DNA from: a virus
Virus record (IMG/VR): IMGVR_UViG_3300042503_000983
Coordinates: 1 to 64,000 of that record
DNA length: 64,000 bases
Strand: one strand, 5' to 3'
The notes under the pieces are model-generated. The model made no database searches, was not told where the DNA came from, and saw only the letters and a program-made list of their open reading frames with translations. This document shows positions 1 to 64,000 of this stretch, in pieces (position 1 is the stretch's first letter; each line of letters opens with the position of its first letter). The translations under genes were made by a program, and so were the position numbers.

Positions 1-2222
1 TTGCAAAAAAGAGATACGTTTTTGGACAAGGAGTTCAAGAGCAAGATAACATAGTTTCATCATCAAACGGAAATCTTTCTTATGTAGACTTCCCATTTTC
101 TGGCTACAGCTCTACAATAAGGTATCCTGATAGAACAAAGTGGGAAGATGGATTTTACAATAATATAGTTGCAAATTCAAAAGGAATATCTTTGCCTGAA
201 TATAGTCTTCCACAGGTTTTATTTACTAACACTGGAATTGGTTCAGAATATCAAAAGTCACTGGCTAGTATAAATTTCTATGAAGATAATTATGAACTTC
301 AAGATGAAAATTATCCTTTTATCTGCATGGCTCCAAGCTATGAATACTTATTTAATGAATCTTTTGGAACAGTATATTTTTCAAAGCTAAATCAGACAAA
401 CTATCAAACAAGATCGCTATATTCAGTTTTAAAAACATCAGAGGATGTTACAAGTAGACAGTCTATATTATATATATCAAATAATACTAGCTCAGATGTT
501 TTTGAAGTTTTCATTGATTCTGCAAGTGTTCAATATTCTTATAACGAAACTGTATTAAAATCAGAAACAATTTCTCAAAATTCTTTTTTTGCAGTGGGAA
601 TTGATTTTAATAAAATAGAACAGGCTTATAACTCTGTAGTTGGATCATTCTTTTCAAGACCAGATACCTTGTCTTTAAATTTTGCAGGAAAAGATGAAGA
701 TGTGTTTTTAGGAAAAATATTTTCTTTAACAATAAATAGCGACTTCTTTACAGATAAAGATGGGTCAGAAATGTTTGACTCTTACGGTTTTGCTATCAAA
801 AACTTTAATTCAAAATTTTATGACTATATTGGATCCTATACACTTCTTCCTAAAGCTACCAATACCTCAATGGTTTTAGACATAGGAGTATCTGGTTACT
901 GGGAAAATTCCATCCCCCTTTCCTACTTTGGAAGATATATAACTCAAAATAATGGAGATTTAAAGTATGACTTAGATATGCTACAGTTTAATATAGATAC
1001 ACCATCTTCAACATTTTCAAAACATAGTGAACTGTCTTCTTTGTATCAAGAATCATTATCTACAAAAGTTTTTGTAACCTTGCAGGATGTTTCTAAAATA
1101 GGAAAAACCACATATACACAGTTTGCTAATACAGAGATTATTGGAATTGATAAAATTTTAGATTTAGGAAAAATTACTTCTCCAAATAACACAAAGTATA
1201 AAATTAATGATAAAACAGTTATGTATGTTCCAAAAAATATTGCAGGATTTTCAAATTATTATGTCACAATTCATATTGAAATTTCCTCTAAAGGTATAAA
1301 AACAGAAAATGTTAATGTTAAAAATATGGGGATTGCAGGTCTATCGTTTGATGAAGGACAATTTTATTCAATAAATACTCCTACTGCAGGTAAGTTTTAT
1401 CCAATAGTTAAAAATGAAAATCAGTATGTTTACAAAAGAAATGTTCCAGTAGTGATTGACACAGAATCATCTCCATATTTGTATCTAGCAGGAGACTCTG
1501 GAATACAGGTATTGCCAGAAGTTGACGAAAATTTAATAAAAGGGTTGTCAATTCCAGTTAACCAAACTTTAAAGGTTAATCAAGAAATGGTAGGAATTCA
1601 AATGTTTTTAATGTATGATGAGGCAAGCTCTTTTACTGAAAGAAAAAAGATTGGAAAGATATTTAGCTCAAACAACTCTTACGACATAATTCTAATTCCT
1701 GAAGAAGATGGAAAAAGAGCATTCTTTTCAATAGTTGATTCTGTTACTGGAGATCAGTTTTTAGATGCAAAATCATTTTTAAATGGAAAGCTTGTAAATG
1801 ATATAGTAATTGAGCCACTTACCTGGAACTATATAGCAATAGCTTTGCAGGAAAACTCTATACCTTTAAATGGAATTCTTGCTCAGATTGAAATATATTC
1901 TGGAGTTAAAGTTGACAATGTTGCAAGCTTTATGGAACTAAATCCTATTAAACAAAACTTAATTGTTTTTGACGAATGGGATCTTGTTGACAATAGAACT
2001 TGGGAATACTGGTCTGGATCTGGGTCTACATCTTTCAATTGGCAACAGATATTAAATGAAGAATCTCTTGAAGTTACTGTTTTGTCTTTAGATGGAAAAG
2101 AAATTTTTAACACATATGCAGGTCTTTCTTCTGGAGTTGGAGACGATAATAGCGTAATTAGTGTCAGTTTTGATTCTGTTGTAATATTAAATGACATATC
2201 TTGGGACACCTATTTGGTTTAA
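1..2222 (+). CDS. Large virion protein, 3' part only (left end cut by window)
   Basis: The frame is open from base 3 to the stop, about 740 residues, so the gene begins outside the window; the TTG at 192 is only an internal codon. The protein is rich in Asn, Ser, Tyr and aromatic residues with alternating beta-strand patterns, lacks Cys clusters and signal peptide, and looks like a multi-domain beta-sandwich (LamG-like) minor tail or fibre protein. No catalytic motif is visible. Lying directly upstream of the portal is an odd place for a fibre gene and may reflect a circularly permuted map. The virion assignment is inferred from composition and context; the exact role is unknown. Confidence 0.6.
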   Translation, partial: AKKRYVFGQGVQEQDNIVSSSNGNLSYVDFPFSGYSSTIRYPDRTKWEDGFYNNIVANSKGISLPEYSLPQVLFTNTGIGSEYQKSLASINFYEDNYELQDENYPFICMAPSYEYLFNESFGTVYFSKLNQTNYQTRSLYSVLKTSEDVTSRQSILYISNNTSSDVFEVFIDSASVQYSYNETVLKSETISQNSFFAVGIDFNKIEQAYNSVVGSFFSRPDTLSLNFAGKDEDVFLGKIFSLTINSDFFTDKDGSEMFDSYGFAIKNFNSKFYDYIGSYTLLPKATNTSMVLDIGVSGYWENSIPLSYFGRYITQNNGDLKYDLDMLQFNIDTPSSTFSKHSELSSLYQESLSTKVFVTLQDVSKIGKTTYTQFANTEIIGIDKILDLGKITSPNNTKYKINDKTVMYVPKNIAGFSNYYVTIHIEISSKGIKTENVNVKNMGIAGLSFDEGQFYSINTPTAGKFYPIVKNENQYVYKRNVPVVIDTESSPYLYLAGDSGIQVLPEVDENLIKGLSIPVNQTLKVNQEMVGIQMFLMYDEASSFTERKKIGKIFSSNNSYDIILIPEEDGKRAFFSIVDSVTGDQFLDAKSFLNGKLVNDIVIEPLTWNYIAIALQENSIPLNGILAQIEIYSGVKVDNVASFMELNPIKQNLIVFDEWDLVDNRTWEYWSGSGSTSFNWQQILNEESLEVTVLSLDGKEIFNTYAGLSSGVGDDNSVISVSFDSVVILNDISWDTYLV

Positions 2223-2233
2223 CCGTCAAATTA

Positions 2234-2242
2234 TGGTACAAT
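2234..2242 (+). promoter_or_regulatory. Extended -10 promoter (TG-G-TACAAT), leaderless
   Basis: TG followed one base later by TACAAT, with only 6 bases before the ATG at 2249. Transcription would start at or next to the start codon. No convincing -35. Confidence 0.5.
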
Positions 2243-2248
2243 GATGTC

Positions 2249-2620
2249 ATGGAATATATTGATGGATTACAAAAACTGCCAAACAAGCCAAAAGTAAAGG
2301 TCGTAGAGAACAATGCTGACTACGGACTGTATGTTTGGAAACTAGAAACTGGAAAAATATTTGGTGATGACGATGGAAATTTTATGAACATCCCAGCCAG
2401 AAAATATGACTTAACTGCAATTAACAGGCTTACACAGGCTGCAGCACATTATGGTGCTGGAGAAGGTAAGGCAGTTTTTATGCCAGGAGTTACAAGAATT
2501 ACAGACGAAGAGCATTCTGTACAGATTGATAGAATGAAACAGGGATATATTCCTAGTGAATTTGATACTGATGCTTTTGCAGATGCAGCAAAGGGGCTTA
2601 ATAAGCATGGAGATGACTGA
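2249..2620 (+). CDS. Small protein upstream of portal, unknown function
   Basis: A 123-residue acidic soluble protein without recognised domain. The ATG was preferred to the upstream TTG at 2201 because that start would overlap the preceding gene and because a TACAAT box ends 6 bases before the ATG, a leaderless arrangement seen repeatedly here. The end overlaps the portal start by 14 bases, so the two are probably co-translated. A head-assembly role is possible by position only. Confidence 0.7.
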   Translation: MEYIDGLQKLPNKPKVKVVENNADYGLYVWKLETGKIFGDDDGNFMNIPARKYDLTAINRLTQAAAHYGAGEGKAVFMPGVTRITDEEHSVQIDRMKQGYIPSEFDTDAFADAAKGLNKHGDD

Positions 2621-4163
2621 AACAATTGCCAGACTGGACAATCTAGACAAAAATAAACCATCAGCAAACAAGTCTGATGATTTTATGAATGAGGCAGACG
2701 TAGTAAAAGCTTTTGATGGTATTGATGCAAATTTTAAAAGAAGAATAACTAGAATGAGCAAGGCTTACACTGGTCAAGATGGTGCAAAGTCAAAGCAGCT
2801 ATTTCCAGAACAAGATATCACTACAGCTTACGGTCTTTTTGATGTGGTTTTGCCACCATACAATCTTGATGAATTGGCTTTTTTCTTTGACAACTCTTTT
2901 GCAAACCACGCTGCAATTAATGCAAAGGTTGCTAATACCGTTGGTCTTGGTTACAACTTTATAATGTCTGATATTGTTAAGGCAAGAATTGAAGAAATTG
3001 AAGATGTTAATCAAAGAGTTAGAGCACAAAGAAAAGTTGAAAGAGCAAAGTCTGAATTAACTAATTGGCTTGAAGAACTAAATGATGAAGATACTTTTAC
3101 TCATGTTCTTGAAAAAGCAATGACAGACTATGAAGCAACTGGTAACGGATATATTGAAATTGGAAGAAAAAATACTGGAGAAATTGGCTACATTGGTCAC
3201 ATTCCTGCCACAACAGTTCGTGTAAGACGTATGCGTGATGGATATATTCAGATTGTAAATCAAAGAGTAGTATACTTTAGAAACTTTCAAGATAGTTCAA
3301 CAGCAAACCCTGTTACTTCAGATCAAAGACCTAATGAATTAATACATATTAAAAAGTATAGCCCAAAGAATACTTACTATGGTGTTCCAGATGTAGTTTC
3401 TGCTGCAACATCAGTTGTTGGAGATCAGCTTGCTGCAAGGTATAACATTGATTATTTTGAAAACAAAGCTGTTCCAAGATATATTGTTACACTAAAGGGT
3501 GCAAAACTTTCTGCAGATGCAGAAGACAAGTTGTTTAGATTCCTACAGTCTGGTCTTCGTGGACAAAATCATAGAACTCTTTATATCCCACTCCCTGGAG
3601 ATGCAGCAGATAATAAAGTTGAATTTAAAATGGAGCCAGTTGAAAATGGAATTCAAGAAGGATCTTTTGATAAGTACAGAACTTCCAACGTTCATGATAT
3701 TTTGATGGCACATCAAGTTCCTATTTCTAAAGTTGGGTCAGACCCTGGAAGTTCAATTGCCTCTGCTTTAGTTTCAGACAGAACTTTTAAAGAGCAGGTT
3801 GCTAGACCATCTCAAAAGAATTTAGAGAAAACAATAAACAAGCTTATTAAAGAAAAGACAGACATCCTTTTACTAAAGTTTAATGAACTAACTTTGACTG
3901 ATGAAAATACTCAAAGTCAAATTGATGAAAGATATCTAAGGGCACAAGTTGTTGTTCCAAATGATATCAGACCTAGACTTGGACTCCCAGTAGTTCCACA
4001 AGGAGATATTCCAGTAGTTATGACCCCTCAACAACGTGCAGAACAGAATGCTCAAATGTCTGGAACAAGGCAAAGAGATCAGCAAAGAACTGATCAGGCA
4101 TCTGACTCTACTTCAACTACAACAGGAAGAAATCCTGGTGGTGAAGGAAGATCTGTAGTATAA
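2607..4163 (+). CDS. Phage portal protein
   Basis: About 518 residues, a typical portal length. It forms the dodecameric ring at the capsid vertex through which DNA is packaged and which joins head to tail. The core shows the portal pattern: a helical clip/stem region, a glycine-rich YIEIGR segment, PNELIHIKKYSP followed by YYGVPDVVSA, and a helix with NIDYFENKAVPRY, resembling PBSX-type portals. The tail is low-complexity and rich in Gln, Thr, Ser and Gly. The ATG at 2607 follows AAAGGGG at good spacing; ATG 2613 is the alternative. It sits directly before protease and capsid genes, which supports the call. Confidence 0.9.
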   Translation: MEMTETIARLDNLDKNKPSANKSDDFMNEADVVKAFDGIDANFKRRITRMSKAYTGQDGAKSKQLFPEQDITTAYGLFDVVLPPYNLDELAFFFDNSFANHAAINAKVANTVGLGYNFIMSDIVKARIEEIEDVNQRVRAQRKVERAKSELTNWLEELNDEDTFTHVLEKAMTDYEATGNGYIEIGRKNTGEIGYIGHIPATTVRVRRMRDGYIQIVNQRVVYFRNFQDSSTANPVTSDQRPNELIHIKKYSPKNTYYGVPDVVSAATSVVGDQLAARYNIDYFENKAVPRYIVTLKGAKLSADAEDKLFRFLQSGLRGQNHRTLYIPLPGDAADNKVEFKMEPVENGIQEGSFDKYRTSNVHDILMAHQVPISKVGSDPGSSIASALVSDRTFKEQVARPSQKNLEKTINKLIKEKTDILLLKFNELTLTDENTQSQIDERYLRAQVVVPNDIRPRLGLPVVPQGDIPVVMTPQQRAEQNAQMSGTRQRDQQRTDQASDSTSTTTGRNPGGEGRSVV

Positions 4164-4197
4164 TATAACAATATTATAAATATATAAAAAATACATA

Positions 4198-4203
4198 TAT
4201 AAT
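4198..4203 (+). promoter_or_regulatory. TATAAT box before protease gene
   Basis: TATAAT 10 bases before the ATG at 4214, in an AT-rich gap. An AGGAAG ribosome-binding site lies between box and start, so it may instead just be an intergenic spacer read through from the portal. Confidence 0.4.
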
Positions 4204-4213
4204 AGGAAGTAAC

Positions 4214-5611
4214 ATGACTGCTTTAAACAAGGCTTACTGGACTTCGGATAACGATGATATAAAGTTATCTATGCCAATAGCCAAGATAGATGAAGAGCGT
4301 AGACTCGTCTCTGGATTTGCTACGCTTGATAATATTGATAAGCAGTCTGACATTGTTCCAACAAATGTAAGTATAAAAGCCTTTGAAACATTCCGTGGTA
4401 ATTTGAGAGAAATGCATCAGGCAATTGCAGTTGGAAAAGTAATTAATTTTAGACAAGAAAAGTTTTTTGACAAGTCTACAGAAAAACTATATAATGGTGT
4501 ATATGTAGATGCTTACATTTCTAAGGGTGCTCAAGATACTTGGGAAAAGGTTCTTGATGGTACTCTTTCAGGATTTTCAATTGGCGGAGTAATTAAAGAT
4601 GCAGAAAATTCTTGGGATGAAAACATTGATAAGACAGTAAGAATTGTAAAAGATTATGAACTTCATGAGCTATCCTTGGTAGACAATCCTGCAAATCAGT
4701 TTGCAAATGTTGTGTCTATTCAGAAGATTAATAAGGATGAACAAAATGATGGTATAATTGCAAAAGCAGATCTTGAAAATGTCTACTGGTGTGAGAATGA
4801 CGGTCTCGTCAGACTTTCAGAGGTTGAAGATTCAAGCTGTCCTTCATGTGAAGTTAGCATGAAAAATATTGGTTTTGTAGAGACGAAGGATGCAGAGAAA
4901 GCTATGACAGTTAAGTCACTCTTAAATAAGTTTATTGGTGTAACAGACCTAGTAAAATCTGATGAAGTTTCCGAAACCCCACAATCTTCAGGCGAAACGT
5001 CTGAAACAGCGATTGACAATAATGCGTCAATTGCGGAAAACAATATAAAGGAGGAGAACAACGTGTCAGAAGAAAATACAGTAGTAGAAGACACCGTTGA
5101 AGAAGTTGCAGCTGAAGAAGCTGTTGCTGAAGCTCCTGCCGAAGAAACCGTAGAAAAGTCAGTTGACGCAGTTGACGCTGTTGAGGAAACAGTAGCTAAG
5201 TCTGCTGATCCAGAAGAAGCATCTGCAGAAGAAGTTGCAGAAGAAGTTGCTTCTGATGACGTTGAAGTTGAAAAGTCTGTTATTGCAGAAGATACAACCG
5301 ATTCTGAGCTTGTAAAAGCTGTTGACGAAATTAAGGTTTCAGTAACAGAGGCAGTGAGTGAACTTGTTTCAACAATTAAATCACTAAACGAAGAAATTGC
5401 AGGTATCAAAAAGTCAGTTGATACAACCAATGAAGAAATTTCTGCGGTAAAAGGCAATCTTGAAGAGTTTGGAAAGCGTGTAGACGGTCTAGAAGACGAT
5501 ACAGCTGTCCGTAAGTCTGGCGATCTTGGCGGGGTCGTTCAGGGCAATACAATAAGAAAAGGGTCTATGTGGGGTGGACGTTTCCTAAATTCCGCTGACC
5601 TATATCATTAA
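4214..5611 (+). CDS. Capsid maturation protease fused to acidic scaffold domain
   Basis: 465 residues. The first ~175 resemble HK97-type/XkdF-like prohead proteases: an early beta segment (RRLVSGFATLDN), a His in LREMHQ, a Ser in GTLSGFSIGG, and ELHELSLVDNPANQ. The predicted dyad cleaves scaffold and capsid precursor. A small Cys-x(n)-CPSC zinc ribbon follows (about residues 190-215). The remainder is a highly acidic, Ala/Glu/Val-rich low-complexity stretch and then a coiled coil (about 370-430), as expected for a built-in scaffold. The last residues (MWGGRFLNSADLYH) are conserved-looking. Placed between portal and capsid. Protease assignment is strong; scaffold role is inferred from composition. 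Confidence 0.85.
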   Translation: MTALNKAYWTSDNDDIKLSMPIAKIDEERRLVSGFATLDNIDKQSDIVPTNVSIKAFETFRGNLREMHQAIAVGKVINFRQEKFFDKSTEKLYNGVYVDAYISKGAQDTWEKVLDGTLSGFSIGGVIKDAENSWDENIDKTVRIVKDYELHELSLVDNPANQFANVVSIQKINKDEQNDGIIAKADLENVYWCENDGLVRLSEVEDSSCPSCEVSMKNIGFVETKDAEKAMTVKSLLNKFIGVTDLVKSDEVSETPQSSGETSETAIDNNASIAENNIKEENNVSEENTVVEDTVEEVAAEEAVAEAPAEETVEKSVDAVDAVEETVAKSADPEEASAEEVAEEVASDDVEVEKSVIAEDTTDSELVKAVDEIKVSVTEAVSELVSTIKSLNEEIAGIKKSVDTTNEEISAVKGNLEEFGKRVDGLEDDTAVRKSGDLGGVVQGNTIRKGSMWGGRFLNSADLYH

Positions 5612-5635
5612 GAGAAACTGGAGGTGAAATAAAAA

Positions 5636-6631
5636 ATGACAGAAAACAATGAAATTTTAGAAAAGTCGGCTGCAGCAGGTTCTATCGTATCTGGTGGAAT
5701 TGGTGGTGTAGATACACCAGTAGCTGGAATTCTTGACAATACGAACCCAGTTGGTGATCTAGTGTCTGATGGCGGTATTTTGCAGCCTGAACAGTCACGT
5801 CAGTTTATTGAGTATATCTTTGAACAGCAGGTACTAGCACAAGATGGTCGTAGAGTTACTATGAGAGCTAATACAACCGAACTTGAAAAGATGAATGTTG
5901 GAGAGCGTGTAATCCGTGCAGCAGCCCAGGCTGATGCAACCTACACAAATGCTGATGTTCAATTTACTAAGGTACAACTTACCACTAAGAAGATTCGTCT
6001 TGATTGGGAAGTTTCGACTGAAGCTCTTGAAGATAATATCGAAGGTTCAGGTCTTGAGGATCACTTGGTCCGTACAATGACCCGTGCATTCGCAAACGAT
6101 CTTGAAGATCTAGCAATCAATGGTACAGGAACTGGTACAAACAACTTCCTTAACATCCTTGAAGGCTTCGTATCAATCGAATCTGATGGTAATTCAGCAA
6201 CATATGGTACAACTATCGAAGACTTGCAGGGTCTAATCCTTGCAATGCCTCGTAAGTACCGTGGTTCACGTTCGAACATGAAGTTCTATGCAGACACCGA
6301 AACCGTTGCTTCAATTATCAACGGTCTTGGATCTTCTGGTAACTTGAATTCCGAGCGTATTATTGAACGTGTTATTGATGGCTCTGCTCCGCAGACCCTT
6401 GGTGCACCAATTCAGTATCGTGTTCTAGGTCTTCCATTAGTTGAAGTTCCTTTGATGCCAGCTGGTTATGTATCACTTACATTCCCAGAAAACCGCATTT
6501 GGGGCTTCCAGAGAGACGTAACAGTACACCGTGAATTCAAGCCGAAGAAGGACACTGTAGAATATACAGTATTCCTACGCTTTGGTATTGCTATCGAAGA
6601 AACCGATGCAGTAGCATTCATGCAAGACTAA
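5636..6631 (+). CDS. Major capsid protein (HK97 fold)
   Basis: 331 residues with features of HK97-like capsid proteins: a Gly/Ala-rich N-terminal arm likely removed by the protease, LQPEQSRQFIEYIFEQQ, the charged E-loop segment with RRVTMRANTTELEKM, a spine helix (DHLVRTMTRAFANDLEDLAINGTGTG), and the C-terminal GFQRDVTVHREFKPKKDTVEYTVF P-domain strand. The ribosome-binding site is GGAGGTGA, the strongest in the window. Codon use is visibly more GC-rich (CGT, ACC, TTC) than neighbours, as for a very highly expressed gene. A hairpin terminator follows. Confidence 0.95.
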   Translation: MTENNEILEKSAAAGSIVSGGIGGVDTPVAGILDNTNPVGDLVSDGGILQPEQSRQFIEYIFEQQVLAQDGRRVTMRANTTELEKMNVGERVIRAAAQADATYTNADVQFTKVQLTTKKIRLDWEVSTEALEDNIEGSGLEDHLVRTMTRAFANDLEDLAINGTGTGTNNFLNILEGFVSIESDGNSATYGTTIEDLQGLILAMPRKYRGSRSNMKFYADTETVASIINGLGSSGNLNSERIIERVIDGSAPQTLGAPIQYRVLGLPLVEVPLMPAGYVSLTFPENRIWGFQRDVTVHREFKPKKDTVEYTVFLRFGIAIEETDAVAFMQD

Positions 6632-6648
6632 TTATAGTCAAAATTGGA

Positions 6649-6680
6649 GGGGAGGCATTAACTTGTCTCCCCTTCATCTA
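6649..6680 (+). terminator. Hairpin after capsid gene
   Basis: GGGGAG (6649-6654) pairs with CTCCCC (6667-6672) over a 12-base loop, followed by a mixed T-rich run. It probably reduces read-through beyond the capsid gene. Confidence 0.6.
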
Positions 6681-6688
6681 TTTATAAA

Positions 6689-6697
6689 TGATATAAT
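6689..6697 (+). promoter_or_regulatory. Extended -10 promoter TG-A-TATAAT
   Basis: A perfect extended -10 element 14 bases before ATG 6712 and just after the capsid terminator. No clear -35 and no ribosome-binding site before the ATG. Confidence 0.55.
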
Positions 6698-6711
6698 AAG
6701 ATAGATATATT

Positions 6712-6903
6712 ATGGAAAAAGTTAAAGATGAACTAGTATGCTTATTTATTAAAGGTGCAGGTGCATACAATAAAGAGCTTGGCAGACTTAACAGAGGTTA
6801 TAATATAGTAAGCAAGAAAGATGCTGATGTATGGGTTAGCAAGTTCTCACAAATTAAGATAGCATCTCCAGAGGAGGTAGCCGAAGCATTCGGTGTTAAA
6901 TAA
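6712..6903 (+). CDS. Small neck-region protein, unknown
   Basis: 63 residues, basic N-terminal half (KVKDELVCLFIKGAGAYNKELG) and acidic C-terminal end. No known domain recognised. It starts a run of five overlapping or abutting genes leading to the tail tube; its stop overlaps the next start by one base. A minor head or decoration role is possible by position only. Confidence 0.7.
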   Translation: MEKVKDELVCLFIKGAGAYNKELGRLNRGYNIVSKKDADVWVSKFSQIKIASPEEVAEAFGVK

Positions 6904-7775
6904 TGGAAGCTTTAAGAATTAATGGTCAAAGACCATACATAACATTCTCTGGACTACTACCTAGTTCAGAATATACTTTAGTTTATACAGATTTAAATAC
7001 AGAGCAAGATTACACAGTTTTGCAAGAATCTGATGGTAATGGGTCAGTAACCTTTTTACTAAATGAATCATACATAGGATATGATGCAACACTAGAAGCA
7101 AACGTTTATGACTATCTAGAAGAAGTTGTTATTTCTACAAATATTGACGTTGTTAGACCATACACAGACATATCTAGTCTTGCCACTTATTTAAACAAGA
7201 CTTCTACTCAAGTAACAGAGATGGAAAGAATTGCAAGGTACATTATTGATTCAGAAGTTTCTGAAGGATTTGGATATACTAGAAAAGAAAAAGAGATTGT
7301 TGGAAATGGCTCTGACTACCTAGTGGTTAATGAAAAGATTAATAAGCTTTACAAGGTATATGAAAATGGAACTTTACTTTATGACTCAGAATCAGAAAAC
7401 AATGAAACAAATTTTGCAATTAGCAAAGATAAAACTTCAATAGTTCCAGTATATGGACAAGATAATAAAACAGAATATCCAGAAGTATGGAGAGATAGAT
7501 ATCTTTCTAGAGCATTCGCTGACGGATATGATTATGTAATTGATGCAGACTTTGGATATAAAGTAGTTCCACAAGATATTCAAGAGGCAACAAAACTTCT
7601 TTGCTCAGATATATCTAGTGACAATATGAAATACTTAAACAAGTACATTGAATCATTTGATAATGCTGATTTTAAAATTAAGTTTGCAAAGAACTTTAAT
7701 GCATCAACTGGAAATCTTGTAGTTGATAGAATCCTAACAAAGTACAAGAATAGCATCCGTGTTGGGGTGTTATAA
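6903..7775 (+). CDS. Head-tail connector protein with N-terminal Ig-like domain
   Basis: 290 residues. Residues 1-85 form a predicted beta-sandwich (Ig/FN3-like; FSGLLPSSEYTLVYTDL). After that comes an alpha-helical adaptor-like region: SSLATYLNKTSTQVTEMERIARYIIDSEVSE, then a beta insertion and a C-terminal helical bundle (DIQEATKLLCSDISSDNMKY). The helical part with insertion resembles the head-tail adaptors (gp6/gp15 type) that sit below the portal. Position after the capsid agrees. The N-terminal domain is an addition not seen in the smallest family members. Confidence 0.65.
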   Translation: MEALRINGQRPYITFSGLLPSSEYTLVYTDLNTEQDYTVLQESDGNGSVTFLLNESYIGYDATLEANVYDYLEEVVISTNIDVVRPYTDISSLATYLNKTSTQVTEMERIARYIIDSEVSEGFGYTRKEKEIVGNGSDYLVVNEKINKLYKVYENGTLLYDSESENNETNFAISKDKTSIVPVYGQDNKTEYPEVWRDRYLSRAFADGYDYVIDADFGYKVVPQDIQEATKLLCSDISSDNMKYLNKYIESFDNADFKIKFAKNFNASTGNLVVDRILTKYKNSIRVGVL

Positions 7776-8252
7776 ATGCTTTTCAATTCAACACTTGATG
7801 ACATACTTTTTCCTATGACTGCAGATATTTATTATGCAGAAGAAATTCAATCATCTTATGGAAACATGGTCAGAAGATGGGCACTTGACAGAACTGTAAA
7901 ATGTTCTGCAATTAGTGAACTAGTTGATGCCATGATTGCTCCAGAATTAAAGGTAAGAAATAAATCTTTTGATTATAGCTCTGGAGTTGCATTTAGAACA
8001 CAAGAAGATGTAAGAAAATCCTCTTCTGGAAAGTATTTTCCAATAACTGCAATAGCTATTACAAACATAAAAGATCCATCAGGAGAACCAGTATGGATTA
8101 ATGGAGACAATCTTAAGTATGAACAAGGTGCTACAAAAACAAAATATGAAGTTAAGACAATAGTTCCAAGCTTTGATATGTTTCATAATGTTGGAATGTA
8201 TAGAATGTTTATTTCAAGATCTGCAAACCAAAAGTGGGAAGATGAGTTATGA
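7776..8252 (+). CDS. Putative head-tail stopper / closure protein
   Basis: 158 residues, rich in beta strands, with the pattern TADIYYAEEIQSSYGNMVRRWALDRTVKCSA that recalls the small beta-barrel head-closure proteins (SPP1 gp16/HK97 gp7 type). It directly follows the adaptor and overlaps the next gene by 4 bases (ATGA). The function is inferred mainly from gene order. Confidence 0.55.
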   Translation: MLFNSTLDDILFPMTADIYYAEEIQSSYGNMVRRWALDRTVKCSAISELVDAMIAPELKVRNKSFDYSSGVAFRTQEDVRKSSSGKYFPITAIAITNIKDPSGEPVWINGDNLKYEQGATKTKYEVKTIVPSFDMFHNVGMYRMFISRSANQKWEDEL

Positions 8253-8932
8253 TAAGATCGAGAATAAAAGCAGATGATTTAATTAAAAAGTTAAATAATA
8301 CAGTAAGATATTCTAATGGATTTGTTACTGAATTAAATAAAAACAAGTCTTTGTTAAATCAAAAAGTAGGTATGACATCTATTTCAGCATTTTATGACTA
8401 TCTAGATGGTCTGGCAAGATCTCATCCAGGAATGCTTCATCATGTGTATGAGTGGGGAAGCATTGGAGATCCAATGGAAAGATTGTATGACTTAAGTCTT
8501 GAAGTTAATAATACTTCAGCAGTAATTGATGCAGAATTTTTACAATCAAATATTCCTTCAGAAGATGGACAAGAGCCTTTTTACAATAAAGCCATTATTA
8601 TGGAAGAAGGAATCCCTGTAACTATTAATGAAAAAAATGCACAAGCCCTAGCCTTTACAATTGATGGACAGGAATACTTTAGAGTTGGTCCAATTACAAT
8701 TGCAAATCCTGGTGGAGAAGCAACTAGAGGATCTTTTGTAGAAGCGTTTAATGAATTTTATGGATCTTACTTTACAAATGTTTATCTACAAGCAATAAAG
8801 TTTTATGACTATTTTTCAAATGCTAAGGCATACGAGAATGGTTTTGCTTCAGGCGTAAATGGTGGGGGCTATCCTCTAGGAAAAGCAGCAGCACTTTCTT
8901 GGATTTCTAGAGCCCCAGGAGAAGTGATTTAA
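8249..8932 (+). CDS. Putative neck / tail-completion protein
   Basis: 227 residues. The N-terminal half is helical with basic residues (IRSRIKADDLIKKLNNTVRYSNGF), and SHPGMLHHVYEWG lies at about residues 74-86, a pattern common in actinophage neck proteins of the HK97-gp10-like group. The middle is beta-rich. Overlaps both neighbours by 1-4 bases. Role deduced from position and resemblance. Confidence 0.55.
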   Translation: MIRSRIKADDLIKKLNNTVRYSNGFVTELNKNKSLLNQKVGMTSISAFYDYLDGLARSHPGMLHHVYEWGSIGDPMERLYDLSLEVNNTSAVIDAEFLQSNIPSEDGQEPFYNKAIIMEEGIPVTINEKNAQALAFTIDGQEYFRVGPITIANPGGEATRGSFVEAFNEFYGSYFTNVYLQAIKFYDYFSNAKAYENGFASGVNGGGYPLGKAAALSWISRAPGEVI

Positions 8933-9531
8933 TGGTAGTGTATAGACCAGAACAAATTATAAACCTTTATGTGTGGGAGCAGTTTAAAACTTATGCTCCA
9001 GAATTTCACAGAATGTATGCCCCTGTAGTTGGAAATCAAAATCTTGCAATAGTTCCTTTCTTTCCATCTCCTGCATCAAATCTTCCAACTCCAGTTCTTG
9101 AAAATGATTTGCCATATATTGTATTTGATAAGTTTAGTAGAGTCCGTGGAGGCTATAAATATTTCTACCCTATAAAGACTGACCAGATGAGGTATACGAT
9201 CCATGGTGGCTCTCTGTGGGGCATTAACAAGTTCGAACAGGACAGGTTTGAGACTACATACAATCTAACTTCTTTAATACAAAATATCTTAGATAGAGAA
9301 GACGATGCTGGAAGAGATATTAATGAATTTGCTAAGACTTTGCCAGGATATGCAGAGTCTAAAAATGGCAAAGACTTAAATCAATACTATTTTCATTGTG
9401 TAAATGTATATCAATCTGGATTTACAGATAATCAGCAAGATGTGGCTGACTTTATGGAATATAATCCCACAAGAGATCTAATTATTAAGTATGATTACCA
9501 TTCTCCACAATTTGGAGAAAGGTCAGTTTAA
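8932..9531 (+). CDS. Putative tail terminator protein
   Basis: 199 residues with an alpha/beta layout: LENDLPYIVFDKFSRVRGGYKYFYPIKTDQMRYTIHG, followed by helix LTSLIQNILDRED and a C-terminal strand RDLIIKYDYHSPQ. The order (strand, strand, helix, strand) and position immediately before the tail tube gene match lambda gpU-like/tail terminator proteins that cap the tail. No sequence signature is decisive. Confidence 0.55.
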   Translation: MVVYRPEQIINLYVWEQFKTYAPEFHRMYAPVVGNQNLAIVPFFPSPASNLPTPVLENDLPYIVFDKFSRVRGGYKYFYPIKTDQMRYTIHGGSLWGINKFEQDRFETTYNLTSLIQNILDREDDAGRDINEFAKTLPGYAESKNGKDLNQYYFHCVNVYQSGFTDNQQDVADFMEYNPTRDLIIKYDYHSPQFGERSV

Positions 9532-9551
9532 TAACTTTCATAAACATAGTA

Positions 9552-9557
9552 TATAAT
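9552..9557 (+). promoter_or_regulatory. TATAAT box upstream of tail tube gene
   Basis: TATAAT (preceded by GTA) in the 83-base gap before the tail tube gene, giving a leader of about 55 bases that contains a short open frame. Likely boosts expression of this abundant protein. Confidence 0.45.
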
Positions 9558-9574
9558 TAAGTTAGGAAACGCCA

Positions 9575-9622
9575 ATGCCCTACAAATTTAAGACTAAAAT
9601 TGAGGTGAAAAAATATGGCTAA
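9575..9622 (+). CDS. Possible 15-codon leader peptide before tail tube gene
   Basis: ATG with an upstream AGGA at 7-base spacing opens a 15-codon frame (MPYKFKTKIEVKKYG) whose stop lies 8 bases inside the tail tube gene. Such an arrangement would carry ribosomes to the GAGGTGA site of the tail tube gene. No conservation evidence is available; it could be chance. Confidence 0.3.
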   Translation: MPYKFKTKIEVKKYG

Positions 9623-10295
9623 TCGTGGAAATTCCAATCAAATTATCGTTGGTGCAGCACAGTTGTTCGTTTCAACACAAGGTCCTCTAGAATGGGACAG
9701 TGCTGAAGAATACTATGCATTTAACGGAAGTGCCTCAGCAGGTGTTCTTGACTTTGTTCCAGGACAGAAGTTTGCAGACACTCTTGAGTTGAATGACTCA
9801 GCAAGATGGAGAAACGTAGGCTACACCATGAACGGTCTGGAAGTACAATTCCAGCCAGATTTTGGTGAGGTACAGGTTGATCAGCTTCTTGACGTTGCTA
9901 AGCTTTACAAGCAAGGTATGCAGGTTAACATGGTAACAGCATTTGCTGAAGCTACTCTTGAAAACCTTGTTGTTGCAGTTGCAACTTCAGATGCTAACTA
10001 CAATGATGATGACGCAGACGAGCTAACTCTAAATCTATCTGCAGGTGATATCGGTGAGGTTCCTTTGGAACGTGCACTTATCGCTGTAGGTCCAGGTTCT
10101 GGTGATCCAAACGCAACTGGTGAAGATGCAGTAGAGCGTGTATACGTTGCTAACCGTGCTCTATCTATTGATAGCGTAACAGTTTCAGCAAAGCGTGATA
10201 CTCCTTCTATGTACGAAGTATCGTTCCGTTTGCTTCCAGCTGGTAATGGCTCATACGGCAAGATCGTTGATCGTGTTGTAGGAACTACAGTATAA
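9615..10295 (+). CDS. Major tail tube protein
   Basis: 226 residues, beta-rich, with the tail-tube-like SARWRNVGYTMNGLEVQFQPDFGEVQVDQ and a C-terminal SMYEVSFRLLPAGNGSYGKIVDR. It would polymerise as hexameric rings around the tape measure. Ribosome-binding site GAGGTGA, strong terminator behind, and GC-richer codon choice like the capsid gene, all signs of high expression. It lies directly before the tail chaperone frameshift pair, the classical order. Confidence 0.85.
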   Translation: MANRGNSNQIIVGAAQLFVSTQGPLEWDSAEEYYAFNGSASAGVLDFVPGQKFADTLELNDSARWRNVGYTMNGLEVQFQPDFGEVQVDQLLDVAKLYKQGMQVNMVTAFAEATLENLVVAVATSDANYNDDDADELTLNLSAGDIGEVPLERALIAVGPGSGDPNATGEDAVERVYVANRALSIDSVTVSAKRDTPSMYEVSFRLLPAGNGSYGKIVDRVVGTTV

Positions 10296-10315
10296 TAACT
10301 GAATAATAGATCTTG

Positions 10316-10352
10316 CCCACTCTCATTAATTTGAGGGTGGGTAATTTCTTTT
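10316..10352 (+). terminator. Intrinsic terminator after tail tube gene
   Basis: CCCACTCTCA (10316-10325) pairs with TGAGGGTGGG (10332-10341), a 10-bp stem with one G-U pair and a 6-base loop, followed by AATTTCTTTT. Confidence 0.85.
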
Positions 10353-10365
10353 AACAAGGCTTCTA

Positions 10366-10374
10366 TGATATAAT
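10366..10374 (+). promoter_or_regulatory. Extended -10 promoter TG-A-TATAAT for tail chaperone/tape measure
   Basis: A perfect extended -10 directly after the terminator, 25 bases before ATG 10400, with a TAGGAGG ribosome-binding site in the leader. It would restart transcription for the tail genes. Confidence 0.65.
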
Positions 10375-10399
10375 TGAGTATATTCTATAGGAGGAATAA

Positions 10400-10735
10400 A
10401 TGGCAACTAGCGTATATGAAGTTGTAGAAGTAGAACTATTAGATGGTTCTGCTATTTCTATGAAACCCCTAAAAATCTCTTTACTTAGAGATTTTATGAA
10501 AGAGTTTCAAAAAATTAGTGATCCAAAAATTGCAGAAGACAATGTAAAGTCTATGGATCTTTTATTAAACTGTGCTGTAATTGCTATGAAGCAATACAAC
10601 CCAGAACTGGCAACCAAAGAGCAGCTAGAAGAGCTCATTGACTTGCCAACAGTGTACAAGGTTATTGAAGTGGCTGCAGGAATTAAGCTGAATGACCCAA
10701 ACGCACTGGCAGCGGCTCTAGTTGGGACGAACTAG
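10400..10735 (+). CDS. Tail assembly chaperone (G-like, unshifted product)
   Basis: 111 residues, acidic and helical, beginning with a beta segment (VYEVVEVELLDGSAISMKPLKISLLRDFMKEFQKI) typical of tail assembly chaperones that coat the tape measure protein during assembly. It precedes the tape measure gene and contains the CCCAAAC heptamer in the correct frame near its end. The ribosome-binding site is TAGGAGG. The assignment rests on position, size and the frameshift site. Confidence 0.8.
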   Translation: MATSVYEVVEVELLDGSAISMKPLKISLLRDFMKEFQKISDPKIAEDNVKSMDLLLNCAVIAMKQYNPELATKEQLEELIDLPTVYKVIEVAAGIKLNDPNALAAALVGTN

Positions 10736-11067
10736 ATCTTGCTGAGATAGAATCAAGAGTATTTCTTCTGGGATTCTGGAAGAACTATTCTGAACTGGAG
10801 GACTCTATATCAATGCCCGAACTGGTAGCAATACTAGAAGCTAAAAATAGTCAAGAATATGAAAGTAGAAAATTCATGGCAGCTTTACAGGGCGTTGATT
10901 TAGATAGTTCAGATACGTCTAAGAATAAATGGGAAGAGATAAAGGCTAGAGCTTTTAGCAAAGGTGCTACATCGAATCCTAGAGACATTCTTGCCCTTCA
11001 AGGCAAAGCTGCACAACGTGCTGGCTTTGGAATTGGAAATGGCTTGGATTATGAGGTGGTTAATTAA
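10400..11067 (+). CDS. Tail assembly chaperone, -1 frameshift product (GT-like)
   Basis: Reading through 10702 and slipping back one base on C-CCA-AAC (10696-10702) enters an open frame that runs to 11067, giving about 222 residues. The last stop in the -1 frame (TGA at 10690-10692) lies just before the slippery site, so the new frame is open from there. The downstream part carries SRVFLLGFWKNYSELEDSISMPELVAILEA and continues to the tape measure start; the ATG at 10813 is therefore probably internal. This is the conserved G/GT arrangement of long-tailed phages; the mechanism is predicted, not shown. Confidence 0.75.
10696..10702 (+). promoter_or_regulatory. -1 ribosomal frameshift site CCCAAAC
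   Basis: X-XXY-YYZ heptamer in the frame of the upstream chaperone gene (gaC CCA AAC). It is the only such site in the overlap open in both frames that I found. Confidence 0.75.
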
Positions 11068-14000
11068 TGGCTGGAGTAGCTAAAGGCATTATTGATATCC
11101 AGATAAACACTGGGTCTGCTGCTGCTGAGCTAAAAAAGCTCCAACTACAAATTAACTCCTTTAATTCAGCCCTTTCCAAGGGAAATCTAGCCCAAGCTAA
11201 ATTTGCTACTGACTATACAAGAGATCTTTCAAAAGCAATAAATTCAACTGGAGTTTTTACTTCAGAGTTTGTAAAGTTAAACTCCGCTGCTGCAAATCTT
11301 GACAACACTTTAAAAAGAGGAAGAGGAACTTTAGGTCAATTTTTTAGTTCTGCATTTAATAGAAATAGTGCAGCGTTTGCAGAAACAATGTCTCTTGCAG
11401 CTAGAAGAGCTTCTACCTTGCAAACACAATTTATTTCAACTGGTGCTTCTGCACAAGGTATGGGTGAAGCTCTTGCAATTAGACCTCTAGATGCCTATGC
11501 CTCTAAAGCAGCAATTGCAGCAGAAAGACAAGCCCTTCTAAATACAATGTTTAGACAGGGAACAACCCACATGATTAACTTTGGTAAAAATGTTCAGTGG
11601 GCTGGTCGTCAGCTTATGGTTGGCTTTACCGTACCTTTAACTGTTTTAGGAACAGTCGCAGGTAAAACCTTTATGGATATTGAAAAAGAATTAGTTAATC
11701 TTAAAAAGGTTTATGGAGATGCTTTTACAACTCCAGAAGAAGTAAATCAAAATATTGCACAAGTTAGACAACTTGCTGAAGAATATACAAAATATGGAAT
11801 TGCAGTAAAAGATACTATTGGAATGGCTGCAAATGCAGCAGCTTCTGGTGCAAGAAATGCAGACTTAATAGATGCAACAAGACAAGCAACAAGACTAGCA
11901 ACTCTTGGTCAGATGGAGCAGCAAGAAGCTTTAAAGACTACAATAGCCCTGCAATCTGCTTTTAGACTTTCTGGAGAAGACCTTGCAGATACAATTAACT
12001 TTTTAAATATGGTTGAAAATCAAACAGTAGTTTCTTTGCAAGACTTGTCTGCAGCAATTCCAAGAGTTGCCCCAGTTATTAAAGGTCTTGGTGGAGATGT
12101 ACGAGACATGTCAGTATTCCTTGCAGCAATGCAAGAAGGTGGTGTTAGTGCAGAACAGGGTGCTAACGCACTAAAGTCTGGTCTTGCATCTTTAATTAAT
12201 CCAACAAAAGCAGCAACAGAAACTTTGGGAAGTTTTGGAATTAATCTAGATAAGATAATTTCTACAAATCGTGGAGATTTGATGGGAACAGTATTTGCTT
12301 TTGGTGAGGCACTTAAAGGCTTGGATGATTTTTCAAAGCAACAGGCATTAGAAAAAGTTTTTGGAAAGTATCAGTATGCAAGACTTGGAGCTTTGTTTGA
12401 AAATATTGTTAGAGATGGATCTCAAGCAAGTCAAGTTTTACAATTAATGGAGTATGATGTTGCAGCATTAAAAACTACAGCAGAAAAAGAACTTAGTGCT
12501 GTAGAAAATGCTTTAGGAACACAGCTTATTGGAGCAGTAGAAAGATTAAAGCTATCTCTTGAACCAATTGGAGAGATATTTGTTAAACTTGCTATTCCTT
12601 TTGTAAATTTTCTTACAACTATTGTTGAAAAATTTAATGGGCTATCTGATGGTCAAAAGAAATTTGCAGCAATAGCAGCAGTCCTTGTTGGTGTCGTAAT
12701 TCCTGCTGGAACAATGTTTCTTGGTCTTTTAATTAACTTGCTTGGAACACTTGGAAAAATTAGTCATGGAATTGCAATTTTCGTAAAGTCACTTATTAAG
12801 GGTGGTCCAATAGCAGCAATAAGAACACTTACGCAATCTACCAAATATTTATCAATTGAAGAACTAGAAGCAGCAACTGCTGCAAAGCAATTGTCATCTG
12901 CTACACATATTGCTAAAGCAGCAATGCTAGAACAGGCTACTTCTACAGATATTGCAAGAATAGCTGTGGCAAAGCTTACTGCAGAGTACAGAACTCTTAT
13001 ATCAGCACAGGCACAGGCAGCAGCATTTAATCCAGCATTTAAAACTGCAGGTATGGCAGGAGCTGCAGCAGGTGCAGGTAAAACTGGTTCTGTTACAGTT
13101 AGAGCCCTTAGAAGAAATGCTGGTGGACCAATATTTGTATCTGGAGAAACACAGGTTCCAGGAGTTGGAAATACTGACACCGTTCCAGCAATGCTTACTC
13201 CAGGAGAGTTTGTTGTAAACAAAGAGGCAACTGCAAAAAATTATGCACTTCTTGATGCAATCAATAGTGGAAATAAATTTAATAAGGGCGGAATGATTCC
13301 TGGATACAATCTTGGATCAATGGTTTTAAGAAATAGTCAAGCAAGAAATCAGGCTATTAAGGAAAGATATCTTAGAATGTTTGGACCTGAAGCTCAGGCT
13401 AAAGGGATAAGTCTTGAAGAAAGATTTGGAAATCTTTCACTGCTATCAAGACAAGATCGTATTAAAAACCAAAGAGCTTTAAAACCAAAAAATGTGACAG
13501 CAAGACGAACATCGCCCAACCAACAAAGAGCTCAACAAGATGTACAGGAAGGACCTATTCGAAATGTTCAAAGCGTTGGTAACGCACCACAGAGTGTTAT
13601 AGATGAACTAACGGCAGACTTGGTAGCACTAGGAGCTCCAGCTAATGTTATGGGTGAAAAGGCAAGACTTATCACTCCAACACCAAGATATAAAAGAGAG
13701 GGTCCAGCACTTGAGGGTGATACCAGCTATGGAAAAGAGTTTGACTTTAATAATAGTCTGAGGCGTGGAGTGAGCAACCCTAATCTTGGCGTTGCTAGAA
13801 AAGAAATGGAAGATCTTTTTGCACTAAATCCTCAACTTCATGGAACCTCAACTCCAGTCTCTCCATTTAAACACATATTAGATGAAGCTAACCTTGATCC
13901 TGCTCATTATTCAAGAATTGACTCAGCACTAAGATCTAAGGCTATAGAAATTGTTAAAAGGTCTCCAGAATCTCATAAATTTTCAGATCCTGAATACGGA

Positions 14001-17000
14001 AGAATTATTGTTGACTCATTAAGGGCAGCAAATCTTTCAACTATTCTTCAAGAAAGATTGTTGTCTACAGCAAGAATAATGAATACAGAAATTGGTTCAA
14101 GATCAATGAAAAGGTTTGAACCATACATTAAGGATTCTATTAGATTTAGTGATACTGGTGGCATACATCCAAAGTTTGAACCTGTTCCAAATGCTCCTAG
14201 AGGTGGTACATACATATATACTGCAAGTGATGGAACACGAGTTGAAATAAATGCAGGACAGTCACGACCTATACCTGGAAGATTATCGTATTCAAATCAA
14301 AGATATAATGCAGGTCGCACATATAACAATGCACATGCAGAAGTTCAAGATTTTAATGCTGGTGGAGCTGTTGGAGGTATGCAATATTTTGGCAGAATGA
14401 TGCCAAATCGTGTTGTTGCAAAAAACCAATTTGAAAAGTTCTCTGGAACAAAGATTGCAGAGTCAGAAGGACATAGTAGTAGGTTTAGAAGCCTAGCTGG
14501 AGTTTATGAGGTTAATGGCAGAAAAATGTTTGTTAAGCCATTTCAAACTCTTCAAGAAGCTCAGGCAGAATTAATTGGAAATGCGGCAAGAAGAGCAATT
14601 GCAGGAACTGCAACCCCTGGATCAAGAATTGTAAGAATGGACGGTCCTGAAGGAGAAATATTTGCAACAACTGCTCCAATGATTCCAGGAATGAAATCAG
14701 GATCAACTCTTTCTACTAAAGAACTTGTCAAGCAAATTCCTGCCTCATCAATGCTTGGAGATATGGATGCAACAGCTGGAAATATTATTTCAACTCGTGG
14801 AGGAAGACTTGCAACAATTGATCCTGGTGCTGCAGGTGTTAAGCTAATTAGAAATTCAAAAGGTGTATTTAGAAGAGCTACTGGATCTGAAATTAGTTTT
14901 GGAAATGAAGCAACAAATACTGGAGCATATACAGCAAAAGCAATTACACAGGTTATTGAAAAAACAGGGGCATCAAAAGACTTTGTTAAAATGCTTGGAG
15001 ATTCTATTGCTCGTGAAAAATTAACTAAAGCACAATTTACAAAAATGTATGATGATGCTGTTGAGTCAGCTATTGCAAGAGTGTCTTCCTTTAAACTACC
15101 TTCTAGAATTGGAGATAGATCAAAATTAGATGAGTTAGCAAGAGCATCTGGATATAAAAATGCAGATGAAGCATACTCTGCAATTATGCTTAGAGACCTT
15201 ACTTCAATTAGAGGTTTAAGTGGAGAGATATATACAAGTGCTTCAAGATTCCAAGGAGTGCTAAAGGCAAATAGTGGAACTCTTGTTCCAGGTGTAGGAA
15301 ATACTGATACAGTTCCTGCAATGCTAACTCCTGGAGAGTTTGTAATTAATAAAGATGCTACTGCAAAAAATCTTCCTTTGCTACAGGCAATTAATAACGG
15401 AGAAACAAGAAGGTATGGTCTTGGAGACTATGTTAACCCTCTTGGTTCATTGACAAATGCTCAAAGAATAAAAGGAATTAGACCTTCAGCATCATACCAG
15501 CAATCAAGATCCGCCACTGGATACAATGTCTTTAGTGGAATGGGTTCTGCTGAAAAAATTGCACCAGTCCAGGCAGCATTAAAAACAGGTCCAAAATATA
15601 TATTAGACGCATATAAAGAATCTGGAAAAGCAATTTCAGATGCAGCCAAACCAATGTTAACTTCTTTTAAAGATACAAGTAAGTCTGTTGCAAATGGAGC
15701 AAATAATTTAAAAAATTCTATTAAAGATTATGGAAAATGGAATGTTGTTCCAAGAATGCAAGATGCAAAACAGGCTGTGGCAAACACAAGGGCAGCTATG
15801 GGAACTCCTGAAGCAAAGGCTCTTAGAGCAGAAAGAATGCAAAAAGCTGGTCAAGGAATGATGATGGCTTCAATGATTCCAATGATGGCTTCAGGTTTTG
15901 TAGAAGATCCAAAGCAACAGCAAATGATGATGGCTGCTGGAGGTGCTATGGCTATTCTTCCAATGCTTCAACAGTTTGGTCCAATTTTAGGAGGACTAAC
16001 CCTAGCAGTAGGAGCTGCTGCTGCAGGATTCTTAATGTTTAAAAAGGATATGGATAATACTGCTAAATCAGCTGCAGAATTTGGGTCAAACCTTGGTGGG
16101 GCAGCAAATAGAATGGAAACAATTAGTGCTGCAACTGGTTATGGATTTGCGTCAACAAGATCTTCAGTACAAGACTTTAGATTTACAGAAGAGCAGTCAC
16201 AAGGTGCTGCTGAAATGATGCCTTTCTTTGATACTGATGAGGGTAAAAAGCTTGTAGAAGACTTAAAGGGTGCTTCTTCTGAAGAAAGGTATGAGAAAGT
16301 TGCATCAATGCTAACATTTGCAATAGCAGATGGAATGGATCCTAAAAAAGCAGAGTCTTTTGGATCTGCAATAGCTTTTGCATTAGACGATTCATTATTA
16401 AAATCAAAAACAGTAGCTCTTATTAGATCTGGAAGGCTTCAAAGTGGATCTCAAGCAATGATTAGTGAAATTTCTAAAAGACAGGCAGCTGCAGACTCTT
16501 CAACGGTTTCAGATTTTGAAAAAGCAAAAGCTGAAGAGGCAAAAAGAAATAATACTGCTGGAACTAGTTCCAATGTAAAGTATGGAGGAATTGGGTTAGC
16601 TGCAGGTTTAGGTGCAGGAGTTGCAATCGCTGCATCAACTGCAAAGCTAGCAGCAATGGGTGGTGCAATAGGATCAGTAGTTCCAGTTGTTGGAACTGCT
16701 GTTGGTGCTGTAGCTGGTGCTGTAGTTGGATTAGTGGCTGGTATAGCAGTTTACAATCTAGCAATAAAAAATCAACAAAAACAGGTTGCAGAGTCATCCA
16801 AATCATTTGGAGCAACTATTCAAACATTAAAAGAATTAAACAATGCCGAATCTTTATTAAATGAAGAAAGGTCTAAAGGATTAATAACAGATACTCAGTT
16901 CGAATCTTCTTTAAAACAAATTAATGAAATGAGACAAGTTGAGTATGAAAGAGTTAAGAAGGCTATAGACATTGGAGCAAGTGCAGATGCACAGGCACAA

Positions 17001-20000
17001 GGAATTAAAGACCAGTTAGTGCTTTCTGGATTTAAGGGAGATACTGCTCAGGCAGTTGCATCTAATGTAACAACTGATAGTATTTCAAATAAGCTGTTCC
17101 AAAAAGATATGGACAAGCTAGATCAAGCTCAAAAAGATGTAGTAACTGGAATTATGGCAAGCACTTTGGATGGAATAACTGAAGAAAATGCTGGAGCAAA
17201 AATTGGAGACATAACAGACATCTATGCAAAAATAGCAGATGAACTAGTTACAGCAGCAGCAGATGGCTTAACCTCAGAAGAAATTAGGGCTGAAGCAGAA
17301 AAGGAACAAATTAGAAAGTTTGCTGAATCTGCAGCATCTAATCTTGTGAACCTAACTCCTGAACAACAGGCTGCAAGAGCAAATACTATGGCAAGCAATG
17401 TTAGTGCTGCACTTCCTAATGTAAATAAGATGGGTGTCACTACTTCTCAACTAGTAAGTGGAATTTCAGGGGTAAGTGCAGAAGATCAAGCAAAGATAAC
17501 AGAGTCAACTGCTAATGTTGAAAAATTTGCACAGCTTTTAAATAGTCTTCCAGAAGGATATGACCTATCTCTAGCAATGGAATATTTCTCTGGAGATAAT
17601 AAAGAACAAGATGTAGATGCATTCTATAAAACACAAAAAGATGCTATTGATAAAATTGCAGAACTTATGCCAAAGGGAGCAGATGCTCAGGCAATCTATA
17701 CCGCACTCAAAGGACCTGGAAAAGATCCAGTTAAAGAGTTAGAGGCTGCAAATAAAAAAGCTCAAGAAATGTTTGATTCTCTAGGTGGAGATGAAGCTAA
17801 AGTAAAGAGCGTTGTATTTGAAAGTACTGGGTACGACATGACACAGGCAGAAGTAGATGCCTTTGGTGCACTTCCTGCAAGTGAGCAAAAATCATATTTA
17901 GCATCATTTACCATTGCAACTATGTCAGTTGGAAATGCACCAACTATTCCTCAGTCAGGAGCTCCTGCAGAAATGTCAGCCTACTACAAGAGACTAGAGG
18001 TTTGGAAAAAAGCTGTAGCAGATCAACAAAAAGCTATCCAGTCAGTAATTCCTCAGACAGTTGTTAATACTGATGACAACGGTAGTAGCTCTGGCGGAAC
18101 AAAGCCTCCTAGCAAAAAGGCTCAAGCAAAAACTTTCTTAAAAGATGCTACTACGAATAACAAAGTTCTTAAAAATTACACAAACCTAGTTAAAGGTGCT
18201 GCAACAGCTAACAATATAGAAGCCCTTAGCATGATTCCTCAAGATGTATACATGAATCTTTCTACTGAAAATAGAAAGAAATTGATTAAAGAAATGCAAA
18301 AGCAAATTGCGTATCAACAAAGATTAAATGCAGTAACAGTTTTAGCAGAAACTCAAAAAGCTACAGCAGATATGAAAAAATATTCAAAAGCACTTAACTC
18401 TTTGGGTGTTGTAATAACTTCAGATATCGAAGGAATGATTGACCAGAAAGCATTCCTTGCTATGACTACTGAAGAAAGAAAGGCATACATTGCAGAGCTG
18501 AATAAACAATCAGTAGCACAAGCTAAGCTAGCAGCAACTATGGCACTTGCAGATGCCAAAAAACAAACTAGCGATATGCAAAAATATTCTGCTGCACTAG
18601 GTGGACTAGGTGTTGCAATAAGCTCAGACATTGAAGGAATGATTGATCAAAAAGCATTCCTTGCTATGAACACTGCTCAAAGAAAAGCATATATTGCAGA
18701 GCTAAATAAGCAGACTTTGGCACAGGCTAAGCTAGCAGCTGCAATGGAAATTACAGACATGCAACAACAAACTCAAGAAATGCAAAATTACTTTAATGCA
18801 ATTTCTCCAATCGCTGCTGCTGCTGGGGCAGAAGTTTTGGGAATGATAGATACAGAAAAGTATCTTGCAATGACTACTACACAAAGGGAGGAATATGTAA
18901 AACAGCTAACTTCTCAGCTAAATGTTCAAAGAGCACTTGATTATTTAACACAGACTTCTCAAGAAAGAACAATGGATGCAATAGATGCAGAATCTTCAGC
19001 AATAAATATTAAGAATTCTGCATTACAAAACTCCCTTTCTGGAATGGAAAGAGAAAATGAGTTAATACAACGTCAAATAAGTTTAAGAAACCATGCTCTT
19101 GATTTGTTAGCAAAAGAAGAAGAAAAGATTAATACAACTTATGATGATAGAGTAAAGGCTCTTGATAAGGTTGCTAATGCAAATGATAGAATTGCTCAAA
19201 AAGATCGTTCAAGATTAGACCTAGCTTCAGCACTTGCATCTGGAGATATTTCTGCTGCAGCAGGTGCAGCAAGTGCAATGCAACAAGAAGAGGCACAGTT
19301 TAGAATTGAGGACGCAAGGGCAGCACTTGAAGCAAAAAGACAAAAAGAACTTGAATCGTTAACAGTTTCTGTAAATGGTGTAATGATGACAAGAAAGCAA
19401 ATTACAGAACAAATATCTCAGTTTGGTGAGACTATTTACAAAAATGAACAAGACATGATTTTAATTCAAGACCAACTTTATGCTAACTCTCTTGCACAAA
19501 AAGTACTAGATGATCAAAGAATGAAGTTAGAACAGCAAGTTTTGTTAATAAAAATGAGACAAAATATTGAAGCCTTAAGAGCACAGGGGTTAACTGGTCA
19601 AGCTTTAATAGATTTTCAAAATTATATTGATGCCTATAATACCCTTCAGGCAGCAGCTGCAGCAGCTGACATTGGAAATCCTGGAGCTGCTGCAAATACA
19701 ACATTGGGTGCTGGTGGCGGAGGAGGAGCTGCTGCAGTAATTGCTGCTCCAACTCCTGTAGCTGCTGTAACTCCAGTAACTCCACCACCACCGCCTCCTC
19801 CACCACCGCCTCCTCCACCACCTCCACCGCCACCACCTCCACCGCCACCACCGCCACCACCACCTGTTTATAGCTATTATACAAAAGCTCAATTCAATGC
19901 TGGAATAAAAGACTCAAAAGTTTCTTATGGAAATGGAAGTGAGCAGCATTACATAGCCAGAAAGTTGGGCTATTCGAATCCAACTGCTAGAACAGTAAAA

Positions 20001-20474
20001 GCAGACGAGATGGACAATGTTTATTGGGCTCTTTCAGAAGCAAGAAGGCAAGAGATTACAGAGTTAGTAAAAGAAGCAAGAGCCTCTACATCAAAAGCAT
20101 TTTCTGGATATAACAGTGGAGGTCTTGTTGCAGGACCTGGAAATACTGACAGTATATCTGCAATGCTCACCCCTGGAGAATTTGTAGTAAGAAGATCTAT
20201 GGTGGATAAATATGGAATGTCACTGCTTGAAGCAATAAATATGGGTGCTTTTAAAATGCCAAACATGCAGGAGCCTAAGTTTAGCTTTAGTGATTCTGGA
20301 AGATATGATACTGGAATTAGTGATGCAAGAGTTACTGAAACAATGTATAATAATGTATATAACTTAAATGTTAATGTTGCTGGAACAGATGCCTCACCAG
20401 ACGATATTGCAAATGTAGTTATGGCAAAGCTTTCACAGCAAAATAGAGGAAATTTAAGGAGCAATAGATACTAA
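11067..20474 (+). CDS. Tape measure protein (3135 residues)
   Basis: Sets tail length and is ejected with DNA. The conserved core (about residues 150-420) has FGKNVQWAGRQLMVGFTVP and the phage tape-measure pattern GLGGDVRDMSVFLAAMQEGG. Hydrophobic segments occur at about 536-563, 1637-1657 and 1837-1896. A kinase-like segment spans about 1115-1375 (K1157, E1168, D1232/D1234, N1239, D1252). GNTDTVPAMLTPGEFV-type motifs recur near 694, 1407 and 3022. Four 68-residue repeats lie at about 2360-2630, then coiled coil, then 28 consecutive prolines, then a ~70-residue module shared with the 1618-residue tail protein. At 0.33-nm helical rise per half-heptad-type estimates the tail would be several hundred nm, so a very long tail. 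Starts one base into the chaperone stop. Confidence 0.95.
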   Translation: MAGVAKGIIDIQINTGSAAAELKKLQLQINSFNSALSKGNLAQAKFATDYTRDLSKAINSTGVFTSEFVKLNSAAANLDNTLKRGRGTLGQFFSSAFNRNSAAFAETMSLAARRASTLQTQFISTGASAQGMGEALAIRPLDAYASKAAIAAERQALLNTMFRQGTTHMINFGKNVQWAGRQLMVGFTVPLTVLGTVAGKTFMDIEKELVNLKKVYGDAFTTPEEVNQNIAQVRQLAEEYTKYGIAVKDTIGMAANAAASGARNADLIDATRQATRLATLGQMEQQEALKTTIALQSAFRLSGEDLADTINFLNMVENQTVVSLQDLSAAIPRVAPVIKGLGGDVRDMSVFLAAMQEGGVSAEQGANALKSGLASLINPTKAATETLGSFGINLDKIISTNRGDLMGTVFAFGEALKGLDDFSKQQALEKVFGKYQYARLGALFENIVRDGSQASQVLQLMEYDVAALKTTAEKELSAVENALGTQLIGAVERLKLSLEPIGEIFVKLAIPFVNFLTTIVEKFNGLSDGQKKFAAIAAVLVGVVIPAGTMFLGLLINLLGTLGKISHGIAIFVKSLIKGGPIAAIRTLTQSTKYLSIEELEAATAAKQLSSATHIAKAAMLEQATSTDIARIAVAKLTAEYRTLISAQAQAAAFNPAFKTAGMAGAAAGAGKTGSVTVRALRRNAGGPIFVSGETQVPGVGNTDTVPAMLTPGEFVVNKEATAKNYALLDAINSGNKFNKGGMIPGYNLGSMVLRNSQARNQAIKERYLRMFGPEAQAKGISLEERFGNLSLLSRQDRIKNQRALKPKNVTARRTSPNQQRAQQDVQEGPIRNVQSVGNAPQSVIDELTADLVALGAPANVMGEKARLITPTPRYKREGPALEGDTSYGKEFDFNNSLRRGVSNPNLGVARKEMEDLFALNPQLHGTSTPVSPFKHILDEANLDPAHYSRIDSALRSKAIEIVKRSPESHKFSDPEYGRIIVDSLRAANLSTILQERLLSTARIMNTEIGSRSMKRFEPYIKDSIRFSDTGGIHPKFEPVPNAPRGGTYIYTASDGTRVEINAGQSRPIPGRLSYSNQRYNAGRTYNNAHAEVQDFNAGGAVGGMQYFGRMMPNRVVAKNQFEKFSGTKIAESEGHSSRFRSLAGVYEVNGRKMFVKPFQTLQEAQAELIGNAARRAIAGTATPGSRIVRMDGPEGEIFATTAPMIPGMKSGSTLSTKELVKQIPASSMLGDMDATAGNIISTRGGRLATIDPGAAGVKLIRNSKGVFRRATGSEISFGNEATNTGAYTAKAITQVIEKTGASKDFVKMLGDSIAREKLTKAQFTKMYDDAVESAIARVSSFKLPSRIGDRSKLDELARASGYKNADEAYSAIMLRDLTSIRGLSGEIYTSASRFQGVLKANSGTLVPGVGNTDTVPAMLTPGEFVINKDATAKNLPLLQAINNGETRRYGLGDYVNPLGSLTNAQRIKGIRPSASYQQSRSATGYNVFSGMGSAEKIAPVQAALKTGPKYILDAYKESGKAISDAAKPMLTSFKDTSKSVANGANNLKNSIKDYGKWNVVPRMQDAKQAVANTRAAMGTPEAKALRAERMQKAGQGMMMASMIPMMASGFVEDPKQQQMMMAAGGAMAILPMLQQFGPILGGLTLAVGAAAAGFLMFKKDMDNTAKSAAEFGSNLGGAANRMETISAATGYGFASTRSSVQDFRFTEEQSQGAAEMMPFFDTDEGKKLVEDLKGASSEERYEKVASMLTFAIADGMDPKKAESFGSAIAFALDDSLLKSKTVALIRSGRLQSGSQAMISEISKRQAAADSSTVSDFEKAKAEEAKRNNTAGTSSNVKYGGIGLAAGLGAGVAIAASTAKLAAMGGAIGSVVPVVGTAVGAVAGAVVGLVAGIAVYNLAIKNQQKQVAESSKSFGATIQTLKELNNAESLLNEERSKGLITDTQFESSLKQINEMRQVEYERVKKAIDIGASADAQAQGIKDQLVLSGFKGDTAQAVASNVTTDSISNKLFQKDMDKLDQAQKDVVTGIMASTLDGITEENAGAKIGDITDIYAKIADELVTAAADGLTSEEIRAEAEKEQIRKFAESAASNLVNLTPEQQAARANTMASNVSAALPNVNKMGVTTSQLVSGISGVSAEDQAKITESTANVEKFAQLLNSLPEGYDLSLAMEYFSGDNKEQDVDAFYKTQKDAIDKIAELMPKGADAQAIYTALKGPGKDPVKELEAANKKAQEMFDSLGGDEAKVKSVVFESTGYDMTQAEVDAFGALPASEQKSYLASFTIATMSVGNAPTIPQSGAPAEMSAYYKRLEVWKKAVADQQKAIQSVIPQTVVNTDDNGSSSGGTKPPSKKAQAKTFLKDATTNNKVLKNYTNLVKGAATANNIEALSMIPQDVYMNLSTENRKKLIKEMQKQIAYQQRLNAVTVLAETQKATADMKKYSKALNSLGVVITSDIEGMIDQKAFLAMTTEERKAYIAELNKQSVAQAKLAATMALADAKKQTSDMQKYSAALGGLGVAISSDIEGMIDQKAFLAMNTAQRKAYIAELNKQTLAQAKLAAAMEITDMQQQTQEMQNYFNAISPIAAAAGAEVLGMIDTEKYLAMTTTQREEYVKQLTSQLNVQRALDYLTQTSQERTMDAIDAESSAINIKNSALQNSLSGMERENELIQRQISLRNHALDLLAKEEEKINTTYDDRVKALDKVANANDRIAQKDRSRLDLASALASGDISAAAGAASAMQQEEAQFRIEDARAALEAKRQKELESLTVSVNGVMMTRKQITEQISQFGETIYKNEQDMILIQDQLYANSLAQKVLDDQRMKLEQQVLLIKMRQNIEALRAQGLTGQALIDFQNYIDAYNTLQAAAAAADIGNPGAAANTTLGAGGGGGAAAVIAAPTPVAAVTPVTPPPPPPPPPPPPPPPPPPPPPPPPPPPPVYSYYTKAQFNAGIKDSKVSYGNGSEQHYIARKLGYSNPTARTVKADEMDNVYWALSEARRQEITELVKEARASTSKAFSGYNSGGLVAGPGNTDSISAMLTPGEFVVRRSMVDKYGMSLLEAINMGAFKMPNMQEPKFSFSDSGRYDTGISDARVTETMYNNVYNLNVNVAGTDASPDDIANVVMAKLSQQNRGNLRSNRY
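18140..18955 (+). repeat. Four tandem 204-bp (68-residue) repeats in tape measure gene
   Basis: The anchor ATGATT/ATGATA codons (Met-Ile) of successive units begin at 18231, 18435, 18639 and 18843, an exact 204-base period. Units 2 and 3 are most alike (SDIEGMIDQKAFLAM); units 1 and 4 have diverged. Boundaries are approximate. Confidence 0.85.
19782..19865 (+). repeat. Run of 28 proline codons
   Basis: 28 consecutive CCN codons mixing CCA, CCG and CCT, in frame in the tape measure gene. Mixed codons argue for protein-level selection and against simple slippage. Confidence 0.95.
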
Positions 20475-21112
20475 TGGTTAGTAGTGCATATTTAAATTCT
20501 AGAAAAAAGTGGGAAAGACCACAAGCAATTATTTTTTCAAATAACTCTGGAGGAATTTTAAATGGTGTTCCACAAATTTCTGGAGTTGAAGGACAAGACT
20601 TCTTAATACTTTCTGACCATAATAGAAGTGACATTTCTTTTAATGCTAATAGAATTGAAAGTAAAAAAAGAATGGTAAATGGTCATATGCGTTCTTATCA
20701 TATTGCAGATAAGATGGAGATATCTTTTTCTTATGACATGCTTCCTTCAAGATCTTACAGCAAAGATCCAGAGTTTGATGAAAATGGAATTCAAACATCA
20801 GACTCTTTGGTTCCAGATACTCCAAAAAATCCAAGACTATTTCCAGCAGAGCACACCTTGATAGAATATACAGCAGATGGCGGTGCTGGAGGATCAGAGC
20901 TATTAGAATGGTACAAAACAAATCCAGGATCATTTTATGCATTTTTATCTTACGACAAGCCTCAAAGTTTTACTGTTGGAAAATATACTAGTTTAAATAA
21001 GTATTCAGAAGTGTTAGAAGTATTTTTCTCAGACTTTAGTTACAACGTTGTCAAAAGAGGTGGGTCTAATCACGATCTATGGGACATATCTATTTCTATT
21101 GAGGAGGTATAA
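20474..21112 (+). CDS. Putative distal tail protein
   Basis: 212 residues, beta-rich, following the tape measure with a one-base overlap, the usual place of the distal tail (Dit-like) protein that joins tube to tip. Features include YHIADKMEISFSYDMLPSRSYS and a C-terminal LWDISISIEEV strand typical of the N-terminal ring domain of such proteins. No carbohydrate-binding insertion is obvious. Assigned by position and fold pattern. Confidence 0.65.
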   Translation: MVSSAYLNSRKKWERPQAIIFSNNSGGILNGVPQISGVEGQDFLILSDHNRSDISFNANRIESKKRMVNGHMRSYHIADKMEISFSYDMLPSRSYSKDPEFDENGIQTSDSLVPDTPKNPRLFPAEHTLIEYTADGGAGGSELLEWYKTNPGSFYAFLSYDKPQSFTVGKYTSLNKYSEVLEVFFSDFSYNVVKRGGSNHDLWDISISIEEV

Positions 21113-24100
21113 TGTTTTCAGATAATGATTTAATTAACCATCTTAAAACAAAGAATAGTGTATCCATAGATTCCTTGGTTATTGCAGAGTGGAATCAAAA
21201 TGATTTTACTAACCTTGAAAACTATGGTAACTATAGGTTTAGACCAGATGGATCAGATGTAGTATATAGAAATATTTATCCAGAATATGATCCACAAGAT
21301 GTTGTAAATTCTTATACCAATGCCTTGGATTCAAACTACATTTCTGAATATAAAACAGAAGACCCAGATGAGCCAGTTACTTTTATTACAAAAGAAAGTG
21401 ATAGAGAATCTTACTACTCTTTAAAGGATTGCATTAAGCCTTTTAGACCTAGATCTGGAATCAACAAGATGTTGTATTTTGGAGAGTCTAATATTAATAA
21501 TACCAAGTTTGTTGACAGCTTTAGATCTGGAAGAAGACCAAGGTATTATTTTTCTTCAAGGTTTGACAACTTTAAATACTGGAACTCTTATAGAAAAGAA
21601 TCTGGTCAAGAGTTTGGAATATCTAGTCAGGTTGCTACATTTTTTACCACTGATAATCCTTCTTACAAAATAAAAGACTGTGCCCCATTTGTTACTTACA
21701 AAAACAAGGTAGCTACAAATAGAATAGTCGTAAAGATGCAAACTAATCTAGCTGATCCAGCAGCAGTTGGTGTTAATGGAGACTCTCTAGTTCCTGAAGA
21801 AATTAGAAGAAACAATTCTTTAATAGCAGATCCAATGAAAGATATATCAAAATCTTCTGTTCCAAAAAAATGGAAAATACAATACCTTGATGAAAACAAT
21901 AACTGGGCTGACGCAATACAGTTTGATGAAACGTCTACTAGAAGAGATGGGTCAAGAATTGTTCCTTGGGATGGATATGTAGAAGTATATTATGGAATAA
22001 AAATTCCAGAAAGATTTAGAACAAACTTTAACCTATATAGCTATTTAGATTCTTTTGATCAATTACCAGACACTAGTTTGTACAATTTTTCTAACAATAC
22101 AAGAGATGGAGATGCATATATAGTTGGAGCCTCATCAACTAATGCAGGAACTCTTTATGTTTGGAGCCAGGAAGATGAAGAGTGGGCAGACTATGATGTA
22201 GAATATGGATTTTCACTATTAGAAGATGACGATACAAAAAGGCTTGGACTAGTTAAAAAAATATTAAATCCAGAATACTTTAACATTGAAGGTACTGACA
22301 TCTATAGAGAATTTGCCTTTGTTAAGGGAATTAGGCTAGTTGTTGAAACTATGTATGCTCCAAATAAAACTTTTGATTTAATTGAAATATCTCCAAGACT
22401 AAAGGTTAACATAACTGATTATGTTTTAGATTATGAAATTACTAAAAACATTATGGCAACAGACTATGGTCTTCCCGTTGGAGGTCTTGTTGCTTCAACT
22501 GGAAACGTATCCTTGTCAAACCATGACGGATCTTTTACAGAGTTAAATGTTTTTGACGAAGAGGATAAAACTGGGAGCATTATTGCAAACAATCTTAAGC
22601 CACAAATTAAATTTGACTTTTATGAAGCAGTTCTTAATGTTAATGGATATGATAAATTTATTCCACTAAAAACATTTTACTCAGAAAATGCAGCTATTGC
22701 AACCAGTGGCATGGAAGATATATCTTTAGACTTAAGAGATGCATATTTTATTCTAGAATCAAATAAAGCTGCACCAATATTTTTACAAAATTGTACCCTA
22801 ACCATGGCAGCAGCACTTCTTCTTGATAACATAGGTTTTAGTAACTATGTCTTTAAAAATATAACCTCTGTAAACGATCCTGTAATACCTTTTTTCTTTG
22901 TTGAACCAGACACTTCAGTTTCAGAAATTTTACAAAGACTAGCACAGTCTACTCAAACTGCAATGTTTTTTGACGAGTACAATAACTTTGTTATCATGCC
23001 AAAAGAATATTTGATGCCAGACATCTCTATTAGAGATAATAATTTAGCAATATCAGAAAGACTCACAAACTTATATGGTCAAAAAACTGATAACTTTGTT
23101 CCAAATATTGAGGCTATTGCAGGATTTGAAACAAACATTTTAAACGATGGTCAAATTAACTACACTACTAGATATATTCAAAGAGAAGTTTCAAGACTAG
23201 AGCAAGCAAGTCTTAGCCTAAGTGAAAGAACCTATGGATATAAGAGCTCTATCCTTTGGGAGCTTGGAGATCAAAAAGAATTAAGAACTATAAATCAGCC
23301 AACCGCTAATACAGGGTATGCACTTGGAGCTGTAACTTTAAATACAAGCTTACCAGACTTTGCTCCGTATGTAAGAAATCATCAAATTGTAAACAACACA
23401 ATTGATGTTGGAGAAAGTGCGTTTTGGCTACCAAGGTTTCAAGGATACTTGTATGCAAATGGAGAAATTATAAGATATGATGCTCAACAGTATCACGTTG
23501 ATGCCCCGTCTGCTTCTGCTACAAATGGTCTTGTTTGGATAACAAGTAATAATGAGTATCAAAAGTATTTTTCAAACTTGGTATTTAATGGAAAAATGAC
23601 TCTTACAGGGCTGCTTAGAATCTATACAGAACCTTACTACGAGAATGCTTCTGGATCAAATTTTGAGAACCTTGAAGAAAATGTTAGATATAAAAACGGA
23701 GATGTTAGGTCTCATGGTAGAGGTCAGTTTGGTACTGGAATAGTAAATCACTTTGCAGGACTAAATCCTTACTGGGAAGATCCAGACAATAGAAGGTCTT
23801 TTAGAATGGACTCAGGAAATATTTATAGCACTATTCCTGCAAAATTTTTTCCCAACTTGGAACTTGAAGTGCCAATTACAACTATAATACCTTATGAATT
23901 TTATACAGACAGTGAGTTTGTTCAAGGTATTTTAAATCCTAGACTATCCTATGGAAGAGGAAGTGAGCAGCACTATATTGCCAAAGCAATGGGATACACT
24001 GATCCATTAGCATACAGCGTAAGGGCTGCAGAAATGGTAGGGGTATATAGAAATTTAAGCCCTTATAGAAAAAATGTAATTACTGGAATGATAATAAGGG

Positions 24101-25968
24101 CTAATTCTAGTACACAAAATGTTTTTGGATACATGTCAGGATTTAATATGACTCAAATTTCTGATGAGCCACCAAGGTACAACTACGCCATGCCACTTGG
24201 AGATGATCCAATTTCTAAAAGCCAATCCCTAGTTCATGGAAAAATTGCAAACTTTATGAAACAATCAACAAGAACAGAAGGATTTTCTAGCTATAGTCAG
24301 CAAGACACTGCTGGAATTCAGTCCTCAGCTTTAGTTTTTTCAGGACCATATCCAGTACCATCTTTAGCAAACCCAGTATTTAACAGAACAGAACTATCTG
24401 CTACTACTGAAACAGATTTAGTAAACTATGTTTATAAAAGTTTAGATACAGATTATACTCATGTTGGAACTAGAATGAGAATTATTGGAAAACAAAAAGA
24501 TGACGATACTCAGTCTGCTTTAAATTCTATAAAACTATTTGATATTGATCAAAATAGTTCCACAGGAGGATTAAATGTAAAAGAGCTTTCTGGTGGAGCT
24601 GGAGGAATTGGATACATGCTAGATCCAATAACAAACTCTGGATACTACCTTGAAATTGCATCCCTTTCTTCAGATGTTTTAAAAGAGTTTACTAATAGTG
24701 GCTCAGTATCTTCTGGCTCAGTATCTTCTGGCTCAGTATCTTCTGGCTCAGTATCATATGAACCAGTTATTGAAAACATAATTTTTTATAAAGTTGAAAA
24801 TAGACCATACCTTAGACAGAAAACTGGAAAAACAAATATTGCAGTTCCTAAAAAGCTTTGGGGGTCTCTTGCAAGAATTCTTGTAGATGAAGGAAAGTTT
24901 ATAGGATCTGACAGGGCAACTTCTCAAGAAATTCCAGTGTACGATCTATCTTTGGATGTACAAATTTCTAGAAATGGATCAAGAATATCAAGAATAGATT
25001 TTTCCATATACTTAAACAATGTATTAATTGGAATAGTAAGTGACGAAACTCCATTACAAATGCCAGTTGATGGATTAAAAACTGGACTATTTACTAGAGG
25101 TTCAAGCAGATGTATGTTTGAAAATATTTATGCCCTAAAGAATATAAAAGAAAACGACACCCCTTTGCTTGAAAAAATTGAAGGAGCATTTTCTGCAGAA
25201 TCTCTGAGAAAGTATTCCCTTCCAGCAGCAATTCAAAGAACATACATGTCTTCCATTGGAACAGAGACAAGACCAACTGTAGATTTTTATTTTGAAGAGT
25301 TTGGCACAATTTTAAGAGAATGTGCATATTTTAATATTAAGTATGACCAAGCTTATCCAGCATTAATTGCAAAAATAGTTCCCCCATTTACTGTTGAAAA
25401 ATCATATGAAATTTCTGGATTTTTGCCAGGATCATATGGAGCAGAGTTTTTATTATTCAATACAACAGACAAGGCAATAGACTTGAGTGAAAATTCTACC
25501 AATAGAATTATGATTCAAGGAATAACTTTTACTCAAAATATATCAAATGTCCTTACTGTAGACGATTACTTTAAGGAACTATCGAACTTCTCTGATCCAG
25601 TTATTACAGAAAATAATTTAATAATTTCTCCAGAAAGGTCAGAAAAAATTTATGATAACATTAAGAACAGTAGGGCTATTTATGGAAACAAATCATTTTC
25701 TTTAGATTCTGTTTATATTCAAAATGAAGACTCTGCAAAAGATGTTATGAAGTGGATTCTAGATAAAACTATTAAACCAAGAAAGGTTTTTGAAATAGAT
25801 ACTTTTGGAACTTCTCATATACAACTTGGAGATATCGTTAAGATAGATTTTGACTTACCAGAAGGAGTTAAGCTAGTGGATGAGAACAAGAAGTTTGTAG
25901 TAATATCTGCTACATACAACAGATCTTCTTCGGATGTTCAAAGTCAATTAAGGTTGATGGAGGTTTAA
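21112..25968 (+). CDS. Large tail tip / baseplate-hub-like protein (1618 residues)
   Basis: Follows the distal tail protein by one base. The middle (about 430-650) resembles hub/Tal-type proteins: ITDYVLDYEITKNIMATDYG, then SVSEILQRLAQSTQTAMFFDEYNNFVIMP. A ~70-residue module at about 927-1000 matches the end of the tape measure. Residues about 1197-1216 carry four SGSVS repeats. The C-terminal end (HIQLGDIVKIDFDLPEGV) looks like the second hub domain. The region between is beta-rich and may hold LamG-like carbohydrate-binding domains. Likely part of the adsorption apparatus. No peptidase motif was found. Confidence 0.75.
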   Translation: MFSDNDLINHLKTKNSVSIDSLVIAEWNQNDFTNLENYGNYRFRPDGSDVVYRNIYPEYDPQDVVNSYTNALDSNYISEYKTEDPDEPVTFITKESDRESYYSLKDCIKPFRPRSGINKMLYFGESNINNTKFVDSFRSGRRPRYYFSSRFDNFKYWNSYRKESGQEFGISSQVATFFTTDNPSYKIKDCAPFVTYKNKVATNRIVVKMQTNLADPAAVGVNGDSLVPEEIRRNNSLIADPMKDISKSSVPKKWKIQYLDENNNWADAIQFDETSTRRDGSRIVPWDGYVEVYYGIKIPERFRTNFNLYSYLDSFDQLPDTSLYNFSNNTRDGDAYIVGASSTNAGTLYVWSQEDEEWADYDVEYGFSLLEDDDTKRLGLVKKILNPEYFNIEGTDIYREFAFVKGIRLVVETMYAPNKTFDLIEISPRLKVNITDYVLDYEITKNIMATDYGLPVGGLVASTGNVSLSNHDGSFTELNVFDEEDKTGSIIANNLKPQIKFDFYEAVLNVNGYDKFIPLKTFYSENAAIATSGMEDISLDLRDAYFILESNKAAPIFLQNCTLTMAAALLLDNIGFSNYVFKNITSVNDPVIPFFFVEPDTSVSEILQRLAQSTQTAMFFDEYNNFVIMPKEYLMPDISIRDNNLAISERLTNLYGQKTDNFVPNIEAIAGFETNILNDGQINYTTRYIQREVSRLEQASLSLSERTYGYKSSILWELGDQKELRTINQPTANTGYALGAVTLNTSLPDFAPYVRNHQIVNNTIDVGESAFWLPRFQGYLYANGEIIRYDAQQYHVDAPSASATNGLVWITSNNEYQKYFSNLVFNGKMTLTGLLRIYTEPYYENASGSNFENLEENVRYKNGDVRSHGRGQFGTGIVNHFAGLNPYWEDPDNRRSFRMDSGNIYSTIPAKFFPNLELEVPITTIIPYEFYTDSEFVQGILNPRLSYGRGSEQHYIAKAMGYTDPLAYSVRAAEMVGVYRNLSPYRKNVITGMIIRANSSTQNVFGYMSGFNMTQISDEPPRYNYAMPLGDDPISKSQSLVHGKIANFMKQSTRTEGFSSYSQQDTAGIQSSALVFSGPYPVPSLANPVFNRTELSATTETDLVNYVYKSLDTDYTHVGTRMRIIGKQKDDDTQSALNSIKLFDIDQNSSTGGLNVKELSGGAGGIGYMLDPITNSGYYLEIASLSSDVLKEFTNSGSVSSGSVSSGSVSSGSVSYEPVIENIIFYKVENRPYLRQKTGKTNIAVPKKLWGSLARILVDEGKFIGSDRATSQEIPVYDLSLDVQISRNGSRISRIDFSIYLNNVLIGIVSDETPLQMPVDGLKTGLFTRGSSRCMFENIYALKNIKENDTPLLEKIEGAFSAESLRKYSLPAAIQRTYMSSIGTETRPTVDFYFEEFGTILRECAYFNIKYDQAYPALIAKIVPPFTVEKSYEISGFLPGSYGAEFLLFNTTDKAIDLSENSTNRIMIQGITFTQNISNVLTVDDYFKELSNFSDPVITENNLIISPERSEKIYDNIKNSRAIYGNKSFSLDSVYIQNEDSAKDVMKWILDKTIKPRKVFEIDTFGTSHIQLGDIVKIDFDLPEGVKLVDENKKFVVISATYNRSSSDVQSQLRLMEV
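24700..24759 (+). repeat. Four 15-bp tandem repeats (SGSVS codons)
   Basis: GGCTCAGTATCTTCT is repeated exactly three times from 24700, with a fourth copy diverging in its last bases. The 15-base period keeps frame, so slippage changes length of the linker without breaking the gene. Confidence 0.95.
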
Positions 25969-25970
25969 AC

Positions 25971-26537
25971 ATGTCAACTTCTGTAAACTCTGCATCCCCT
26001 ATGTCAGCCAACCCTTCGCCAACAACTACAAGCTCAACATCTGGTCAAAATGCTGTAAAAACTCCAACTAGAAATATTACTGACATAGCTTCCTTAGTTC
26101 CACAATATGATGCAGAATATATACAACAAGTACTTTTTGAAAATCTTTCAGCTATAGAATTGTCAAGAGTTGAAAGACACGACACTATTGAAGGAATTAA
26201 TCAAAGATATTCAATTATTTCTAATCTATCTGAAATAAGAAAAAAGTACGAAGCAACAAAGCAGCTTACCATCATGGATAAGTTTCAGCCATTGACAGGA
26301 ATTTATACAATAAATATTCAAGATAAAATTCCTCAAGAAGATTATATAATTTTGCAAGATCTTAATGCAGAGTATCAATATTTAGACGAGAATAACCTAG
26401 TTGTTTCTCGTGAAAAAGGATACTATTACTTTGATAGGAATGGAGATCTTGTTATAGACCTTATAAATCTAGAAAAAAATCAACAGGTAGAAATTTTAAT
26501 AGACACAAATGGTACAATATATAGGGTGGAATCATGA
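25971..26537 (+). CDS. Minor tail protein, unknown
   Basis: 188 residues. The first ~40 are a Ser/Thr/Pro/Asn-rich linker, followed by a helical segment (DAEYIQQVLFENLSAIELSRVERHDTIEGI) and a beta-rich C-terminus. It sits between the hub-like protein and further tip proteins, overlapping the next gene by 4 bases (ATGA). No domain recognised. Confidence 0.65.
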   Translation: MSTSVNSASPMSANPSPTTTSSTSGQNAVKTPTRNITDIASLVPQYDAEYIQQVLFENLSAIELSRVERHDTIEGINQRYSIISNLSEIRKKYEATKQLTIMDKFQPLTGIYTINIQDKIPQEDYIILQDLNAEYQYLDENNLVVSREKGYYYFDRNGDLVIDLINLEKNQQVEILIDTNGTIYRVES

Positions 26538-27700
26538 TTACAACAGATGGAAAAAATATTGTAGCTAAATATCTTTTAAACCAGGCTCCAGAATTTGCAA
26601 GTCACATTGCGATAGGAGTTGGTGGAAATGCTATTGCTACATCAGATACAGAGACTACTTTCTCTCCAACTGCAGAGTCTTTAGAATTTGAGGTTGCAAG
26701 AGTTCCAATTTTGTCAAAAGGTCTCTTAAGAGAAGATGGACAAGAAAAAATTGTTTTTAAAGCAGAGCTTCCTATTGAGCAAAGATATCAAATTACTGAA
26801 ATTGGATTATATCCAGCAGCTAAAAATGCTGTGGCAGGAAATTTTGACAGTAGAATTATTTCAACTTTTAACAACACTGAGCCATGGACATACTCTAATA
26901 GTGTTAATGACTCTGGAACTATTCTTTACATTGGACCAGTTCCCATTGATCCAGTAAATATTGGAGACATAAATGTTTCTAATGAGTCCTGGGATGACTT
27001 TGTTTTTATAAATAGCAACTCTTCAATATTTGAATACTCAGATAGAATTAATAGAGGAGAGCAGCCAAGATATCTGAATAGAAGTATGATGGTTTCTGGA
27101 GACACCTCTACTGTTACAGGAACTTCAGGATCAGCTTCTTTAATAAACGTTTCTAGCAGTACTTCTTATTATATTGAAAACAATTCCATTAACTTAAACT
27201 TGGGAAAAAATCTTCCTACTGATAAAATAAAATTAGCATTTTCAGTAGTAAGCATTGCAAGAGAAGAGGTAGAAGCTCTTCCTCCAAGCAATGTTAAAAT
27301 TAGATTAGAATTTTTAAATAACTTAGGACCTTCTATAGCAAAGTCTTATGTAAATATTGTGCTAACAGATGAAGATTTAAAAGCTCTTGATGAAGATAGA
27401 GAAATGAGATATCAAGTTGTTACAAAAAATCTTTCCGAATTTACTACTACTGAAAATTTCTCATGGTCATCAATAACTGGTATAAGAATATATACATGTA
27501 TTCATGATGATGAAAATATTGAAACTGGAGAACACTACGTTTTATATGACGGTATAAGATTTGAAAATACTTCTAGTTACAACCCCCTTTACTCCTTGGT
27601 AGCTGCTGAATATATCAAAACATTGGATCAAAATCCAGTTTTAAAGAAAGAAAACTCTATAAGTTATATAGAGTATAGGTTTGGCATAGGAGTTTCCTAG
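26534..27700 (+). CDS. Minor tail / fibre-base protein
   Basis: 388 residues. The N-terminus (DGKNIVAKYLLNQAPEFASHIAIGVGG, then LPIEQRYQITEIGLYPA) matches the pattern of phage tail-collar or fibre-attachment domains, where the strand ITEIGLY is common. The rest is beta-rich, like a jelly-roll. Overlaps both neighbours. A structural role in the tail tip is likely; details are inferred. Confidence 0.65.
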   Translation: MITTDGKNIVAKYLLNQAPEFASHIAIGVGGNAIATSDTETTFSPTAESLEFEVARVPILSKGLLREDGQEKIVFKAELPIEQRYQITEIGLYPAAKNAVAGNFDSRIISTFNNTEPWTYSNSVNDSGTILYIGPVPIDPVNIGDINVSNESWDDFVFINSNSSIFEYSDRINRGEQPRYLNRSMMVSGDTSTVTGTSGSASLINVSSSTSYYIENNSINLNLGKNLPTDKIKLAFSVVSIAREEVEALPPSNVKIRLEFLNNLGPSIAKSYVNIVLTDEDLKALDEDREMRYQVVTKNLSEFTTTENFSWSSITGIRIYTCIHDDENIETGEHYVLYDGIRFENTSSYNPLYSLVAAEYIKTLDQNPVLKKENSISYIEYRFGIGVS

Positions 27701-28314
27701 TGGCAGAAATAAGAATTCCTGTAGAAAAATTGCCTCCTCCAGATAAGAATGGAGACCATGCAATTCAATTTAGAGTAATATCTGTAGATAAAAACCAGTG
27801 GTCAGCTTGGTCTCAACTTTATATTCTTAAAAGTATTGGGCAATATAGACCTTTAGAGTCAGATATTGTTGCAATTATTTCTGATGATGAAGTTACTTTA
27901 ACTTGGGATACTCCAACTATATATAATTACGATGGAACTTCAGATGCAGTTGTAATACAGGAAGACGAAAGCGTTCTTGTAAATTCTGCATCAGTTGTTG
28001 TTCACAATCATTCTCAAAACTATAAACAGCACGATACAGATGTTTTTGTTCAGTGGGGAGGATCAGCAATGGGTAATTTTCAATATCACGACAGAGTTTC
28101 TGCTGATACTACTAGCATTGTTATTCCAAACGAGTCTGCTTCTGTAAGAGTTTTTGGCGTAGTTGCTTTAAAAGATATACCTCAGCCATACACCTTTGAA
28201 GCATCTGCTAGTTATCAAGAAAGACTTGACGAGTATCTTGGAATATCTGGATCAACTCAAGGAGTCTATGATTTGTTTAAAGTTTTTGATACAGGAGTTC
28301 AGTCACTAAGCTGA
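27700..28314 (+). CDS. Minor tail protein with Ig/FN3-like fold
   Basis: 204 residues, starting at GTG in the TAGTG overlap with the previous stop. The sequence IQFRVISVDKNQWSAWSQLYIL followed by VTLTWDTPTIYNYDG is the strand pattern of fibronectin type III domains, often found in tail proteins as cell-surface-binding modules. No enzymatic motif. Confidence 0.65.
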   Translation: MAEIRIPVEKLPPPDKNGDHAIQFRVISVDKNQWSAWSQLYILKSIGQYRPLESDIVAIISDDEVTLTWDTPTIYNYDGTSDAVVIQEDESVLVNSASVVVHNHSQNYKQHDTDVFVQWGGSAMGNFQYHDRVSADTTSIVIPNESASVRVFGVVALKDIPQPYTFEASASYQERLDEYLGISGSTQGVYDLFKVFDTGVQSLS

Positions 28315-28320
28315 TATAAT
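28312..28320 (+). promoter_or_regulatory. Extended -10 promoter TG-A-TATAAT
   Basis: Overlaps the stop codon of the preceding gene, 16 bases before ATG 28337; AGGAG lies between as ribosome-binding site. Confidence 0.55.
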
Positions 28321-28336
28321 TAAGTAGGAGAAAAAA

Positions 28337-28771
28337 ATGGCACAAATTGAAACACCAGATAGAGGTCAACCACTTGACATATCTTATCTATATAGAATAG
28401 TTAATGAAATAAACAATGTTTCTTCATTAATTGGCAGAACTATTTCAAAAATTAAGTACAGAGATACGGCTACTCCATCTCTCGTACCAACATCAAGCTT
28501 AACTTTTTATGCAGAAACACAAAAAATTATTGATGCTAACCTGTCTGTTCAGCCAAATGCTCCAGCCTCATTTGACTACTCTGGAATATTTAGAACCACT
28601 CCAATCGTTATTTGTTCAGTAACCTCTGTACTTGGTGTTTCCAATCTTTATGCAGTTTTGAGTGGAGTTACACAAAACTCTTGCCAGGTAAATGTTTTCT
28701 CATCTTCAACAAGTGGTGCTTTTTCTGCAGATGTTTCCATCTTGGTAATTGGTGAAAGAATTAGTTCTTAG
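28337..28771 (+). CDS. Small virion protein, last of the tail block
   Basis: 144 residues; the first 50 are helical (ISYLYRIVNEINNVSSLIGRTISKIKYRD), perhaps a trimerising coiled coil, followed by beta strands (IVICSVTSVLGVSNLYAVLSGVTQNSCQVNVF) like the knob of a short fibre. Such a helix-plus-knob layout fits a trimeric tail spike or receptor-binding tip, but no family was recognised. Confidence 0.6.
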   Translation: MAQIETPDRGQPLDISYLYRIVNEINNVSSLIGRTISKIKYRDTATPSLVPTSSLTFYAETQKIIDANLSVQPNAPASFDYSGIFRTTPIVICSVTSVLGVSNLYAVLSGVTQNSCQVNVFSSSTSGAFSADVSILVIGERISS

Positions 28772-28780
28772 GCAGATAAA

Positions 28781-29293
28781 ATGTCACAGCCACAGGATAA
28801 AATAAATCCTTGTAAAAAAATATTCTTTTTAAATGGGGATCTAATAAAAGTATTTCATATTAATAAAAGTAGCAATATTGTAAACTTTTTTAATGTAACT
28901 CAGGATAAGGAACAAAGTATGCTATATTCTGATTTTAAGAAACATAGAAAAAGGGCTTACACGATAGCAAATACTGCAAGACTTTTAAATAGATCAAGAG
29001 TTCAGTTTCAAAGAATTATTGCTAATGGCTTGATTCCTGAACCTATAGGTGATAGTATTGGTGGAGAAAGAGGTTTTCAAATTAATGCTTATTATTCTGA
29101 AGACCATGTGTTTGAAATTAGAGAAATTATGACAACAGTTCATGGTGGTAGACCTAGAAAAGATGGTAGGATTACCCCTAGAAACGTACTAACAGAGCAA
29201 GACTTGCGTTCCAGAATGGGAGATGCTATAATGCTTTATACGAAGACATCGGATGGGCGTTTCATTCCGACTTGGCAAGAAGAGACATGGTAG
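28781..29293 (+). CDS. Helix-turn-helix DNA-binding protein (MerR/excise-like)
   Basis: 170 residues. AYTIANTARLLNRSRVQFQRIIANGLIPEP (about residues 57-86) is a winged-helix HTH of the MerR/excisionase type, followed by YYSEDHVFEIREIM, the usual second helix block. The C-terminus has basic segment GGRPRKDGRITPRN. It opens the replication block, so it may be a transcriptional regulator of early genes or bind a replication start. Which of these is not visible. Confidence 0.7.
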   Translation: MSQPQDKINPCKKIFFLNGDLIKVFHINKSSNIVNFFNVTQDKEQSMLYSDFKKHRKRAYTIANTARLLNRSRVQFQRIIANGLIPEPIGDSIGGERGFQINAYYSEDHVFEIREIMTTVHGGRPRKDGRITPRNVLTEQDLRSRMGDAIMLYTKTSDGRFIPTWQEETW

Positions 29294-29302
29294 GAGACCA
29301 AA

Positions 29303-29506
29303 ATGTCAGAAACAACAAATGTTTCAGTAACACTAGGATATACACTTAATCTTGGAAATTTTCAAAGTCTAAGAATTGATATTGGAATTACAGATTTTGT
29401 TCGTAGTGGAGAAAATACAGATCAGGCTCTTGATAGAGTATATGAGTTTGTAGAAAATAAAGTAATTCAAAAGGTTGAAGAAGCTAAGAAAGAACTAGAG
29501 GACTAG
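29303..29506 (+). CDS. Small acidic protein, unknown
   Basis: 67 residues: a beta hairpin (VSVTLGYTLNLGNFQSLRIDIGIT) followed by a long charged helix (TDQALDRVYEFVENKVIQKVEEAKKELED). This compact form is common near replication genes in actinophages but I know of no defined function. One-base overlap with the next GTG start shows operon organisation. Confidence 0.7.
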   Translation: MSETTNVSVTLGYTLNLGNFQSLRIDIGITDFVRSGENTDQALDRVYEFVENKVIQKVEEAKKELED

Positions 29507-29814
29507 TGGCGGATAAGAAAGATCGCTTTGCACTAATATCTAGATATAAGAAATTACTTAAAGAAAAAAACTTAAACGAAGAAAACATCAACATTCACAT
29601 CCAGCAGTGGGCTGCAGACTCGTTGATCGAATCATACGGTATAGAGCAAAGTTATGATCTGATTGAATACTATGTCAGTGTGTCTGCATCCCCAACTTGG
29701 AAATGGTTAGTAAATAATGCTGATAAAGTTTATGATGCAAAAAGAATTAAAGAAGAGGATCTTGCAACAAGAAAGTTGTTAAGAGAACAAGCAAAGGAAT
29801 GGCTAAATAGGTAA
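29506..29814 (+). CDS. Small helical protein upstream of helicase; possible loader
   Basis: 102 residues, GTG start in the TAGTGG overlap. All-helical and charged (FALISRYKKLLKEKNLNEENINIHIQQWAADSLIESYG; then KRIKEEDLATRKLLREQAKEWLNR). It overlaps the helicase gene by one base. Position suggests a helicase partner or loader, but the sequence gives no direct support. Confidence 0.65.
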   Translation: MADKKDRFALISRYKKLLKEKNLNEENINIHIQQWAADSLIESYGIEQSYDLIEYYVSVSASPTWKWLVNNADKVYDAKRIKEEDLATRKLLREQAKEWLNR

Positions 29815-31028
29815 TGTCTGATTTAGAAGCAAAGGTACTATCTGCAGTTTTAAATGATAAGCAAATTCATGTGCTGTTTCAGGCAAACCCAGATACTTTG
29901 TTTAGAACTCATAAAGACGTATGGGACTTTATAAAAAATTATTATGAGCAAAACTCTACAGTTCCAACACAGTCCCTTTTGGTAGAAAAGTTTAGAGACT
30001 TTCATCCTGTAGGAGAAATTGGCACAACAAAGCATCACCTAGAAGAGTTAAGAACTCAATTTTTAGAAGACCATTTAAGAAATGCACTAATGACCAGTGC
30101 AAAGCAATTGAATGAGCATCAGCCAATCGAAGCTCTTAATTCAATAATTTCAAAAACATCAGACCTTAAAAGAATCAGCTCTGATGTAAGAGATATTGAT
30201 GCAACAGATGTAGAAGATGCTTCTGCACACTTTATACACATTAAGGAGTTAAGTGAAAAAGGCATACATGGTGTTAGAACAAATCTTGCAGGTTTTGATA
30301 ACTACTTACCTGGTGGTATTGCTCCTGGTCAGTTTGGTATTCTCCTTGCTTATCCTGCCATTGGTAAGTCTTGGCTCGCTATTTTTATGGCTGTACAGGC
30401 GTGGAAGGCTGGGAAAAAGCCACTAATAGTTTCTCTTGAAATGACAGAAAAAGAAGTAAGAAATCGTGTCTATACAATTATGGCTGAAGGATATTTTTCA
30501 CACAGAAAATTAAGTGCAGGTATGATTGATATTGAAGGATTTGAAAATTGGGCTAAGCAAAATTTAAAAGACAAGCCACCATTCTATATTATTTCTAATG
30601 ATGGTCTTGCAGACGTTTCTCCCTCTGTTATTAGAGGAAAGATAGATCAGTATTCCCCAGATGTAGTATTTGTTGATTACATTCAGCTAATGAATTCAAA
30701 TCAAGGAAATGATAATGAGGTTGTAAAGATTAAGAATATCTCTAGAGAGTTAAAGGTTCTTGCAATTTCTTCTCAAGTTCCAATTGTTGCAATTGCCTCT
30801 GCTACACCTGACGATGCAACTGACATGAATAGCGTTCCCTCACTTGGTCAAGTTGCCTGGTCAAAGCAGTTAGCATATGATGCTGACTGGGTTTTGGCAC
30901 TTGGTCGTGCTACTGGAAGCACAATTCTAGAATGCATCTTTAGAAAAAATCGCCATGGATTCTGTGGAGAATTTATGGTAGATATTGACTTTGACTCAGG
31001 TCGCTTTATTTACAAGGATTTTGAATAA
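29814..31028 (+). CDS. dnaB: DnaB-like replicative helicase
   Basis: 404 residues. N-terminal helical domain (~1-150), then the RecA-like motor: Walker A AYPAIGKS at about residues 179-186, SLEMTEKEVRNR (H1a-type motif), Walker B VVFVDYIQLM near 285 and a C-terminal arginine-finger region GSTILECIFRKNRHG. The first Walker A residue is Ala, as in many DnaB proteins. Hexameric 5'-3' unwinding at the phage fork is the expected role. Shorter than cellular DnaB (~460). Forms a unit with primase and polymerase downstream. Confidence 0.95.
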   Translation: MSDLEAKVLSAVLNDKQIHVLFQANPDTLFRTHKDVWDFIKNYYEQNSTVPTQSLLVEKFRDFHPVGEIGTTKHHLEELRTQFLEDHLRNALMTSAKQLNEHQPIEALNSIISKTSDLKRISSDVRDIDATDVEDASAHFIHIKELSEKGIHGVRTNLAGFDNYLPGGIAPGQFGILLAYPAIGKSWLAIFMAVQAWKAGKKPLIVSLEMTEKEVRNRVYTIMAEGYFSHRKLSAGMIDIEGFENWAKQNLKDKPPFYIISNDGLADVSPSVIRGKIDQYSPDVVFVDYIQLMNSNQGNDNEVVKIKNISRELKVLAISSQVPIVAIASATPDDATDMNSVPSLGQVAWSKQLAYDADWVLALGRATGSTILECIFRKNRHGFCGEFMVDIDFDSGRFIYKDFE

Positions 31029-31044
31029 AAGTAGTTAATTTCAT

Positions 31045-31053
31045 TGATATAAT
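31045..31053 (+). promoter_or_regulatory. Extended -10 promoter TG-A-TATAAT, leaderless
   Basis: Perfect extended -10 ending 7 bases before ATG 31061, leaving no room for a ribosome-binding site. Confidence 0.6.
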
Positions 31054-31060
31054 TGATAGT

Positions 31061-31372
31061 ATGTACGCTCATAAGTCAATAAAAAGATTTAGCCTTGATG
31101 GTGAAATTTATGATGATTCCCATATTGTAAGGCTAAAAGAGCAGTACTACAACATGATTGTTGCTGGAATGAAATCTGATGGATATGTTCCAAGATATGA
31201 CATTGACACAGACTTTACAATTAGTTATAATGGTAAGACGTTTAATTTTGAGATATCAATATATGGCGTATATGTAGGAAAGAGAACAGCAGAGTGTATA
31301 TCAGGGATAGACAAAAACAAGCCAGTGATGGCTTCCTCTACTCAGAGGATCAAGTCAGAAGAAGTCTGCTAG
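31061..31372 (+). CDS. Small unknown protein overlapping primase
   Basis: 103 residues; alpha/beta with MYAHKSIKRFSLDGEIYDDSHIVRLKEQYYNMIV and a central strand pair (DFTISYNGKTFNFEISIYGVYVGKRTAECISG). Preceded by a leaderless promoter. Its last 79 bases overlap the primase start in another frame, unusually long for this compact genome. No family recognised. Confidence 0.65.
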   Translation: MYAHKSIKRFSLDGEIYDDSHIVRLKEQYYNMIVAGMKSDGYVPRYDIDTDFTISYNGKTFNFEISIYGVYVGKRTAECISGIDKNKPVMASSTQRIKSEEVC

Positions 31373-32247
31373 CTGCAGGTATTGATGTAGTCTATGAAGT
31401 AGAATCTGACTTCATAATCTTTTGTCCCTATCATAATAATTATAGATCTCCTGCTGCAGAAATTTCAAAAGAAAGCGGATTGTTTTATTGCTTTGGATGT
31501 CAAGAATCTCATTCTTTAATTGAAGTAGTTATGCATGTAACTAAAAGATCATATTTTGAATCTGCAAGAATGATTGATTCTAAATCAGAAAATGTTAATT
31601 TTATTGAAAGCATAGAAGCAAAGCTTAATAAGAAACCAGACTTTGTTGAATTTGATATTGAATTAGTTAAGAGGCTAAACACATCTGCACTTAATTCACA
31701 AAGAGCTGCAAGCTACTATCTTGGTAGGGGAATTACGAAAGATAGTGTTGAAAAGTATCTGCTTGGATACTCTGAGTCTCAGGATATGGTTACTATTCCA
31801 GTACACTCTCCAGATGGAATGTGTCTGGGATTTGTTGGCAGGTCTATAGAAGGAAAAGAGTTTAAGAATACTCCAGGACTTCCAAAAGCTAAAACAATGT
31901 TTAATTTATTTAGAGCAAAAAGATTTGATAAGGTTTTTGTTGTAGAGTCATCCTTTGATGCAATACGCCTAGAACAGGCAGGAGCACACGCTGTAGCCAC
32001 TTTGGGAGCTTCTGTGTCAGGTAAACAGAGGGAACTTTTAAAGCAGTATTTTAATAATGTAATTATTTTAGGAGATAACGATGATGCTGGAAGAGAGATG
32101 GCTAAAAAACTATCAAACATTTTGGGATCAAGTGCAATTAATGCAAGTCTTCCAGAGTCAGTAAAAGATGTATCAGATTTATCAGATGAAGATCTAAAAA
32201 AGTTTGTGTCACAATTTGACGATCTAGTAGCAAATGTGTTACAATAG
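31294..32247 (+). CDS. dnaG: DnaG-like DNA primase
   Basis: 317 residues. An N-terminal CHC2-like zinc finger (C-P-Y-H at about 45-48, then C-F-G-C) is followed by the TOPRIM core: VFVVESSFDAIRLEQAGAHAVATLGAS with catalytic Glu, and ILGDNDDAGREMAKK with the metal-binding Asp pair. It makes RNA primers for the DnaE-type polymerase. Much shorter than cellular DnaG because the C-terminal helicase-binding domain is missing. The GTG start lies within the preceding gene; no later ATG would keep the zinc finger. Confidence 0.9.
   Translation: MYIRDRQKQASDGFLYSEDQVRRSLLAAGIDVVYEVESDFIIFCPYHNNYRSPAAEISKESGLFYCFGCQESHSLIEVVMHVTKRSYFESARMIDSKSENVNFIESIEAKLNKKPDFVEFDIELVKRLNTSALNSQRAASYYLGRGITKDSVEKYLLGYSESQDMVTIPVHSPDGMCLGFVGRSIEGKEFKNTPGLPKAKTMFNLFRAKRFDKVFVVESSFDAIRLEQAGAHAVATLGASVSGKQRELLKQYFNNVIILGDNDDAGREMAKKLSNILGSSAINASLPESVKDVSDLSDEDLKKFVSQFDDLVANVLQ
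32237..32245 (+). promoter_or_regulatory. Extended -10 promoter TG-T-TACAAT for SSB gene
   Basis: Extended -10 within the end of the primase gene, 44 bases before ATG 32290. The leader contains GTCC/GGAC that could form a small hairpin, and TAGGAGA as ribosome-binding site. Confidence 0.5.
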
Positions 32248-32289
32248 TAAAACTGTCCATGTATAGGACAAAATATTAGGAGAAATAGT

Positions 32290-32940
32290 ATGGCAATTGT
32301 AAAAGGGCTAAAGAATATCGAAGCAATGCTAGATAAGCCAAAATTTGAAAATAACGGTCCACGAGTAACGTGGCTAAAACTAGAAGATAATCAGAGTGTA
32401 TCCGTTCGTTTTGTTAACGAACTTGATGCAGACTCCCCAAGCTATGACGAAAAGAATGGTCTTGCCATTGTCGTTTCTGAGCACACAAATCCAAAGGACT
32501 ATAAGCGTAAGGCAGCTTGTTCTGCTGAAAGTGAAGGTCGTTGCTTTGGTTGCGAAATGCACAGAAAAGACATGAAGGCTGGCTGGAGAGCACGTCTACG
32601 ATTCTACATTAATGTTTTAGTTGATGATGGAGTTAACGATCCTTACATCGCTGTATGGAGCATGGGTGTGGCAAAGTCTGCAACTTTTGATACAATTCGT
32701 GAATACGTTCAAGACTCGCAAAGTCTTTCAAGCATGACATGGAAGCTAAAGCGAAATGGTAAGGGAACTGAAACAACCTATATTCTAATTCCAATTAAGC
32801 AGGATGAAGAAAAGTTTGATTGGTCTAAGCAAGAAATCCCAGACCTTGAGGCAGTAGTAAGAGAAGTTCCTTACGCTGAGCAAGAGTCTTTCTATCTTGG
32901 CTTTGACAATCCATCCGTATCTACTTCTGTAGATTGGTAA
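32290..32940 (+). CDS. Zinc-containing single-strand DNA-binding protein (gp32-like)
   Basis: 216 residues. The core has VTWLKLEDNQSVSVRFVNEL and a zinc cluster around ACSAESEGRCFGCEMHRKD (Cys, Cys-x2-Cys, His), followed by an OB-fold-like strand set (RARLRFYINVLV, DPYIAVWSMG). This matches the phage ssDNA-binding proteins with a zinc-stapled OB fold (T4 gp32 type, common in actinophages). The gene uses GC-richer codons, consistent with high expression, and has its own promoter and terminator. A second, bacterial-type SSB lies at 48451. Confidence 0.8.
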   Translation: MAIVKGLKNIEAMLDKPKFENNGPRVTWLKLEDNQSVSVRFVNELDADSPSYDEKNGLAIVVSEHTNPKDYKRKAACSAESEGRCFGCEMHRKDMKAGWRARLRFYINVLVDDGVNDPYIAVWSMGVAKSATFDTIREYVQDSQSLSSMTWKLKRNGKGTETTYILIPIKQDEEKFDWSKQEIPDLEAVVREVPYAEQESFYLGFDNPSVSTSVDW

Positions 32941-32944
32941 TTGT

Positions 32945-32975
32945 GGTGGGGGAGAAGTACTCCCCCACCCTTTAT
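32945..32975 (+). terminator. Intrinsic terminator after SSB gene
   Basis: GGTGGGGGAG (32945-32954) pairs perfectly with CTCCCCCACC (32960-32969), 5-base loop, followed by CTTT. Confidence 0.85.
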
Positions 32976-32990
32976 AACTGAAAGGTTAAA

Positions 32991-35900
32991 ATGACTTACG
33001 TTCCACTACACGTTCACACACACTACTCTCTAATGGATGGTGTTGCAACTCCAGAAGAGTATGCAAAACGTGCTTCTGAAATTGGGCTATCAGCAATAGC
33101 AATAACTGACCATGGCGTTCTGTCTGGTCATAGACCTATGTACAGGGCTGCAAAAGCAAATGGCATTAAACCAATTTTAGGAATTGAAGGATACATAACT
33201 GCAGACAGATTTGATAACAGAGATAAGTCTGAAAGAACAGATCCCCTAGACATGGTATATAACCATATTGTTCTTCTTGCAAAAAATGACAAGGGTTTAG
33301 AAAATTTAAATAAACTTAATGAACTTGCTTGGACTGAAGGATATTATAGAAAGCCAAGAATTGACTTTGAAATCCTATCAAAGTATAAAGAGGGAATTAT
33401 AGTTTTATCAGCATGTATGAGTGGACTTCTTGCAAAAGCAATTGAGCATAAAGAATATGCTGCTGCTAAAAAACACATGACCTGGTTTAAAGAAACTTTT
33501 GGTGAAGATTTTTATGTAGAAGTTATGCCACATAACTCTGCAGAATTAAATAAAGAACTTCTTGAAATGGCTGATATCTATGATGTAAAGCCAGTAGTAA
33601 CTCCTGACTGCCACCACTCTGATAAAAGCCAAAAGGTCATTCAAGAAATGATGCTACTTTTAAATACACACGCAAAGATTAATAAAGAATCTACTTTTGA
33701 TAAGGCTTCAAAGATTGAAGACCCAATGAAAAGACTTGACTATTTGTACGGTGAAGATAGAATAATGTCTTTTAGAAGTTTTGACATTCACTTACTTTCT
33801 TATGAAGAGATTAAATCAGCAATGCAACAACAAGGTATTAAGCGTGAAGACATTTATGAAAATACTGTTGAGATTTCAAATAAGGTAGAAGAGTATACTA
33901 TTAAGAGTGGCTTAGACCTGCTTCCAATAAACGTTGAAGATCCAGATAACGAGCTGCTCGCACTTGCATCTAGAGGACTAGTCTTAAAAGGTTTGTCTGA
34001 AAACAAGGAGTACTTAGATAGATTAAATCTAGAACTTGATGTTATCAAGAGTAAAAACTTTTCACCATACTTTTTAGTTGTTCATAATATGCTTAACTGG
34101 GCAAAAGATCAGGGTATCATGGTGGGTCCAGGTCGTGGTTCAGCAGCAGGTTCTTTGGTTTGTTATGCGTTGGGAATTACAGAAATTGATCCAATTGAAT
34201 ACGGTCTTTTGTTTTTCCGTTTTATTAATCCAGATAGAGATGACTTCCCTGATATTGATTCTGATATTGCAGATGATAGAAGAGATGAAGTAAAAGCATA
34301 TCTTGAACGTGAATATAAAAACGTTGCATCCATTGCTACATTCCTTGCATTTAAAGATAAAGGTGTTGTTAGAGATGTTGCTAGAGCTTTCAACATTCCC
34401 CTTAATGATGTTAACAAGGTTCTTAAGGGTGTAGACAGTTGGGATGATTTTACAAGGTCAACCAATGCTCAATGGTTTAGAATGAAGTATCCTGAAATTG
34501 TTAAGTATGGAGAGCAACTGCGTGGAAGAATTCGTGGAACTGGAATTCATGCTGCAGGTGTGGTTACTGCAAAAGATTCAATCTTTAAATATGCCCCACT
34601 TGAAACAAGAATTGCACCAGGAAGCAAGGAAAGAATCCCTGTTGTTGCAGTTGATATGGAAGAGGCTGCAGAGATTGGACTAATTAAGCTTGATGTTTTG
34701 GGTCTCAAAACCCTAACTGTAATTGACCAAACTATTAAAACAATTAAAGAACGTCACGGAATTGATATTGACTTAAAGAAAATACCCCTGAATGACAAGA
34801 AAGTCTTTGAGATGCTCTCTGAGGGTCGTACAAAGGGTGTCTTTCAATGTGAAGCAACTCCTTACACAAATCTATTAGTTAAAATGAGAGTTAATAATTT
34901 TGACGAACTAGTTGCATCAAATGCACTGGTTAGACCAGGTGCTATGAATACAATTGGAAAATCATATATTGCTCGTAAGCATGGCAGAGAGATGGTTGAA
35001 TACATTCATCCCTCTATGAATGATTATCTAAAAGATACTTATGGATGTGTTTTGTATCAAGAGCAAGTTATGCAAGCCTGTGTAGTTCTTGGTGAAATGA
35101 CAATGGTTGAAGCTGACAAAGTTAGAAAAATTATTGGTAAGAAAAAAGATGCTAAAGAGTTTGACATATTTAAAGATAAGTTTGTTAAGAATGCAGAAAA
35201 GCATATTGGAATTAGAGCAAGTGATCTTTGGCACGACTTTGAAGCACACGCTGGGTATTCTTTTAATAAGTCTCACGCTGTTGCCTATTCCACACTTTCT
35301 TATTGGACTGCTTGGCTGAAGTATCATTACCCTATTGAGTTTATGTTTTCATTGTTAAAGAGTGAAAAAGATAGTGACACCCGTACTGAATATTTAATTG
35401 AATCTAAACGCATGGGGCTATCTTTAAAACTTCCTCACATTAATGAGTCTGACTCAGATTTTAAAATTGAAGGTAAGGGTATTAGATTTGGACTTGCTGC
35501 AATTAAGTGGCTTTCTGAAGGAGTAGCAACTAAGATTATTTCAGGCAGACCCTTTGAATCTAAAGAGCAGTTTAAAAAATTTGCAATGCAAAAAGGTAGT
35601 GGAATTAATTCAAGAGCAGTAGAGGCACTAGATCTTATTGGTGCTTTAACATTTGAAGATAACCCTAGAAATGAAGTTAAGGTAAGAGAAAATCTTTATG
35701 AATATCTAAATCTTCCAGAACTAAATACAAGTGTTCCACAACATTATTATGCATACATAGATCTTGTAGAAGACTTTGATGAGCAAGGTGTTTTTGTTTT
35801 GCTTGGTATTGCAAAGAACATTAAGCGTGGCAAGGGTTGGTCAAGAGTAGAGATCATGGACTCTACTGGTGTAATTGGAATATTTGATGATGAAGAGACT

Positions 35901-36260
35901 AAGATTGAGCCAGGAAGAACTTATCTAATCCTTGCAGGTGCAAATAGAATTTCTGAAGCTATTCCAATTGATGAATTAAAAGACCATAAGGAAAGTCCTC
36001 TTATAAAGTTTTTAAACTATAAGCAGATTCCATTTGCAAACGATGAGCACTTTGTGCTATCATTTACTCCTAGAGTTACTAAGGCTGGAAAAAGAATGGC
36101 TAACATGATTGTTGCTGACAGTTCAAGAGAGATGACTGCTGCAATGGTGTTCCCAACAATGTTCTCTACTGGATATATGAAGTGTCAGCCTGGAAAAGTA
36201 GCAAAGATTAATTTTGGTGAAACAAAAGAAGGAACTATTACATTGAAGGAAGTATTATAA
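32991..36260 (+). CDS. dnaE: DNA polymerase III alpha subunit (DnaE type)
   Basis: 1089 residues, slightly under cellular DnaE (~1160). The N-terminal PHP domain keeps the metal residues (HVHTHYSLMDG, ITDHG, TPDCHHS). The palm has GPGRGSAAGS near 379 and PDIDSDI near 419, providing two of the catalytic Asp residues, and the third Asp is expected in the RIRGTGIHAAGV region that follows. Fingers (ELVASNALVRPGAM; CVLYQEQVM), HhH region (ALDLIGAL) and an OB-fold segment (RVTKAGKRMANMIV) are present. It replicates the phage DNA; no clamp or exonuclease subunit is seen here, so it must use host factors or genes elsewhere. Confidence 0.97.
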   Translation: MTYVPLHVHTHYSLMDGVATPEEYAKRASEIGLSAIAITDHGVLSGHRPMYRAAKANGIKPILGIEGYITADRFDNRDKSERTDPLDMVYNHIVLLAKNDKGLENLNKLNELAWTEGYYRKPRIDFEILSKYKEGIIVLSACMSGLLAKAIEHKEYAAAKKHMTWFKETFGEDFYVEVMPHNSAELNKELLEMADIYDVKPVVTPDCHHSDKSQKVIQEMMLLLNTHAKINKESTFDKASKIEDPMKRLDYLYGEDRIMSFRSFDIHLLSYEEIKSAMQQQGIKREDIYENTVEISNKVEEYTIKSGLDLLPINVEDPDNELLALASRGLVLKGLSENKEYLDRLNLELDVIKSKNFSPYFLVVHNMLNWAKDQGIMVGPGRGSAAGSLVCYALGITEIDPIEYGLLFFRFINPDRDDFPDIDSDIADDRRDEVKAYLEREYKNVASIATFLAFKDKGVVRDVARAFNIPLNDVNKVLKGVDSWDDFTRSTNAQWFRMKYPEIVKYGEQLRGRIRGTGIHAAGVVTAKDSIFKYAPLETRIAPGSKERIPVVAVDMEEAAEIGLIKLDVLGLKTLTVIDQTIKTIKERHGIDIDLKKIPLNDKKVFEMLSEGRTKGVFQCEATPYTNLLVKMRVNNFDELVASNALVRPGAMNTIGKSYIARKHGREMVEYIHPSMNDYLKDTYGCVLYQEQVMQACVVLGEMTMVEADKVRKIIGKKKDAKEFDIFKDKFVKNAEKHIGIRASDLWHDFEAHAGYSFNKSHAVAYSTLSYWTAWLKYHYPIEFMFSLLKSEKDSDTRTEYLIESKRMGLSLKLPHINESDSDFKIEGKGIRFGLAAIKWLSEGVATKIISGRPFESKEQFKKFAMQKGSGINSRAVEALDLIGALTFEDNPRNEVKVRENLYEYLNLPELNTSVPQHYYAYIDLVEDFDEQGVFVLLGIAKNIKRGKGWSRVEIMDSTGVIGIFDDEETKIEPGRTYLILAGANRISEAIPIDELKDHKESPLIKFLNYKQIPFANDEHFVLSFTPRVTKAGKRMANMIVADSSREMTAAMVFPTMFSTGYMKCQPGKVAKINFGETKEGTITLKEVL

Positions 36261-36587
36261 ATGGCTATCGTAATTGATGAATTTGCAGCAGTACTACATG
36301 CAAATGCAAGGGACAAGGGTTTTTGGGATGATAACAATGGAACTATATTTTATCTAAAGCAACTTGCAATGGTGCACTCAGAAGTGTCTGAGGTGCTTGA
36401 GGCAATACGCAAGGAGAAGGGTGATGATCAAGTGGTAGAAGAACTAGCTGACATCATTATTAGAGTCTTAGACTTGTATGCTGGTTTAGTTAGAGACGGA
36501 TATACAGAATTGTCTCTCGAAGAGTCTTTAAAGAATAAGGCTAAAATAAATACAGAACGCCCAAAGATGCACGGTGTGCTAGCATGA
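36261..36587 (+). CDS. MazG-like nucleotide pyrophosphohydrolase
   Basis: 108 residues. The motif HSEVSEVLEAIRKEKG followed by EELADIIIRVLDLYAG is the E-x2-E ... E-x2-D metal-binding signature of all-alpha NTP pyrophosphohydrolases. It would hydrolyse NTPs or (p)ppGpp-type alarmones, a frequent phage accessory function. It abuts the polymerase stop and overlaps recA by 4 bases (ATGA), so it is expressed with the replisome. Confidence 0.85.
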   Translation: MAIVIDEFAAVLHANARDKGFWDDNNGTIFYLKQLAMVHSEVSEVLEAIRKEKGDDQVVEELADIIIRVLDLYAGLVRDGYTELSLEESLKNKAKINTERPKMHGVLA

Positions 36588-37597
36588 GTAAAATAGACCT
36601 AGATGATTTCTTATCTCAATTAGATCCAAAGTTGCGTAAAAAAATTACAAGTGGTAACACCATTGAAATAACTAAACAAAAGACCCCCAGTATTAGTTTA
36701 AACAATGCCCTTAAAGGTGGCTTTGGATATGGTCGTCAGGTTCTTATTTGGGGAAATAAGTCTGCAGGTAAATCTTCGTTCTGTTTGCAAATGATTGCTG
36801 ATGCACAAAAGGATGGAAAGGTATGTGCCTGGATTGATGCAGAAGCATCCTTTGATCCAGAGTGGGCAAGAAAACTTGGAGTAGATGTTGACCAACTTAT
36901 TTATTCAAATGCTAGAAGTATGAATGAAATGGTAGATGTTGGAGTCCAGTTAATGAAAGCTGGGGTAGACATTTTAATTGTTGATTCTATTTCTGCACTT
37001 CTTCCTGCTATATATTTTGAAAAAGATTCAGAAGAATTGAAACAGTTAGAAAACACTAAGCAAATTGGTGCAGAGGCAAGAGACATGACGAATGCAGTAA
37101 AGATGCTAAACTATGCTAATAACAATGATAAGCCCACTCTTCTTGTTTTAATTTCTCAACAAAGAAATAACATTGGTGCAATGTTTGCATCACACCAGCC
37201 AACTGGAGGTCATGCCGTTAAATTCTTTAGTAGCACAATTGTTAAATTGTGGTCAAGTGAGTCTGACAATCAAGCGATCAAGGGAAAGATAGTTTCAGGA
37301 GATAAGGTTATCGAATCTAAGATTGGTCGTGTAGTTAACTGGCATGTTGATTTTAACAAAACTGGTCCAGCATTTGTTGCAGGTTCTTATGACTTCTATT
37401 TTGATGGAGAAGGTTCTATGGGGGTTGATAAGGTTGCAGACCTTGTTGATACTGCAGAGCTTGTGGGTGCAATTCAAAAGGGTGGTGCTTGGTATACTGT
37501 TGGAGAAGAAAGACTTCAGGGTAGGGCAAAAGTTATTGAATGGCTAAAAGAAGATCCCCAAAGAGTTTTAGACTTAGAAGCAAAACTAAATGTATAA
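36584..37597 (+). CDS. recA: RecA-like recombinase
   Basis: 337 residues, close to bacterial RecA (~350). Walker A GNKSAGKSS at about 56-64, catalytic Glu in IDAEASFDPEWA, Walker B VDILIVDSIS, and the L1/L2 region with VLISQQRNNIGAMF and TGGHAVKFFSS. It probably catalyses strand exchange during phage recombination or repair, with the nearby Cas4-like and RuvC-like nucleases. The N-terminal oligomerisation helix is present; the acidic C-tail is short. Confidence 0.93.
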   Translation: MSKIDLDDFLSQLDPKLRKKITSGNTIEITKQKTPSISLNNALKGGFGYGRQVLIWGNKSAGKSSFCLQMIADAQKDGKVCAWIDAEASFDPEWARKLGVDVDQLIYSNARSMNEMVDVGVQLMKAGVDILIVDSISALLPAIYFEKDSEELKQLENTKQIGAEARDMTNAVKMLNYANNNDKPTLLVLISQQRNNIGAMFASHQPTGGHAVKFFSSTIVKLWSSESDNQAIKGKIVSGDKVIESKIGRVVNWHVDFNKTGPAFVAGSYDFYFDGEGSMGVDKVADLVDTAELVGAIQKGGAWYTVGEERLQGRAKVIEWLKEDPQRVLDLEAKLNV

Positions 37598-37745
37598 AAA
37601 CTTTTCTGAATACAGGGGAAAATTCTCTTGCCACTCATGCAAACAATTAGTGCTGATTGCAAGATTTTATAGCGAAGATATGAAGCTAACTTGGCTTTGT
37701 TCAAATAGACACATGTCTGAAGTTATTTTAACAAGGGGGGCATAG
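37590..37745 (+). CDS. Small zinc-ribbon protein
   Basis: 51 residues. Cys-His-Ser-Cys near the N-terminus and a later Cys-Ser-Asn-Arg-His could bind one zinc. ATG overlaps the recA stop by 8 bases and the stop overlaps the next GTG, a clear operon gene despite its size. No specific function. Confidence 0.6.
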   Translation: MYKNFSEYRGKFSCHSCKQLVLIARFYSEDMKLTWLCSNRHMSEVILTRGA

Positions 37746-38044
37746 TGAGTGAACGTGCTGAGCTTAAAAGAGCAGGGCTAAAAGCTCACAAGAATTCTGG
37801 TAGAGGTGCTGTCAAAGCTGACGGTAGTGATGATGAATTTGTTGTAGATGTAAAAGAGTATAGTAAATCATTTTCTATTAGCCAAGATAACTGGGCTAAG
37901 ATTGTTACTGATACTTTAAAAGTAGATAGATCAAAAAATCCAGCACTAATGTTAGTAATTGGTGAAGGTAATAAAAAAGTTAGACTTGCTGTTATTGAAT
38001 GGGAAGTGTTTGAAGAATTGAGGAATAATGGAAACAACAGTTGA
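37745..38044 (+). CDS. Possible PD-(D/E)XK nuclease / resolvase-like protein
   Basis: 99 residues, GTG start. The segment SDDEFVVDVKEYSKSFSIS followed by NPALMLVIGEGNKKVRLAVI shows D-x(n)-D/E-x-K spacing (Asp in FVVD, Lys in VKE) of small phage Holliday-junction-type nucleases, with Ser/Ile strand afterwards. The N-terminal basic part would contact DNA. Location between RecA and Cas4-like genes agrees. The catalytic Glu is less certain, so this is a tentative call. Confidence 0.5.
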   Translation: MSERAELKRAGLKAHKNSGRGAVKADGSDDEFVVDVKEYSKSFSISQDNWAKIVTDTLKVDRSKNPALMLVIGEGNKKVRLAVIEWEVFEELRNNGNNS

Positions 38045-38345
38045 ATTATTAAATCAGGTAAATGGATTTAATGAAATATCTGAGCATATGCAAGATGAGG
38101 AATTAACTCAGACTCTTGCTCTTGTTGCAAAGCTTATTTCCAAGCCAGATGTTCCAGCATCAATTGGAGTAGAACTAATTGTAAAACTGCAAGCATACTC
38201 TGCTAAATTTGCAATGCTCGCTTCCTGGTATACTAATGTTAAGAAAGATGAAAGAGCAAAAAAGAATATATACTATTCAGCTAAAGAAGCAACGGATAGA
38301 CTAGTGGATGCATTAAAATATGCAGTTAGGATTAACAATGGCTAA
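38028..38345 (+). CDS. Small helical protein, unknown
   Basis: 105 residues, entirely helical by pattern (ELTQTLALVAKLISKPDVPASIGVELIVKLQAYSAKFAMLASWYTNVKKDERAKK). It overlaps the preceding and following genes (17 and 8 bases). Similar helical proteins often accompany Cas4-like exonucleases in actinophages, but the role is unknown. Confidence 0.65.
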   Translation: METTVELLNQVNGFNEISEHMQDEELTQTLALVAKLISKPDVPASIGVELIVKLQAYSAKFAMLASWYTNVKKDERAKKNIYYSAKEATDRLVDALKYAVRINNG

Positions 38346-39117
38346 AAGCCTTATTAACAAGTTGGTTGAAAAACCAAAGAAGAGTGAAGAGAATTTAATT
38401 GATAGTCAAGCAATTGTTGACAAGATTAAAGAAGGATATGCTTTACAAAGAAAGTCATCTTTTAAAAAGAGAGATAGCTTTACCCCATCAACGCTTACTT
38501 ATGGTGCAGGTAAGTGTCCTAGATTTTGGTATTTATGGTTTGAAGGAAATGAATCTGATGTAAAGACAGACTGGTACTCAGTTGCAAACATGGACAGTGG
38601 TACGGATCGTCATGGTCGTATTGAAAAAGCCATGGAGTCTGCAGGTATCTTGGTAACAAATGAAGAGCGTTTGACTTATCAAGATCCTCCAATTTCTGGT
38701 AGAACAGATGCAATTATTAAGTGGAATGACATGGACATTCTTACTGAAATTAAAACACTTAACGAAGATTCTTTTCATTATCTAAATGTAAAGGGGGAGG
38801 CAAGAAAGTATCACGTTGAACAGCTTCTTATCTATATGAAGATTTTAAAGAAGAGCTTTGCTTTCCTTGTTTATGAATCAAAGAATAGCCATGAGCTTTC
38901 CATGTTCCCTGTTAAACTAAGTGAGCATTACAAAAACTTTATAAACTACTTCTTTGATTGGATGAGAGAAGTTAAGAAAGCTTCTGACGATGGTCTTCTT
39001 CCTGAAAATCCTTATCGTTCTAACTCCAAGGTGTGCAAGGGTTGTGATTTTGAAACAGTTTGTCGCACAAAGCCAAAGGGTGATATTAAGATAGCTCCAA
39101 GGAAAGACCTTGAATAA
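38338..39117 (+). CDS. Cas4/RecB-like exonuclease with Fe-S or zinc cysteines
   Basis: About 259 residues. PD-(D/E)XK core: GRTDAIIKW (Asp), DILTEIKTLN (Glu-x-Lys) and YHVEQLLIYM (QxxxY-like motif IV). Four cysteines frame it: one in GAGKCPRFW near 60 and a C-terminal CKGCDFETVC, the Fe-S cluster pattern of Cas4/AddB-type exonucleases. The ATG at 38338 after TTAGGA is preferred to ATG 38320. Probably generates single strands for RecA-mediated recombination. There is no CRISPR array, so a CRISPR role is unlikely. Confidence 0.88.
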   Translation: MAKSLINKLVEKPKKSEENLIDSQAIVDKIKEGYALQRKSSFKKRDSFTPSTLTYGAGKCPRFWYLWFEGNESDVKTDWYSVANMDSGTDRHGRIEKAMESAGILVTNEERLTYQDPPISGRTDAIIKWNDMDILTEIKTLNEDSFHYLNVKGEARKYHVEQLLIYMKILKKSFAFLVYESKNSHELSMFPVKLSEHYKNFINYFFDWMREVKKASDDGLLPENPYRSNSKVCKGCDFETVCRTKPKGDIKIAPRKDLE

Positions 39118-39403
39118 ATTTTGTAAACTATGCGATAAACAATTTGAAACAAATAATAAGAATCAAATATATTGCTGCTCTGATTGTAGATCTAATGCTA
39201 CTAAGGAAAAAATTTTACAAAGGTATAAGGTTTCTAAAGTAAAGTCTCGTGCAAACAAATCAAGGAAATGTGCTGGTGGATGCGGTATTGATATTAGCAT
39301 TTACAATGATGTTGGTTTTTGCAACATCTGCATGATGAGTAAGAAAAAACTTGATCAAGCTTTAAAAGATATAAAAGGACTTTTTGATTATGAGCAAAAG
39401 TAG
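39110..39403 (+). CDS. Zinc-finger protein, unknown
   Basis: 97 residues, TTG start overlapping the exonuclease stop. Two zinc modules: CKLCDKQFETNNKNQIYCCSDC near the N-terminus and C-x3-C ... C-x2-C (CAGGCGIDIS, FCNIC) in the middle, with a basic stretch between. Looks like a small nucleic-acid-binding protein. Overlaps the next gene by 14 bases. Confidence 0.65.
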   Translation: MNKFCKLCDKQFETNNKNQIYCCSDCRSNATKEKILQRYKVSKVKSRANKSRKCAGGCGIDISIYNDVGFCNICMMSKKKLDQALKDIKGLFDYEQK

Positions 39404-39977
39404 TTGGAAAGATATTGGTAAGCCAAAAAGATTTATGTCAATAGACGCTTCCTCTACTTCTGCTGCCTTTGCAATATTTGAAAACAGTGAATTGGTAAAG
39501 TTTGGAAAGATTAATTTTACTGGAAACGATCATTATAAAAAAGCTGGAGATGCTTGTAAAAAGCTAACTCCATTGTTTAAAACATTTGATGTTGAGGCAG
39601 TTGTAATAGAAAATACTATTTTTGCAAACTCTCCAAAGACATCTATGCAATTAGCACTTGCACAGGGTGCTATTGTTAGTGCAGCATACATTAATGGGGT
39701 GAAGGAAATATATCCATGCGTACCAGTTGCTTGGCAAAACTGGATTGGAAACAAGGTTCTAACAAAAGAAGAAAAGTTTGAACTAAGAAAGAAGACTCCT
39801 GGAAAATCAGAATCTTGGTACAAAGGCAAGGAAAGAGAGTTCAGAAAGAATAGGACTATTAGACTTGTTAATATAGAATTTATGACTGATGTAGATGACA
39901 ACGATGTTGCTGATGCAATTGCAATTGGATGGTACTCTACAAACAACTGGAATAAAATAACTAAACTTGACTCATAA
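39390..39977 (+). CDS. RuvC-like crossover junction endonuclease
   Basis: 195 residues. RNase-H fold with acidic residues in SIDASSTSAAFAIF (Asp), AVVIENTIF (Glu) and DDNDVADAIAIGWY (Asp pair), matching RuvC. It would resolve Holliday junctions or branched DNA before packaging. ATG 39390 is taken over the TTG 6 bases earlier. Immediately followed by a leaderless promoter. Confidence 0.88.
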   Translation: MSKSSWKDIGKPKRFMSIDASSTSAAFAIFENSELVKFGKINFTGNDHYKKAGDACKKLTPLFKTFDVEAVVIENTIFANSPKTSMQLALAQGAIVSAAYINGVKEIYPCVPVAWQNWIGNKVLTKEEKFELRKKTPGKSESWYKGKEREFRKNRTIRLVNIEFMTDVDDNDVADAIAIGWYSTNNWNKITKLDS

Positions 39978-39981
39978 AGGA

Positions 39982-39987
39982 TATAAT
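39982..39987 (+). promoter_or_regulatory. TATAAT box, leaderless promoter
   Basis: TATAAT ends 6 bases before ATG 39994, so the transcript would begin at the start codon. No TG extension. Confidence 0.55.
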
Positions 39988-39993
39988 GATATT

Positions 39994-40146
39994 ATGAAAA
40001 TGTACACTAATGAAAATTGGCTTAGAAAAAGATTCTTAATGGATAAAAAAACTCCAGAAGAGATTGCAAAAGAATGTGGAGTTTCACTTGAAACTATATA
40101 TGTTTATCTTGGTAAGTTTGGATTGAGAAAGAGTAGAAGGAAGTAA
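39994..40146 (+). CDS. Small HTH protein (50 residues)
   Basis: The sequence KTPEEIAKECGVSLETIYVYLGKFGLRK is a classical helix-turn-helix (helix, G-V-S turn, recognition helix), resembling Hin-type or homeodomain-like HTH segments. Basic C-terminal tail. It lies behind a leaderless promoter and overlaps the next start by one base. Might regulate the terminase block or bind phage DNA ends. Confidence 0.75.
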   Translation: MKMYTNENWLRKRFLMDKKTPEEIAKECGVSLETIYVYLGKFGLRKSRRK

Positions 40147-40481
40147 TGGCTGAATACCCATCAGAAGCATTCTTTGTAAATAAGAATGAAGAAAAGATTA
40201 AAAAGATTTTTGAACTTTCTAAAACTGCACCAGCTGGATACAGTATCCTTGCTGCCTGTTTAGATATTACAGAAATGTTGCTAGAAAAGAATGTAGCATA
40301 CGGAAACTCTGCTCTTAATCCTATTCGCATCTTTAGCAACGCAGACGATATGGAGCAGTTAAATGTTCGTATTGATGATAAGTTAAATAGAATTAAAAAT
40401 AAAAAGCTGTATGCAGGTGACAATGACGAAGATGATTTAATTGGATACCTATTGCTAAAGAAGGCTAAAAAGCGTGGCTAA
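40146..40481 (+). CDS. Nucleotide-modification-associated domain protein (Nmad1/DUF1599-like)
   Basis: 111 residues. The pattern EKNVAYGNSALNPIRIF, IDDKLNRIKN and EDDLIGYLLL matches the Nmad1 domain, predicted by others to take part in nucleotide base modification. Activity is not established. Location near MazG-like and terminase genes fits phage nucleotide metabolism. Confidence 0.7.
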   Translation: MAEYPSEAFFVNKNEEKIKKIFELSKTAPAGYSILAACLDITEMLLEKNVAYGNSALNPIRIFSNADDMEQLNVRIDDKLNRIKNKKLYAGDNDEDDLIGYLLLKKAKKRG

Positions 40482-40761
40482 AAGAAAAATTACTTACATA
40501 GATCGTTTTGAAAGAAAGTTTTCTATGGTAACTGAAACTGGTCACGAAGTAAACAAGGGTGACTTAATAAAGATTGTTGGGGAACATGGAGCTACTTTTA
40601 AGTTTCAATGCCTAGTCAAAAATCCTGAAAATGGTGTAGAATGGATAGACTGCTTTCAAATGCTAAAGGATATGTCTGGACCAACTAGGTCTTTTTATCC
40701 TGACAGAGTTAAGGCAGTAAAGAAGAGAGGTAAACGTGTCAAGCGAAGCAGCACTAGTTGA
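40474..40761 (+). CDS. Unknown basic protein upstream of terminase
   Basis: 95 residues with an SH3-like beta pattern (HEVNKGDLIKIVGEHGATFKFQCLVKNPENGVEWIDCFQM) and a very basic C-terminus (KKRGKRVKRSS). Likely nucleic-acid binding. The end overlaps the small terminase start by 26 bases. Unknown role. Confidence 0.7.
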   Translation: MAKRKITYIDRFERKFSMVTETGHEVNKGDLIKIVGEHGATFKFQCLVKNPENGVEWIDCFQMLKDMSGPTRSFYPDRVKAVKKRGKRVKRSSTS

Positions 40762-41260
40762 TCATTTAGATCTTGTTAATAAGGTTGCATCAGAATACCT
40801 AAAAGGTTCAGATGCTTCAGAGATTGCAAAAACTTTAAGTCTTCCAAGAGCAAAGGTAACAGAGTTACTTACTGACTGGAGAGTAATGGCTGCAAACAAT
40901 CAAGCTATTCATGCTCGTGCAAAAGAGGCTCTTGCAGGTGCAGACCAGCACTACTCTTCGCTAATTAAAAAGGCTTATGAAGTTATTGACTCTGCAGATC
41001 AAACTGCAAATCTAACAGCCAAAACAACATCTATTAAACTTATTGCTGACATTGAAAGCAAAAGGCTTGAGATGCTACAAAAGGCAGGTCTGTTAGATAA
41101 CCAAGAGTTGGCAGATGAACTTTTAGAAACAGAAAGAAAGCAAGAAATTCTTATATCTATTCTAAAAGAAGTAACATCTTCTTGCGAAACCTGTAGACCA
41201 AAGGTTCTTAAAAAGCTTTCTCAGGTTAATGAGGGTGGAGTTGTTATAATTGACAATTGA
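40736..41260 (+). CDS. Putative terminase small subunit
   Basis: 174 residues, GTG start. The N-terminal HTH (YLKGSDASEIAKTLSLPRAKVTELLTDWR) is followed by long helices for oligomerisation (residues ~65-145) and a C-terminal CETCRPKVLKKLSQ segment. HTH plus helical oligomerisation region directly before the large subunit is the usual small-terminase layout, which selects packaging sites. Family assignment is by architecture and position. Confidence 0.75.
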   Translation: MSSEAALVDHLDLVNKVASEYLKGSDASEIAKTLSLPRAKVTELLTDWRVMAANNQAIHARAKEALAGADQHYSSLIKKAYEVIDSADQTANLTAKTTSIKLIADIESKRLEMLQKAGLLDNQELADELLETERKQEILISILKEVTSSCETCRPKVLKKLSQVNEGGVVIIDN

Positions 41261-43034
41261 TATTAGTGACTTTATGGAGGCTCTTGATGAGTCACCTTTT
41301 GCAGAAACTCCTGTTGATGTTGTAACTTTTGTTACTGGAGAAAAGTTTTTAAATCAGCCAGACCTATCTGAGTATCAATACACCCTTGTTGAATGTATGA
41401 GTCAAATTTTTGAAGAAAAAGATTTGATTAGATTTATGGGAGAAGAGGCTGGTAAAGAACATTATAAAAAATATACCAAGAGCGAGATTATCATGCAGCT
41501 TGGAAAAGGTAGCGGAAAAGACTACACCTCTACAGTAGGATGTTCTTATTTAGTTTATAAGCTACTATGCTTAAAAGATCCATCAAGATATTTTGGCAAA
41601 CCATCTAATGATGCTATTGATATTATGAATGTTGCTATCAATGCTCAACAGGCTAAGAATGTTTTCTTCAAAGGATTTAGAAGTAAGATAGAAGGATCTC
41701 CGTGGTTTGCGGGAAAGTTTTCTGCTCCAAAAATTGATAGTATTGAGTTTGACAAAGCAATTACCGTTTACTCTGGTCACTCTGAAAGAGAGTCTGCTGA
41801 AGGTTTGAACTTAATGCTTGCAATCCTTGATGAGATTTCTGGCTTTGCAATGGAGTCTGCAAGTGGAAACGATCATGCTAAGACGGCTGATAATATTTAT
41901 AAAGCATTTCGTGGATCTGTTGACTCACGTTTTCCAGACTTTGGAAAAGTTGTTCTATTGTCATTCCCTCGTTTTAAAGGTGACTTTATTTCAACAAGGT
42001 ATGAAGATGTTATTGCAGAAAAAGAAACTGTGGTTAGGTCACATGAATTTATTTTAAACCCTGCCCTATCAGAAGATGATCCTCAAAATAAGTTTACTGT
42101 AGAGTGGGACGAGGATCATATCAACTCATACAAGCTCCCTGGAGTTTTTGCACTTAAGAGACCAACTTGGGAAATTAATCCAACAAGAAAAATTGAAGAT
42201 TTTAAGTTAGCATTTTTTACAGATATGGCTGATGCACTAATGCGTTTTGCCTGTATGCCAACTACATCATCTGATGCATTTTTTAAGAACAGGGAAAAGC
42301 TAGGGATGGCTTTTAAAAAGAATAATCCAATTGATAGTGCAAAAAGAATAGAAGAATCTTTTGTTCCAGATGCAGAGACAACATACTATGTTCATGCTGA
42401 CCTTGCTCAAAAACATGATAAGTGTGCTGTAGCAATATCCCATGTTGACAAGTGGGTAAGCGTACAGTCTTTTAATGGATATGAACAAGTAGTTCCATTC
42501 GTTGTTGTTGATGCGATAGTTTATTGGGAGCCAAGGAAAGAAGGTCCAGTAGATTTATCAGAAGTAAAAAACTGGATCATTAATCTTAGAAGACTTGGAT
42601 TTAATTTAGGAATGGTTACTTTTGACCGTTGGAATTCTTTTGACATTCAAAGAGACTTGACAAGTGTTGGAATTAAAACAGAAACTCTTTCGGTAGCTAA
42701 AAAGCACTACGAAGATCTTTCTATGCTGGTTTATGAAGAAAGAGTTGTTCTTCCTCAAATAGATTTATTACTTGAAGAAATGCAGGAACTTAGAATTATG
42801 AATAATAATAGAGTAGATCACCCTAGAAAGAAGTCTAAGGACCTTGCAGATGCTATGTGTGGCTCAGTATATAATGCAATTAGTCATACAAGAAGAGAAA
42901 AAATTCAGGAAGTAGAAGTTCATACTTATAAGTCTCGTCCAAAGGTTGACAAGGACGATGAAAAAATGGTACAATCGAAACCTGAAATGACAGAAGATAT
43001 TAAAGAATATCTTATGAACTTTAATTTAATTTAG
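41250..43034 (+). CDS. terL: Terminase large subunit
   Basis: 594 residues. Walker A-like QLGKGSGKDYTS near 83-94, Walker B LMLAILDEISGF near 189-200, coupling region, then an RNase-H-like nuclease domain beginning YYVHADLAQKHDKCAVAISHVD with the metal-binding Asp, with later Asp in MVTFDRWNSFD and SKDLADAMCGSV. It powers DNA packaging and cuts the concatemer. TTG start overlapping the small subunit with GGAG upstream; ATG 41274 is an alternative. It lies ~38 kb from the portal gene, away from the classical cluster. Confidence 0.93.
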   Translation: MTIDISDFMEALDESPFAETPVDVVTFVTGEKFLNQPDLSEYQYTLVECMSQIFEEKDLIRFMGEEAGKEHYKKYTKSEIIMQLGKGSGKDYTSTVGCSYLVYKLLCLKDPSRYFGKPSNDAIDIMNVAINAQQAKNVFFKGFRSKIEGSPWFAGKFSAPKIDSIEFDKAITVYSGHSERESAEGLNLMLAILDEISGFAMESASGNDHAKTADNIYKAFRGSVDSRFPDFGKVVLLSFPRFKGDFISTRYEDVIAEKETVVRSHEFILNPALSEDDPQNKFTVEWDEDHINSYKLPGVFALKRPTWEINPTRKIEDFKLAFFTDMADALMRFACMPTTSSDAFFKNREKLGMAFKKNNPIDSAKRIEESFVPDAETTYYVHADLAQKHDKCAVAISHVDKWVSVQSFNGYEQVVPFVVVDAIVYWEPRKEGPVDLSEVKNWIINLRRLGFNLGMVTFDRWNSFDIQRDLTSVGIKTETLSVAKKHYEDLSMLVYEERVVLPQIDLLLEEMQELRIMNNNRVDHPRKKSKDLADAMCGSVYNAISHTRREKIQEVEVHTYKSRPKVDKDDEKMVQSKPEMTEDIKEYLMNFNLI

Positions 43035-43049
43035 TAGAAATGGAAAATA

Positions 43050-44063
43050 ATGAGTAAGAGAGTTCTTTTAACTGGTGCTAGTGGTTTTGTTGGAAGCCAT
43101 GTATTGAGACACCTATTGGTTAACACAGATTGGTTTATTGTTTGTCCAACTACATTTACACACAAAGGTTTGACAGATAGAATTAACGTTGCTTGTGACG
43201 ATTTTCCAGATGCTTACAAACGTATCAAGGTAATTAAGACAGACTTAACAGCTCCAATTTCTCCAGTAACTTATCATGCATTTGGAGAAATTGATTATGT
43301 TATAAATGTTGCTAGTGAAAGTCATGTTGATAGAAGTATTGAAGAGCCTACTCCTTTTATCTTAAACAATGTTTCTTTAATATGTAATCTGCTTGATTGG
43401 GCAAGAGTTTCAAAACCAGAAAAGTTTTTGCATATATCAACTGATGAAGTTTATGGTCCAGCTCCAAAGGGACACGCTCACAAAGAATGGGTAGATCAAT
43501 ACTTCCCAAGCAATCCATACTCTGCTTCTAAAGCAGCACAAGAAAGCATTGCGTTTTCATACTGGAGAACATACGGTGTTCCAGTTGCAATTACAAACAC
43601 AATGAATATTATTGGAGAAACTCAGGATACCGAAAAGTTTATGCCAATGGTAATTAAAAAGGTTCTTAATGGCGATACAATGAAGATACATGCATCTCCA
43701 GAGGGAGAAGTTGGAAGTCGCTTTTATCTACATGCTAGAAATCAAGCAGATGGTCTTTTGCACGTTCTTAAGCAGCACTTCCCAGCCTACGGAGAATCTG
43801 ATGTTCCAGCAAAGTTTCACATTGTTGGTGAAAGAGAAGTTGACAATTTAGAAATGGCTCAGTTAATTGCTTCAGCAGTAGGAAAGCCTTTACGCTATGA
43901 GTTAGAAGACTTTCATTCATCACGTCCAGGACACGATCTAAGGTACGCCTTGGATGGAAAAAAGATAGCTGACACAGGATGGGTATCACCAATGCCACTA
44001 GAAGAATCTATTAGAAAGACAGTTGAGTGGACTCTTAAGCATCCAGAATGGCTTAATTTGTGA
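43050..44063 (+). CDS. NAD-dependent sugar-nucleotide epimerase/dehydratase (RmlB-like)
   Basis: 337 residues, extended SDR. GASGFVGSH near 9-17 binds NAD; STDEVYG near 132-138 carries the Asp-Glu pair of dTDP-glucose 4,6-dehydratases; YSASK near 157-161 has catalytic Tyr and Lys. The C-terminal region with GSRFYLHARNQADG is the substrate lobe. The likely reaction forms a 4-keto-6-deoxy sugar nucleotide, or an epimer. It overlaps the next gene by 4 bases. It probably serves glycosylation of cell surface or virion, together with the glycosyltransferase near 54 kb. Confidence 0.87.
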   Translation: MSKRVLLTGASGFVGSHVLRHLLVNTDWFIVCPTTFTHKGLTDRINVACDDFPDAYKRIKVIKTDLTAPISPVTYHAFGEIDYVINVASESHVDRSIEEPTPFILNNVSLICNLLDWARVSKPEKFLHISTDEVYGPAPKGHAHKEWVDQYFPSNPYSASKAAQESIAFSYWRTYGVPVAITNTMNIIGETQDTEKFMPMVIKKVLNGDTMKIHASPEGEVGSRFYLHARNQADGLLHVLKQHFPAYGESDVPAKFHIVGEREVDNLEMAQLIASAVGKPLRYELEDFHSSRPGHDLRYALDGKKIADTGWVSPMPLEESIRKTVEWTLKHPEWLNL

Positions 44064-45091
44064 AAGAGTACTTAGTTAACAACGACATTTGTTTTGATGA
44101 TATCTTAATGGTTCCACAGTACTCAGAGGTAATAAGTAGATCTTTGGTGGACTTAAAAATGCATACTGGTGGATACACATGGTTAGACCTACCAGTAATT
44201 GCTTCTCCTATGGATACTGTTTGTGAAAAAGATATGGCAATTGCAATTGCTGAATCTGGTGGTATTGGAATTATTCATAGATTTATGTCAGTAAAAAATC
44301 AGATAAAAATGGTTGAACAGGTTTTTAGCCATAAGAATCTTGGACTTCCTGTTGGTGCAGCTTTGTCAACTAACTTTATTGAAGAGCATGTTGATAAGTT
44401 AATTAAAGCAGGAGCTTCAATGCTTTTAATTGATACTGCTAATGGTCATAGTAAAGTAGCAATTGATGCAGTTGCTAGGCTTAAAAACCTTGTTGAAGAT
44501 TCTGTTCATATTATGGCTGGAAATGTTGCTACCGTTGAAGGTTATATTGCATTAGATTCTGCAGGTGCTGATTCTATTAGAGTTGGCATTGGTGGAGGTA
44601 GCATGTGCACAACAAGGATTGTATCTGGTCATGGTATTCCAACACTATCTTCAATTATAAACGTGCGAGAGGCAAAAGATAAGTTTGGCTTAAATGCTGC
44701 TATTGTAGCAGATGGTGGCATTAGAAATACTGGAGACATGGTTAAAGCATTTGCAGCAGGAGCAGACTCCGTGATGCTTGGCTCAATGTTGGCTGGTACT
44801 GATGAATCTCCAGGATCTTTACATTTTAAAGGTGATAAAAAATTTAAAGTATTTAGGGGAATGGCTAGTAAAGAAGCTAATAAAGATAAAGACATTGCAG
44901 TTGCAGAAGGAATCTCTACAATGATTCCATACAAAGGATCTGTAAAAGATATTTTTAAAGATATTAAGGGTGGCATTGGAAGTGGATGCTCCTATAGTGG
45001 AGTAGACTATCTTTGCAATTTATATCAAGAATCTATGTATGTTAGGGTATCGCCACTAACTGTAAAGGAGTCAATGCCACATGGAAAATAA
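44060..45091 (+). CDS. IMP dehydrogenase/GMP reductase family enzyme without CBS domains
   Basis: 343 residues, TIM barrel. Catalytic Cys183 lies in [11 protein letters not shown], with [29 protein letters not shown] and the FRGMAS motif. The C-terminus ([16 protein letters not shown]) looks like IMP dehydrogenase, whereas GMAS and size (no CBS/Bateman insertion) resemble GMP reductase. So it either converts IMP to XMP or GMP to IMP; sequence alone does not decide. GTG start at the preceding stop (GTGA overlap). It would shift purine pools during infection. Confidence 0.85.
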
Positions 45092-45440
45092 TGAAGAAAT
45101 AAATGAGCAAGAACTTTCAGAAATGATTGAGTACCTTATTGAACTAGGTGCTATGGAAATTATGGGGTACGACTCTGTATCAGATAATTTTACATACAGA
45201 ATTACTTCAAAGTGTAAAGAGATATATCCAGAACTATATTACTCACACTATGAGGCTGTTGGAGAGCTAGCACAAAGCCTTTGGATGCAAGATATTATTG
45301 ACATAGTATTTACTGAGGGTGAAACAATTGTTGGCGTTACTCAAGAACAGATAGATTTTATAAAAGAAACCATGCACACTTTTACTGATGATGAAAGATT
45401 TTTTCTTGAAACAATTTTATCCCACTACGATCAAAAATAA
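45081..45440 (+). CDS. Unknown acidic protein
   Basis: 119 residues, helical and strongly acidic. Features: a HTH-like winged segment is possible in LIELGAMEIMGYDSVSDNFTYRITSKCKEIYPELY, which looks like a winged-helix wing followed by helices. The end has TFTDDERFFLETILSHYD. Overlaps the IMPDH-like gene by 11 bases. Possibly an ArsR/PadR-like regulator, but this is weak. Confidence 0.55.
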   Translation: MENNEEINEQELSEMIEYLIELGAMEIMGYDSVSDNFTYRITSKCKEIYPELYYSHYEAVGELAQSLWMQDIIDIVFTEGETIVGVTQEQIDFIKETMHTFTDDERFFLETILSHYDQK

Positions 45441-45442
45441 GA

Positions 45443-45448
45443 TATAAT
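45443..45448 (+). promoter_or_regulatory. TATAAT box, leaderless promoter
   Basis: TATAAT ends 6 bases before ATG 45455; no ribosome-binding site present. Confidence 0.55.
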
Positions 45449-45454
45449 GTAGTT

Positions 45455-46660
45455 ATGAGTATTATCAAGGCTGATGAGTGGGAGGGTGAACCCCTTTACA
45501 ATATGCTTTCAGAAGATGAAAAGGCTTTTGCAGACTCATTACTAAAATTAACAGAAGACGTTGGACCACTAGATCAATCAGAGGGTATCTGGATTGGATA
45601 TGAAGATGGTGCTAATAATGAAAATCTTTCAATTGGTGTTAAGTGTGGAAACTGTGCTCTTCACAAATCTGCTATTGCTTGTGCAATAATTTCACAACAG
45701 ATTGAAGAAAATGGTATTTGTAGACTTGCAGTAATTCCAGACGGATATGTAAATTCTGATATGAAAAATTCTGGAGAAGAGTTTGAAGAAATGAATCCTG
45801 AAATGTATAAGTCTGATAATGAAGATGAAGATAAGTGGGACAACCTAGAAAAGAAATGCTGGGTTGGATACAGACAAGATGGAATGAAAGAAAAGAATGG
45901 AAGAATGGTTCCAAACTGTGTACCAGTTAAAAAATCAGAAGATGGCGTTCTTGGAAATGATGACACTCCAAATAAAAATCCTCACAGCATGGAAGATTGT
46001 ACAGATAAAAATTGTCCAGAGCATCATATGGGAAAGAAAGATTACTCTGATAAAGAAAGACAGATGCTAGCTCGTAGAGACATGGCTTTACCTGATGGAT
46101 CTTTTCCAATTGTTACGGTGGCAGATTTAAGTAATGCAATTCAAGCAGTTGGACGTGCCTCAAATTACTCAAGGGCTCGTAATCATATCATTAGAAGAGC
46201 CAAAGCCCTTAACAGAGAAGACTTACTTCCAGAAGATTGGAAGCCAAAGTCTGCAAGAAAGTCTTTTGAAATTGAAAAAAGAGATGTATCAGATATTGAT
46301 TTAAAGCCAACTGAAACAATGGCTAACAATGCAAAAAGAGGTCTTGAGCTTAGAGCTAAGTTTGGTAGAGGTGGAACTGCAGTTGGAGTTGCTCGTGCTC
46401 GTGATCTAAGTAACCGTACAAATCTAAGCCCAGAAACTGTTGCAAGAATGTATTCTTTTTTCTCAAGACATGAGGTAGATAAAAAGGGTAAAGATTGGGA
46501 CAATGCAGAGCGTCCATCAAATGGTAAGATAGCCTGGCTACTCTGGGGTGGAGATGCTGGATATGCTTGGTCAACACAAAAATGGAAAGCTATTCAAAAT
46601 GCAAGAGCATCTAAATCAGATGACACTTGGAAAGACTCACCATTTTCTTTTTATAAATAA
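45455..46660 (+). CDS. Multidomain actinophage protein (Cys domain plus two capsid-protease-associated modules)
   Basis: 401 residues in three parts. Residues ~55-95 form a Cys cluster (KCGNCALHKSAIACAI, ICRLAV), perhaps a zinc or Fe-S domain. The middle ends with MALPDGSFPIVTVADLSNAIQAVGR and HIIRRAKALNREDLLPEDW, a module often fused to actinophage capsid maturation proteases (I believe DUF6582). The last part (RGGTAVGVARARDLSNR, SPETVARMYSFFSRHE, GKIAWLLWGGDAGYAWS) is another recurrent phage module. These modules usually link to head proteins, but here stand alone behind a leaderless promoter. Function unknown. Confidence 0.7.
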   Translation: MSIIKADEWEGEPLYNMLSEDEKAFADSLLKLTEDVGPLDQSEGIWIGYEDGANNENLSIGVKCGNCALHKSAIACAIISQQIEENGICRLAVIPDGYVNSDMKNSGEEFEEMNPEMYKSDNEDEDKWDNLEKKCWVGYRQDGMKEKNGRMVPNCVPVKKSEDGVLGNDDTPNKNPHSMEDCTDKNCPEHHMGKKDYSDKERQMLARRDMALPDGSFPIVTVADLSNAIQAVGRASNYSRARNHIIRRAKALNREDLLPEDWKPKSARKSFEIEKRDVSDIDLKPTETMANNAKRGLELRAKFGRGGTAVGVARARDLSNRTNLSPETVARMYSFFSRHEVDKKGKDWDNAERPSNGKIAWLLWGGDAGYAWSTQKWKAIQNARASKSDDTWKDSPFSFYK

Positions 46661-46672
46661 TTGGAGGCAGTT

Positions 46673-47035
46673 ATGAAAAAAATATCCCCCTTTAGAACTT
46701 TTTCAGGATGCCTAGTTGCCATAAACTTTTTTGCAGTAAATGTATTTGTTCTAATAGAATCTTTTTATAGAAAAGATGAGTTAGAAATATTCTTCACCAA
46801 ATCCTTGCCAAACTCTACAAAGAGCCAGCTAGACAAGGTTCTAGATGAAGAGACTGTAAGGGTAGCCATTCAAGATAATAGTGCCTATTGGGTGGTAGAC
46901 AACATACTTTACAAGTGTGACATAAATGAAGAAGGAAGAATTGATAATGAAAATGCTGAAAAGGTTGACGTTTTTAACTTATCAGAAAAAGAAATAAGTA
47001 ATTTAATTTCTATAATAGATAGCATAAATAGCTAA
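46673..47035 (+). CDS. Single-pass membrane protein, unknown
   Basis: 120 residues. GGAGG lies 7 bases before the ATG. Basic start, one hydrophobic helix (about residues 9-28), then a soluble acidic domain (LDKVLDEETVRVAIQDNSAYWVVDNILYKC). Topology suggests an inner-membrane anchor with a cytoplasmic or exported domain. No family recognised. Confidence 0.7.
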   Translation: MKKISPFRTFSGCLVAINFFAVNVFVLIESFYRKDELEIFFTKSLPNSTKSQLDKVLDEETVRVAIQDNSAYWVVDNILYKCDINEEGRIDNENAEKVDVFNLSEKEISNLISIIDSINS

Positions 47036-47041
47036 ATAAAG

Positions 47042-47070
47042 TTGACAAAGGTCAAATAAAAATGTATAAT
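47042..47070 (+). promoter_or_regulatory. Consensus promoter TTGACA-17-TATAAT
   Basis: Exact -35 (47042-47047) and -10 (47065-47070) hexamers separated by 17 bases, 26 bases upstream of ATG 47097. It is the best sigma-A-type promoter on the plus strand. Confidence 0.9.
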
Positions 47071-47096
47071 AGTGTTTTAAGAGAAAAGGTATAGCC

Positions 47097-47447
47097 ATGG
47101 TTATTGTAGTTGAGGGAACAAAAGCGTTCTCTGATTATGAAATATTTATGAGAGCAATGACAGTAGCTTTGTCAACTCCAAATGATAACAATCAAATTCA
47201 GGTATGGAGTCTTGGACCTCATAAGATTAATAATTTTACTGCATCTTTTTGTAACTCTTCAGAAAATTATTTAAAGCAAAAAGGTTTTAAGGTTTCTTTT
47301 TCCAAGGTTGCTGAACAATGGGTTAGACAAAATATTGAGCATATAACATATTATGCATATTTTAGTTTGCCAAAAGAACCGTTGTCAAAATTTGCAACAC
47401 ACATGGAACATCAAGAAGATATTGAGATGGGAATATTTAGATACTAA
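47097..47447 (+). CDS. Small Rossmann-like protein, unknown
   Basis: 116 residues starting MVIVVEGTKAFSDYEIFMRAM, then QVWSLGPHKINNFTASFCNSSENYLKQKGFKVSF. The alternation of strands and helices recalls the SLOG/DUF2493-type Rossmann fold, but the glycine motif is missing, so this is only a resemblance. First gene behind the strongest plus-strand promoter, heading a run of overlapping genes to WhiB. Confidence 0.6.
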   Translation: MVIVVEGTKAFSDYEIFMRAMTVALSTPNDNNQIQVWSLGPHKINNFTASFCNSSENYLKQKGFKVSFSKVAEQWVRQNIEHITYYAYFSLPKEPLSKFATHMEHQEDIEMGIFRY

Positions 47448-47710
47448 TGAGTCTTTCAACCTGGTCACTAATAGTTTTTACAGCACACTGTTTATTTTAT
47501 TCTTCAATGTTTATTGCAGTTACATTTAAAGCAAGTGTAACTAAAATATCTTTGATGATTATTTTTTGGATTATAAATCAAGTAGTAATTCTTTGGTATG
47601 GCATTGCAACAAATCAAATAGGGTTCATTTTAATATTTATATTGCAATTTATTGTCACCCTATTAACATTAATCATTACTACAGAAAGATCTATTAGTGA
47701 AAATATCTGA
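47447..47710 (+). CDS. Small three-helix membrane protein
   Basis: 87 residues, nearly all hydrophobic, with three predicted membrane helices (LSTWSLIVFTAHCLFYSSMFIAV, ISLMIIFWIINQVVILWYG, FILIFILQFIVTLLTLIIT). Overlaps neighbours. Role unknown; superinfection exclusion or membrane modulation are possible. Confidence 0.7.
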   Translation: MSLSTWSLIVFTAHCLFYSSMFIAVTFKASVTKISLMIIFWIINQVVILWYGIATNQIGFILIFILQFIVTLLTLIITTERSISENI

Positions 47711-47924
47711 TCTAAATAAAATGGAATCAATAGTAGGTAACAACCCTTCTTTAAAATGGGAAGGTTGGAGCGTAGTATTTATTGAAGAGGATGGAGATGC
47801 TAACTTGAAAAAGAATGCAGCCTTCATTGACTCTAAGTGGCACAAGAAGATTGTGTTTGAAAATATTGATGGGGTATGGGATATTCCAGACTCTATATTA
47901 AGGAAGGGCGATGTACAAGTTTGA
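47697..47924 (+). CDS. Small unknown protein
   Basis: 75 residues, GTG start. Beta-rich with a tryptophan pattern (NPSLKWEGWSVVFIEEDGDANLKKNAAFIDSKWHKKIVFENIDGVWDIPDSILRK). Overlaps the membrane protein and WhiB genes. No domain recognised. Confidence 0.65.
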   Translation: MKISDLNKMESIVGNNPSLKWEGWSVVFIEEDGDANLKKNAAFIDSKWHKKIVFENIDGVWDIPDSILRKGDVQV

Positions 47925-48192
47925 TGAAAAAGCTTTATGCCTTAATATGGATACAAATCTTTTCTTTGATCAATATGAAGAAAATCCAGAAGTTTCAAAA
48001 AAAGTAGATCTTTTATGTATAAAATGTCCAGCACAAAGACAGTGCCTAGCTTATGGAGTCAGTAATTCTGAGTGGGGTGTTTGGGGCGGTGTTTACCTAG
48101 AAGGTGGAAAGATATCTAAAGAGTTTAACAGTCATAAAGAAAAGACTGACTGGTTTAATGTTTGGTCTGGAATAACTTTGGAAAATAGCTAA
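47911..48192 (+). CDS. whiB: WhiB-family Fe-S transcriptional regulator
   Basis: 93 residues. Cys10, Cys36, Cys39 and Cys45 give the WhiB pattern C-x(n)-C-x2-C-x5-C, followed by the G-V-W-G-G turn at 56-60. These proteins ligate a 4Fe-4S cluster and act with the primary sigma factor. Found only in actinobacteria and their phages, so this is the best host marker in the window. The basic C-terminal DNA-binding tail is reduced (KISKEFNSHKEK), so it may act by binding sigma rather than DNA. Phage WhiB proteins are known to interfere with host WhiB regulation. Confidence 0.95.
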   Translation: MYKFDEKALCLNMDTNLFFDQYEENPEVSKKVDLLCIKCPAQRQCLAYGVSNSEWGVWGGVYLEGGKISKEFNSHKEKTDWFNVWSGITLENS

Positions 48193-48440
48193 TGTACACA
48201 GCACAAATGAAAAAGGCTGTACACTCAGTAAAGCCTCCAAATGATTTTCACATGGACATAGTTGACTACAAACACTTCCTTGCTATACAATTTTATGAGA
48301 GTCATTGGAGACATATGAACGACTCAGAAAGACTTCGTTGTATAAAGTATATGACGAAAATAAAAACAATGCTGGAGAGTCTTGGAGCACAGGTAGCCCT
48401 GGATCCAATTCTTGACATAACACACCCAGGTAAGGGTTAA
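48192..48440 (+). CDS. Small unknown protein
   Basis: 82 residues, helical, with FHMDIVDYKHFLAIQFYESHWRHMNDSERLRCIKYMTKIKTMLESLG. Starts in the stop overlap of WhiB and precedes SSB by 10 bases. No recognised family. Confidence 0.65.
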   Translation: MYTAQMKKAVHSVKPPNDFHMDIVDYKHFLAIQFYESHWRHMNDSERLRCIKYMTKIKTMLESLGAQVALDPILDITHPGKG

Positions 48441-48450
48441 GGAGAAAAAA

Positions 48451-48861
48451 ATGGCTACACTAATTACAGTAGTTGGAAATCTAGTAAAAGATCCAGAAAT
48501 TAAGGATCTTGGCTCTGGAAAAGTTCTTGCAAAGCTTAGAGTTGCAAGTACTGAAAGGTTTCAAGATTCTGATGGATCTTGGAAAGATGGGGACACAGCA
48601 TTCTATGATGTTGTATGTTGGAGAACGTTAGCAGAAAATGTCTCATCAAATCTTTCAAAGGGCAATAAGGTAATTGTTCATGGTAAATTAAAGTATCGTG
48701 AATTTGATCGCAAAGATGGAACAAGAGGAAATGCTTTTGAAATTGATGCCACAGATGTTGGTGCATCTTTATCAATCAAGTCTGGAACATTTAATAAAAC
48801 TAGTAATGTTTCAAACTCAACAGTTTCAGTTGGAGCAGAAGAGCCTGATCCCTGGGCTTAG
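48451..48861 (+). CDS. ssb: Bacterial-type single-strand DNA-binding protein
   Basis: 136 residues. OB fold with ITVVGNLVKDPEIKDLGSGKVLAKLRVAS, FYDVVCWRTLAENVSSNLSKGNKVIVHGKL and the EFDRKDGTRG strand, typical of bacterial/mycobacterial SSB. A short linker leads to EEPDPWA in place of the usual DDDIPF tip; Pro and aromatic residue suggest partner binding may be retained or altered. AGGAG-like site upstream (GGAGAAAAAA). Second SSB of the window. Confidence 0.93.
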   Translation: MATLITVVGNLVKDPEIKDLGSGKVLAKLRVASTERFQDSDGSWKDGDTAFYDVVCWRTLAENVSSNLSKGNKVIVHGKLKYREFDRKDGTRGNAFEIDATDVGASLSIKSGTFNKTSNVSNSTVSVGAEEPDPWA

Positions 48862-48870
48862 TTTAATTGG

Positions 48871-48906
48871 TACTCCCTCATTATAAACATGGGGGAGTAT
48901 CTTTTA
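48871..48906 (+). terminator. Intrinsic terminator after ssb
   Basis: TACTCCCTCA (48871-48880) pairs with TGGGGGAGTA (48890-48899), one G-U pair, 9-base loop, then TCTTTTA. Confidence 0.8.
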
Positions 48907-48924
48907 TAAAAGAATGAGAGTATT

Positions 48925-49434
48925 GTGAATAAAGTTTGTTATAAATGTAAAGAAGAAAAGTCTATAGATCTTTTTTATAAGAAAAGCTCTACTAAAGATG
49001 GACTTACGTCTCATTGTAAAAAATGTATAAATTTATATAACTCTGAAAAGAAAGAACAAAAAAGAGAGTATGACTATTACTATCGTATAAGAAATAGAAA
49101 ACGAATTAAAAAAGTTAAAGACCTTTATTATTTAAATAATCATGAGTTGTATAGAGATAAAGCTCATGGTCGCAGAGCTAAAGTAAATCAAAATGGAGTT
49201 TTTAAAATACTTAGAAAAGAACTAAAAAGGTTGTATAGCTCACCATGTTTTTATTGTGGATCATTAAATAAAATTACTATAGATCATGTTATTCCAATCA
49301 GCCGTGGTGGAACTCATGGAATAGGAAATTTGGTTGCAGCCTGTGCTTTTTGCAACAGAAGTAAAAATAAAAAGTTTTTAATTGAATGGAAGAGAGATTT
49401 GACATTTTTAAAGAATTCTGGTAAAGTAGATTAA
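48925..49434 (+). CDS. HNH endonuclease
   Basis: 169 residues, GTG start. C-x2-C pair at the N-terminus (CYKCKEEKSIDLFYKKSS, HCKKC), then CFYCGSLNKITIDHVIPISRGGTHGIGNLVAACAFCNRSKNKK, a clear HNH motif (D-H, N, zinc Cys-x2-Cys). Could be a free-standing homing nuclease or part of packaging or recombination. It is not inside another gene, so there is no intron evidence. Confidence 0.9.
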   Translation: MNKVCYKCKEEKSIDLFYKKSSTKDGLTSHCKKCINLYNSEKKEQKREYDYYYRIRNRKRIKKVKDLYYLNNHELYRDKAHGRRAKVNQNGVFKILRKELKRLYSSPCFYCGSLNKITIDHVIPISRGGTHGIGNLVAACAFCNRSKNKKFLIEWKRDLTFLKNSGKVD

Positions 49435-49607
49435 TGCCAGTATATTTATATGCATGTGAAAAATGCGAGGATAACAAAGAGTTGGTAAAGGGTATGAATG
49501 ACCCTGATCCAATAATTTGTCCAGATTGTAGTAGTAACATTAAAAGAATTTTTGGTGTAGGTGGAATTCAATTTAAAGGAAAAGGCTTTTATAGCACAGG
49601 AGGATAG
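49434..49607 (+). CDS. FmdB-like small zinc-ribbon protein
   Basis: 57 residues. C-x2-C (CEKC) and C-x2-C (CPDC) surround a short loop, then KRIFGVGGIQFKGKGFY, the hallmark end of FmdB-type regulatory zinc ribbons. Overlaps the HNH gene stop by one base. Likely regulatory or nucleic-acid related; function unproven. Confidence 0.75.
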   Translation: MPVYLYACEKCEDNKELVKGMNDPDPIICPDCSSNIKRIFGVGGIQFKGKGFYSTGG

Positions 49608-49608
49608 T

Positions 49609-49767
49609 ATGTTAAAGAATAGAGGATTTCAATACGACTTCTTTGCAGAAGAGTGGTCATTTGATTGTAGTGCATGTGGAGAAAAACTTTATGCTCCAAC
49701 CAAAAAACACATGGAAGGTAATTTCTGGATTCATACTCACTCAGATGATTGTTTAGGTGGATGGTAA
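49609..49767 (+). CDS. Small zinc-finger protein
   Basis: 52 residues behind a perfect AGGAGG ribosome-binding site, which decides this start over an upstream in-frame codon. FDCSACGEKLYAPTKKHMEGNFWIHTHSDDC holds C-x2-C ... H-x(n)-H-x(3)-C. Unknown role. Confidence 0.65.
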   Translation: MLKNRGFQYDFFAEEWSFDCSACGEKLYAPTKKHMEGNFWIHTHSDDCLGGW

Positions 49768-50033
49768 TGAATAAAGAAGAACTTGAAGAAGCACTTTCAT
49801 ATATAGATGAAGAAGTTATGGTAATGGATGGTTTTGAAGAAGCATTTATAGGACTATCCTTAAGATGTGGTCAGCCAACTCTTGCAACATACTCGTGGCA
49901 AAAAATGGTAGATGTTTTAATGGACAGAGATGACATGGAATATGAAGAGGCAGTAGAATACATTTCTTACAACTGCCTTGGTGCTTGGATGGGAGAACTT
50001 ACCCCAGTTGTAGTTCTACCTTTGGAGTTTTAA
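49767..50033 (+). CDS. Conserved small phage protein
   Basis: 88 residues. The pattern MVMDGFEEAFIGLSLRCGQPTLATYSWQKMVDVLM, EYEEAVEYISYNCLGAWMGELTPVVV recurs in many unrelated phages (a widespread hypothetical family). The start at 49767 overlaps the previous stop. No biochemical role known. Confidence 0.7.
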   Translation: MNKEELEEALSYIDEEVMVMDGFEEAFIGLSLRCGQPTLATYSWQKMVDVLMDRDDMEYEEAVEYISYNCLGAWMGELTPVVVLPLEF

Positions 50034-50152
50034 TGTCTGATAAAAAAGAAGTATTTAATCAATGCTATATGTGTGAAGAAATGTTTATAGACATACTAGA
50101 TTTAATCAATCACATTAAGACAGTACACAAAAATGAAACAGGAGTTTTTTAA
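50033..50152 (+). CDS. Tiny C2H2-like zinc finger (39 residues)
   Basis: CYMCEEMFIDILDLINHIKTVH gives Cys-x2-Cys ... His-x4-His, a single C2H2-type finger. One-base overlaps on both sides. Real by operon context, small size lowers certainty. Confidence 0.6.
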   Translation: MSDKKEVFNQCYMCEEMFIDILDLINHIKTVHKNETGVF

Positions 50153-50331
50153 TGTCATTAGTTGCAAAAATTAAACAAATGTTGAAAGAGTACCAAGAAG
50201 AAAATGGAACTCTTGATGATAAAGAATATGAAAAGTTATTTGTGCATTTTTATTTACAGCATGAAGATGAGTACTTAAAGAAAAGAATTAGCTCTATTAG
50301 ATCAGATGGAAAAAGTAGGAACTTTAGATGA
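50152..50331 (+). CDS. Small helical protein (59 residues)
   Basis: Highly charged helix (SLVAKIKQMLKEYQEENGTLDDKEYEKLFVHFYLQHEDEYLKKRISSIRS). Overlaps the next start by 4 bases (ATGA). Unknown. Confidence 0.6.
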   Translation: MSLVAKIKQMLKEYQEENGTLDDKEYEKLFVHFYLQHEDEYLKKRISSIRSDGKSRNFR

Positions 50332-50609
50332 AAGTTAGAATAAGCAAGAGAGAGTATTCAGACTATATCGAAAACGATACAGACATTGCCCTTGCAGCAG
50401 AGATGGCTGTTATAGTTGCAAAGTCAAACCCGATGGTTATTGGAGAGCCTGTTGCTGAAATTAGTCCAGGATGTCCTATGGGATATGCCAGACCAAAAGT
50501 AATTCTGAACTATGATATTATTAACCCTAGTGCCTTTGATAAATTAAAAATGATTTTAACAGGAAAATCTTTAAATGATATTGTCAAAGAAATCAAGGGA
50601 GAAGTTTAA
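50328..50609 (+). CDS. Unknown small protein
   Basis: 93 residues with MKVRISKREYSDYIENDTDIALAAEMAVIVAKSN and a Gly/Pro turn (EISPGCPMGYARPKVILNYDI). No family recognised. Operon gene by overlap. Confidence 0.65.
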   Translation: MKVRISKREYSDYIENDTDIALAAEMAVIVAKSNPMVIGEPVAEISPGCPMGYARPKVILNYDIINPSAFDKLKMILTGKSLNDIVKEIKGEV

Positions 50610-50852
50610 ATGGATTTTGAATTACATCATGAAAAAGATGCTGGACCAATAGTTCGTTGGTTTGCAAATAAAATGTTAATCCTGTTGCATAAGGTTGAAA
50701 AGCCTTTGTATGACTATGCAGATATGTATACAGCAGTATGGGATGACTATGAAGAAGATGTGGATCTTTATACTCCTCATAATCAAATGGCATTCTTTGA
50801 TAACCTTGAACCACTGCCTCAGTTTGAGCACTTAACAGATGACCTACTATAA
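50610..50852 (+). CDS. Unknown small acidic protein
   Basis: 80 residues, acidic (DLYTPHNQMAFFDNLEPLPQFEH), abutting the previous stop and overlapping the next start. Possibly amphipathic at IVRWFANKMLILLHKVEKPLYDY. Unknown. Confidence 0.65.
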   Translation: MDFELHHEKDAGPIVRWFANKMLILLHKVEKPLYDYADMYTAVWDDYEEDVDLYTPHNQMAFFDNLEPLPQFEHLTDDLL

Positions 50853-51049
50853 TGTGCGATGAAGTTTATTATTATAAAGATCAGGTAAGAGAGCTTCAAG
50901 CTATTAATGGTTTTGTTAAAAGAAACACCTTGCTTTCTGTGCAAAGTAGAATAGAATATGTTAGAGACGAACGAGTCAAATTAGGATTACCAGTTCATGG
51001 TGTCGCTATGGCTCTTGAAATAGTTAGGACAATGTTGAATGAAAAATAA
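50852..51049 (+). CDS. Unknown small protein
   Basis: 65 residues, helical, basic middle (NGFVKRNTLLSVQSRIEYVRDERVKLGL). Overlaps next gene by 11 bases. Unknown. Confidence 0.65.
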   Translation: MCDEVYYYKDQVRELQAINGFVKRNTLLSVQSRIEYVRDERVKLGLPVHGVAMALEIVRTMLNEK

Positions 51050-51260
51050 AAAAGAAGTAAAAGATGCAAGAACAATAATTTATGAAAACAATTTATACAC
51101 AGTAGATGAGTTTGTTAATAAATATTCTCAAGCTTTAAAGTCATATTTACTTACAAGACAACTTGGAGATAAGAGCAAGAAGTCTCACATAGTTGATCTT
51201 GCGGTAGAAAATGCATCCTTTGCAGAATCTCTTTATATTTCAGTGGATAGTTTTAGATAA
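51039..51260 (+). CDS. Unknown small helical protein
   Basis: 73 residues, mixed charge with an HTH-like stretch (LYTVDEFVNKYSQALKSYLLTRQLG) but no firm motif. Overlaps next start by one base. Unknown. Confidence 0.65.
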   Translation: MKNKKEVKDARTIIYENNLYTVDEFVNKYSQALKSYLLTRQLGDKSKKSHIVDLAVENASFAESLYISVDSFR

Positions 51261-51403
51261 TGTTTCTTACAAAGATGATTAGGTTTGCAGAAAAAATTGG
51301 CATGGACGTAGACGAACTTATGGAAATGACAGTCCTTGATGCCATAATGAAAATAGAAGATACAAGAACAATGTGGGCAGAATTAAAAAAGGATATTGGT
51401 TAA
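51260..51403 (+). CDS. Small helical protein (47 residues) directly upstream of ftsZ
   Basis: MFLTKMIRFAEKIGMDVDELMEMTVLDAIMKIEDTRTMWAELKKDIG: one or two amphipathic helices, acidic. Its TAA stop overlaps the promoter-like sequence of ftsZ. Could be a partner or small regulator of the FtsZ homologue by position only. Confidence 0.6.
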   Translation: MFLTKMIRFAEKIGMDVDELMEMTVLDAIMKIEDTRTMWAELKKDIG

Positions 51404-51405
51404 GG

Positions 51406-51411
51406 TATAAT
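51406..51411 (+). promoter_or_regulatory. TATAAT box, leaderless promoter for ftsZ
   Basis: TATAAT ends 6 bases before ATG 51418, with a GG before it and a weak TTAAAA 17 bases further upstream. Gives ftsZ its own leaderless transcript. Confidence 0.55.
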
Positions 51412-51417
51412 ACTTAT

Positions 51418-52356
51418 ATGAATAAAATAATTGACATAAAGGTAATAGGATGCGGTGGCGGTGGAGTAAATGCCGTTAATAGCATGATCACTTCTGGTCT
51501 GTCTGGAGTAGAGTTTATTGGAATAAATACAGATGCTCAAGCACTTCTACCAAGCTTAGCAGATGTAAAAATTGATATTGGAAAAGATAGAACTCGTGGT
51601 CTTGGTGCAGGTGCAGATCCAAACATTGGTAGGCTTTCTGCAAAAGACAGTGTAAATGAAATATCCGAAGTTGTTCATGGTGCAGACGTTGTTTTTGTAA
51701 CTGCTGGAATGGGTGGTGGAACTGGAACTGGTTCTGCTCCAATAGTTGCTAACTGTGCTAAAAAGGCTGGTGCATTAACTGTAGGCGTTGTAACTACCCC
51801 ATTTGCATTTGAGGGAAAGAAAAGAATGAACAATGCCTTAGAAGGAATTAATAGTTTTAGTAAGGAAGTTGACACCCTTATAGTTATTCCAAATGAAAAT
51901 TTAATTCAGATGCTTGATCCAAATATTTCTATGGAAGATGCATTTAAAGAGGCTGATGACGTTCTTCTTAAAGCAGTAGCAGGTATTTCAGATCTAATTA
52001 CTACACCTGGTCAAATTAATATTGACTTTGCAGATATAAAAAGGGTAATGAAAGATGCTGGTTCTGCTTTTATGGGAATTGGATACGCAGAGGGAGAGGA
52101 TCGTGCTGAAGTTGCAGGTAATAAAGCAATTACTAGCCCTATTCTTAATGTTGATTTGCATGGTGCTACTGGTGTCCTAATTTCAATCGCATCCTCTGGT
52201 CAAATAAAGATGCAAGAAGTAAATAAAATTGCATCCCTTGTAGGAGATAAGGCACACGAAGATGCTGATATTATTTTTGGAACAGTTTTAGATGAAGATT
52301 TAGAAGACGGAATTTTAGTAACGGTAGTAGCTACAGGATTTGTTGGCAGTGAATAA
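51418..52356 (+). CDS. ftsZ: FtsZ tubulin homologue lacking C-terminal tail
   Basis: 312 residues covering the complete GTPase and polymerisation core. GTP binding: GCGGGGVNAV at 11-20 and tubulin signature GMGGGTGTG at 97-105. NTDAQAL at 38-44, TPFAFEGKKR at 127-136, and the catalytic T7 loop NIDFAD at 201-206 with both Asp residues. So GTP hydrolysis and filament formation are predicted. The protein ends in VTVVATGFVGSE at the core end: the disordered linker and conserved C-terminal peptide that tether FtsZ to FtsA/SepF/ZipA are absent. It resembles actinobacterial FtsZ, not PhuZ or TubZ. ATG chosen over GTG 51373. It overlaps the methyltransferase gene behind it. Confidence 0.97.
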   Translation: MNKIIDIKVIGCGGGGVNAVNSMITSGLSGVEFIGINTDAQALLPSLADVKIDIGKDRTRGLGAGADPNIGRLSAKDSVNEISEVVHGADVVFVTAGMGGGTGTGSAPIVANCAKKAGALTVGVVTTPFAFEGKKRMNNALEGINSFSKEVDTLIVIPNENLIQMLDPNISMEDAFKEADDVLLKAVAGISDLITTPGQINIDFADIKRVMKDAGSAFMGIGYAEGEDRAEVAGNKAITSPILNVDLHGATGVLISIASSGQIKMQEVNKIASLVGDKAHEDADIIFGTVLDEDLEDGILVTVVATGFVGSE

Positions 52357-53086
52357 TTTAGTAGAAAAAAATACTCAATACGGATACATGTCTTATTTTA
52401 AAAATGATATGGCATTTGCAGATAGCCTAAATGCTGGACAAGTTTATGAACAAGACTTTGTAATGGAATTTTTGCAGGACGTAGTTAAGTCTAGTAAAAC
52501 TATTTTAGATATAGGATCCCACGCTGGATCTCATACAGTATTATATAAGCATATAAATCCAGATTGTAAAATATACTGCTTTGAACCTCAGTCAGAAATG
52601 TTCAAACTACTTGAGCATAATATTTCTAAAAACTCTTTTAAAGATGTTATTGCTCATAACAAAGGGGTAGCCAATGTAGCAATTAAATCAAGCATGAGCA
52701 AGTCCGTTCTTGATGGTGATAATGTTGGAAAAGCTATTGAGTATGGGACTGGTAAAAGATTTAATTTAGGTGGGCTACAGGTAGGAAATGGTGGAGAAGA
52801 AATTGAAACCCTTACTGTTGATAGTTTAAATCTTACTGAGTGTGACTATATTAAAATTGACGTTGAAGGCTTTGAACCACTTGTTTTGATGGGGGCAGAA
52901 CAAACAATAAAAAAGTTTAAGCCAACTATATTGTTTGAGTCTAATCACAAGGTTATTTCAAAAGAAATGGCTGAAAGTTTTGGACTTTCTTATCCAGTAG
53001 CAAGTTCATTTGACATCTTAAAATCGTATGGGTATAAAGACATAGTTTTAATTGACGGTCTTTGGAATTATTTAGCTAGGTATTAG
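52349..53086 (+). CDS. FkbM-family methyltransferase
   Basis: About 245 residues. SAM-binding ILDIGSHAGSHT near 51-62, CFEPQSEMF with acidic residue binding the ribose, KIDVEGFEPLVLMGA near 169-183, the FkbM signature. Expected to O-methylate sugars or glycolipids. GTG 52349 is taken, overlapping the ftsZ stop by 8 bases; TTG 52340 is an alternative. The overlap ties it to ftsZ transcription. Confidence 0.87.
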   Translation: MNNLVEKNTQYGYMSYFKNDMAFADSLNAGQVYEQDFVMEFLQDVVKSSKTILDIGSHAGSHTVLYKHINPDCKIYCFEPQSEMFKLLEHNISKNSFKDVIAHNKGVANVAIKSSMSKSVLDGDNVGKAIEYGTGKRFNLGGLQVGNGGEEIETLTVDSLNLTECDYIKIDVEGFEPLVLMGAEQTIKKFKPTILFESNHKVISKEMAESFGLSYPVASSFDILKSYGYKDIVLIDGLWNYLARY

Positions 53087-53094
53087 GTTAATAT

Positions 53095-53997
53095 ATGCTA
53101 TTTGATAATACAGGAAAAAATGTTGTAAACAATTTAAATGAAAACTATATTAGAAAAACCCTTGTTCCGTTAAAACACCACTTTAATTTTTCTGAAACCA
53201 AACTATTGTACGATGAAAAAGATTTATATTTTAACATGAGCTTAATCTCTTTTGAAAATGAACTTCACTATGCTGTTAGAGGAGGTCACAAACATATTGG
53301 AAAAATGTATTTACATCCAGAGTTTACTAGCACTGTTCATGTTGGAGTAGTTGACGAAGCTATAAAAAATAGAAGGCAGATAAATGTTACATTCCCTAAA
53401 GTAAAAAATGGAACACTTGGAATGGAAGACCCTAGAATATTTGAATGGAAAAACAAACTATTCTTTTCTGGAGACATTCCTTTTAACTTAAGAGGCAGAA
53501 GTCAAAAAAATGCTTTTGTAAATATTGAAACTAATGAGTGTGAAGTTTTTGTAGACCCACTCAATAGAAAGATGAGTAAAAATTGGATGCCATATGTAAA
53601 TGAAGATAATCTTTATTTTGTTATTGATGTTTTACCAACAAGAATTTTAGACACAAAAACAAGGAAGGCTCAGGCTTATAATGATAAGGTTGTTACAAAC
53701 ACACCAGTCTATGGTGGTCCAAGAATTATAAACATAGATGGGATTAAAACTTCAATCGTTCATGGAAGAGCTAACAATGCTTACTGGCACTCTATAGCTC
53801 AGTGGGATGATAATTGGAATTTAAAAATTTCTGATCCTTTTTATTTTACCAAGCCTGGAGTTGAATTTTGCACAGGATACGAAGTTCATAATGGAAAACT
53901 ATATTTTACATATTCAGAGTATGATGATGGAGTTGTGTTGTGCAGCATAGATCTTGATTCATTTTTAAATAGTGCTATTTGGAGCAGAAATGTTTAA
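53095..53997 (+). CDS. GH130-like beta-propeller protein (mannoside phosphorylase family)
   Basis: 300 residues. MEDPRIFEWKNKLFF near 108-122 is the EDPR signature of GH130 five-bladed propeller enzymes, which act on beta-mannosides by phosphorolysis or hydrolysis. Further blade-type repeats occur (LYFVIDVLPTRI, PVYGGPRIINIDGIKTSIVHG, KLYFTYSEYDDG). Its neighbours are methyltransferase and glycosyltransferase genes, so it probably acts on, or is a binding protein for, a surface glycan. Exact substrate is not visible; overlaps the next gene by 8 bases. Confidence 0.72.
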   Translation: MLFDNTGKNVVNNLNENYIRKTLVPLKHHFNFSETKLLYDEKDLYFNMSLISFENELHYAVRGGHKHIGKMYLHPEFTSTVHVGVVDEAIKNRRQINVTFPKVKNGTLGMEDPRIFEWKNKLFFSGDIPFNLRGRSQKNAFVNIETNECEVFVDPLNRKMSKNWMPYVNEDNLYFVIDVLPTRILDTKTRKAQAYNDKVVTNTPVYGGPRIINIDGIKTSIVHGRANNAYWHSIAQWDDNWNLKISDPFYFTKPGVEFCTGYEVHNGKLYFTYSEYDDGVVLCSIDLDSFLNSAIWSRNV

Positions 53998-54754
53998 AGA
54001 AATAGATTATAACAAGCACTTTGTTATTGGTACACCGCTCGTTGGATGGAAAGTTGACAGAAAAGAACACCTTGCCTGGATTCAAGATAGTAAAGAAATA
54101 TTGGAAAGGTTTCCAAATGCAAAATTTTTTGCTGCTCTTGAGTTAGACTCTAGAGGAGAACAAGTTTTTTATGAAATTATAGATAGACTAAAAGATATAG
54201 ATGGAGAGTATTGGACGTACTCAATAAATGATAAGGAAAGTATAGTTACCTCTTATAATAGATGGATAAGAATTGAAACTGGTAGAAATCTTATTAGAGA
54301 GTTTGCACAAAGACATAGAAAAATGTCAGGACATCATTGGGGAGAAAATTCTTCAAAAGAAAATAAGGGTGCAATAAACTATGATGCAATTTTATATGTT
54401 GATTCAGATACAATAGTTAATGTAGAAATTATTGAAAAAATGATGGAAATAGATCATCCAGTTGTAAGCGTAAACGTACCAGCTTATGGTTTAAAAGGTA
54501 AAGTTATAAATGAAAATCCAAGAATAGAAGAGCATTGGAATACTGCTGGAATGTTATTAGTAAATTCTCCAGCTTTTTATGACCTTTCTTGGGGGTATAA
54601 TGCTATAGAAAATTTGAGTGACGATCCAACTTTTCAAAACCATGCAGAAAGACTTGGATATGGGCAAACTTGGGTTAGGAAAGACATCAATGCAAAGCAT
54701 ATTGGAAAATTACTTCCAGTAGAAAATAGAAGAATTCCTCCTAGAGATCTATAG
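53990..54754 (+). CDS. GT-A glycosyltransferase
   Basis: 254 residues. ILYVDSDTIV near 136-145 has the DSD-type DXD metal motif; preceding strand-helix layout (HFVIGTPLVGWKVDRKEHLAWI) and TSYNRWIRIETGRNLIREFA fit a GT-A nucleotide-sugar fold. Predicted to transfer a sugar from a nucleotide donor, perhaps one made by the dehydratase at 43 kb. ATG 53990 follows GGAG and is preferred over TTG 53972. A terminator lies 25 bases after. Confidence 0.78.
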   Translation: MFKEIDYNKHFVIGTPLVGWKVDRKEHLAWIQDSKEILERFPNAKFFAALELDSRGEQVFYEIIDRLKDIDGEYWTYSINDKESIVTSYNRWIRIETGRNLIREFAQRHRKMSGHHWGENSSKENKGAINYDAILYVDSDTIVNVEIIEKMMEIDHPVVSVNVPAYGLKGKVINENPRIEEHWNTAGMLLVNSPAFYDLSWGYNAIENLSDDPTFQNHAERLGYGQTWVRKDINAKHIGKLLPVENRRIPPRDL

Positions 54755-54778
54755 ATTTCCTTAGGATGGGAAACGACC

Positions 54779-54810
54779 TAGACAAGTCGTAAAACTGTCT
54801 AATTTTTATT
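54779..54810 (+). terminator. Intrinsic terminator after glycosyltransferase
   Basis: TAGACA (54779-54784) pairs with TGTCTA (54796-54801), 11-base loop, followed by ATTTTTATTT. Confidence 0.7.
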
Positions 54811-54827
54811 TATGATAAACTAGATAG

Positions 54828-55337
54828 ATGCACAAAAAGTTTTTAGCCTTTATATTTTCAATAGTCTTAGTTTTTTCTTATATTCCACCAGCAAATGCTT
54901 CTTCAGATTCTATAAGATACAAGACGGAAAGTAATCAAACAATTAAAAAGGGTAAGTGGACAACTTTAAGATTTGATGGTGGAAAAACAGCAATTCAGGG
55001 TAATGGAAAAAGATCTTTGTTTTGTTATCAAGCTGGTATTGATACAAAGGGAAAGAAAAAGCCTTCATATATTAAGTTAAGAATAACTAGAATAGTTCCA
55101 GGACCAAATGATCCTAGTGCAACAAATACATACTTCTTTACAGATAAGCCAGGAAGTAAGTTTGTTGCATCTAATTGTTGGAACATTGTAACTAAGCATC
55201 CAGTAGTTGTTCAAATAAGAATTGTTGGCGGAAGTAAAACATATAACTCTGACATAAGACAATTTAAAATGTGGACACCTAATGCAGAATATCCATCAGA
55301 CTTTTCTGACTTTATGCCTGAAACAACCATTAATTAG
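54828..55337 (+). CDS. Secreted protein with Sec signal peptide, unknown
   Basis: 169 residues. Signal peptide at 1-25 (MHKKFLAFIFSIVLVF ... ANASS, likely cut after Ala24). The mature part is beta-rich (TKYNSDIRQF, GGKTAIQGNGKR) with two Cys. TATGAT-like bases lie upstream of the ATG. Presumably exported to the envelope or released; no family recognised. Forms a pair with the next secreted gene. Confidence 0.7.
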   Translation: MHKKFLAFIFSIVLVFSYIPPANASSDSIRYKTESNQTIKKGKWTTLRFDGGKTAIQGNGKRSLFCYQAGIDTKGKKKPSYIKLRITRIVPGPNDPSATNTYFFTDKPGSKFVASNCWNIVTKHPVVVQIRIVGGSKTYNSDIRQFKMWTPNAEYPSDFSDFMPETTIN

Positions 55338-55348
55338 TTTATTAGTAA

Positions 55349-55357
55349 TGATATAAT
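55349..55357 (+). promoter_or_regulatory. Extended -10 promoter TG-A-TATAAT
   Basis: Upstream of the large secreted protein gene. A TTAGA/TCTAA hairpin and an ATG-CAA-TAA minigene lie between it and the start. Confidence 0.55.
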
Positions 55358-55398
55358 AGATTTGTTAGATACGTCTAACGAGGAGTCTATGCAATAAA

Positions 55399-56961
55399 TT
55401 GAAGAAAATCTTTTCCTACCTACTATTAATTCCAATGATTTTAATTGGTACGATGTTTTTAGCATCTCCAATTACACAAGCAAATACTCCTCTTACTTGT
55501 AATATGTCTACTATTACTGGTGATGACGATGGATCATTTGAAATGCTATTGCCTTTTTCTTTAAAGCTTGGACCAACAGAATATAATAGAATTTATTACA
55601 GTACTAATGCAACTGTAACCTTTGGTCAGCCAGATGGAACTTTTCACGACTACCCTCAGACCCCTTCTGTTTCTGTAGCAGGTAGAGACTGGGTATCTTT
55701 TGGAGAAGGTGCATATACTTCATACGGATATAATCAAAACTCTTTTTGTATAGAATGGTCAGTTCGCCCATTTCCACAATCAAGTGGTCCACTAACTCAA
55801 ATTAGATTGGTTGTAAATAAATTTACTAATGGTAACTGGCATGGTGAAATTACTACAATGACAGACCTTCCAGGAGATGCAAGAAGAGGAATTAGGTACG
55901 AGTATGGTCAGCCAGTTGTAACTATGGAAGCAGCCTTTGACGTTGGCAACGGAGGAATTCCAGTTGAAGTTGAACCTGCACCAACCCCATCAAGTTTTAC
56001 AGAACCACCTGCAATTCCAACTCAATGTTGGGATGGTAGTACGGTTTATTCTCCTACCACTTGCCCTACAGAACCAGCCCCTACTGAATGTTGGGACGGG
56101 TCTTCTGTTACTTGGAGAGATACTTGCCCTCCTACACCACCAGATGTAGTTTGCTGGAACGATGAGGTGGTTCCTTGGAATCAATCCTGTCCACAAGTTC
56201 CACCATTAGTTGAGTGTTGGAATGGAACATCTGTAAACTGGAACGAACAATGTCCAGTTCAGCCAACACCTACGCCCAGCCCTGAGCCACAGCAGTCAGA
56301 ATCACCAGAGCCAACAGTAGAACCGTCACCCCAGCCATCAGAGCCAAGCCCAGAGCCGTCAGAACCTGTTGTGCAACCTTCAGAAACTTCTTCACCTACT
56401 CCAACTCCTTCTTTAAGTCCCTCAGAATCTCCGTTGCAGCCTGTAGCACCTGTTGTAACTCCATCCCCAACTCCTGAGCCAGAGACTTCATCTCCAGAAC
56501 CATCAGTTCCAGACTCAGATGAGAGTCCATCTCCTGATCCAAGTCCTTCATCCACTGATCTTCCATCTAATAATAATATCATAGATGGTCTAACAGCAGA
56601 GGAATCAGCTGCTTTAAATGAACTACTTACAGAGTATGGTCCAATGGATGCAATATCTTTTGAAGACTTTGAAGCATCAGGTCTTGACTATGAAGATTTG
56701 CCACCAGATCAGCCAGTTATGTTAGATAACGGAGTTATTCTTACAGCAGAAGTTGCGGATGCAATTGAGATGTTTGAAAATCCCTCTGAATTACTACTAA
56801 CAGTTTTAACTGATCCAGGTAAGGCATTAAAAGCTTTTGCTAATGTTGGTGCAGACATGACACCAGAACAACGCAAAGAATCGCAAGCTGTAGTTGTTGC
56901 TTCTGTAATTGTTGGACAATTAATAGCATCAACTAATTTAATAACAGGGAGGATAAGATAA
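55399..56961 (+). CDS. Large secreted protein with four Cys-Trp repeats and Pro/Ser stalk
   Basis: 520 residues, TTG start. Signal peptide (KKIFSYLLLIPMILIG ... ANTPL). A beta domain (about 35-185) is followed by four CW-x10-C repeats (CWDGSTVYSPTTCP, CWDGSSVTWRDTCP, CWNDEVVPWNQSCP, CWNGTSVNWNEQCP), then ~110 residues of Pro/Ser/Glu-rich stalk and a C-terminal helical region with EDFEASGLDYEDLPPDQPV ending in a hydrophobic helix (AVVVASVIVGQLIAS). Topology suggests an envelope-attached protein reaching through the wall. Possible host adhesion or exclusion role; unknown family. The gene overlaps the holin-like gene by one base. Confidence 0.7.
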   Translation: MKKIFSYLLLIPMILIGTMFLASPITQANTPLTCNMSTITGDDDGSFEMLLPFSLKLGPTEYNRIYYSTNATVTFGQPDGTFHDYPQTPSVSVAGRDWVSFGEGAYTSYGYNQNSFCIEWSVRPFPQSSGPLTQIRLVVNKFTNGNWHGEITTMTDLPGDARRGIRYEYGQPVVTMEAAFDVGNGGIPVEVEPAPTPSSFTEPPAIPTQCWDGSTVYSPTTCPTEPAPTECWDGSSVTWRDTCPPTPPDVVCWNDEVVPWNQSCPQVPPLVECWNGTSVNWNEQCPVQPTPTPSPEPQQSESPEPTVEPSPQPSEPSPEPSEPVVQPSETSSPTPTPSLSPSESPLQPVAPVVTPSPTPEPETSSPEPSVPDSDESPSPDPSPSSTDLPSNNNIIDGLTAEESAALNELLTEYGPMDAISFEDFEASGLDYEDLPPDQPVMLDNGVILTAEVADAIEMFENPSELLLTVLTDPGKALKAFANVGADMTPEQRKESQAVVVASVIVGQLIASTNLITGRIR

Positions 56962-57158
56962 TGAAGAAATGGTTAAAAGATAAGTTTCGTGAAACACTAA
57001 ACCAAACATTTACCCTTCTTGGTATGTTCGTAGCATGGGCAGTCCTTGATGGGTCTGCTAAAACAGTAGTAGGATGGGCAATTGTAGTATGCGTAATCAT
57101 ATGGTTATTTTCAATGAAATTCAGAGAACAAGAGGAGGAAAAAAATGACAAAGAATAA
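56961..57158 (+). CDS. Holin-like membrane protein 1
   Basis: 65 residues; two membrane helices (LLGMFVAWAVLDG, VVGWAIVVCVIIWLFSM) and charged ends. Small size, topology and position before the peptidase genes suggest a holin or antiholin. Confidence 0.6.
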   Translation: MKKWLKDKFRETLNQTFTLLGMFVAWAVLDGSAKTVVGWAIVVCVIIWLFSMKFREQEEEKNDKE

Positions 57159-57423
57159 AGAAGAAGTTATTGGATCAACATCAGTAACAAATGTCTGGAA
57201 CATATTTTTTAGAATAGTTGCAGTATTTGCTGCATCTGGACTTTCAATCATTGGTGCAGGTTCTTTAGTTGGAATTGATACACTAACAGCCGTAATTATG
57301 GCTGGAACTCTTGGAGTTGCAACGGTAGTAGAAAAACTTGCTAGAGCTTTTCTAGATGATGGCAAGTTAAGTGCTAAAGAAATTAATTCAGCATTTAGTT
57401 CAGTAGACAAGAAAGCAGAATAG
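57145..57423 (+). CDS. Holin-like membrane protein 2
   Basis: 92 residues; two membrane helices (VWNIFFRIVAVFAASGLSIIGAGSLVG, LTAVIMAGTLGVATVVEKLARAF). Overlaps the previous gene by 14 bases. Together with the first it may control timing of lysis. Actinophage holins often come in such pairs. Confidence 0.7.
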   Translation: MTKNKEEVIGSTSVTNVWNIFFRIVAVFAASGLSIIGAGSLVGIDTLTAVIMAGTLGVATVVEKLARAFLDDGKLSAKEINSAFSSVDKKAE

Positions 57424-57432
57424 TAAGTAGGC

Positions 57433-57438
57433 TATAAT
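57433..57438 (+). promoter_or_regulatory. TATAAT box followed by hairpin
   Basis: TATAAT lies just after the holin genes, followed within 6 bases by a hairpin and T-run. Transcripts starting here would form a short attenuated RNA or the leader of the endopeptidase mRNA. Confidence 0.4.
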
Positions 57439-57443
57439 AGAGT

Positions 57444-57476
57444 AGGGGAGTCCTCCAAAGGGCTCCCTTATTTTAT
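57444..57476 (+). terminator. Hairpin between holins and endopeptidase
   Basis: AGGGGAG (57444-57450) pairs with CTCCCTT (57463-57469) over 12 bases, then TTATTTTAT. Confidence 0.55.
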
Positions 57477-57486
57477 AAAAAAGGAA

Positions 57487-57885
57487 ATGATTCAAATGGG
57501 TTCACCAATTGTTGGAGGTAAGGTTACAACACCTTACAAGAAGCTTGGAAAAATGTGGAGCAAAGGCTATCACACAGGCGTAGACTATGCTTGCAAAGTT
57601 GGAACAGACATTGTTGCTGTTGCTGATGGCAAGATTGAAAATGCTACCTGGGGAGCCAGCTATGGCACTCAGTTAGTCCAGAAAGTTGAGGGTGGATGGG
57701 TAATCTATGCACACCTTTCAAAGGCTCTAGTTAAGGCTGGAGACACAGTAAAGAAGGGGCAGCATATTGCTGAGTCTGGTAATACAGGCAACTCTTCAGG
57801 TCCTCATCTTCACTTTGAAATGAGAGATAATATTAGATGGAGTGCAGGTAAAGACATTGATCCTGCTAAGATTCTTGCATCTTAA
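57487..57885 (+). CDS. M23 family endopeptidase (lysis)
   Basis: 132 residues. Zinc residues: His in YHTGVDYAC (H-x3-D) and GPHLHFEM (HLH), plus WVIYAHLSK. This is the LytM/peptidase M23 core without signal peptide or binding domain. It cuts peptide crosslinks of peptidoglycan and would need the holins to reach the wall. Some phages carry such an enzyme as tail component, but its location beside holins favours lysis. Confidence 0.9.
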   Translation: MIQMGSPIVGGKVTTPYKKLGKMWSKGYHTGVDYACKVGTDIVAVADGKIENATWGASYGTQLVQKVEGGWVIYAHLSKALVKAGDTVKKGQHIAESGNTGNSSGPHLHFEMRDNIRWSAGKDIDPAKILAS

Positions 57886-57903
57886 TATATCAAATTAACA
57901 ATT

Positions 57904-57931
57904 GCCCCTAGAAATAGGGGCTTTTGTATTT
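57904..57931 (+). terminator. Intrinsic terminator after endopeptidase
   Basis: GCCCCTA (57904-57910) pairs with TAGGGGC (57915-57921), GAAA loop, then TTTTGTATTT. Confidence 0.9.
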
Positions 57932-57951
57932 AATAAAACTATTTATCATTT

Positions 57952-57960
57952 TGTTATAAT
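57952..57960 (+). promoter_or_regulatory. Extended -10 promoter TG-T-TATAAT
   Basis: Perfect extended -10, 41 bases before ATG 58002, after the terminator. Confidence 0.55.
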
Positions 57961-58001
57961 AAAAACTTGATTTTATTAAGTATTAGTGGTATTCTAGAAT
58001 A

Positions 58002-58541
58002 ATGCGTATCAGAACCTTGGTTCCGATTGCCCTTGTTGCGGTTCTTGCAATTGCATCCCTACCAACAAGCCACAGTCAGACCAGTGCTAATGCACCGCAA
58101 AATGTAGCAAGTATAATAAATCAAGATAGAAGTATCAGGATTGCTGAACTTGCAACATATGATAAAGAAAAGAAGAAAGAAAAAACTAGAGGTAATGAAA
58201 AAGCTTCTAGATCCAAGAGAGCTAACTCTCTTGCTGCTAAAGCTAATCAAGCTTTTGCAAAGTCCTATATGGAGTCTAAATACTCTTGGGGCGAAGACCA
58301 GCACTCTTGCCTTGTGAATCTATGGAATCGTGAAAGTGGGTGGAGGCATACTGCTGACAACCCAACTTCAAGTGCCTATGGAATTCCACAAGCCTTGCCT
58401 GGAAAGAAAATGGCAAGTGCAGGGGCAGATTGGAGAACAAATCCAGAAACACAAATCAAATGGGGTCTAAAGTATATTAAGCATAGATACGAGACCCCCT
58501 GTGGAGCATGGGGTGCATTCAAGAAAAAGGGCTGGTATTAA
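58002..58541 (+). CDS. Exported transglycosylase-like (Rpf/lysozyme-fold) protein
   Basis: 179 residues. Signal peptide (RTLVPIALVAVLAIASLPTSHSQ), basic linker, then SLT/Rpf-like domain: CLVNLWNRESGWRHTADN with catalytic Glu (ES), SSAYGIPQALPGKKMASAG, and NPETQIKWGLKYIKHRYETPCGAWG. It cleaves glycan strands and would complement the endopeptidase; export by Sec could make it holin-independent. Resembles actinobacterial secreted wall lysins, suggesting exchange with host genes. Confidence 0.88.
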   Translation: MRIRTLVPIALVAVLAIASLPTSHSQTSANAPQNVASIINQDRSIRIAELATYDKEKKKEKTRGNEKASRSKRANSLAAKANQAFAKSYMESKYSWGEDQHSCLVNLWNRESGWRHTADNPTSSAYGIPQALPGKKMASAGADWRTNPETQIKWGLKYIKHRYETPCGAWGAFKKKGWY

Positions 58542-58563
58542 TTTACTAGTTTAATTAGATGTC

Positions 58564-58591
58564 CTGAGCAAAGACATTAAACTGCTCATTT
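58564..58591 (+). terminator. Weak hairpin after transglycosylase gene
   Basis: TGAGCA and TGCTCA can pair around 12 bases, followed by ATTTAAA. It could also be an operator, being close to the promoter at 58596. Confidence 0.35.
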
Positions 58592-58595
58592 AAAC

Positions 58596-58624
58596 TTGAC
58601 AAAGCAAAGGATATGGTGTAAAAT
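58596..58624 (+). promoter_or_regulatory. Consensus promoter TTGACA-17-TAAAAT, leaderless
   Basis: Exact -35, 17-base spacer and TAAAAT -10; the -10 ends 6 bases before ATG 58631. Confidence 0.85.
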
Positions 58625-58630
58625 CTAGGT

Positions 58631-58804
58631 ATGGATAAATTAAAAATTATTATTGAAGAACCAAGTGGGTCAAGACGATCATTTTTTTATAACGTAAAAG
58701 ATGAGGCAGAAGCAAAAGATATTGTAAAAGGTATTAAAAAAGACCTTAAGCCAAACTTTAGCCTAGCCTCTTGGAGCTATAAAGAAGACAAGGATAAGAA
58801 GTGA
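58631..58804 (+). CDS. Small basic/acidic protein (57 residues)
   Basis: MDKLKIIIEEPSGSRRSFFYNVKDEAEAKDIVKGIKK ... Alpha/beta with a possible ferredoxin-like half. Driven by a strong leaderless promoter and overlapping thioredoxin by 4 bases (GTGA). Unknown. Confidence 0.65.
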   Translation: MDKLKIIIEEPSGSRRSFFYNVKDEAEAKDIVKGIKKDLKPNFSLASWSYKEDKDKK

Positions 58805-59067
58805 AGACGGAAGTAATTGACTTTTGGGCTACATGGTGTGGTCCTTGTAAACTTATGAATCCAATTCTTGACGAGGTAGAAAAAGAATATTCTGATTTAA
58901 CCATTACAAGAGTTGATATTGATTCTGACAAAGATATGGTTGAGCAGTATAAAATTCAGTCAGTTCCTACATATGTTATTCTAAAAGATGGCAAAGAAGT
59001 AGATCGTATTATTGGTGCAAAGCCTAAGTTTGCTTTCTTAAAGAGGGTGTTCCCAGAAAATGGCTGA
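58801..59067 (+). CDS. Thioredoxin-like protein
   Basis: 88 residues, GTG start. Active-site WCGPCK near residues 12-17 after IDFWATWCGP, plus conserved cis-Pro (SVPTYVI) and Gly. Shorter than cellular thioredoxin (~105), lacking N-terminal strand and helix. It would supply disulfide-reducing power, for example for ribonucleotide reduction, in phage or host proteins. Confidence 0.93.
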   Translation: MKTEVIDFWATWCGPCKLMNPILDEVEKEYSDLTITRVDIDSDKDMVEQYKIQSVPTYVILKDGKEVDRIIGAKPKFAFLKRVFPENG

Positions 59068-59191
59068 GATTATTTTATTAGCAATATTGGTAACAAATAT
59101 ATTTATTCTTAATGAGATTAAGGAATATGTATTAGATCAAAAGTCTAAAGAAAAAGAAAAAGATTCTATCCTTAGAAAGGGATTAATGTAA
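59060..59191 (+). CDS. Small single-pass membrane protein
   Basis: 43 residues: an N-terminal membrane helix (AEIILLAILVTNIFIL) then a charged helix. Overlaps neighbours by 1-8 bases. Unknown. Confidence 0.55.
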   Translation: MAEIILLAILVTNIFILNEIKEYVLDQKSKEKEKDSILRKGLM

Positions 59192-59388
59192 TGTCAAATA
59201 CACTAGAGATGTTGGTTCAAGAATTGCAAAATCGTATTGGTCAAATTACAAGCCAGTATGAAACCCAGTTAGCACTGCTAAAGGTACAGGCAAATGAAGC
59301 CCTTCAATCAAAAGATGCTGAAATTACTCAACTAAAGCAGTTAAATGAAAGTAAACTTCACGTTGAATCATCAAAGAAAGAAAAGTAA
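59191..59388 (+). CDS. Small coiled-coil protein
   Basis: 65 residues, nearly one continuous amphipathic helix (LEMLVQELQNRIGQITSQYETQLALLKVQANEAL). Could be an assembly chaperone or scaffold-like peptide; unknown. Confidence 0.6.
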   Translation: MSNTLEMLVQELQNRIGQITSQYETQLALLKVQANEALQSKDAEITQLKQLNESKLHVESSKKEK

Positions 59389-59517
59389 ATGGGAAAACAT
59401 CACGATAAAGTTGCAAAAGCTTTAGAGATTCGTATTAAGAATGTTCCTAATAGAGGTGGGTATAATACTCCTGGATCTATGAACAAGAAAAAAACTGGTT
59501 ACGCCAAGAATCGTTAA
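59389..59517 (+). CDS. Small basic protein (42 residues)
   Basis: MGKHHDKVAKALEIRIKNVPNRGGYNTPGSMNKKKTGYAKNR, very basic, possibly a nucleic-acid- or capsid-binding peptide. Starts directly after the previous stop and ends before the tRNA genes. Confidence 0.55.
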   Translation: MGKHHDKVAKALEIRIKNVPNRGGYNTPGSMNKKKTGYAKNR

Positions 59518-59527
59518 TCCAGTCCAA

Positions 59528-59600
59528 TCCCCAATAGCTCAATCGGCAGAGCGTCAAACTGTTAATTTGAATGTTCCTAGTTCAAGTCTAGGTTGGGGAG
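59528..59600 (+). tRNA. tRNA-Asn (anticodon GTT)
   Basis: 73 bases. Acceptor TCCCCAA/TTGGGGA, D arm AGCTC-GAGC, anticodon loop CTGTTAA with GTT, T arm with GTTCAAG. The 3' CCA is not encoded. Standard cloverleaf. Confidence 0.95.
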
Positions 59601-59604
59601 CAGC

Positions 59605-59634
59605 AGTATATGTTTGTCAGTTGCATATACTCCC
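59605..59634 (+). ncRNA. Hairpin between the two tRNAs
   Basis: AGTATATG (59605-59612) pairs perfectly with CATATACT (59624-59631); the flanking GGGAG/CTCCC can extend the stem. It may mark RNase processing between the tRNAs. No known ncRNA class recognised. Confidence 0.35.
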
Positions 59635-59664
59635 ACATGTTAGATGGCATGGCAAACTGACTTC

Positions 59665-59737
59665 CCCCGATTAGCTCAGTGGATAGAGCGATAGGTTTCT
59701 ACCCTACAGGTCAGGAGTTCGAATCTCTTATCGGGGA
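59665..59737 (+). tRNA. tRNA-Arg (anticodon TCT)
   Basis: 73 bases. Acceptor CCCCGAT/ATCGGGG, D arm AGCTC..GAGC, anticodon loop TTTCTAC with TCT, T loop GTTCGAA. It decodes AGA, the dominant Arg codon in these genes. CCA not encoded. The outermost anticodon-stem pair is mismatched. Confidence 0.93.
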
Positions 59738-59751
59738 CTCAAAAATAGATA

Positions 59752-59757
59752 TATAAT
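59752..59757 (+). promoter_or_regulatory. TATAAT box after tRNAs
   Basis: TATAAT 9 bases before ATG 59767; leaderless arrangement for the nuclease gene. Confidence 0.45.
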
Positions 59758-59766
59758 AGAATTACT

Positions 59767-60165
59767 ATGTATGAATATCGTGTTAAAAAAGTATTAAAAA
59801 TAGTTGATGGTGATACCATTGATGTTGATATTGATCTTGGTTTTAGTGTATCTTTTACTCAAAGAGTAAGGCTTGCTGGTATTGATACCCCTGAATCTAG
59901 AACAACTGATCTTAAAGAAAAGGCACTTGGTTTAGAAGTAAAAGAATATCTAAAGAATCTATTAGATGGTGCTGAAGACATTGTTATTCAAACAGAGAAG
60001 CCAGATAGTTCTGAAAAATATGGTCGTATTTTAGGATGGCTATTTATTAATGATGAAGATATTTCTCTTAATGAAAAGATGATTTCTGAAGGCTATGCCT
60101 GGGAATATGATGGGGGAACAAAGAAGAAAGACTTTGATTCCCTACTTGCTAAAAGATCCAAATAA
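59767..60165 (+). CDS. Thermonuclease-like (SNase) nuclease
   Basis: 132 residues. VDGDTIDVDIDLG, RLAGIDTPES (Arg and Asp/Glu positions of the active site) and EKYGRILGWLF with the second Arg match staphylococcal nuclease. No signal peptide, so it is intracellular. May degrade host DNA/RNA or act in DNA processing. Confidence 0.9.
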   Translation: MYEYRVKKVLKIVDGDTIDVDIDLGFSVSFTQRVRLAGIDTPESRTTDLKEKALGLEVKEYLKNLLDGAEDIVIQTEKPDSSEKYGRILGWLFINDEDISLNEKMISEGYAWEYDGGTKKKDFDSLLAKRSK

Positions 60166-60174
60166 TGCTATACT
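60166..60174 (+). promoter_or_regulatory. Extended -10 promoter TG-C-TATACT
   Basis: Extended -10 at the stop of the nuclease gene; leader has GGAGG but the next ATG (60216) is 27 bases further, so the GGAGG is probably not its ribosome-binding site. Confidence 0.4.
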
Positions 60175-60215
60175 AATTATTCGGAGGCAGACGCTCGTTT
60201 ATAAGAAAGAATACA

Positions 60216-60374
60216 ATGTTTGAAAAACTAATAGAATATAAAGAAATGCGAGAAGCGATCCATCGTGTTCGTGAGTTAGCAAAGAAGTTTGAAAGCGAAT
60301 CAGCAGAAGAAAAGGTTTCCTATAATTTAATTGCTGATCGTATCTATACAGCATTAGGACAGGGAAATAAATGA
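60216..60374 (+). CDS. Small helical protein (52 residues)
   Basis: Charged helices (MFEKLIEYKEMREAIHRVRELAKKFE). Overlaps the next ATG by 4 bases. Weak ribosome-binding site. Unknown. Confidence 0.5.
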   Translation: MFEKLIEYKEMREAIHRVRELAKKFESESAEEKVSYNLIADRIYTALGQGNK

Positions 60375-60526
60375 AACTATATAATAAACTAAACAATGCA
60401 TACTACTATGGCTTGGTCCATGCATATAAGCTAATGTCTAAATTTAAGCATACCTGCTCGTTCAGAGTAGGGGATGGCATTGATGGAAAGTGCAAATGTG
60501 GAATATCATTCAGGGAATCAGTTTGA
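60371..60526 (+). CDS. Small Cys-rich protein (51 residues)
   Basis: CSFRVGDGIDGKCKCGISFRES gives Cys-x(11)-Cys-x-Cys, perhaps a partial zinc ribbon. Overlaps both neighbours. Unknown. Confidence 0.5.
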   Translation: MKLYNKLNNAYYYGLVHAYKLMSKFKHTCSFRVGDGIDGKCKCGISFRESV

Positions 60527-60666
60527 AATTCTCACACTCAATAGCTGAAATGCTAATCCTATTCTTTGTGGCATTAAATTGCTATGTAAATGTAAAGAGA
60601 TATTCCTGGGATAAGAAGAAAAAAATTTCCTATATAAATTCTATTGGCAGCGATTACGATAAATAA
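60523..60666 (+). CDS. Small membrane protein (47 residues)
   Basis: TTG start in the stop overlap. One hydrophobic helix (IAEMLILFFVALNCYV) then a basic tail. Unknown. Confidence 0.45.
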   Translation: MKFSHSIAEMLILFFVALNCYVNVKRYSWDKKKKISYINSIGSDYDK

Positions 60667-60681
60667 AACTAATAGATAAGA

Positions 60682-60687
60682 TATAAT
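60682..60687 (+). promoter_or_regulatory. TATAAT box upstream of virion protein
   Basis: TATAAT 61 bases before ATG 60749; a second TATAAT lies at 60712-60717. Leader has GAGG. Confidence 0.4.
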
Positions 60688-60748
60688 ATAACTAATGCTC
60701 ATTATAATAATGGGTAAATTCAATTAATTAAAATGAGGTATAACAAGT

Positions 60749-61483
60749 ATGAGCAATAAAAGAGTAGATAGGCTAGAGGTTGGTGTAGAATTACCAAAAG
60801 CACCAAACAATGAAGTAGTTTGGATTGATACAGAAGAGAATACAATTAATAGATACAATGAGTCAAATGATTCTTGGGTGTCTGTAGGTGGCTCAGGTGG
60901 GGCAGCAGACACTGGAGATATTACATTTGATGGTGTTAAAATTGTTGGTGCTGGTACAGCATCAGGCGATGGTGCTAACTTGGGAACTATTGAGCTTGTT
61001 CCAGACGGAAGCCTTACCTCAGACCAGTATCTAATTATTGACCCTACTGCACCCAACCACATTCACATTCGTGCTGGTGGAGAACAGGATGCTTCAACTG
61101 CAGATTTAATTATTGGTGCAGAAAACACCAATGTTCTTGTTTCTGACACTGGAGATTATGTAGATATTAGAACTACTTCAGATGATTTAAATACATACAT
61201 ATGGCGTTTTACTTCAGATGGATATCTAAGTGGACCTGCAATGGGTGGACTATTTGTTTCAGGTATCCTAAATGGAGATAATGATCTTTGGCTATCATCA
61301 GGTTCTAATGTTGTTATCAGCAGTGGTGAGGGTATGGGGGTATTCTTAGAAAATCAAGATGTTCCAGATAATCAAATTGCAACTATTGGAGACCTTCCAA
61401 CTGGGGCTACAGGATCATTTACAACTGCTTCACACACAGTGACTGTAACTAATGGAATCATTACAGATATTACAGCACTATAA
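60749..61483 (+). CDS. Beta-rich virion protein (fibre or decoration)
   Basis: 244 residues. Gly/Asp/Asn-rich strands; the segment IDPTAPNHIHIRAGGEQDASTADLIIGAENTNVLV and WRFTSDGYLSGPA occurs in many marine phage structural proteins (beta-helical or pyocin-knob-like). The first ~45 residues have a beta hairpin ending WIDTEENTINRYN, as in tail-fibre attachment domains. Probably a fibre or head decoration, located away from the main virion block. Confidence 0.65.
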   Translation: MSNKRVDRLEVGVELPKAPNNEVVWIDTEENTINRYNESNDSWVSVGGSGGAADTGDITFDGVKIVGAGTASGDGANLGTIELVPDGSLTSDQYLIIDPTAPNHIHIRAGGEQDASTADLIIGAENTNVLVSDTGDYVDIRTTSDDLNTYIWRFTSDGYLSGPAMGGLFVSGILNGDNDLWLSSGSNVVISSGEGMGVFLENQDVPDNQIATIGDLPTGATGSFTTASHTVTVTNGIITDITAL

Positions 61484-61531
61484 AAATCGCAAAAAATAAG
61501 TCGAAAAAATCGGCGGAAATTAGTATACATA

Positions 61532-61546
61532 TGCTCAACATGAGCA
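61532..61546 (+). promoter_or_regulatory. Palindrome TGCTCA-ACA-TGAGCA (operator candidate)
   Basis: A perfect 6-bp inverted repeat with 3-base spacer, overlapping the -35 position of the promoter at 61553. Suits a dimeric repressor; could also be an RNA hairpin. Confidence 0.45.
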
Positions 61547-61552
61547 ACTATA

Positions 61553-61561
61553 TGATATAAT
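61553..61561 (+). promoter_or_regulatory. Extended -10 promoter TG-A-TATAAT
   Basis: Perfect extended -10, 70 bases before ATG 61632, followed by a strong hairpin. Confidence 0.55.
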
Positions 61562-61573
61562 AAATAAGTCTTG

Positions 61574-61617
61574 TTCTCCCCCTCTGTGTACGATCTACAC
61601 AAGGGGAGAATTTCTTT
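61574..61617 (+). terminator. Strong hairpin with T-run in leader
   Basis: TTCTCCCC (61574-61581) pairs with GGGGAGAA (61603-61610); inner TGTGTA/TACACA forms a second helix. TTTCTTT follows. Located directly after the promoter at 61553, so it may give a ~50-base RNA or act as attenuator. Confidence 0.7.
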
Positions 61618-61631
61618 GTAAAGGAATAATT

Positions 61632-61847
61632 ATGGAATATTGGTCTTGGATATTGGCTGTCATTGGGGTAGCTGGAATCTATTTTGTTGGTAGAAAAACT
61701 ATCTGGGGATGGTTTGTATTGCTATTTAATGAAACTATTTGGATTGCTTATGCTATTGCAACACAGCAATATGGATTCATTGTTTCAGCTATTGCCTATG
61801 GAGCAGTCTATATAAGATCCTATTTGCATTGGAAAGCAGACGTTTAA
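61632..61847 (+). CDS. Small membrane protein (PnuC-like fragment)
   Basis: 71 residues; three hydrophobic segments (WILAVIGVAGIYFVG, WGWFVLLFNETIWIAYAIA, YGFIVSAIAYGAVYI). Similarity to short phage relatives of nicotinamide mononucleotide transporters is possible but the full transporter needs ~7 helices. Otherwise unknown. Last plus-strand gene before the intergenic region. Confidence 0.6.
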   Translation: MEYWSWILAVIGVAGIYFVGRKTIWGWFVLLFNETIWIAYAIATQQYGFIVSAIAYGAVYIRSYLHWKADV

Positions 61848-62323
61848 TTTTTGCGGGGGAAGTAAATGATATACCCTTATTACCTATATAACAATAACTA
61901 TATATACAACTAATAGACTATATAAACATAATAAATGATGCTTCGCATATGATTATATAAACCAGAAGAAAGTCTCTTAGAATGGCTTATAGAGCCTTTA
62001 AATAGCATAATATAACTATGTCTGGCTAATCTATATGATATATATTGGATTAAAATGGATAGAAATGGAGTATAGTGGAGATATATGGGTGAGGGGGCAT
62101 ACCACATCTTAATCGTAATGTCAAATTTGTATATATGGTGTGTTTATATTCTGGCAAATTCTATATACATTTTAAAAGATAATCATATATTTTGGGCATT
62201 TTTTAAGCCCTTTCGTAATCTTTTTTAAAGATTCTTATATATAGTTATATAGGTAATATTGATGCCAGGAATATTTATCCCCCGCAAAAACTGGGGGCAT
62301 ATTTAGGGGGTTCGTAATCCTTT
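61848..62323. other. AT-rich intergenic region at strand switch
   Basis: No gene of credible length. It begins with TTTTTGCGGGGGA and near its end has the exact reverse complement (62278-62290). Contains GGGC-N9-GCCC (62196-62213) followed by TTT, AATCTTT-TTT-AAAGATT, and two TTCGTAATC-T-rich copies (about 62212 and 62311). It separates plus- from minus-strand genes and could hold terminators or a replication or packaging element. Confidence 0.6.
62279..62300 (+). terminator. CCCCC...GGGGG hairpin at convergent junction
   Basis: CCCCC (62279-62283) pairs with GGGGG (62293-62297), 9-base loop, then CATATTTA. Could stop transcription from either side. Confidence 0.45.
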
Positions 62324-62851
62324 TTAAGAATGTAAAATATCTATTGGATAATCACATTGAGGAGAATTCTTTATAGCACTATCTAAAGCTGTCTTTATTT
62401 TCTTTATAGGATCTTTCCAGGTATATGAAGTATCTAATGATCCTATTGCAAAACTATTACCAGATCCAATAGCTGTATATTTATCATATTCATTTACTTG
62501 CCAGTCATTAGTAGATATATTAAATAATCTTCCATGAATTCCCACCAAAAAATCTGCAGCAGCTTTGTCATCATCTGATATATCAATACCATATGGATCT
62601 ATAGCTTTTTTCAGGGTAAGAATAAAATCTGTTCTCATATATTTATCTACATCCTTTTTAACTACATTAGGAAAATCAATATAATGAGCTACTTGTCCAG
62701 ATCCCCTTGAAGAAGCATAACCAATTAAGAATTGTCCATTCTTTTTTATTTTCGGGGTAATAGGAGAAGATATAGAATATTCATCAGACATACCTCTATC
62801 TGATCCCATATAGACAATACCATTATCTATGAGTCCAATTACTATAGTCAT
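62324..62851 (-). CDS. HslV/proteasome-like Ntn hydrolase family protein
   Basis: 175 residues. Thr2 follows the initiator Met, and GLIDNGIVYMGSDRGMSDEY, PKIKKNGQFLIGYASSRGSGQV, LVGIHGRLFNIS, YTAIGSGNSFAIGSLD and the final KIKTALDSAIKNSPQCDYPIDIL follow the strand order of proteasome beta/HslV-like Ntn hydrolases (conserved Asp in GSDRG; GSG loop). Processing of Met would expose Thr as nucleophile. No ATPase partner is present. Leaderless promoter. Could act as a phage-encoded protease on host or virion proteins. Confidence 0.75.
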   Translation of the reverse strand: MTIVIGLIDNGIVYMGSDRGMSDEYSISSPITPKIKKNGQFLIGYASSRGSGQVAHYIDFPNVVKKDVDKYMRTDFILTLKKAIDPYGIDISDDDKAAADFLVGIHGRLFNISTNDWQVNEYDKYTAIGSGNSFAIGSLDTSYTWKDPIKKIKTALDSAIKNSPQCDYPIDILHS

Positions 62852-62857
62852 AATACT

Positions 62858-62863
62858 ATTATA
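62858..62863 (-). promoter_or_regulatory. TATAAT box (minus strand), leaderless
   Basis: TATAAT on the minus strand ends 6 bases before the ATG at 62851, as for the plus-strand leaderless genes. Confidence 0.55.
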
Positions 62864-62959
62864 CTCTCTCTTCCTTGATTTTAAAAATATTGAAAAATGG
62901 GCGATTTAAAAGGTCGTTCTTAATCTTATTTGACAAAATTAAATTTGTGTGCGCCCACT

Positions 62960-63036
62960 TGGTGGGGTGGGTCAGGCTCGAACTGACGACTACTGAATTA
63001 TGAGTTCAGGGCTCTAACCAACTGAGCTACCACCCC
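62960..63036 (-). tRNA. tRNA-Met (anticodon CAT), CCA encoded
   Basis: Acceptor GGGGTGG/CCACCCC, D arm AGCTCAGTTGGTTAGAGC, anticodon loop CTCATAA with CAT, T arm GTTCGAGCC. Unlike the two plus-strand tRNAs, it ends in A-CCA. Elongator Met or, after lysidine modification, Ile (AUA) cannot be told apart. Confidence 0.93.
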
Positions 63037-63042
63037 AACAAT

Positions 63043-63150
63043 TTAAAAAATTGCTGATATCAAAATAAAGAATAATAAGATAGACATAAATCCACCAATT
63101 ATTCCAGTTCCAACATTTGTGTATGGTTCTCTGCTATCCCATTTACTCAT
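63043..63150 (-). CDS. Tiny membrane protein (35 residues)
   Basis: MSKWDSREPYTNVGTGIIGG then a hydrophobic helix (FMSILLFFILISAIF). ATGA overlap with the gene upstream (63143). Probable real small protein, unknown role. Confidence 0.5.
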   Translation of the reverse strand: MSKWDSREPYTNVGTGIIGGFMSILLFFILISAIF

Positions 63151-63439
63151 CTTCTAAGTCTGCTTGATCTTCAAAAGGAACAGCCATTTCAATTAGTTCA
63201 TCAAGGTCTTGGTAGTCATAGTTTGGGTCAGCATTATTTAGAACCGAACAAAGTTCCAACCAGGTCTCATCAATTACTTGTAGACCCTTGTCTGTTAGAA
63301 TAACTAATTCATTTACAATCATTACTGACATTGGTACGCCTAAATCATTGTATGAAAAGAAATCTTCAAAGGCTTCATCACTTCTATACCCATTGATAAA
63401 CTCAAAAATGATTTCTGCTTTTTCTCTTGTGTCTAACAT
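63143..63439 (-). CDS. Unknown acidic protein
   Basis: 98 residues, very acidic (NADPNYDYQDLDELIEMAVPFEDQADLEDE). N-terminal helix and beta core (VPMSVMIVNELVILTDKGLQVIDETW). Overlaps the preceding gene by one base. Possible DNA-mimic or antirestriction-like protein by charge only; unproven. Confidence 0.65.
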   Translation of the reverse strand: MLDTREKAEIIFEFINGYRSDEAFEDFFSYNDLGVPMSVMIVNELVILTDKGLQVIDETWLELCSVLNNADPNYDYQDLDELIEMAVPFEDQADLEDE

Positions 63440-63654
63440 TATTTTCCTAACTGTTCTTTGCTTAGCCCGATTTCATTGTCAGCAAGTTGTTCATTTATTC
63501 CGTCTGCCAGATTTTTAGCATTTGCAATAACGTGATAGTTTTGCTGTGTGATGTAAAATGGAATGTAGTGTTGCCAATCTACGATTCCGATTCTACTGTC
63601 TGAAAATAGGGCAATCAACTTATCTGCTATTTTCTCGTTTGGTGTTTTTCCCAT
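63439..63654 (-). CDS. Unknown small protein
   Basis: 71 residues (KIADKLIALFSDSRIGIVDWQHYIPFYITQQNYHVIANAKNLADGINEQL). Alpha/beta, no motif. First gene of a three-gene unit with overlaps. Confidence 0.65.
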   Translation of the reverse strand: MGKTPNEKIADKLIALFSDSRIGIVDWQHYIPFYITQQNYHVIANAKNLADGINEQLADNEIGLSKEQLGK

Positions 63655-63663
63655 AGTGTTCCC

Positions 63664-63672
63664 ATTCTATCA
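63664..63672 (-). promoter_or_regulatory. Extended -10 (TG-A-TAGAAT), minus strand
   Basis: On the minus strand TG-A-TAGAAT lies 9 bases before the ATG at 63654. Confidence 0.4.
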
Positions 63673-63679
63673 TTGAGGT

Positions 63680-63712
63680 CTGACAAAAAGGGGCAAGGAC
63701 CTTCCCTGCCCC
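63680..63712 (-). terminator. Intrinsic terminator (minus strand)
   Basis: On the minus strand GGGGCA (63712-63707) pairs with TGCCCC (63695-63690), with inner GG/CC pairing, followed by five T. Confidence 0.85.
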
Positions 63713-63725
63713 CTTCCAGCCAGCC

Positions 63726-63887
63726 TTAACGGGACTTTACTACCTTGTTACGGCGTAGTGATGTTAGATTGACGTTGTGGATAAAATGTCCTAGACCGTC
63801 ACGAATTACTACACGTTCTGTGTCTCCCCACTTTTCAAGTGATGTGAAACGTTGCTTCTTCAGAGTACGCATTTGCTCTCTTGTCAT
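63726..63887 (-). CDS. Small basic protein (53 residues)
   Basis: MTREQMRTLKKQRFTSLEKWGDTERVVIRDGLGHFIHNVNLTSLRRNKVVKSR. Very basic, with a beta-hairpin-like centre and GC-richer codons than average. AAGGAGAG ribosome-binding site, consensus promoter upstream and terminator downstream: a well-expressed monocistron. Possibly DNA- or RNA-polymerase-binding; unknown. Confidence 0.7.
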   Translation of the reverse strand: MTREQMRTLKKQRFTSLEKWGDTERVVIRDGLGHFIHNVNLTSLRRNKVVKSR

Positions 63888-63917
63888 TGTTCTCTCCTTA
63901 AGAGTTACCTTGTATTT

Positions 63918-63946
63918 ATCTTACCATTTTTTGACAGGGTTGTCAA
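63918..63946 (-). promoter_or_regulatory. Consensus promoter with palindromic -35 (minus strand)
   Basis: Minus strand TTGACA (63946-63941), 17-base spacer, TAAGAT (63923-63918). The -35 is half of the inverted repeat TTGACA-GGGT-TGTCAA (63931-63946, plus-strand notation), a likely operator. Confidence 0.8.
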
Positions 63947-63948
63947 AT

Positions 63949-64000
63949 CTATTCTTCTAATAAGGCTATTACTTCACCGTCTGGAACAAATAAATCTATT
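63949..64000 (-). CDS. 3' end of a minus-strand gene (cut by window)
   Basis: Only the last 16 codons are visible (IDLFVPDGEVIALLEE) with a TAG stop just upstream of the promoter at 63918. Function cannot be judged. Confidence 0.4.
   Translation of the reverse strand, partial: IDLFVPDGEVIALLEE

What the first reader, a model, noticed from the sequence alone, without database searches (positions are those of the whole stretch)
14400..15220. Kinase-like domain embedded in the tape measure protein
Residues about 1115-1375 contain a spacing that resembles protein/lipid-kinase-fold enzymes: VYEVNGRKMFVKPF (K1157), AELIGN (E1168), GDMDATAGNII (D1232/D1234 and N1239) and ATIDPG (D1252). That is the Lys, Glu, catalytic Asp-Asn and DFG-like Asp order. 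If real, an enzyme would be delivered into the host with the tape measure at DNA ejection. Neighbouring tape-measure sequence has no such pattern.
Basis: partly seen in the sequence, partly recalled or inferred. Interest (0 to 1): 0.68.

Follow-up and report, generated by a model that had tools for sequence, protein, structure and literature searches.

The report
Swappable kinase module in tape measure
The long ruler protein of this virus tail carries a built-in, probably working kinase module, found in tape measures on about a hundred related virus contigs, that can be swapped for or sit beside other enzyme modules; this suggests that these phages use the tail ruler itself to carry enzymes into the bacterium, which we did not find described.

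Summary
The predicted structure has the kinase order (beta3 Lys, alphaC Glu, catalytic loop D..N, metal Asp). Foldseek's top 50 PDB matches of two independent models are essentially all kinases or kinase-fold proteins, including CtkA, HipA, CotH, PI3K/PI4K and LepB, though TM-scores are only about 0.3 and sequence does not place it in any family. It is a cassette: in backbones about 95% identical at the N-terminus it is absent, or replaced by a different PI3K/HipA-like module, between conserved VPGxGNTDTVPAMLTPGEFV-type linkers. Sister tape measures also carry a HAD phosphatase, an NMNAT-like nucleotidyltransferase, a GNAT-like domain and an ART-like motif. I read these as 'polyvalent' tape measures that deliver enzymes during DNA ejection. 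Fold is near certain, activity likely, delivery inferred. No such tape-measure kinase turned up in the papers searched.

The parts
11067..20474 (+). tail tape measure protein, 3135 aa, carrier of the module
   Evidence: phrog_10030 E 5e-96, PhageMin_Tail E 1e-27; nearest annotated isolates are Streptomyces/Rhodococcus/Tsukamurella phage tape measures
13148..13271 (+). linker 1 (VPGVGNTDTVPAMLTPGEFVVNK...), upstream border of the cassette zone; 124-nt direct repeat
   Evidence: 77% identical to 15278-15401
13340..14360 (+). cassette A (approximate borders), function unknown; one relative (L002/L011) keeps a recognisable version, others (L003, L005) have different sequence here
14379..15260 (+). 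kinase-fold module (TMP residues 1105-1399)
   Evidence: AF2 model and Foldseek, alignments A3/A4
14535..14537 (+). K1157, beta3 lysine
   Evidence: invariant 109/109
14568..14570 (+). E1168, alphaC glutamate
   Evidence: invariant 109/109
14760..14783 (+). catalytic loop D1232-M-D1234-ATAG-N1239
   Evidence: all three named residues invariant 109/109
14820..14822 (+). D1252, metal-binding Asp (DPG, in place of DFG)
   Evidence: invariant 109/109
15278..15401 (+). linker 2, downstream border of the cassette zone

Best explanation
This is a compact, divergent kinase-fold domain carried as an exchangeable cassette inside the tape measure of a tailed phage, probably of actinobacteria. It rides in the tail lumen, is ejected into the host with the tape measure ahead of or along with the DNA, folds there, and phosphorylates a host molecule (most likely a protein, as HipA does) at the first moment of infection. 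Shown: sequence, predicted fold topology, invariance of all catalytic residues, purifying selection, cassette exchange, co-carriage of other enzyme modules in relatives. Inferred: ATP-dependent activity, delivery into the cytoplasm, and the nature of the substrate.
For: K, E, D, D, N, D invariant in 109/109 loci, down to 22-28% identity to the window domain. AF2 topology is kinase-like in two models. Foldseek's top 50 PDB hits are essentially all kinases or kinase-fold proteins in both searches; best E 3e-4; CtkA and then HipA appear for the better model. Phage hits in BFVD include PI3K/PI4K-annotated proteins and large portal- or ADP-ribosyltransferase-annotated proteins. dN/dS about 0.26-0.28. 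Every one of the pattern-scan hits lies in a giant tape-measure-type ORF, none stand-alone. Backbones about 95% identical differ in this slot: kinase versus PI3K/HipA-like module (L052/L068), kinase versus none (L043/L049). Sister tape measures carry HAD (E 3e-18), NMNAT-like NTase (E 1e-4), GNAT (E 6e-4).
Against: TM-scores to solved kinases are low (about 0.3) and no sequence profile reaches significance (Pfam, PHROGs, NCBIfam). The activation-loop region of the window model is low confidence. A folded domain of about 290 aa should not fit the lumen of a tail tube, so it must travel unfolded or be cut off. No experiment shows delivery.
Confidence: 0.6

Rival explanations
1. It is an active kinase, but it works in the producing cell during assembly: it phosphorylates the tape measure, its chaperones or tail proteins, and is not an effector.
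For: The domain is made in the infected cell as part of the tape measure, so it is present at assembly.
Against: Close relatives with 94-96% identical N-terminal backbones lack it or carry another module, and isolate Streptomyces phage tape measures lack it, so assembly does not need it.
Confidence: 0.12
2. It is a small-molecule or lipid kinase (PI3K/PI4K, CotH or aminoglycoside-kinase-like) that acts on a host metabolite or membrane lipid, for example together with NMNAT-like and phosphatase modules in nucleotide or NAD metabolism.
For: Weak sequence signals are to PI3K types: RisK1 E 0.12, PI3_PI4_kinase E 0.019 for the L068 module. LepB, PI4K and CotH are among the fold hits. Some sister modules are NMNAT-like and acid-phosphatase/5'-nucleotidase-like.
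Against: Best model is nearest to CtkA/HipA and protein kinases. Substrate class cannot be read from the fold.
Confidence: 0.22
3. Pseudokinase or inert spacer: a retained fold that only adds length or helps the tape measure cross the envelope.
For: It sits in a protein whose job is length; linkers and hydrophobic segments surround it.
Against: All six catalytic residues are invariant in 109 loci, which a spacer would not need.
Confidence: 0.06

Closest known systems
Polyvalent proteins of phages and conjugative elements (Iyer et al. 2017, PMC5512222)
   Same: Multi-enzyme proteins thought to enter the host with the DNA, including kinase, ART, GNAT and NTase domains; cassette-like exchange was proposed there
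   Different: The kinases described there are a monophyletic Ser/Thr/Tyr-superfamily group lacking the C-terminal subdomain, mostly in Verrucomicrobia-Chlamydia and Bacteroidetes (pro)phages. In the passages read, carriers include MuF, portal and N4-type RNAP proteins, and no tape measure carrier was seen (the term 'tape measure' has no occurrence in that paper). Here a helical C-lobe is predicted and the carrier is the tape measure
HipA / CtkA kinases
   Same: Among the nearest solved structures of the better model; catalytic Asp and Asn five residues apart, then a metal Asp
   Different: No detectable sequence similarity to E. coli HipA (hhalign E 0.38); no HipA profile match; embedded in a tape measure rather than a toxin-antitoxin operon
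Tape-measure-related effectors of contractile injection systems (Tme, Sle1; PMC13277306)
   Same: Tape-measure-derived proteins with extra function, ejected from a tail tube, in actinobacteria
   Different: Those act from contractile injection systems and no kinase is mentioned in that paper; here it is an infectious phage
Phage T7 protein kinase and T4 Alt (as cited in PMC5512222)
   Same: Phage enzymes that modify host proteins; Alt is carried in the virion and injected
   Different: T7 kinase is a separate expressed gene (own knowledge); Alt is a head protein with ART activity

Membership tests
Tail tape measure proteins | PhageMin_Tail/TMP profile; large gene within the tail gene block, before minor tail genes | tested here: met
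Protein-kinase-like fold | N-lobe sheet with Lys-Glu pair, D-N catalytic loop, metal Asp, helical C-lobe | tested here: met
   by prediction, geometry of the pocket not measured
HipA family | HipA profile match or significant profile-profile alignment | tested here: not met
PI3/PI4 kinases (PF00454) | Pfam match above cut-off | tested here: not met
   none for this domain; only 15.3 bits against a 27.1 cut-off for the different L068 module
Polyvalent-protein kinases of Iyer et al. | loss of the C-terminal kinase subdomain; insert between the catalytic His and Asp | tested here: inconclusive
   a helical C-lobe is present in both models, which argues against membership, but their alignment was not available for a direct comparison
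Virion-delivered effector | found in the host cell after ejection | not testable with these tools
Active kinase | ATP-dependent phosphotransfer | not testable with these tools
   catalytic residues invariant

The most novel reading that the evidence does not exclude
A widespread group of aquatic, probably actinobacterial, phages has turned the tape measure into a polymorphic multi-enzyme delivery vehicle: a conserved N-terminal backbone and linkers hold a swappable array of kinase, NMNAT-like, HAD, GNAT and ART-like modules that are injected ahead of the genome to take over the host or disarm its defences.
Probability: 0.5. Interest if true: 0.85.

Novelty: new variant of a known kind. Interest (0 to 1): 0.72.

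Why it matters
Tape measures are known as rulers and, in some phages, as carriers of cell-wall enzymes. A conserved kinase module that is gained, lost and replaced while the backbone stays nearly identical is hard to explain by tail length, and points to a new route for injecting enzymes at time zero of infection. It makes two questions testable: how a folded enzyme passes a tail tube, and what phages modify in the host before any phage gene is expressed. The modules are also candidate new anti-defence or host-control enzymes.

Tried and rejected
(1) Direct profile searches of the single domain (Pfam, PHROGs, NCBIfam, PDB sequences) gave nothing significant; the A3 profile's PDB hits were WD40 repeats matching one short motif many times and were rejected as spurious. 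(2) tblastn against 50,697 phage records found no relative of the domain. (3) One scan of bacterial genome contigs found no relative. (4) An early iterative profile drifted through the linker motif and pulled in L023; the linker was cut out and L023 rejected. (5) HipA membership was tested and not supported by sequence. (6) The ART reading of L118 and L014 rests on motif only (R, S-x-S, ExE-like); no profile confirmed it. The L088 NTase is likewise motif only. (7) The search for more copies of the L017 NTase module returned only itself.

Full report
Observation. The window is bases 1-64000 of a 72.9-kb virus record. ORF 11067-20474 encodes a 3135-aa protein that matches tape measure families of PHROGs and Pfam. 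Portal, head protease, major head protein, minor tail protein, DnaB-type helicase, DNA polymerase and terminase profiles around it fit a tailed phage.

Conservation. Five IMG/VR contigs carry a close copy of the domain (one identical, four at about 86% identity). A search with the N-terminal 672 residues brought 74 tape measure loci; a profile of the domain found distant copies in about 20 of them. With ten diverse copies, 23 columns are invariant and include all six named residues. A scan with that alignment gave 116 stretches encoding a relative in viral contigs, 80 kept. In the 109 loci examined all six residues are invariant, and all copies lie in giant tape-measure-type ORFs at positions near 720, 790, 1000-1060, 1300 or 1550. 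Some of these loci overlap on the same contig, so 109 is not a count of independent genomes. A set reduced to 37 rows keeps 18 invariant columns. The distance from catalytic Asp to Asn is five residues, as in HipA and PI3K (from general knowledge of those families). The kinase stretch is under purifying selection (dN/dS about 0.26-0.28 against window relatives, 0.14-0.18 for the N-terminal backbone).

Fold. AlphaFold2 on the window sequence with 37 rows gave pLDDT 75, pTM 0.77. A homologue with 56 rows gave pLDDT 88, pTM 0.85. Both have a beta hairpin carrying the Lys, a helix carrying the Glu, two more strands, a helix, the D-N loop, a small hairpin, the second Asp, and a helical C-lobe. Foldseek against PDB listed essentially only kinases or kinase-fold proteins among the top 50 in each case: BAK1, TGFBR1, CotH, CtkA, PI3K, PI4K, LepB for the window model (best E 3e-4); CtkA, MAP kinases, HipA for the homologue (best E 4e-3). 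TM-scores are low, near 0.3, so the domain is a divergent, compact kinase, not a close relative of any solved one. Against viral models the best hits are large phage proteins, some annotated as ADP-ribosyltransferase, portal or PI3K/PI4K catalytic domain.

Cassette behaviour. In the window two 124-nt direct repeats, 77% identical, encode the linker VPGVGNTDTVPAMLTPGEFV and flank the zone between residues about 698 and 1426. Relatives with N-termini 84-88% identical keep the kinase at about 86% while the segment just before it is unrelated in L003 and L005. L052 and L068 share 96% of the first 640 residues, but one has this kinase and the other a different module with GNVDTHAGN...LDIG, which has weak PI3_PI4_kinase and HipA-family signals. 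L043 and L049 share 94%; the second lacks the kinase and is 300 aa shorter. Short tape measures of 2060-2070 aa (L018-L022) have one linker in that zone and no module. Isolate Streptomyces phage tape measures (Wakanda, Yaboi; 2088 and 2093 aa) lack it.

Other enzymes in the same place. L090 has kinase plus a HAD acid phosphatase (E 3e-18, above Pfam's cut-off). L088 has kinase plus a GNAT (E 6e-4, just below cut-off) plus a HIGH-type nucleotidyltransferase motif. L017 has kinase plus an NMNAT-like nucleotidyltransferase (E 1e-4; PDB 1f9a E 0.02). L118 has kinase plus an ART-like motif not confirmed by profile. This pattern matches the polyvalent proteins of Iyer et al. (PMC5512222), but with the tape measure as carrier.

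Mechanism. Shown: predicted fold, catalytic residues, exchange, selection. Inferred: the tape measure leaves the tail at ejection and carries the module into the cell, where it phosphorylates a host target. Tape measures of tailed phages are ejected and insert into the membrane, and some injection-system effectors derive from them (PMC13277306). The open physical problem is passage of about 290 residues through the tube, which needs an unfolded or threaded state, or proteolytic release. Probable actinobacterial hosts are inferred from the nearest isolate tape measures being those of Streptomyces, Rhodococcus and Tsukamurella phages; the host was not tested.

Literature. Searches of the held library for tape measure with kinase, HipA, phosphatidylinositol kinase, ART/effector and enzymatic domain found no report of a kinase in a tape measure. 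Subscription journals and preprints are mostly not held, so this is not proof of novelty.

Verdict. I estimate 0.93 for a kinase fold, 0.75 for an active kinase, 0.6 for the full delivered-effector reading.

Noticed in passing
19869-20111 and 23902-24132: An 80-residue domain near the tape measure C-terminus is 47% identical to a stretch of the minor tail protein ORF 21112-25968 (E 8e-25), a shared or duplicated tail module.
   Followed up: partly
19782-19865: A run of 28 consecutive prolines in the tape measure, just before that shared domain.
   Followed up: no
L088:6793-7836, L090:7918-8406, L017:14105-14725, L118:3967-4743: Other enzyme-like modules in related tape measures: HIGH nucleotidyltransferases, GNAT, HAD phosphatase, ART-like motif.
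   Followed up: partly
L068:5212-5985: A second, more HipA/PI3K-like module (GNVDTHAGN...LDIG) sits in the same slot of a backbone about 96% identical to kinase-bearing ones.
   Followed up: partly
13340-14360: The segment before the kinase differs completely between close relatives such as L003 and L005; its function was not identified.
   Followed up: partly
L014:9179-10156: A module with an ART-like SWSTGxGV motif takes the place of the kinase in the tape measures of L012-L016 and L071; no profile confirms it.
   Followed up: partly
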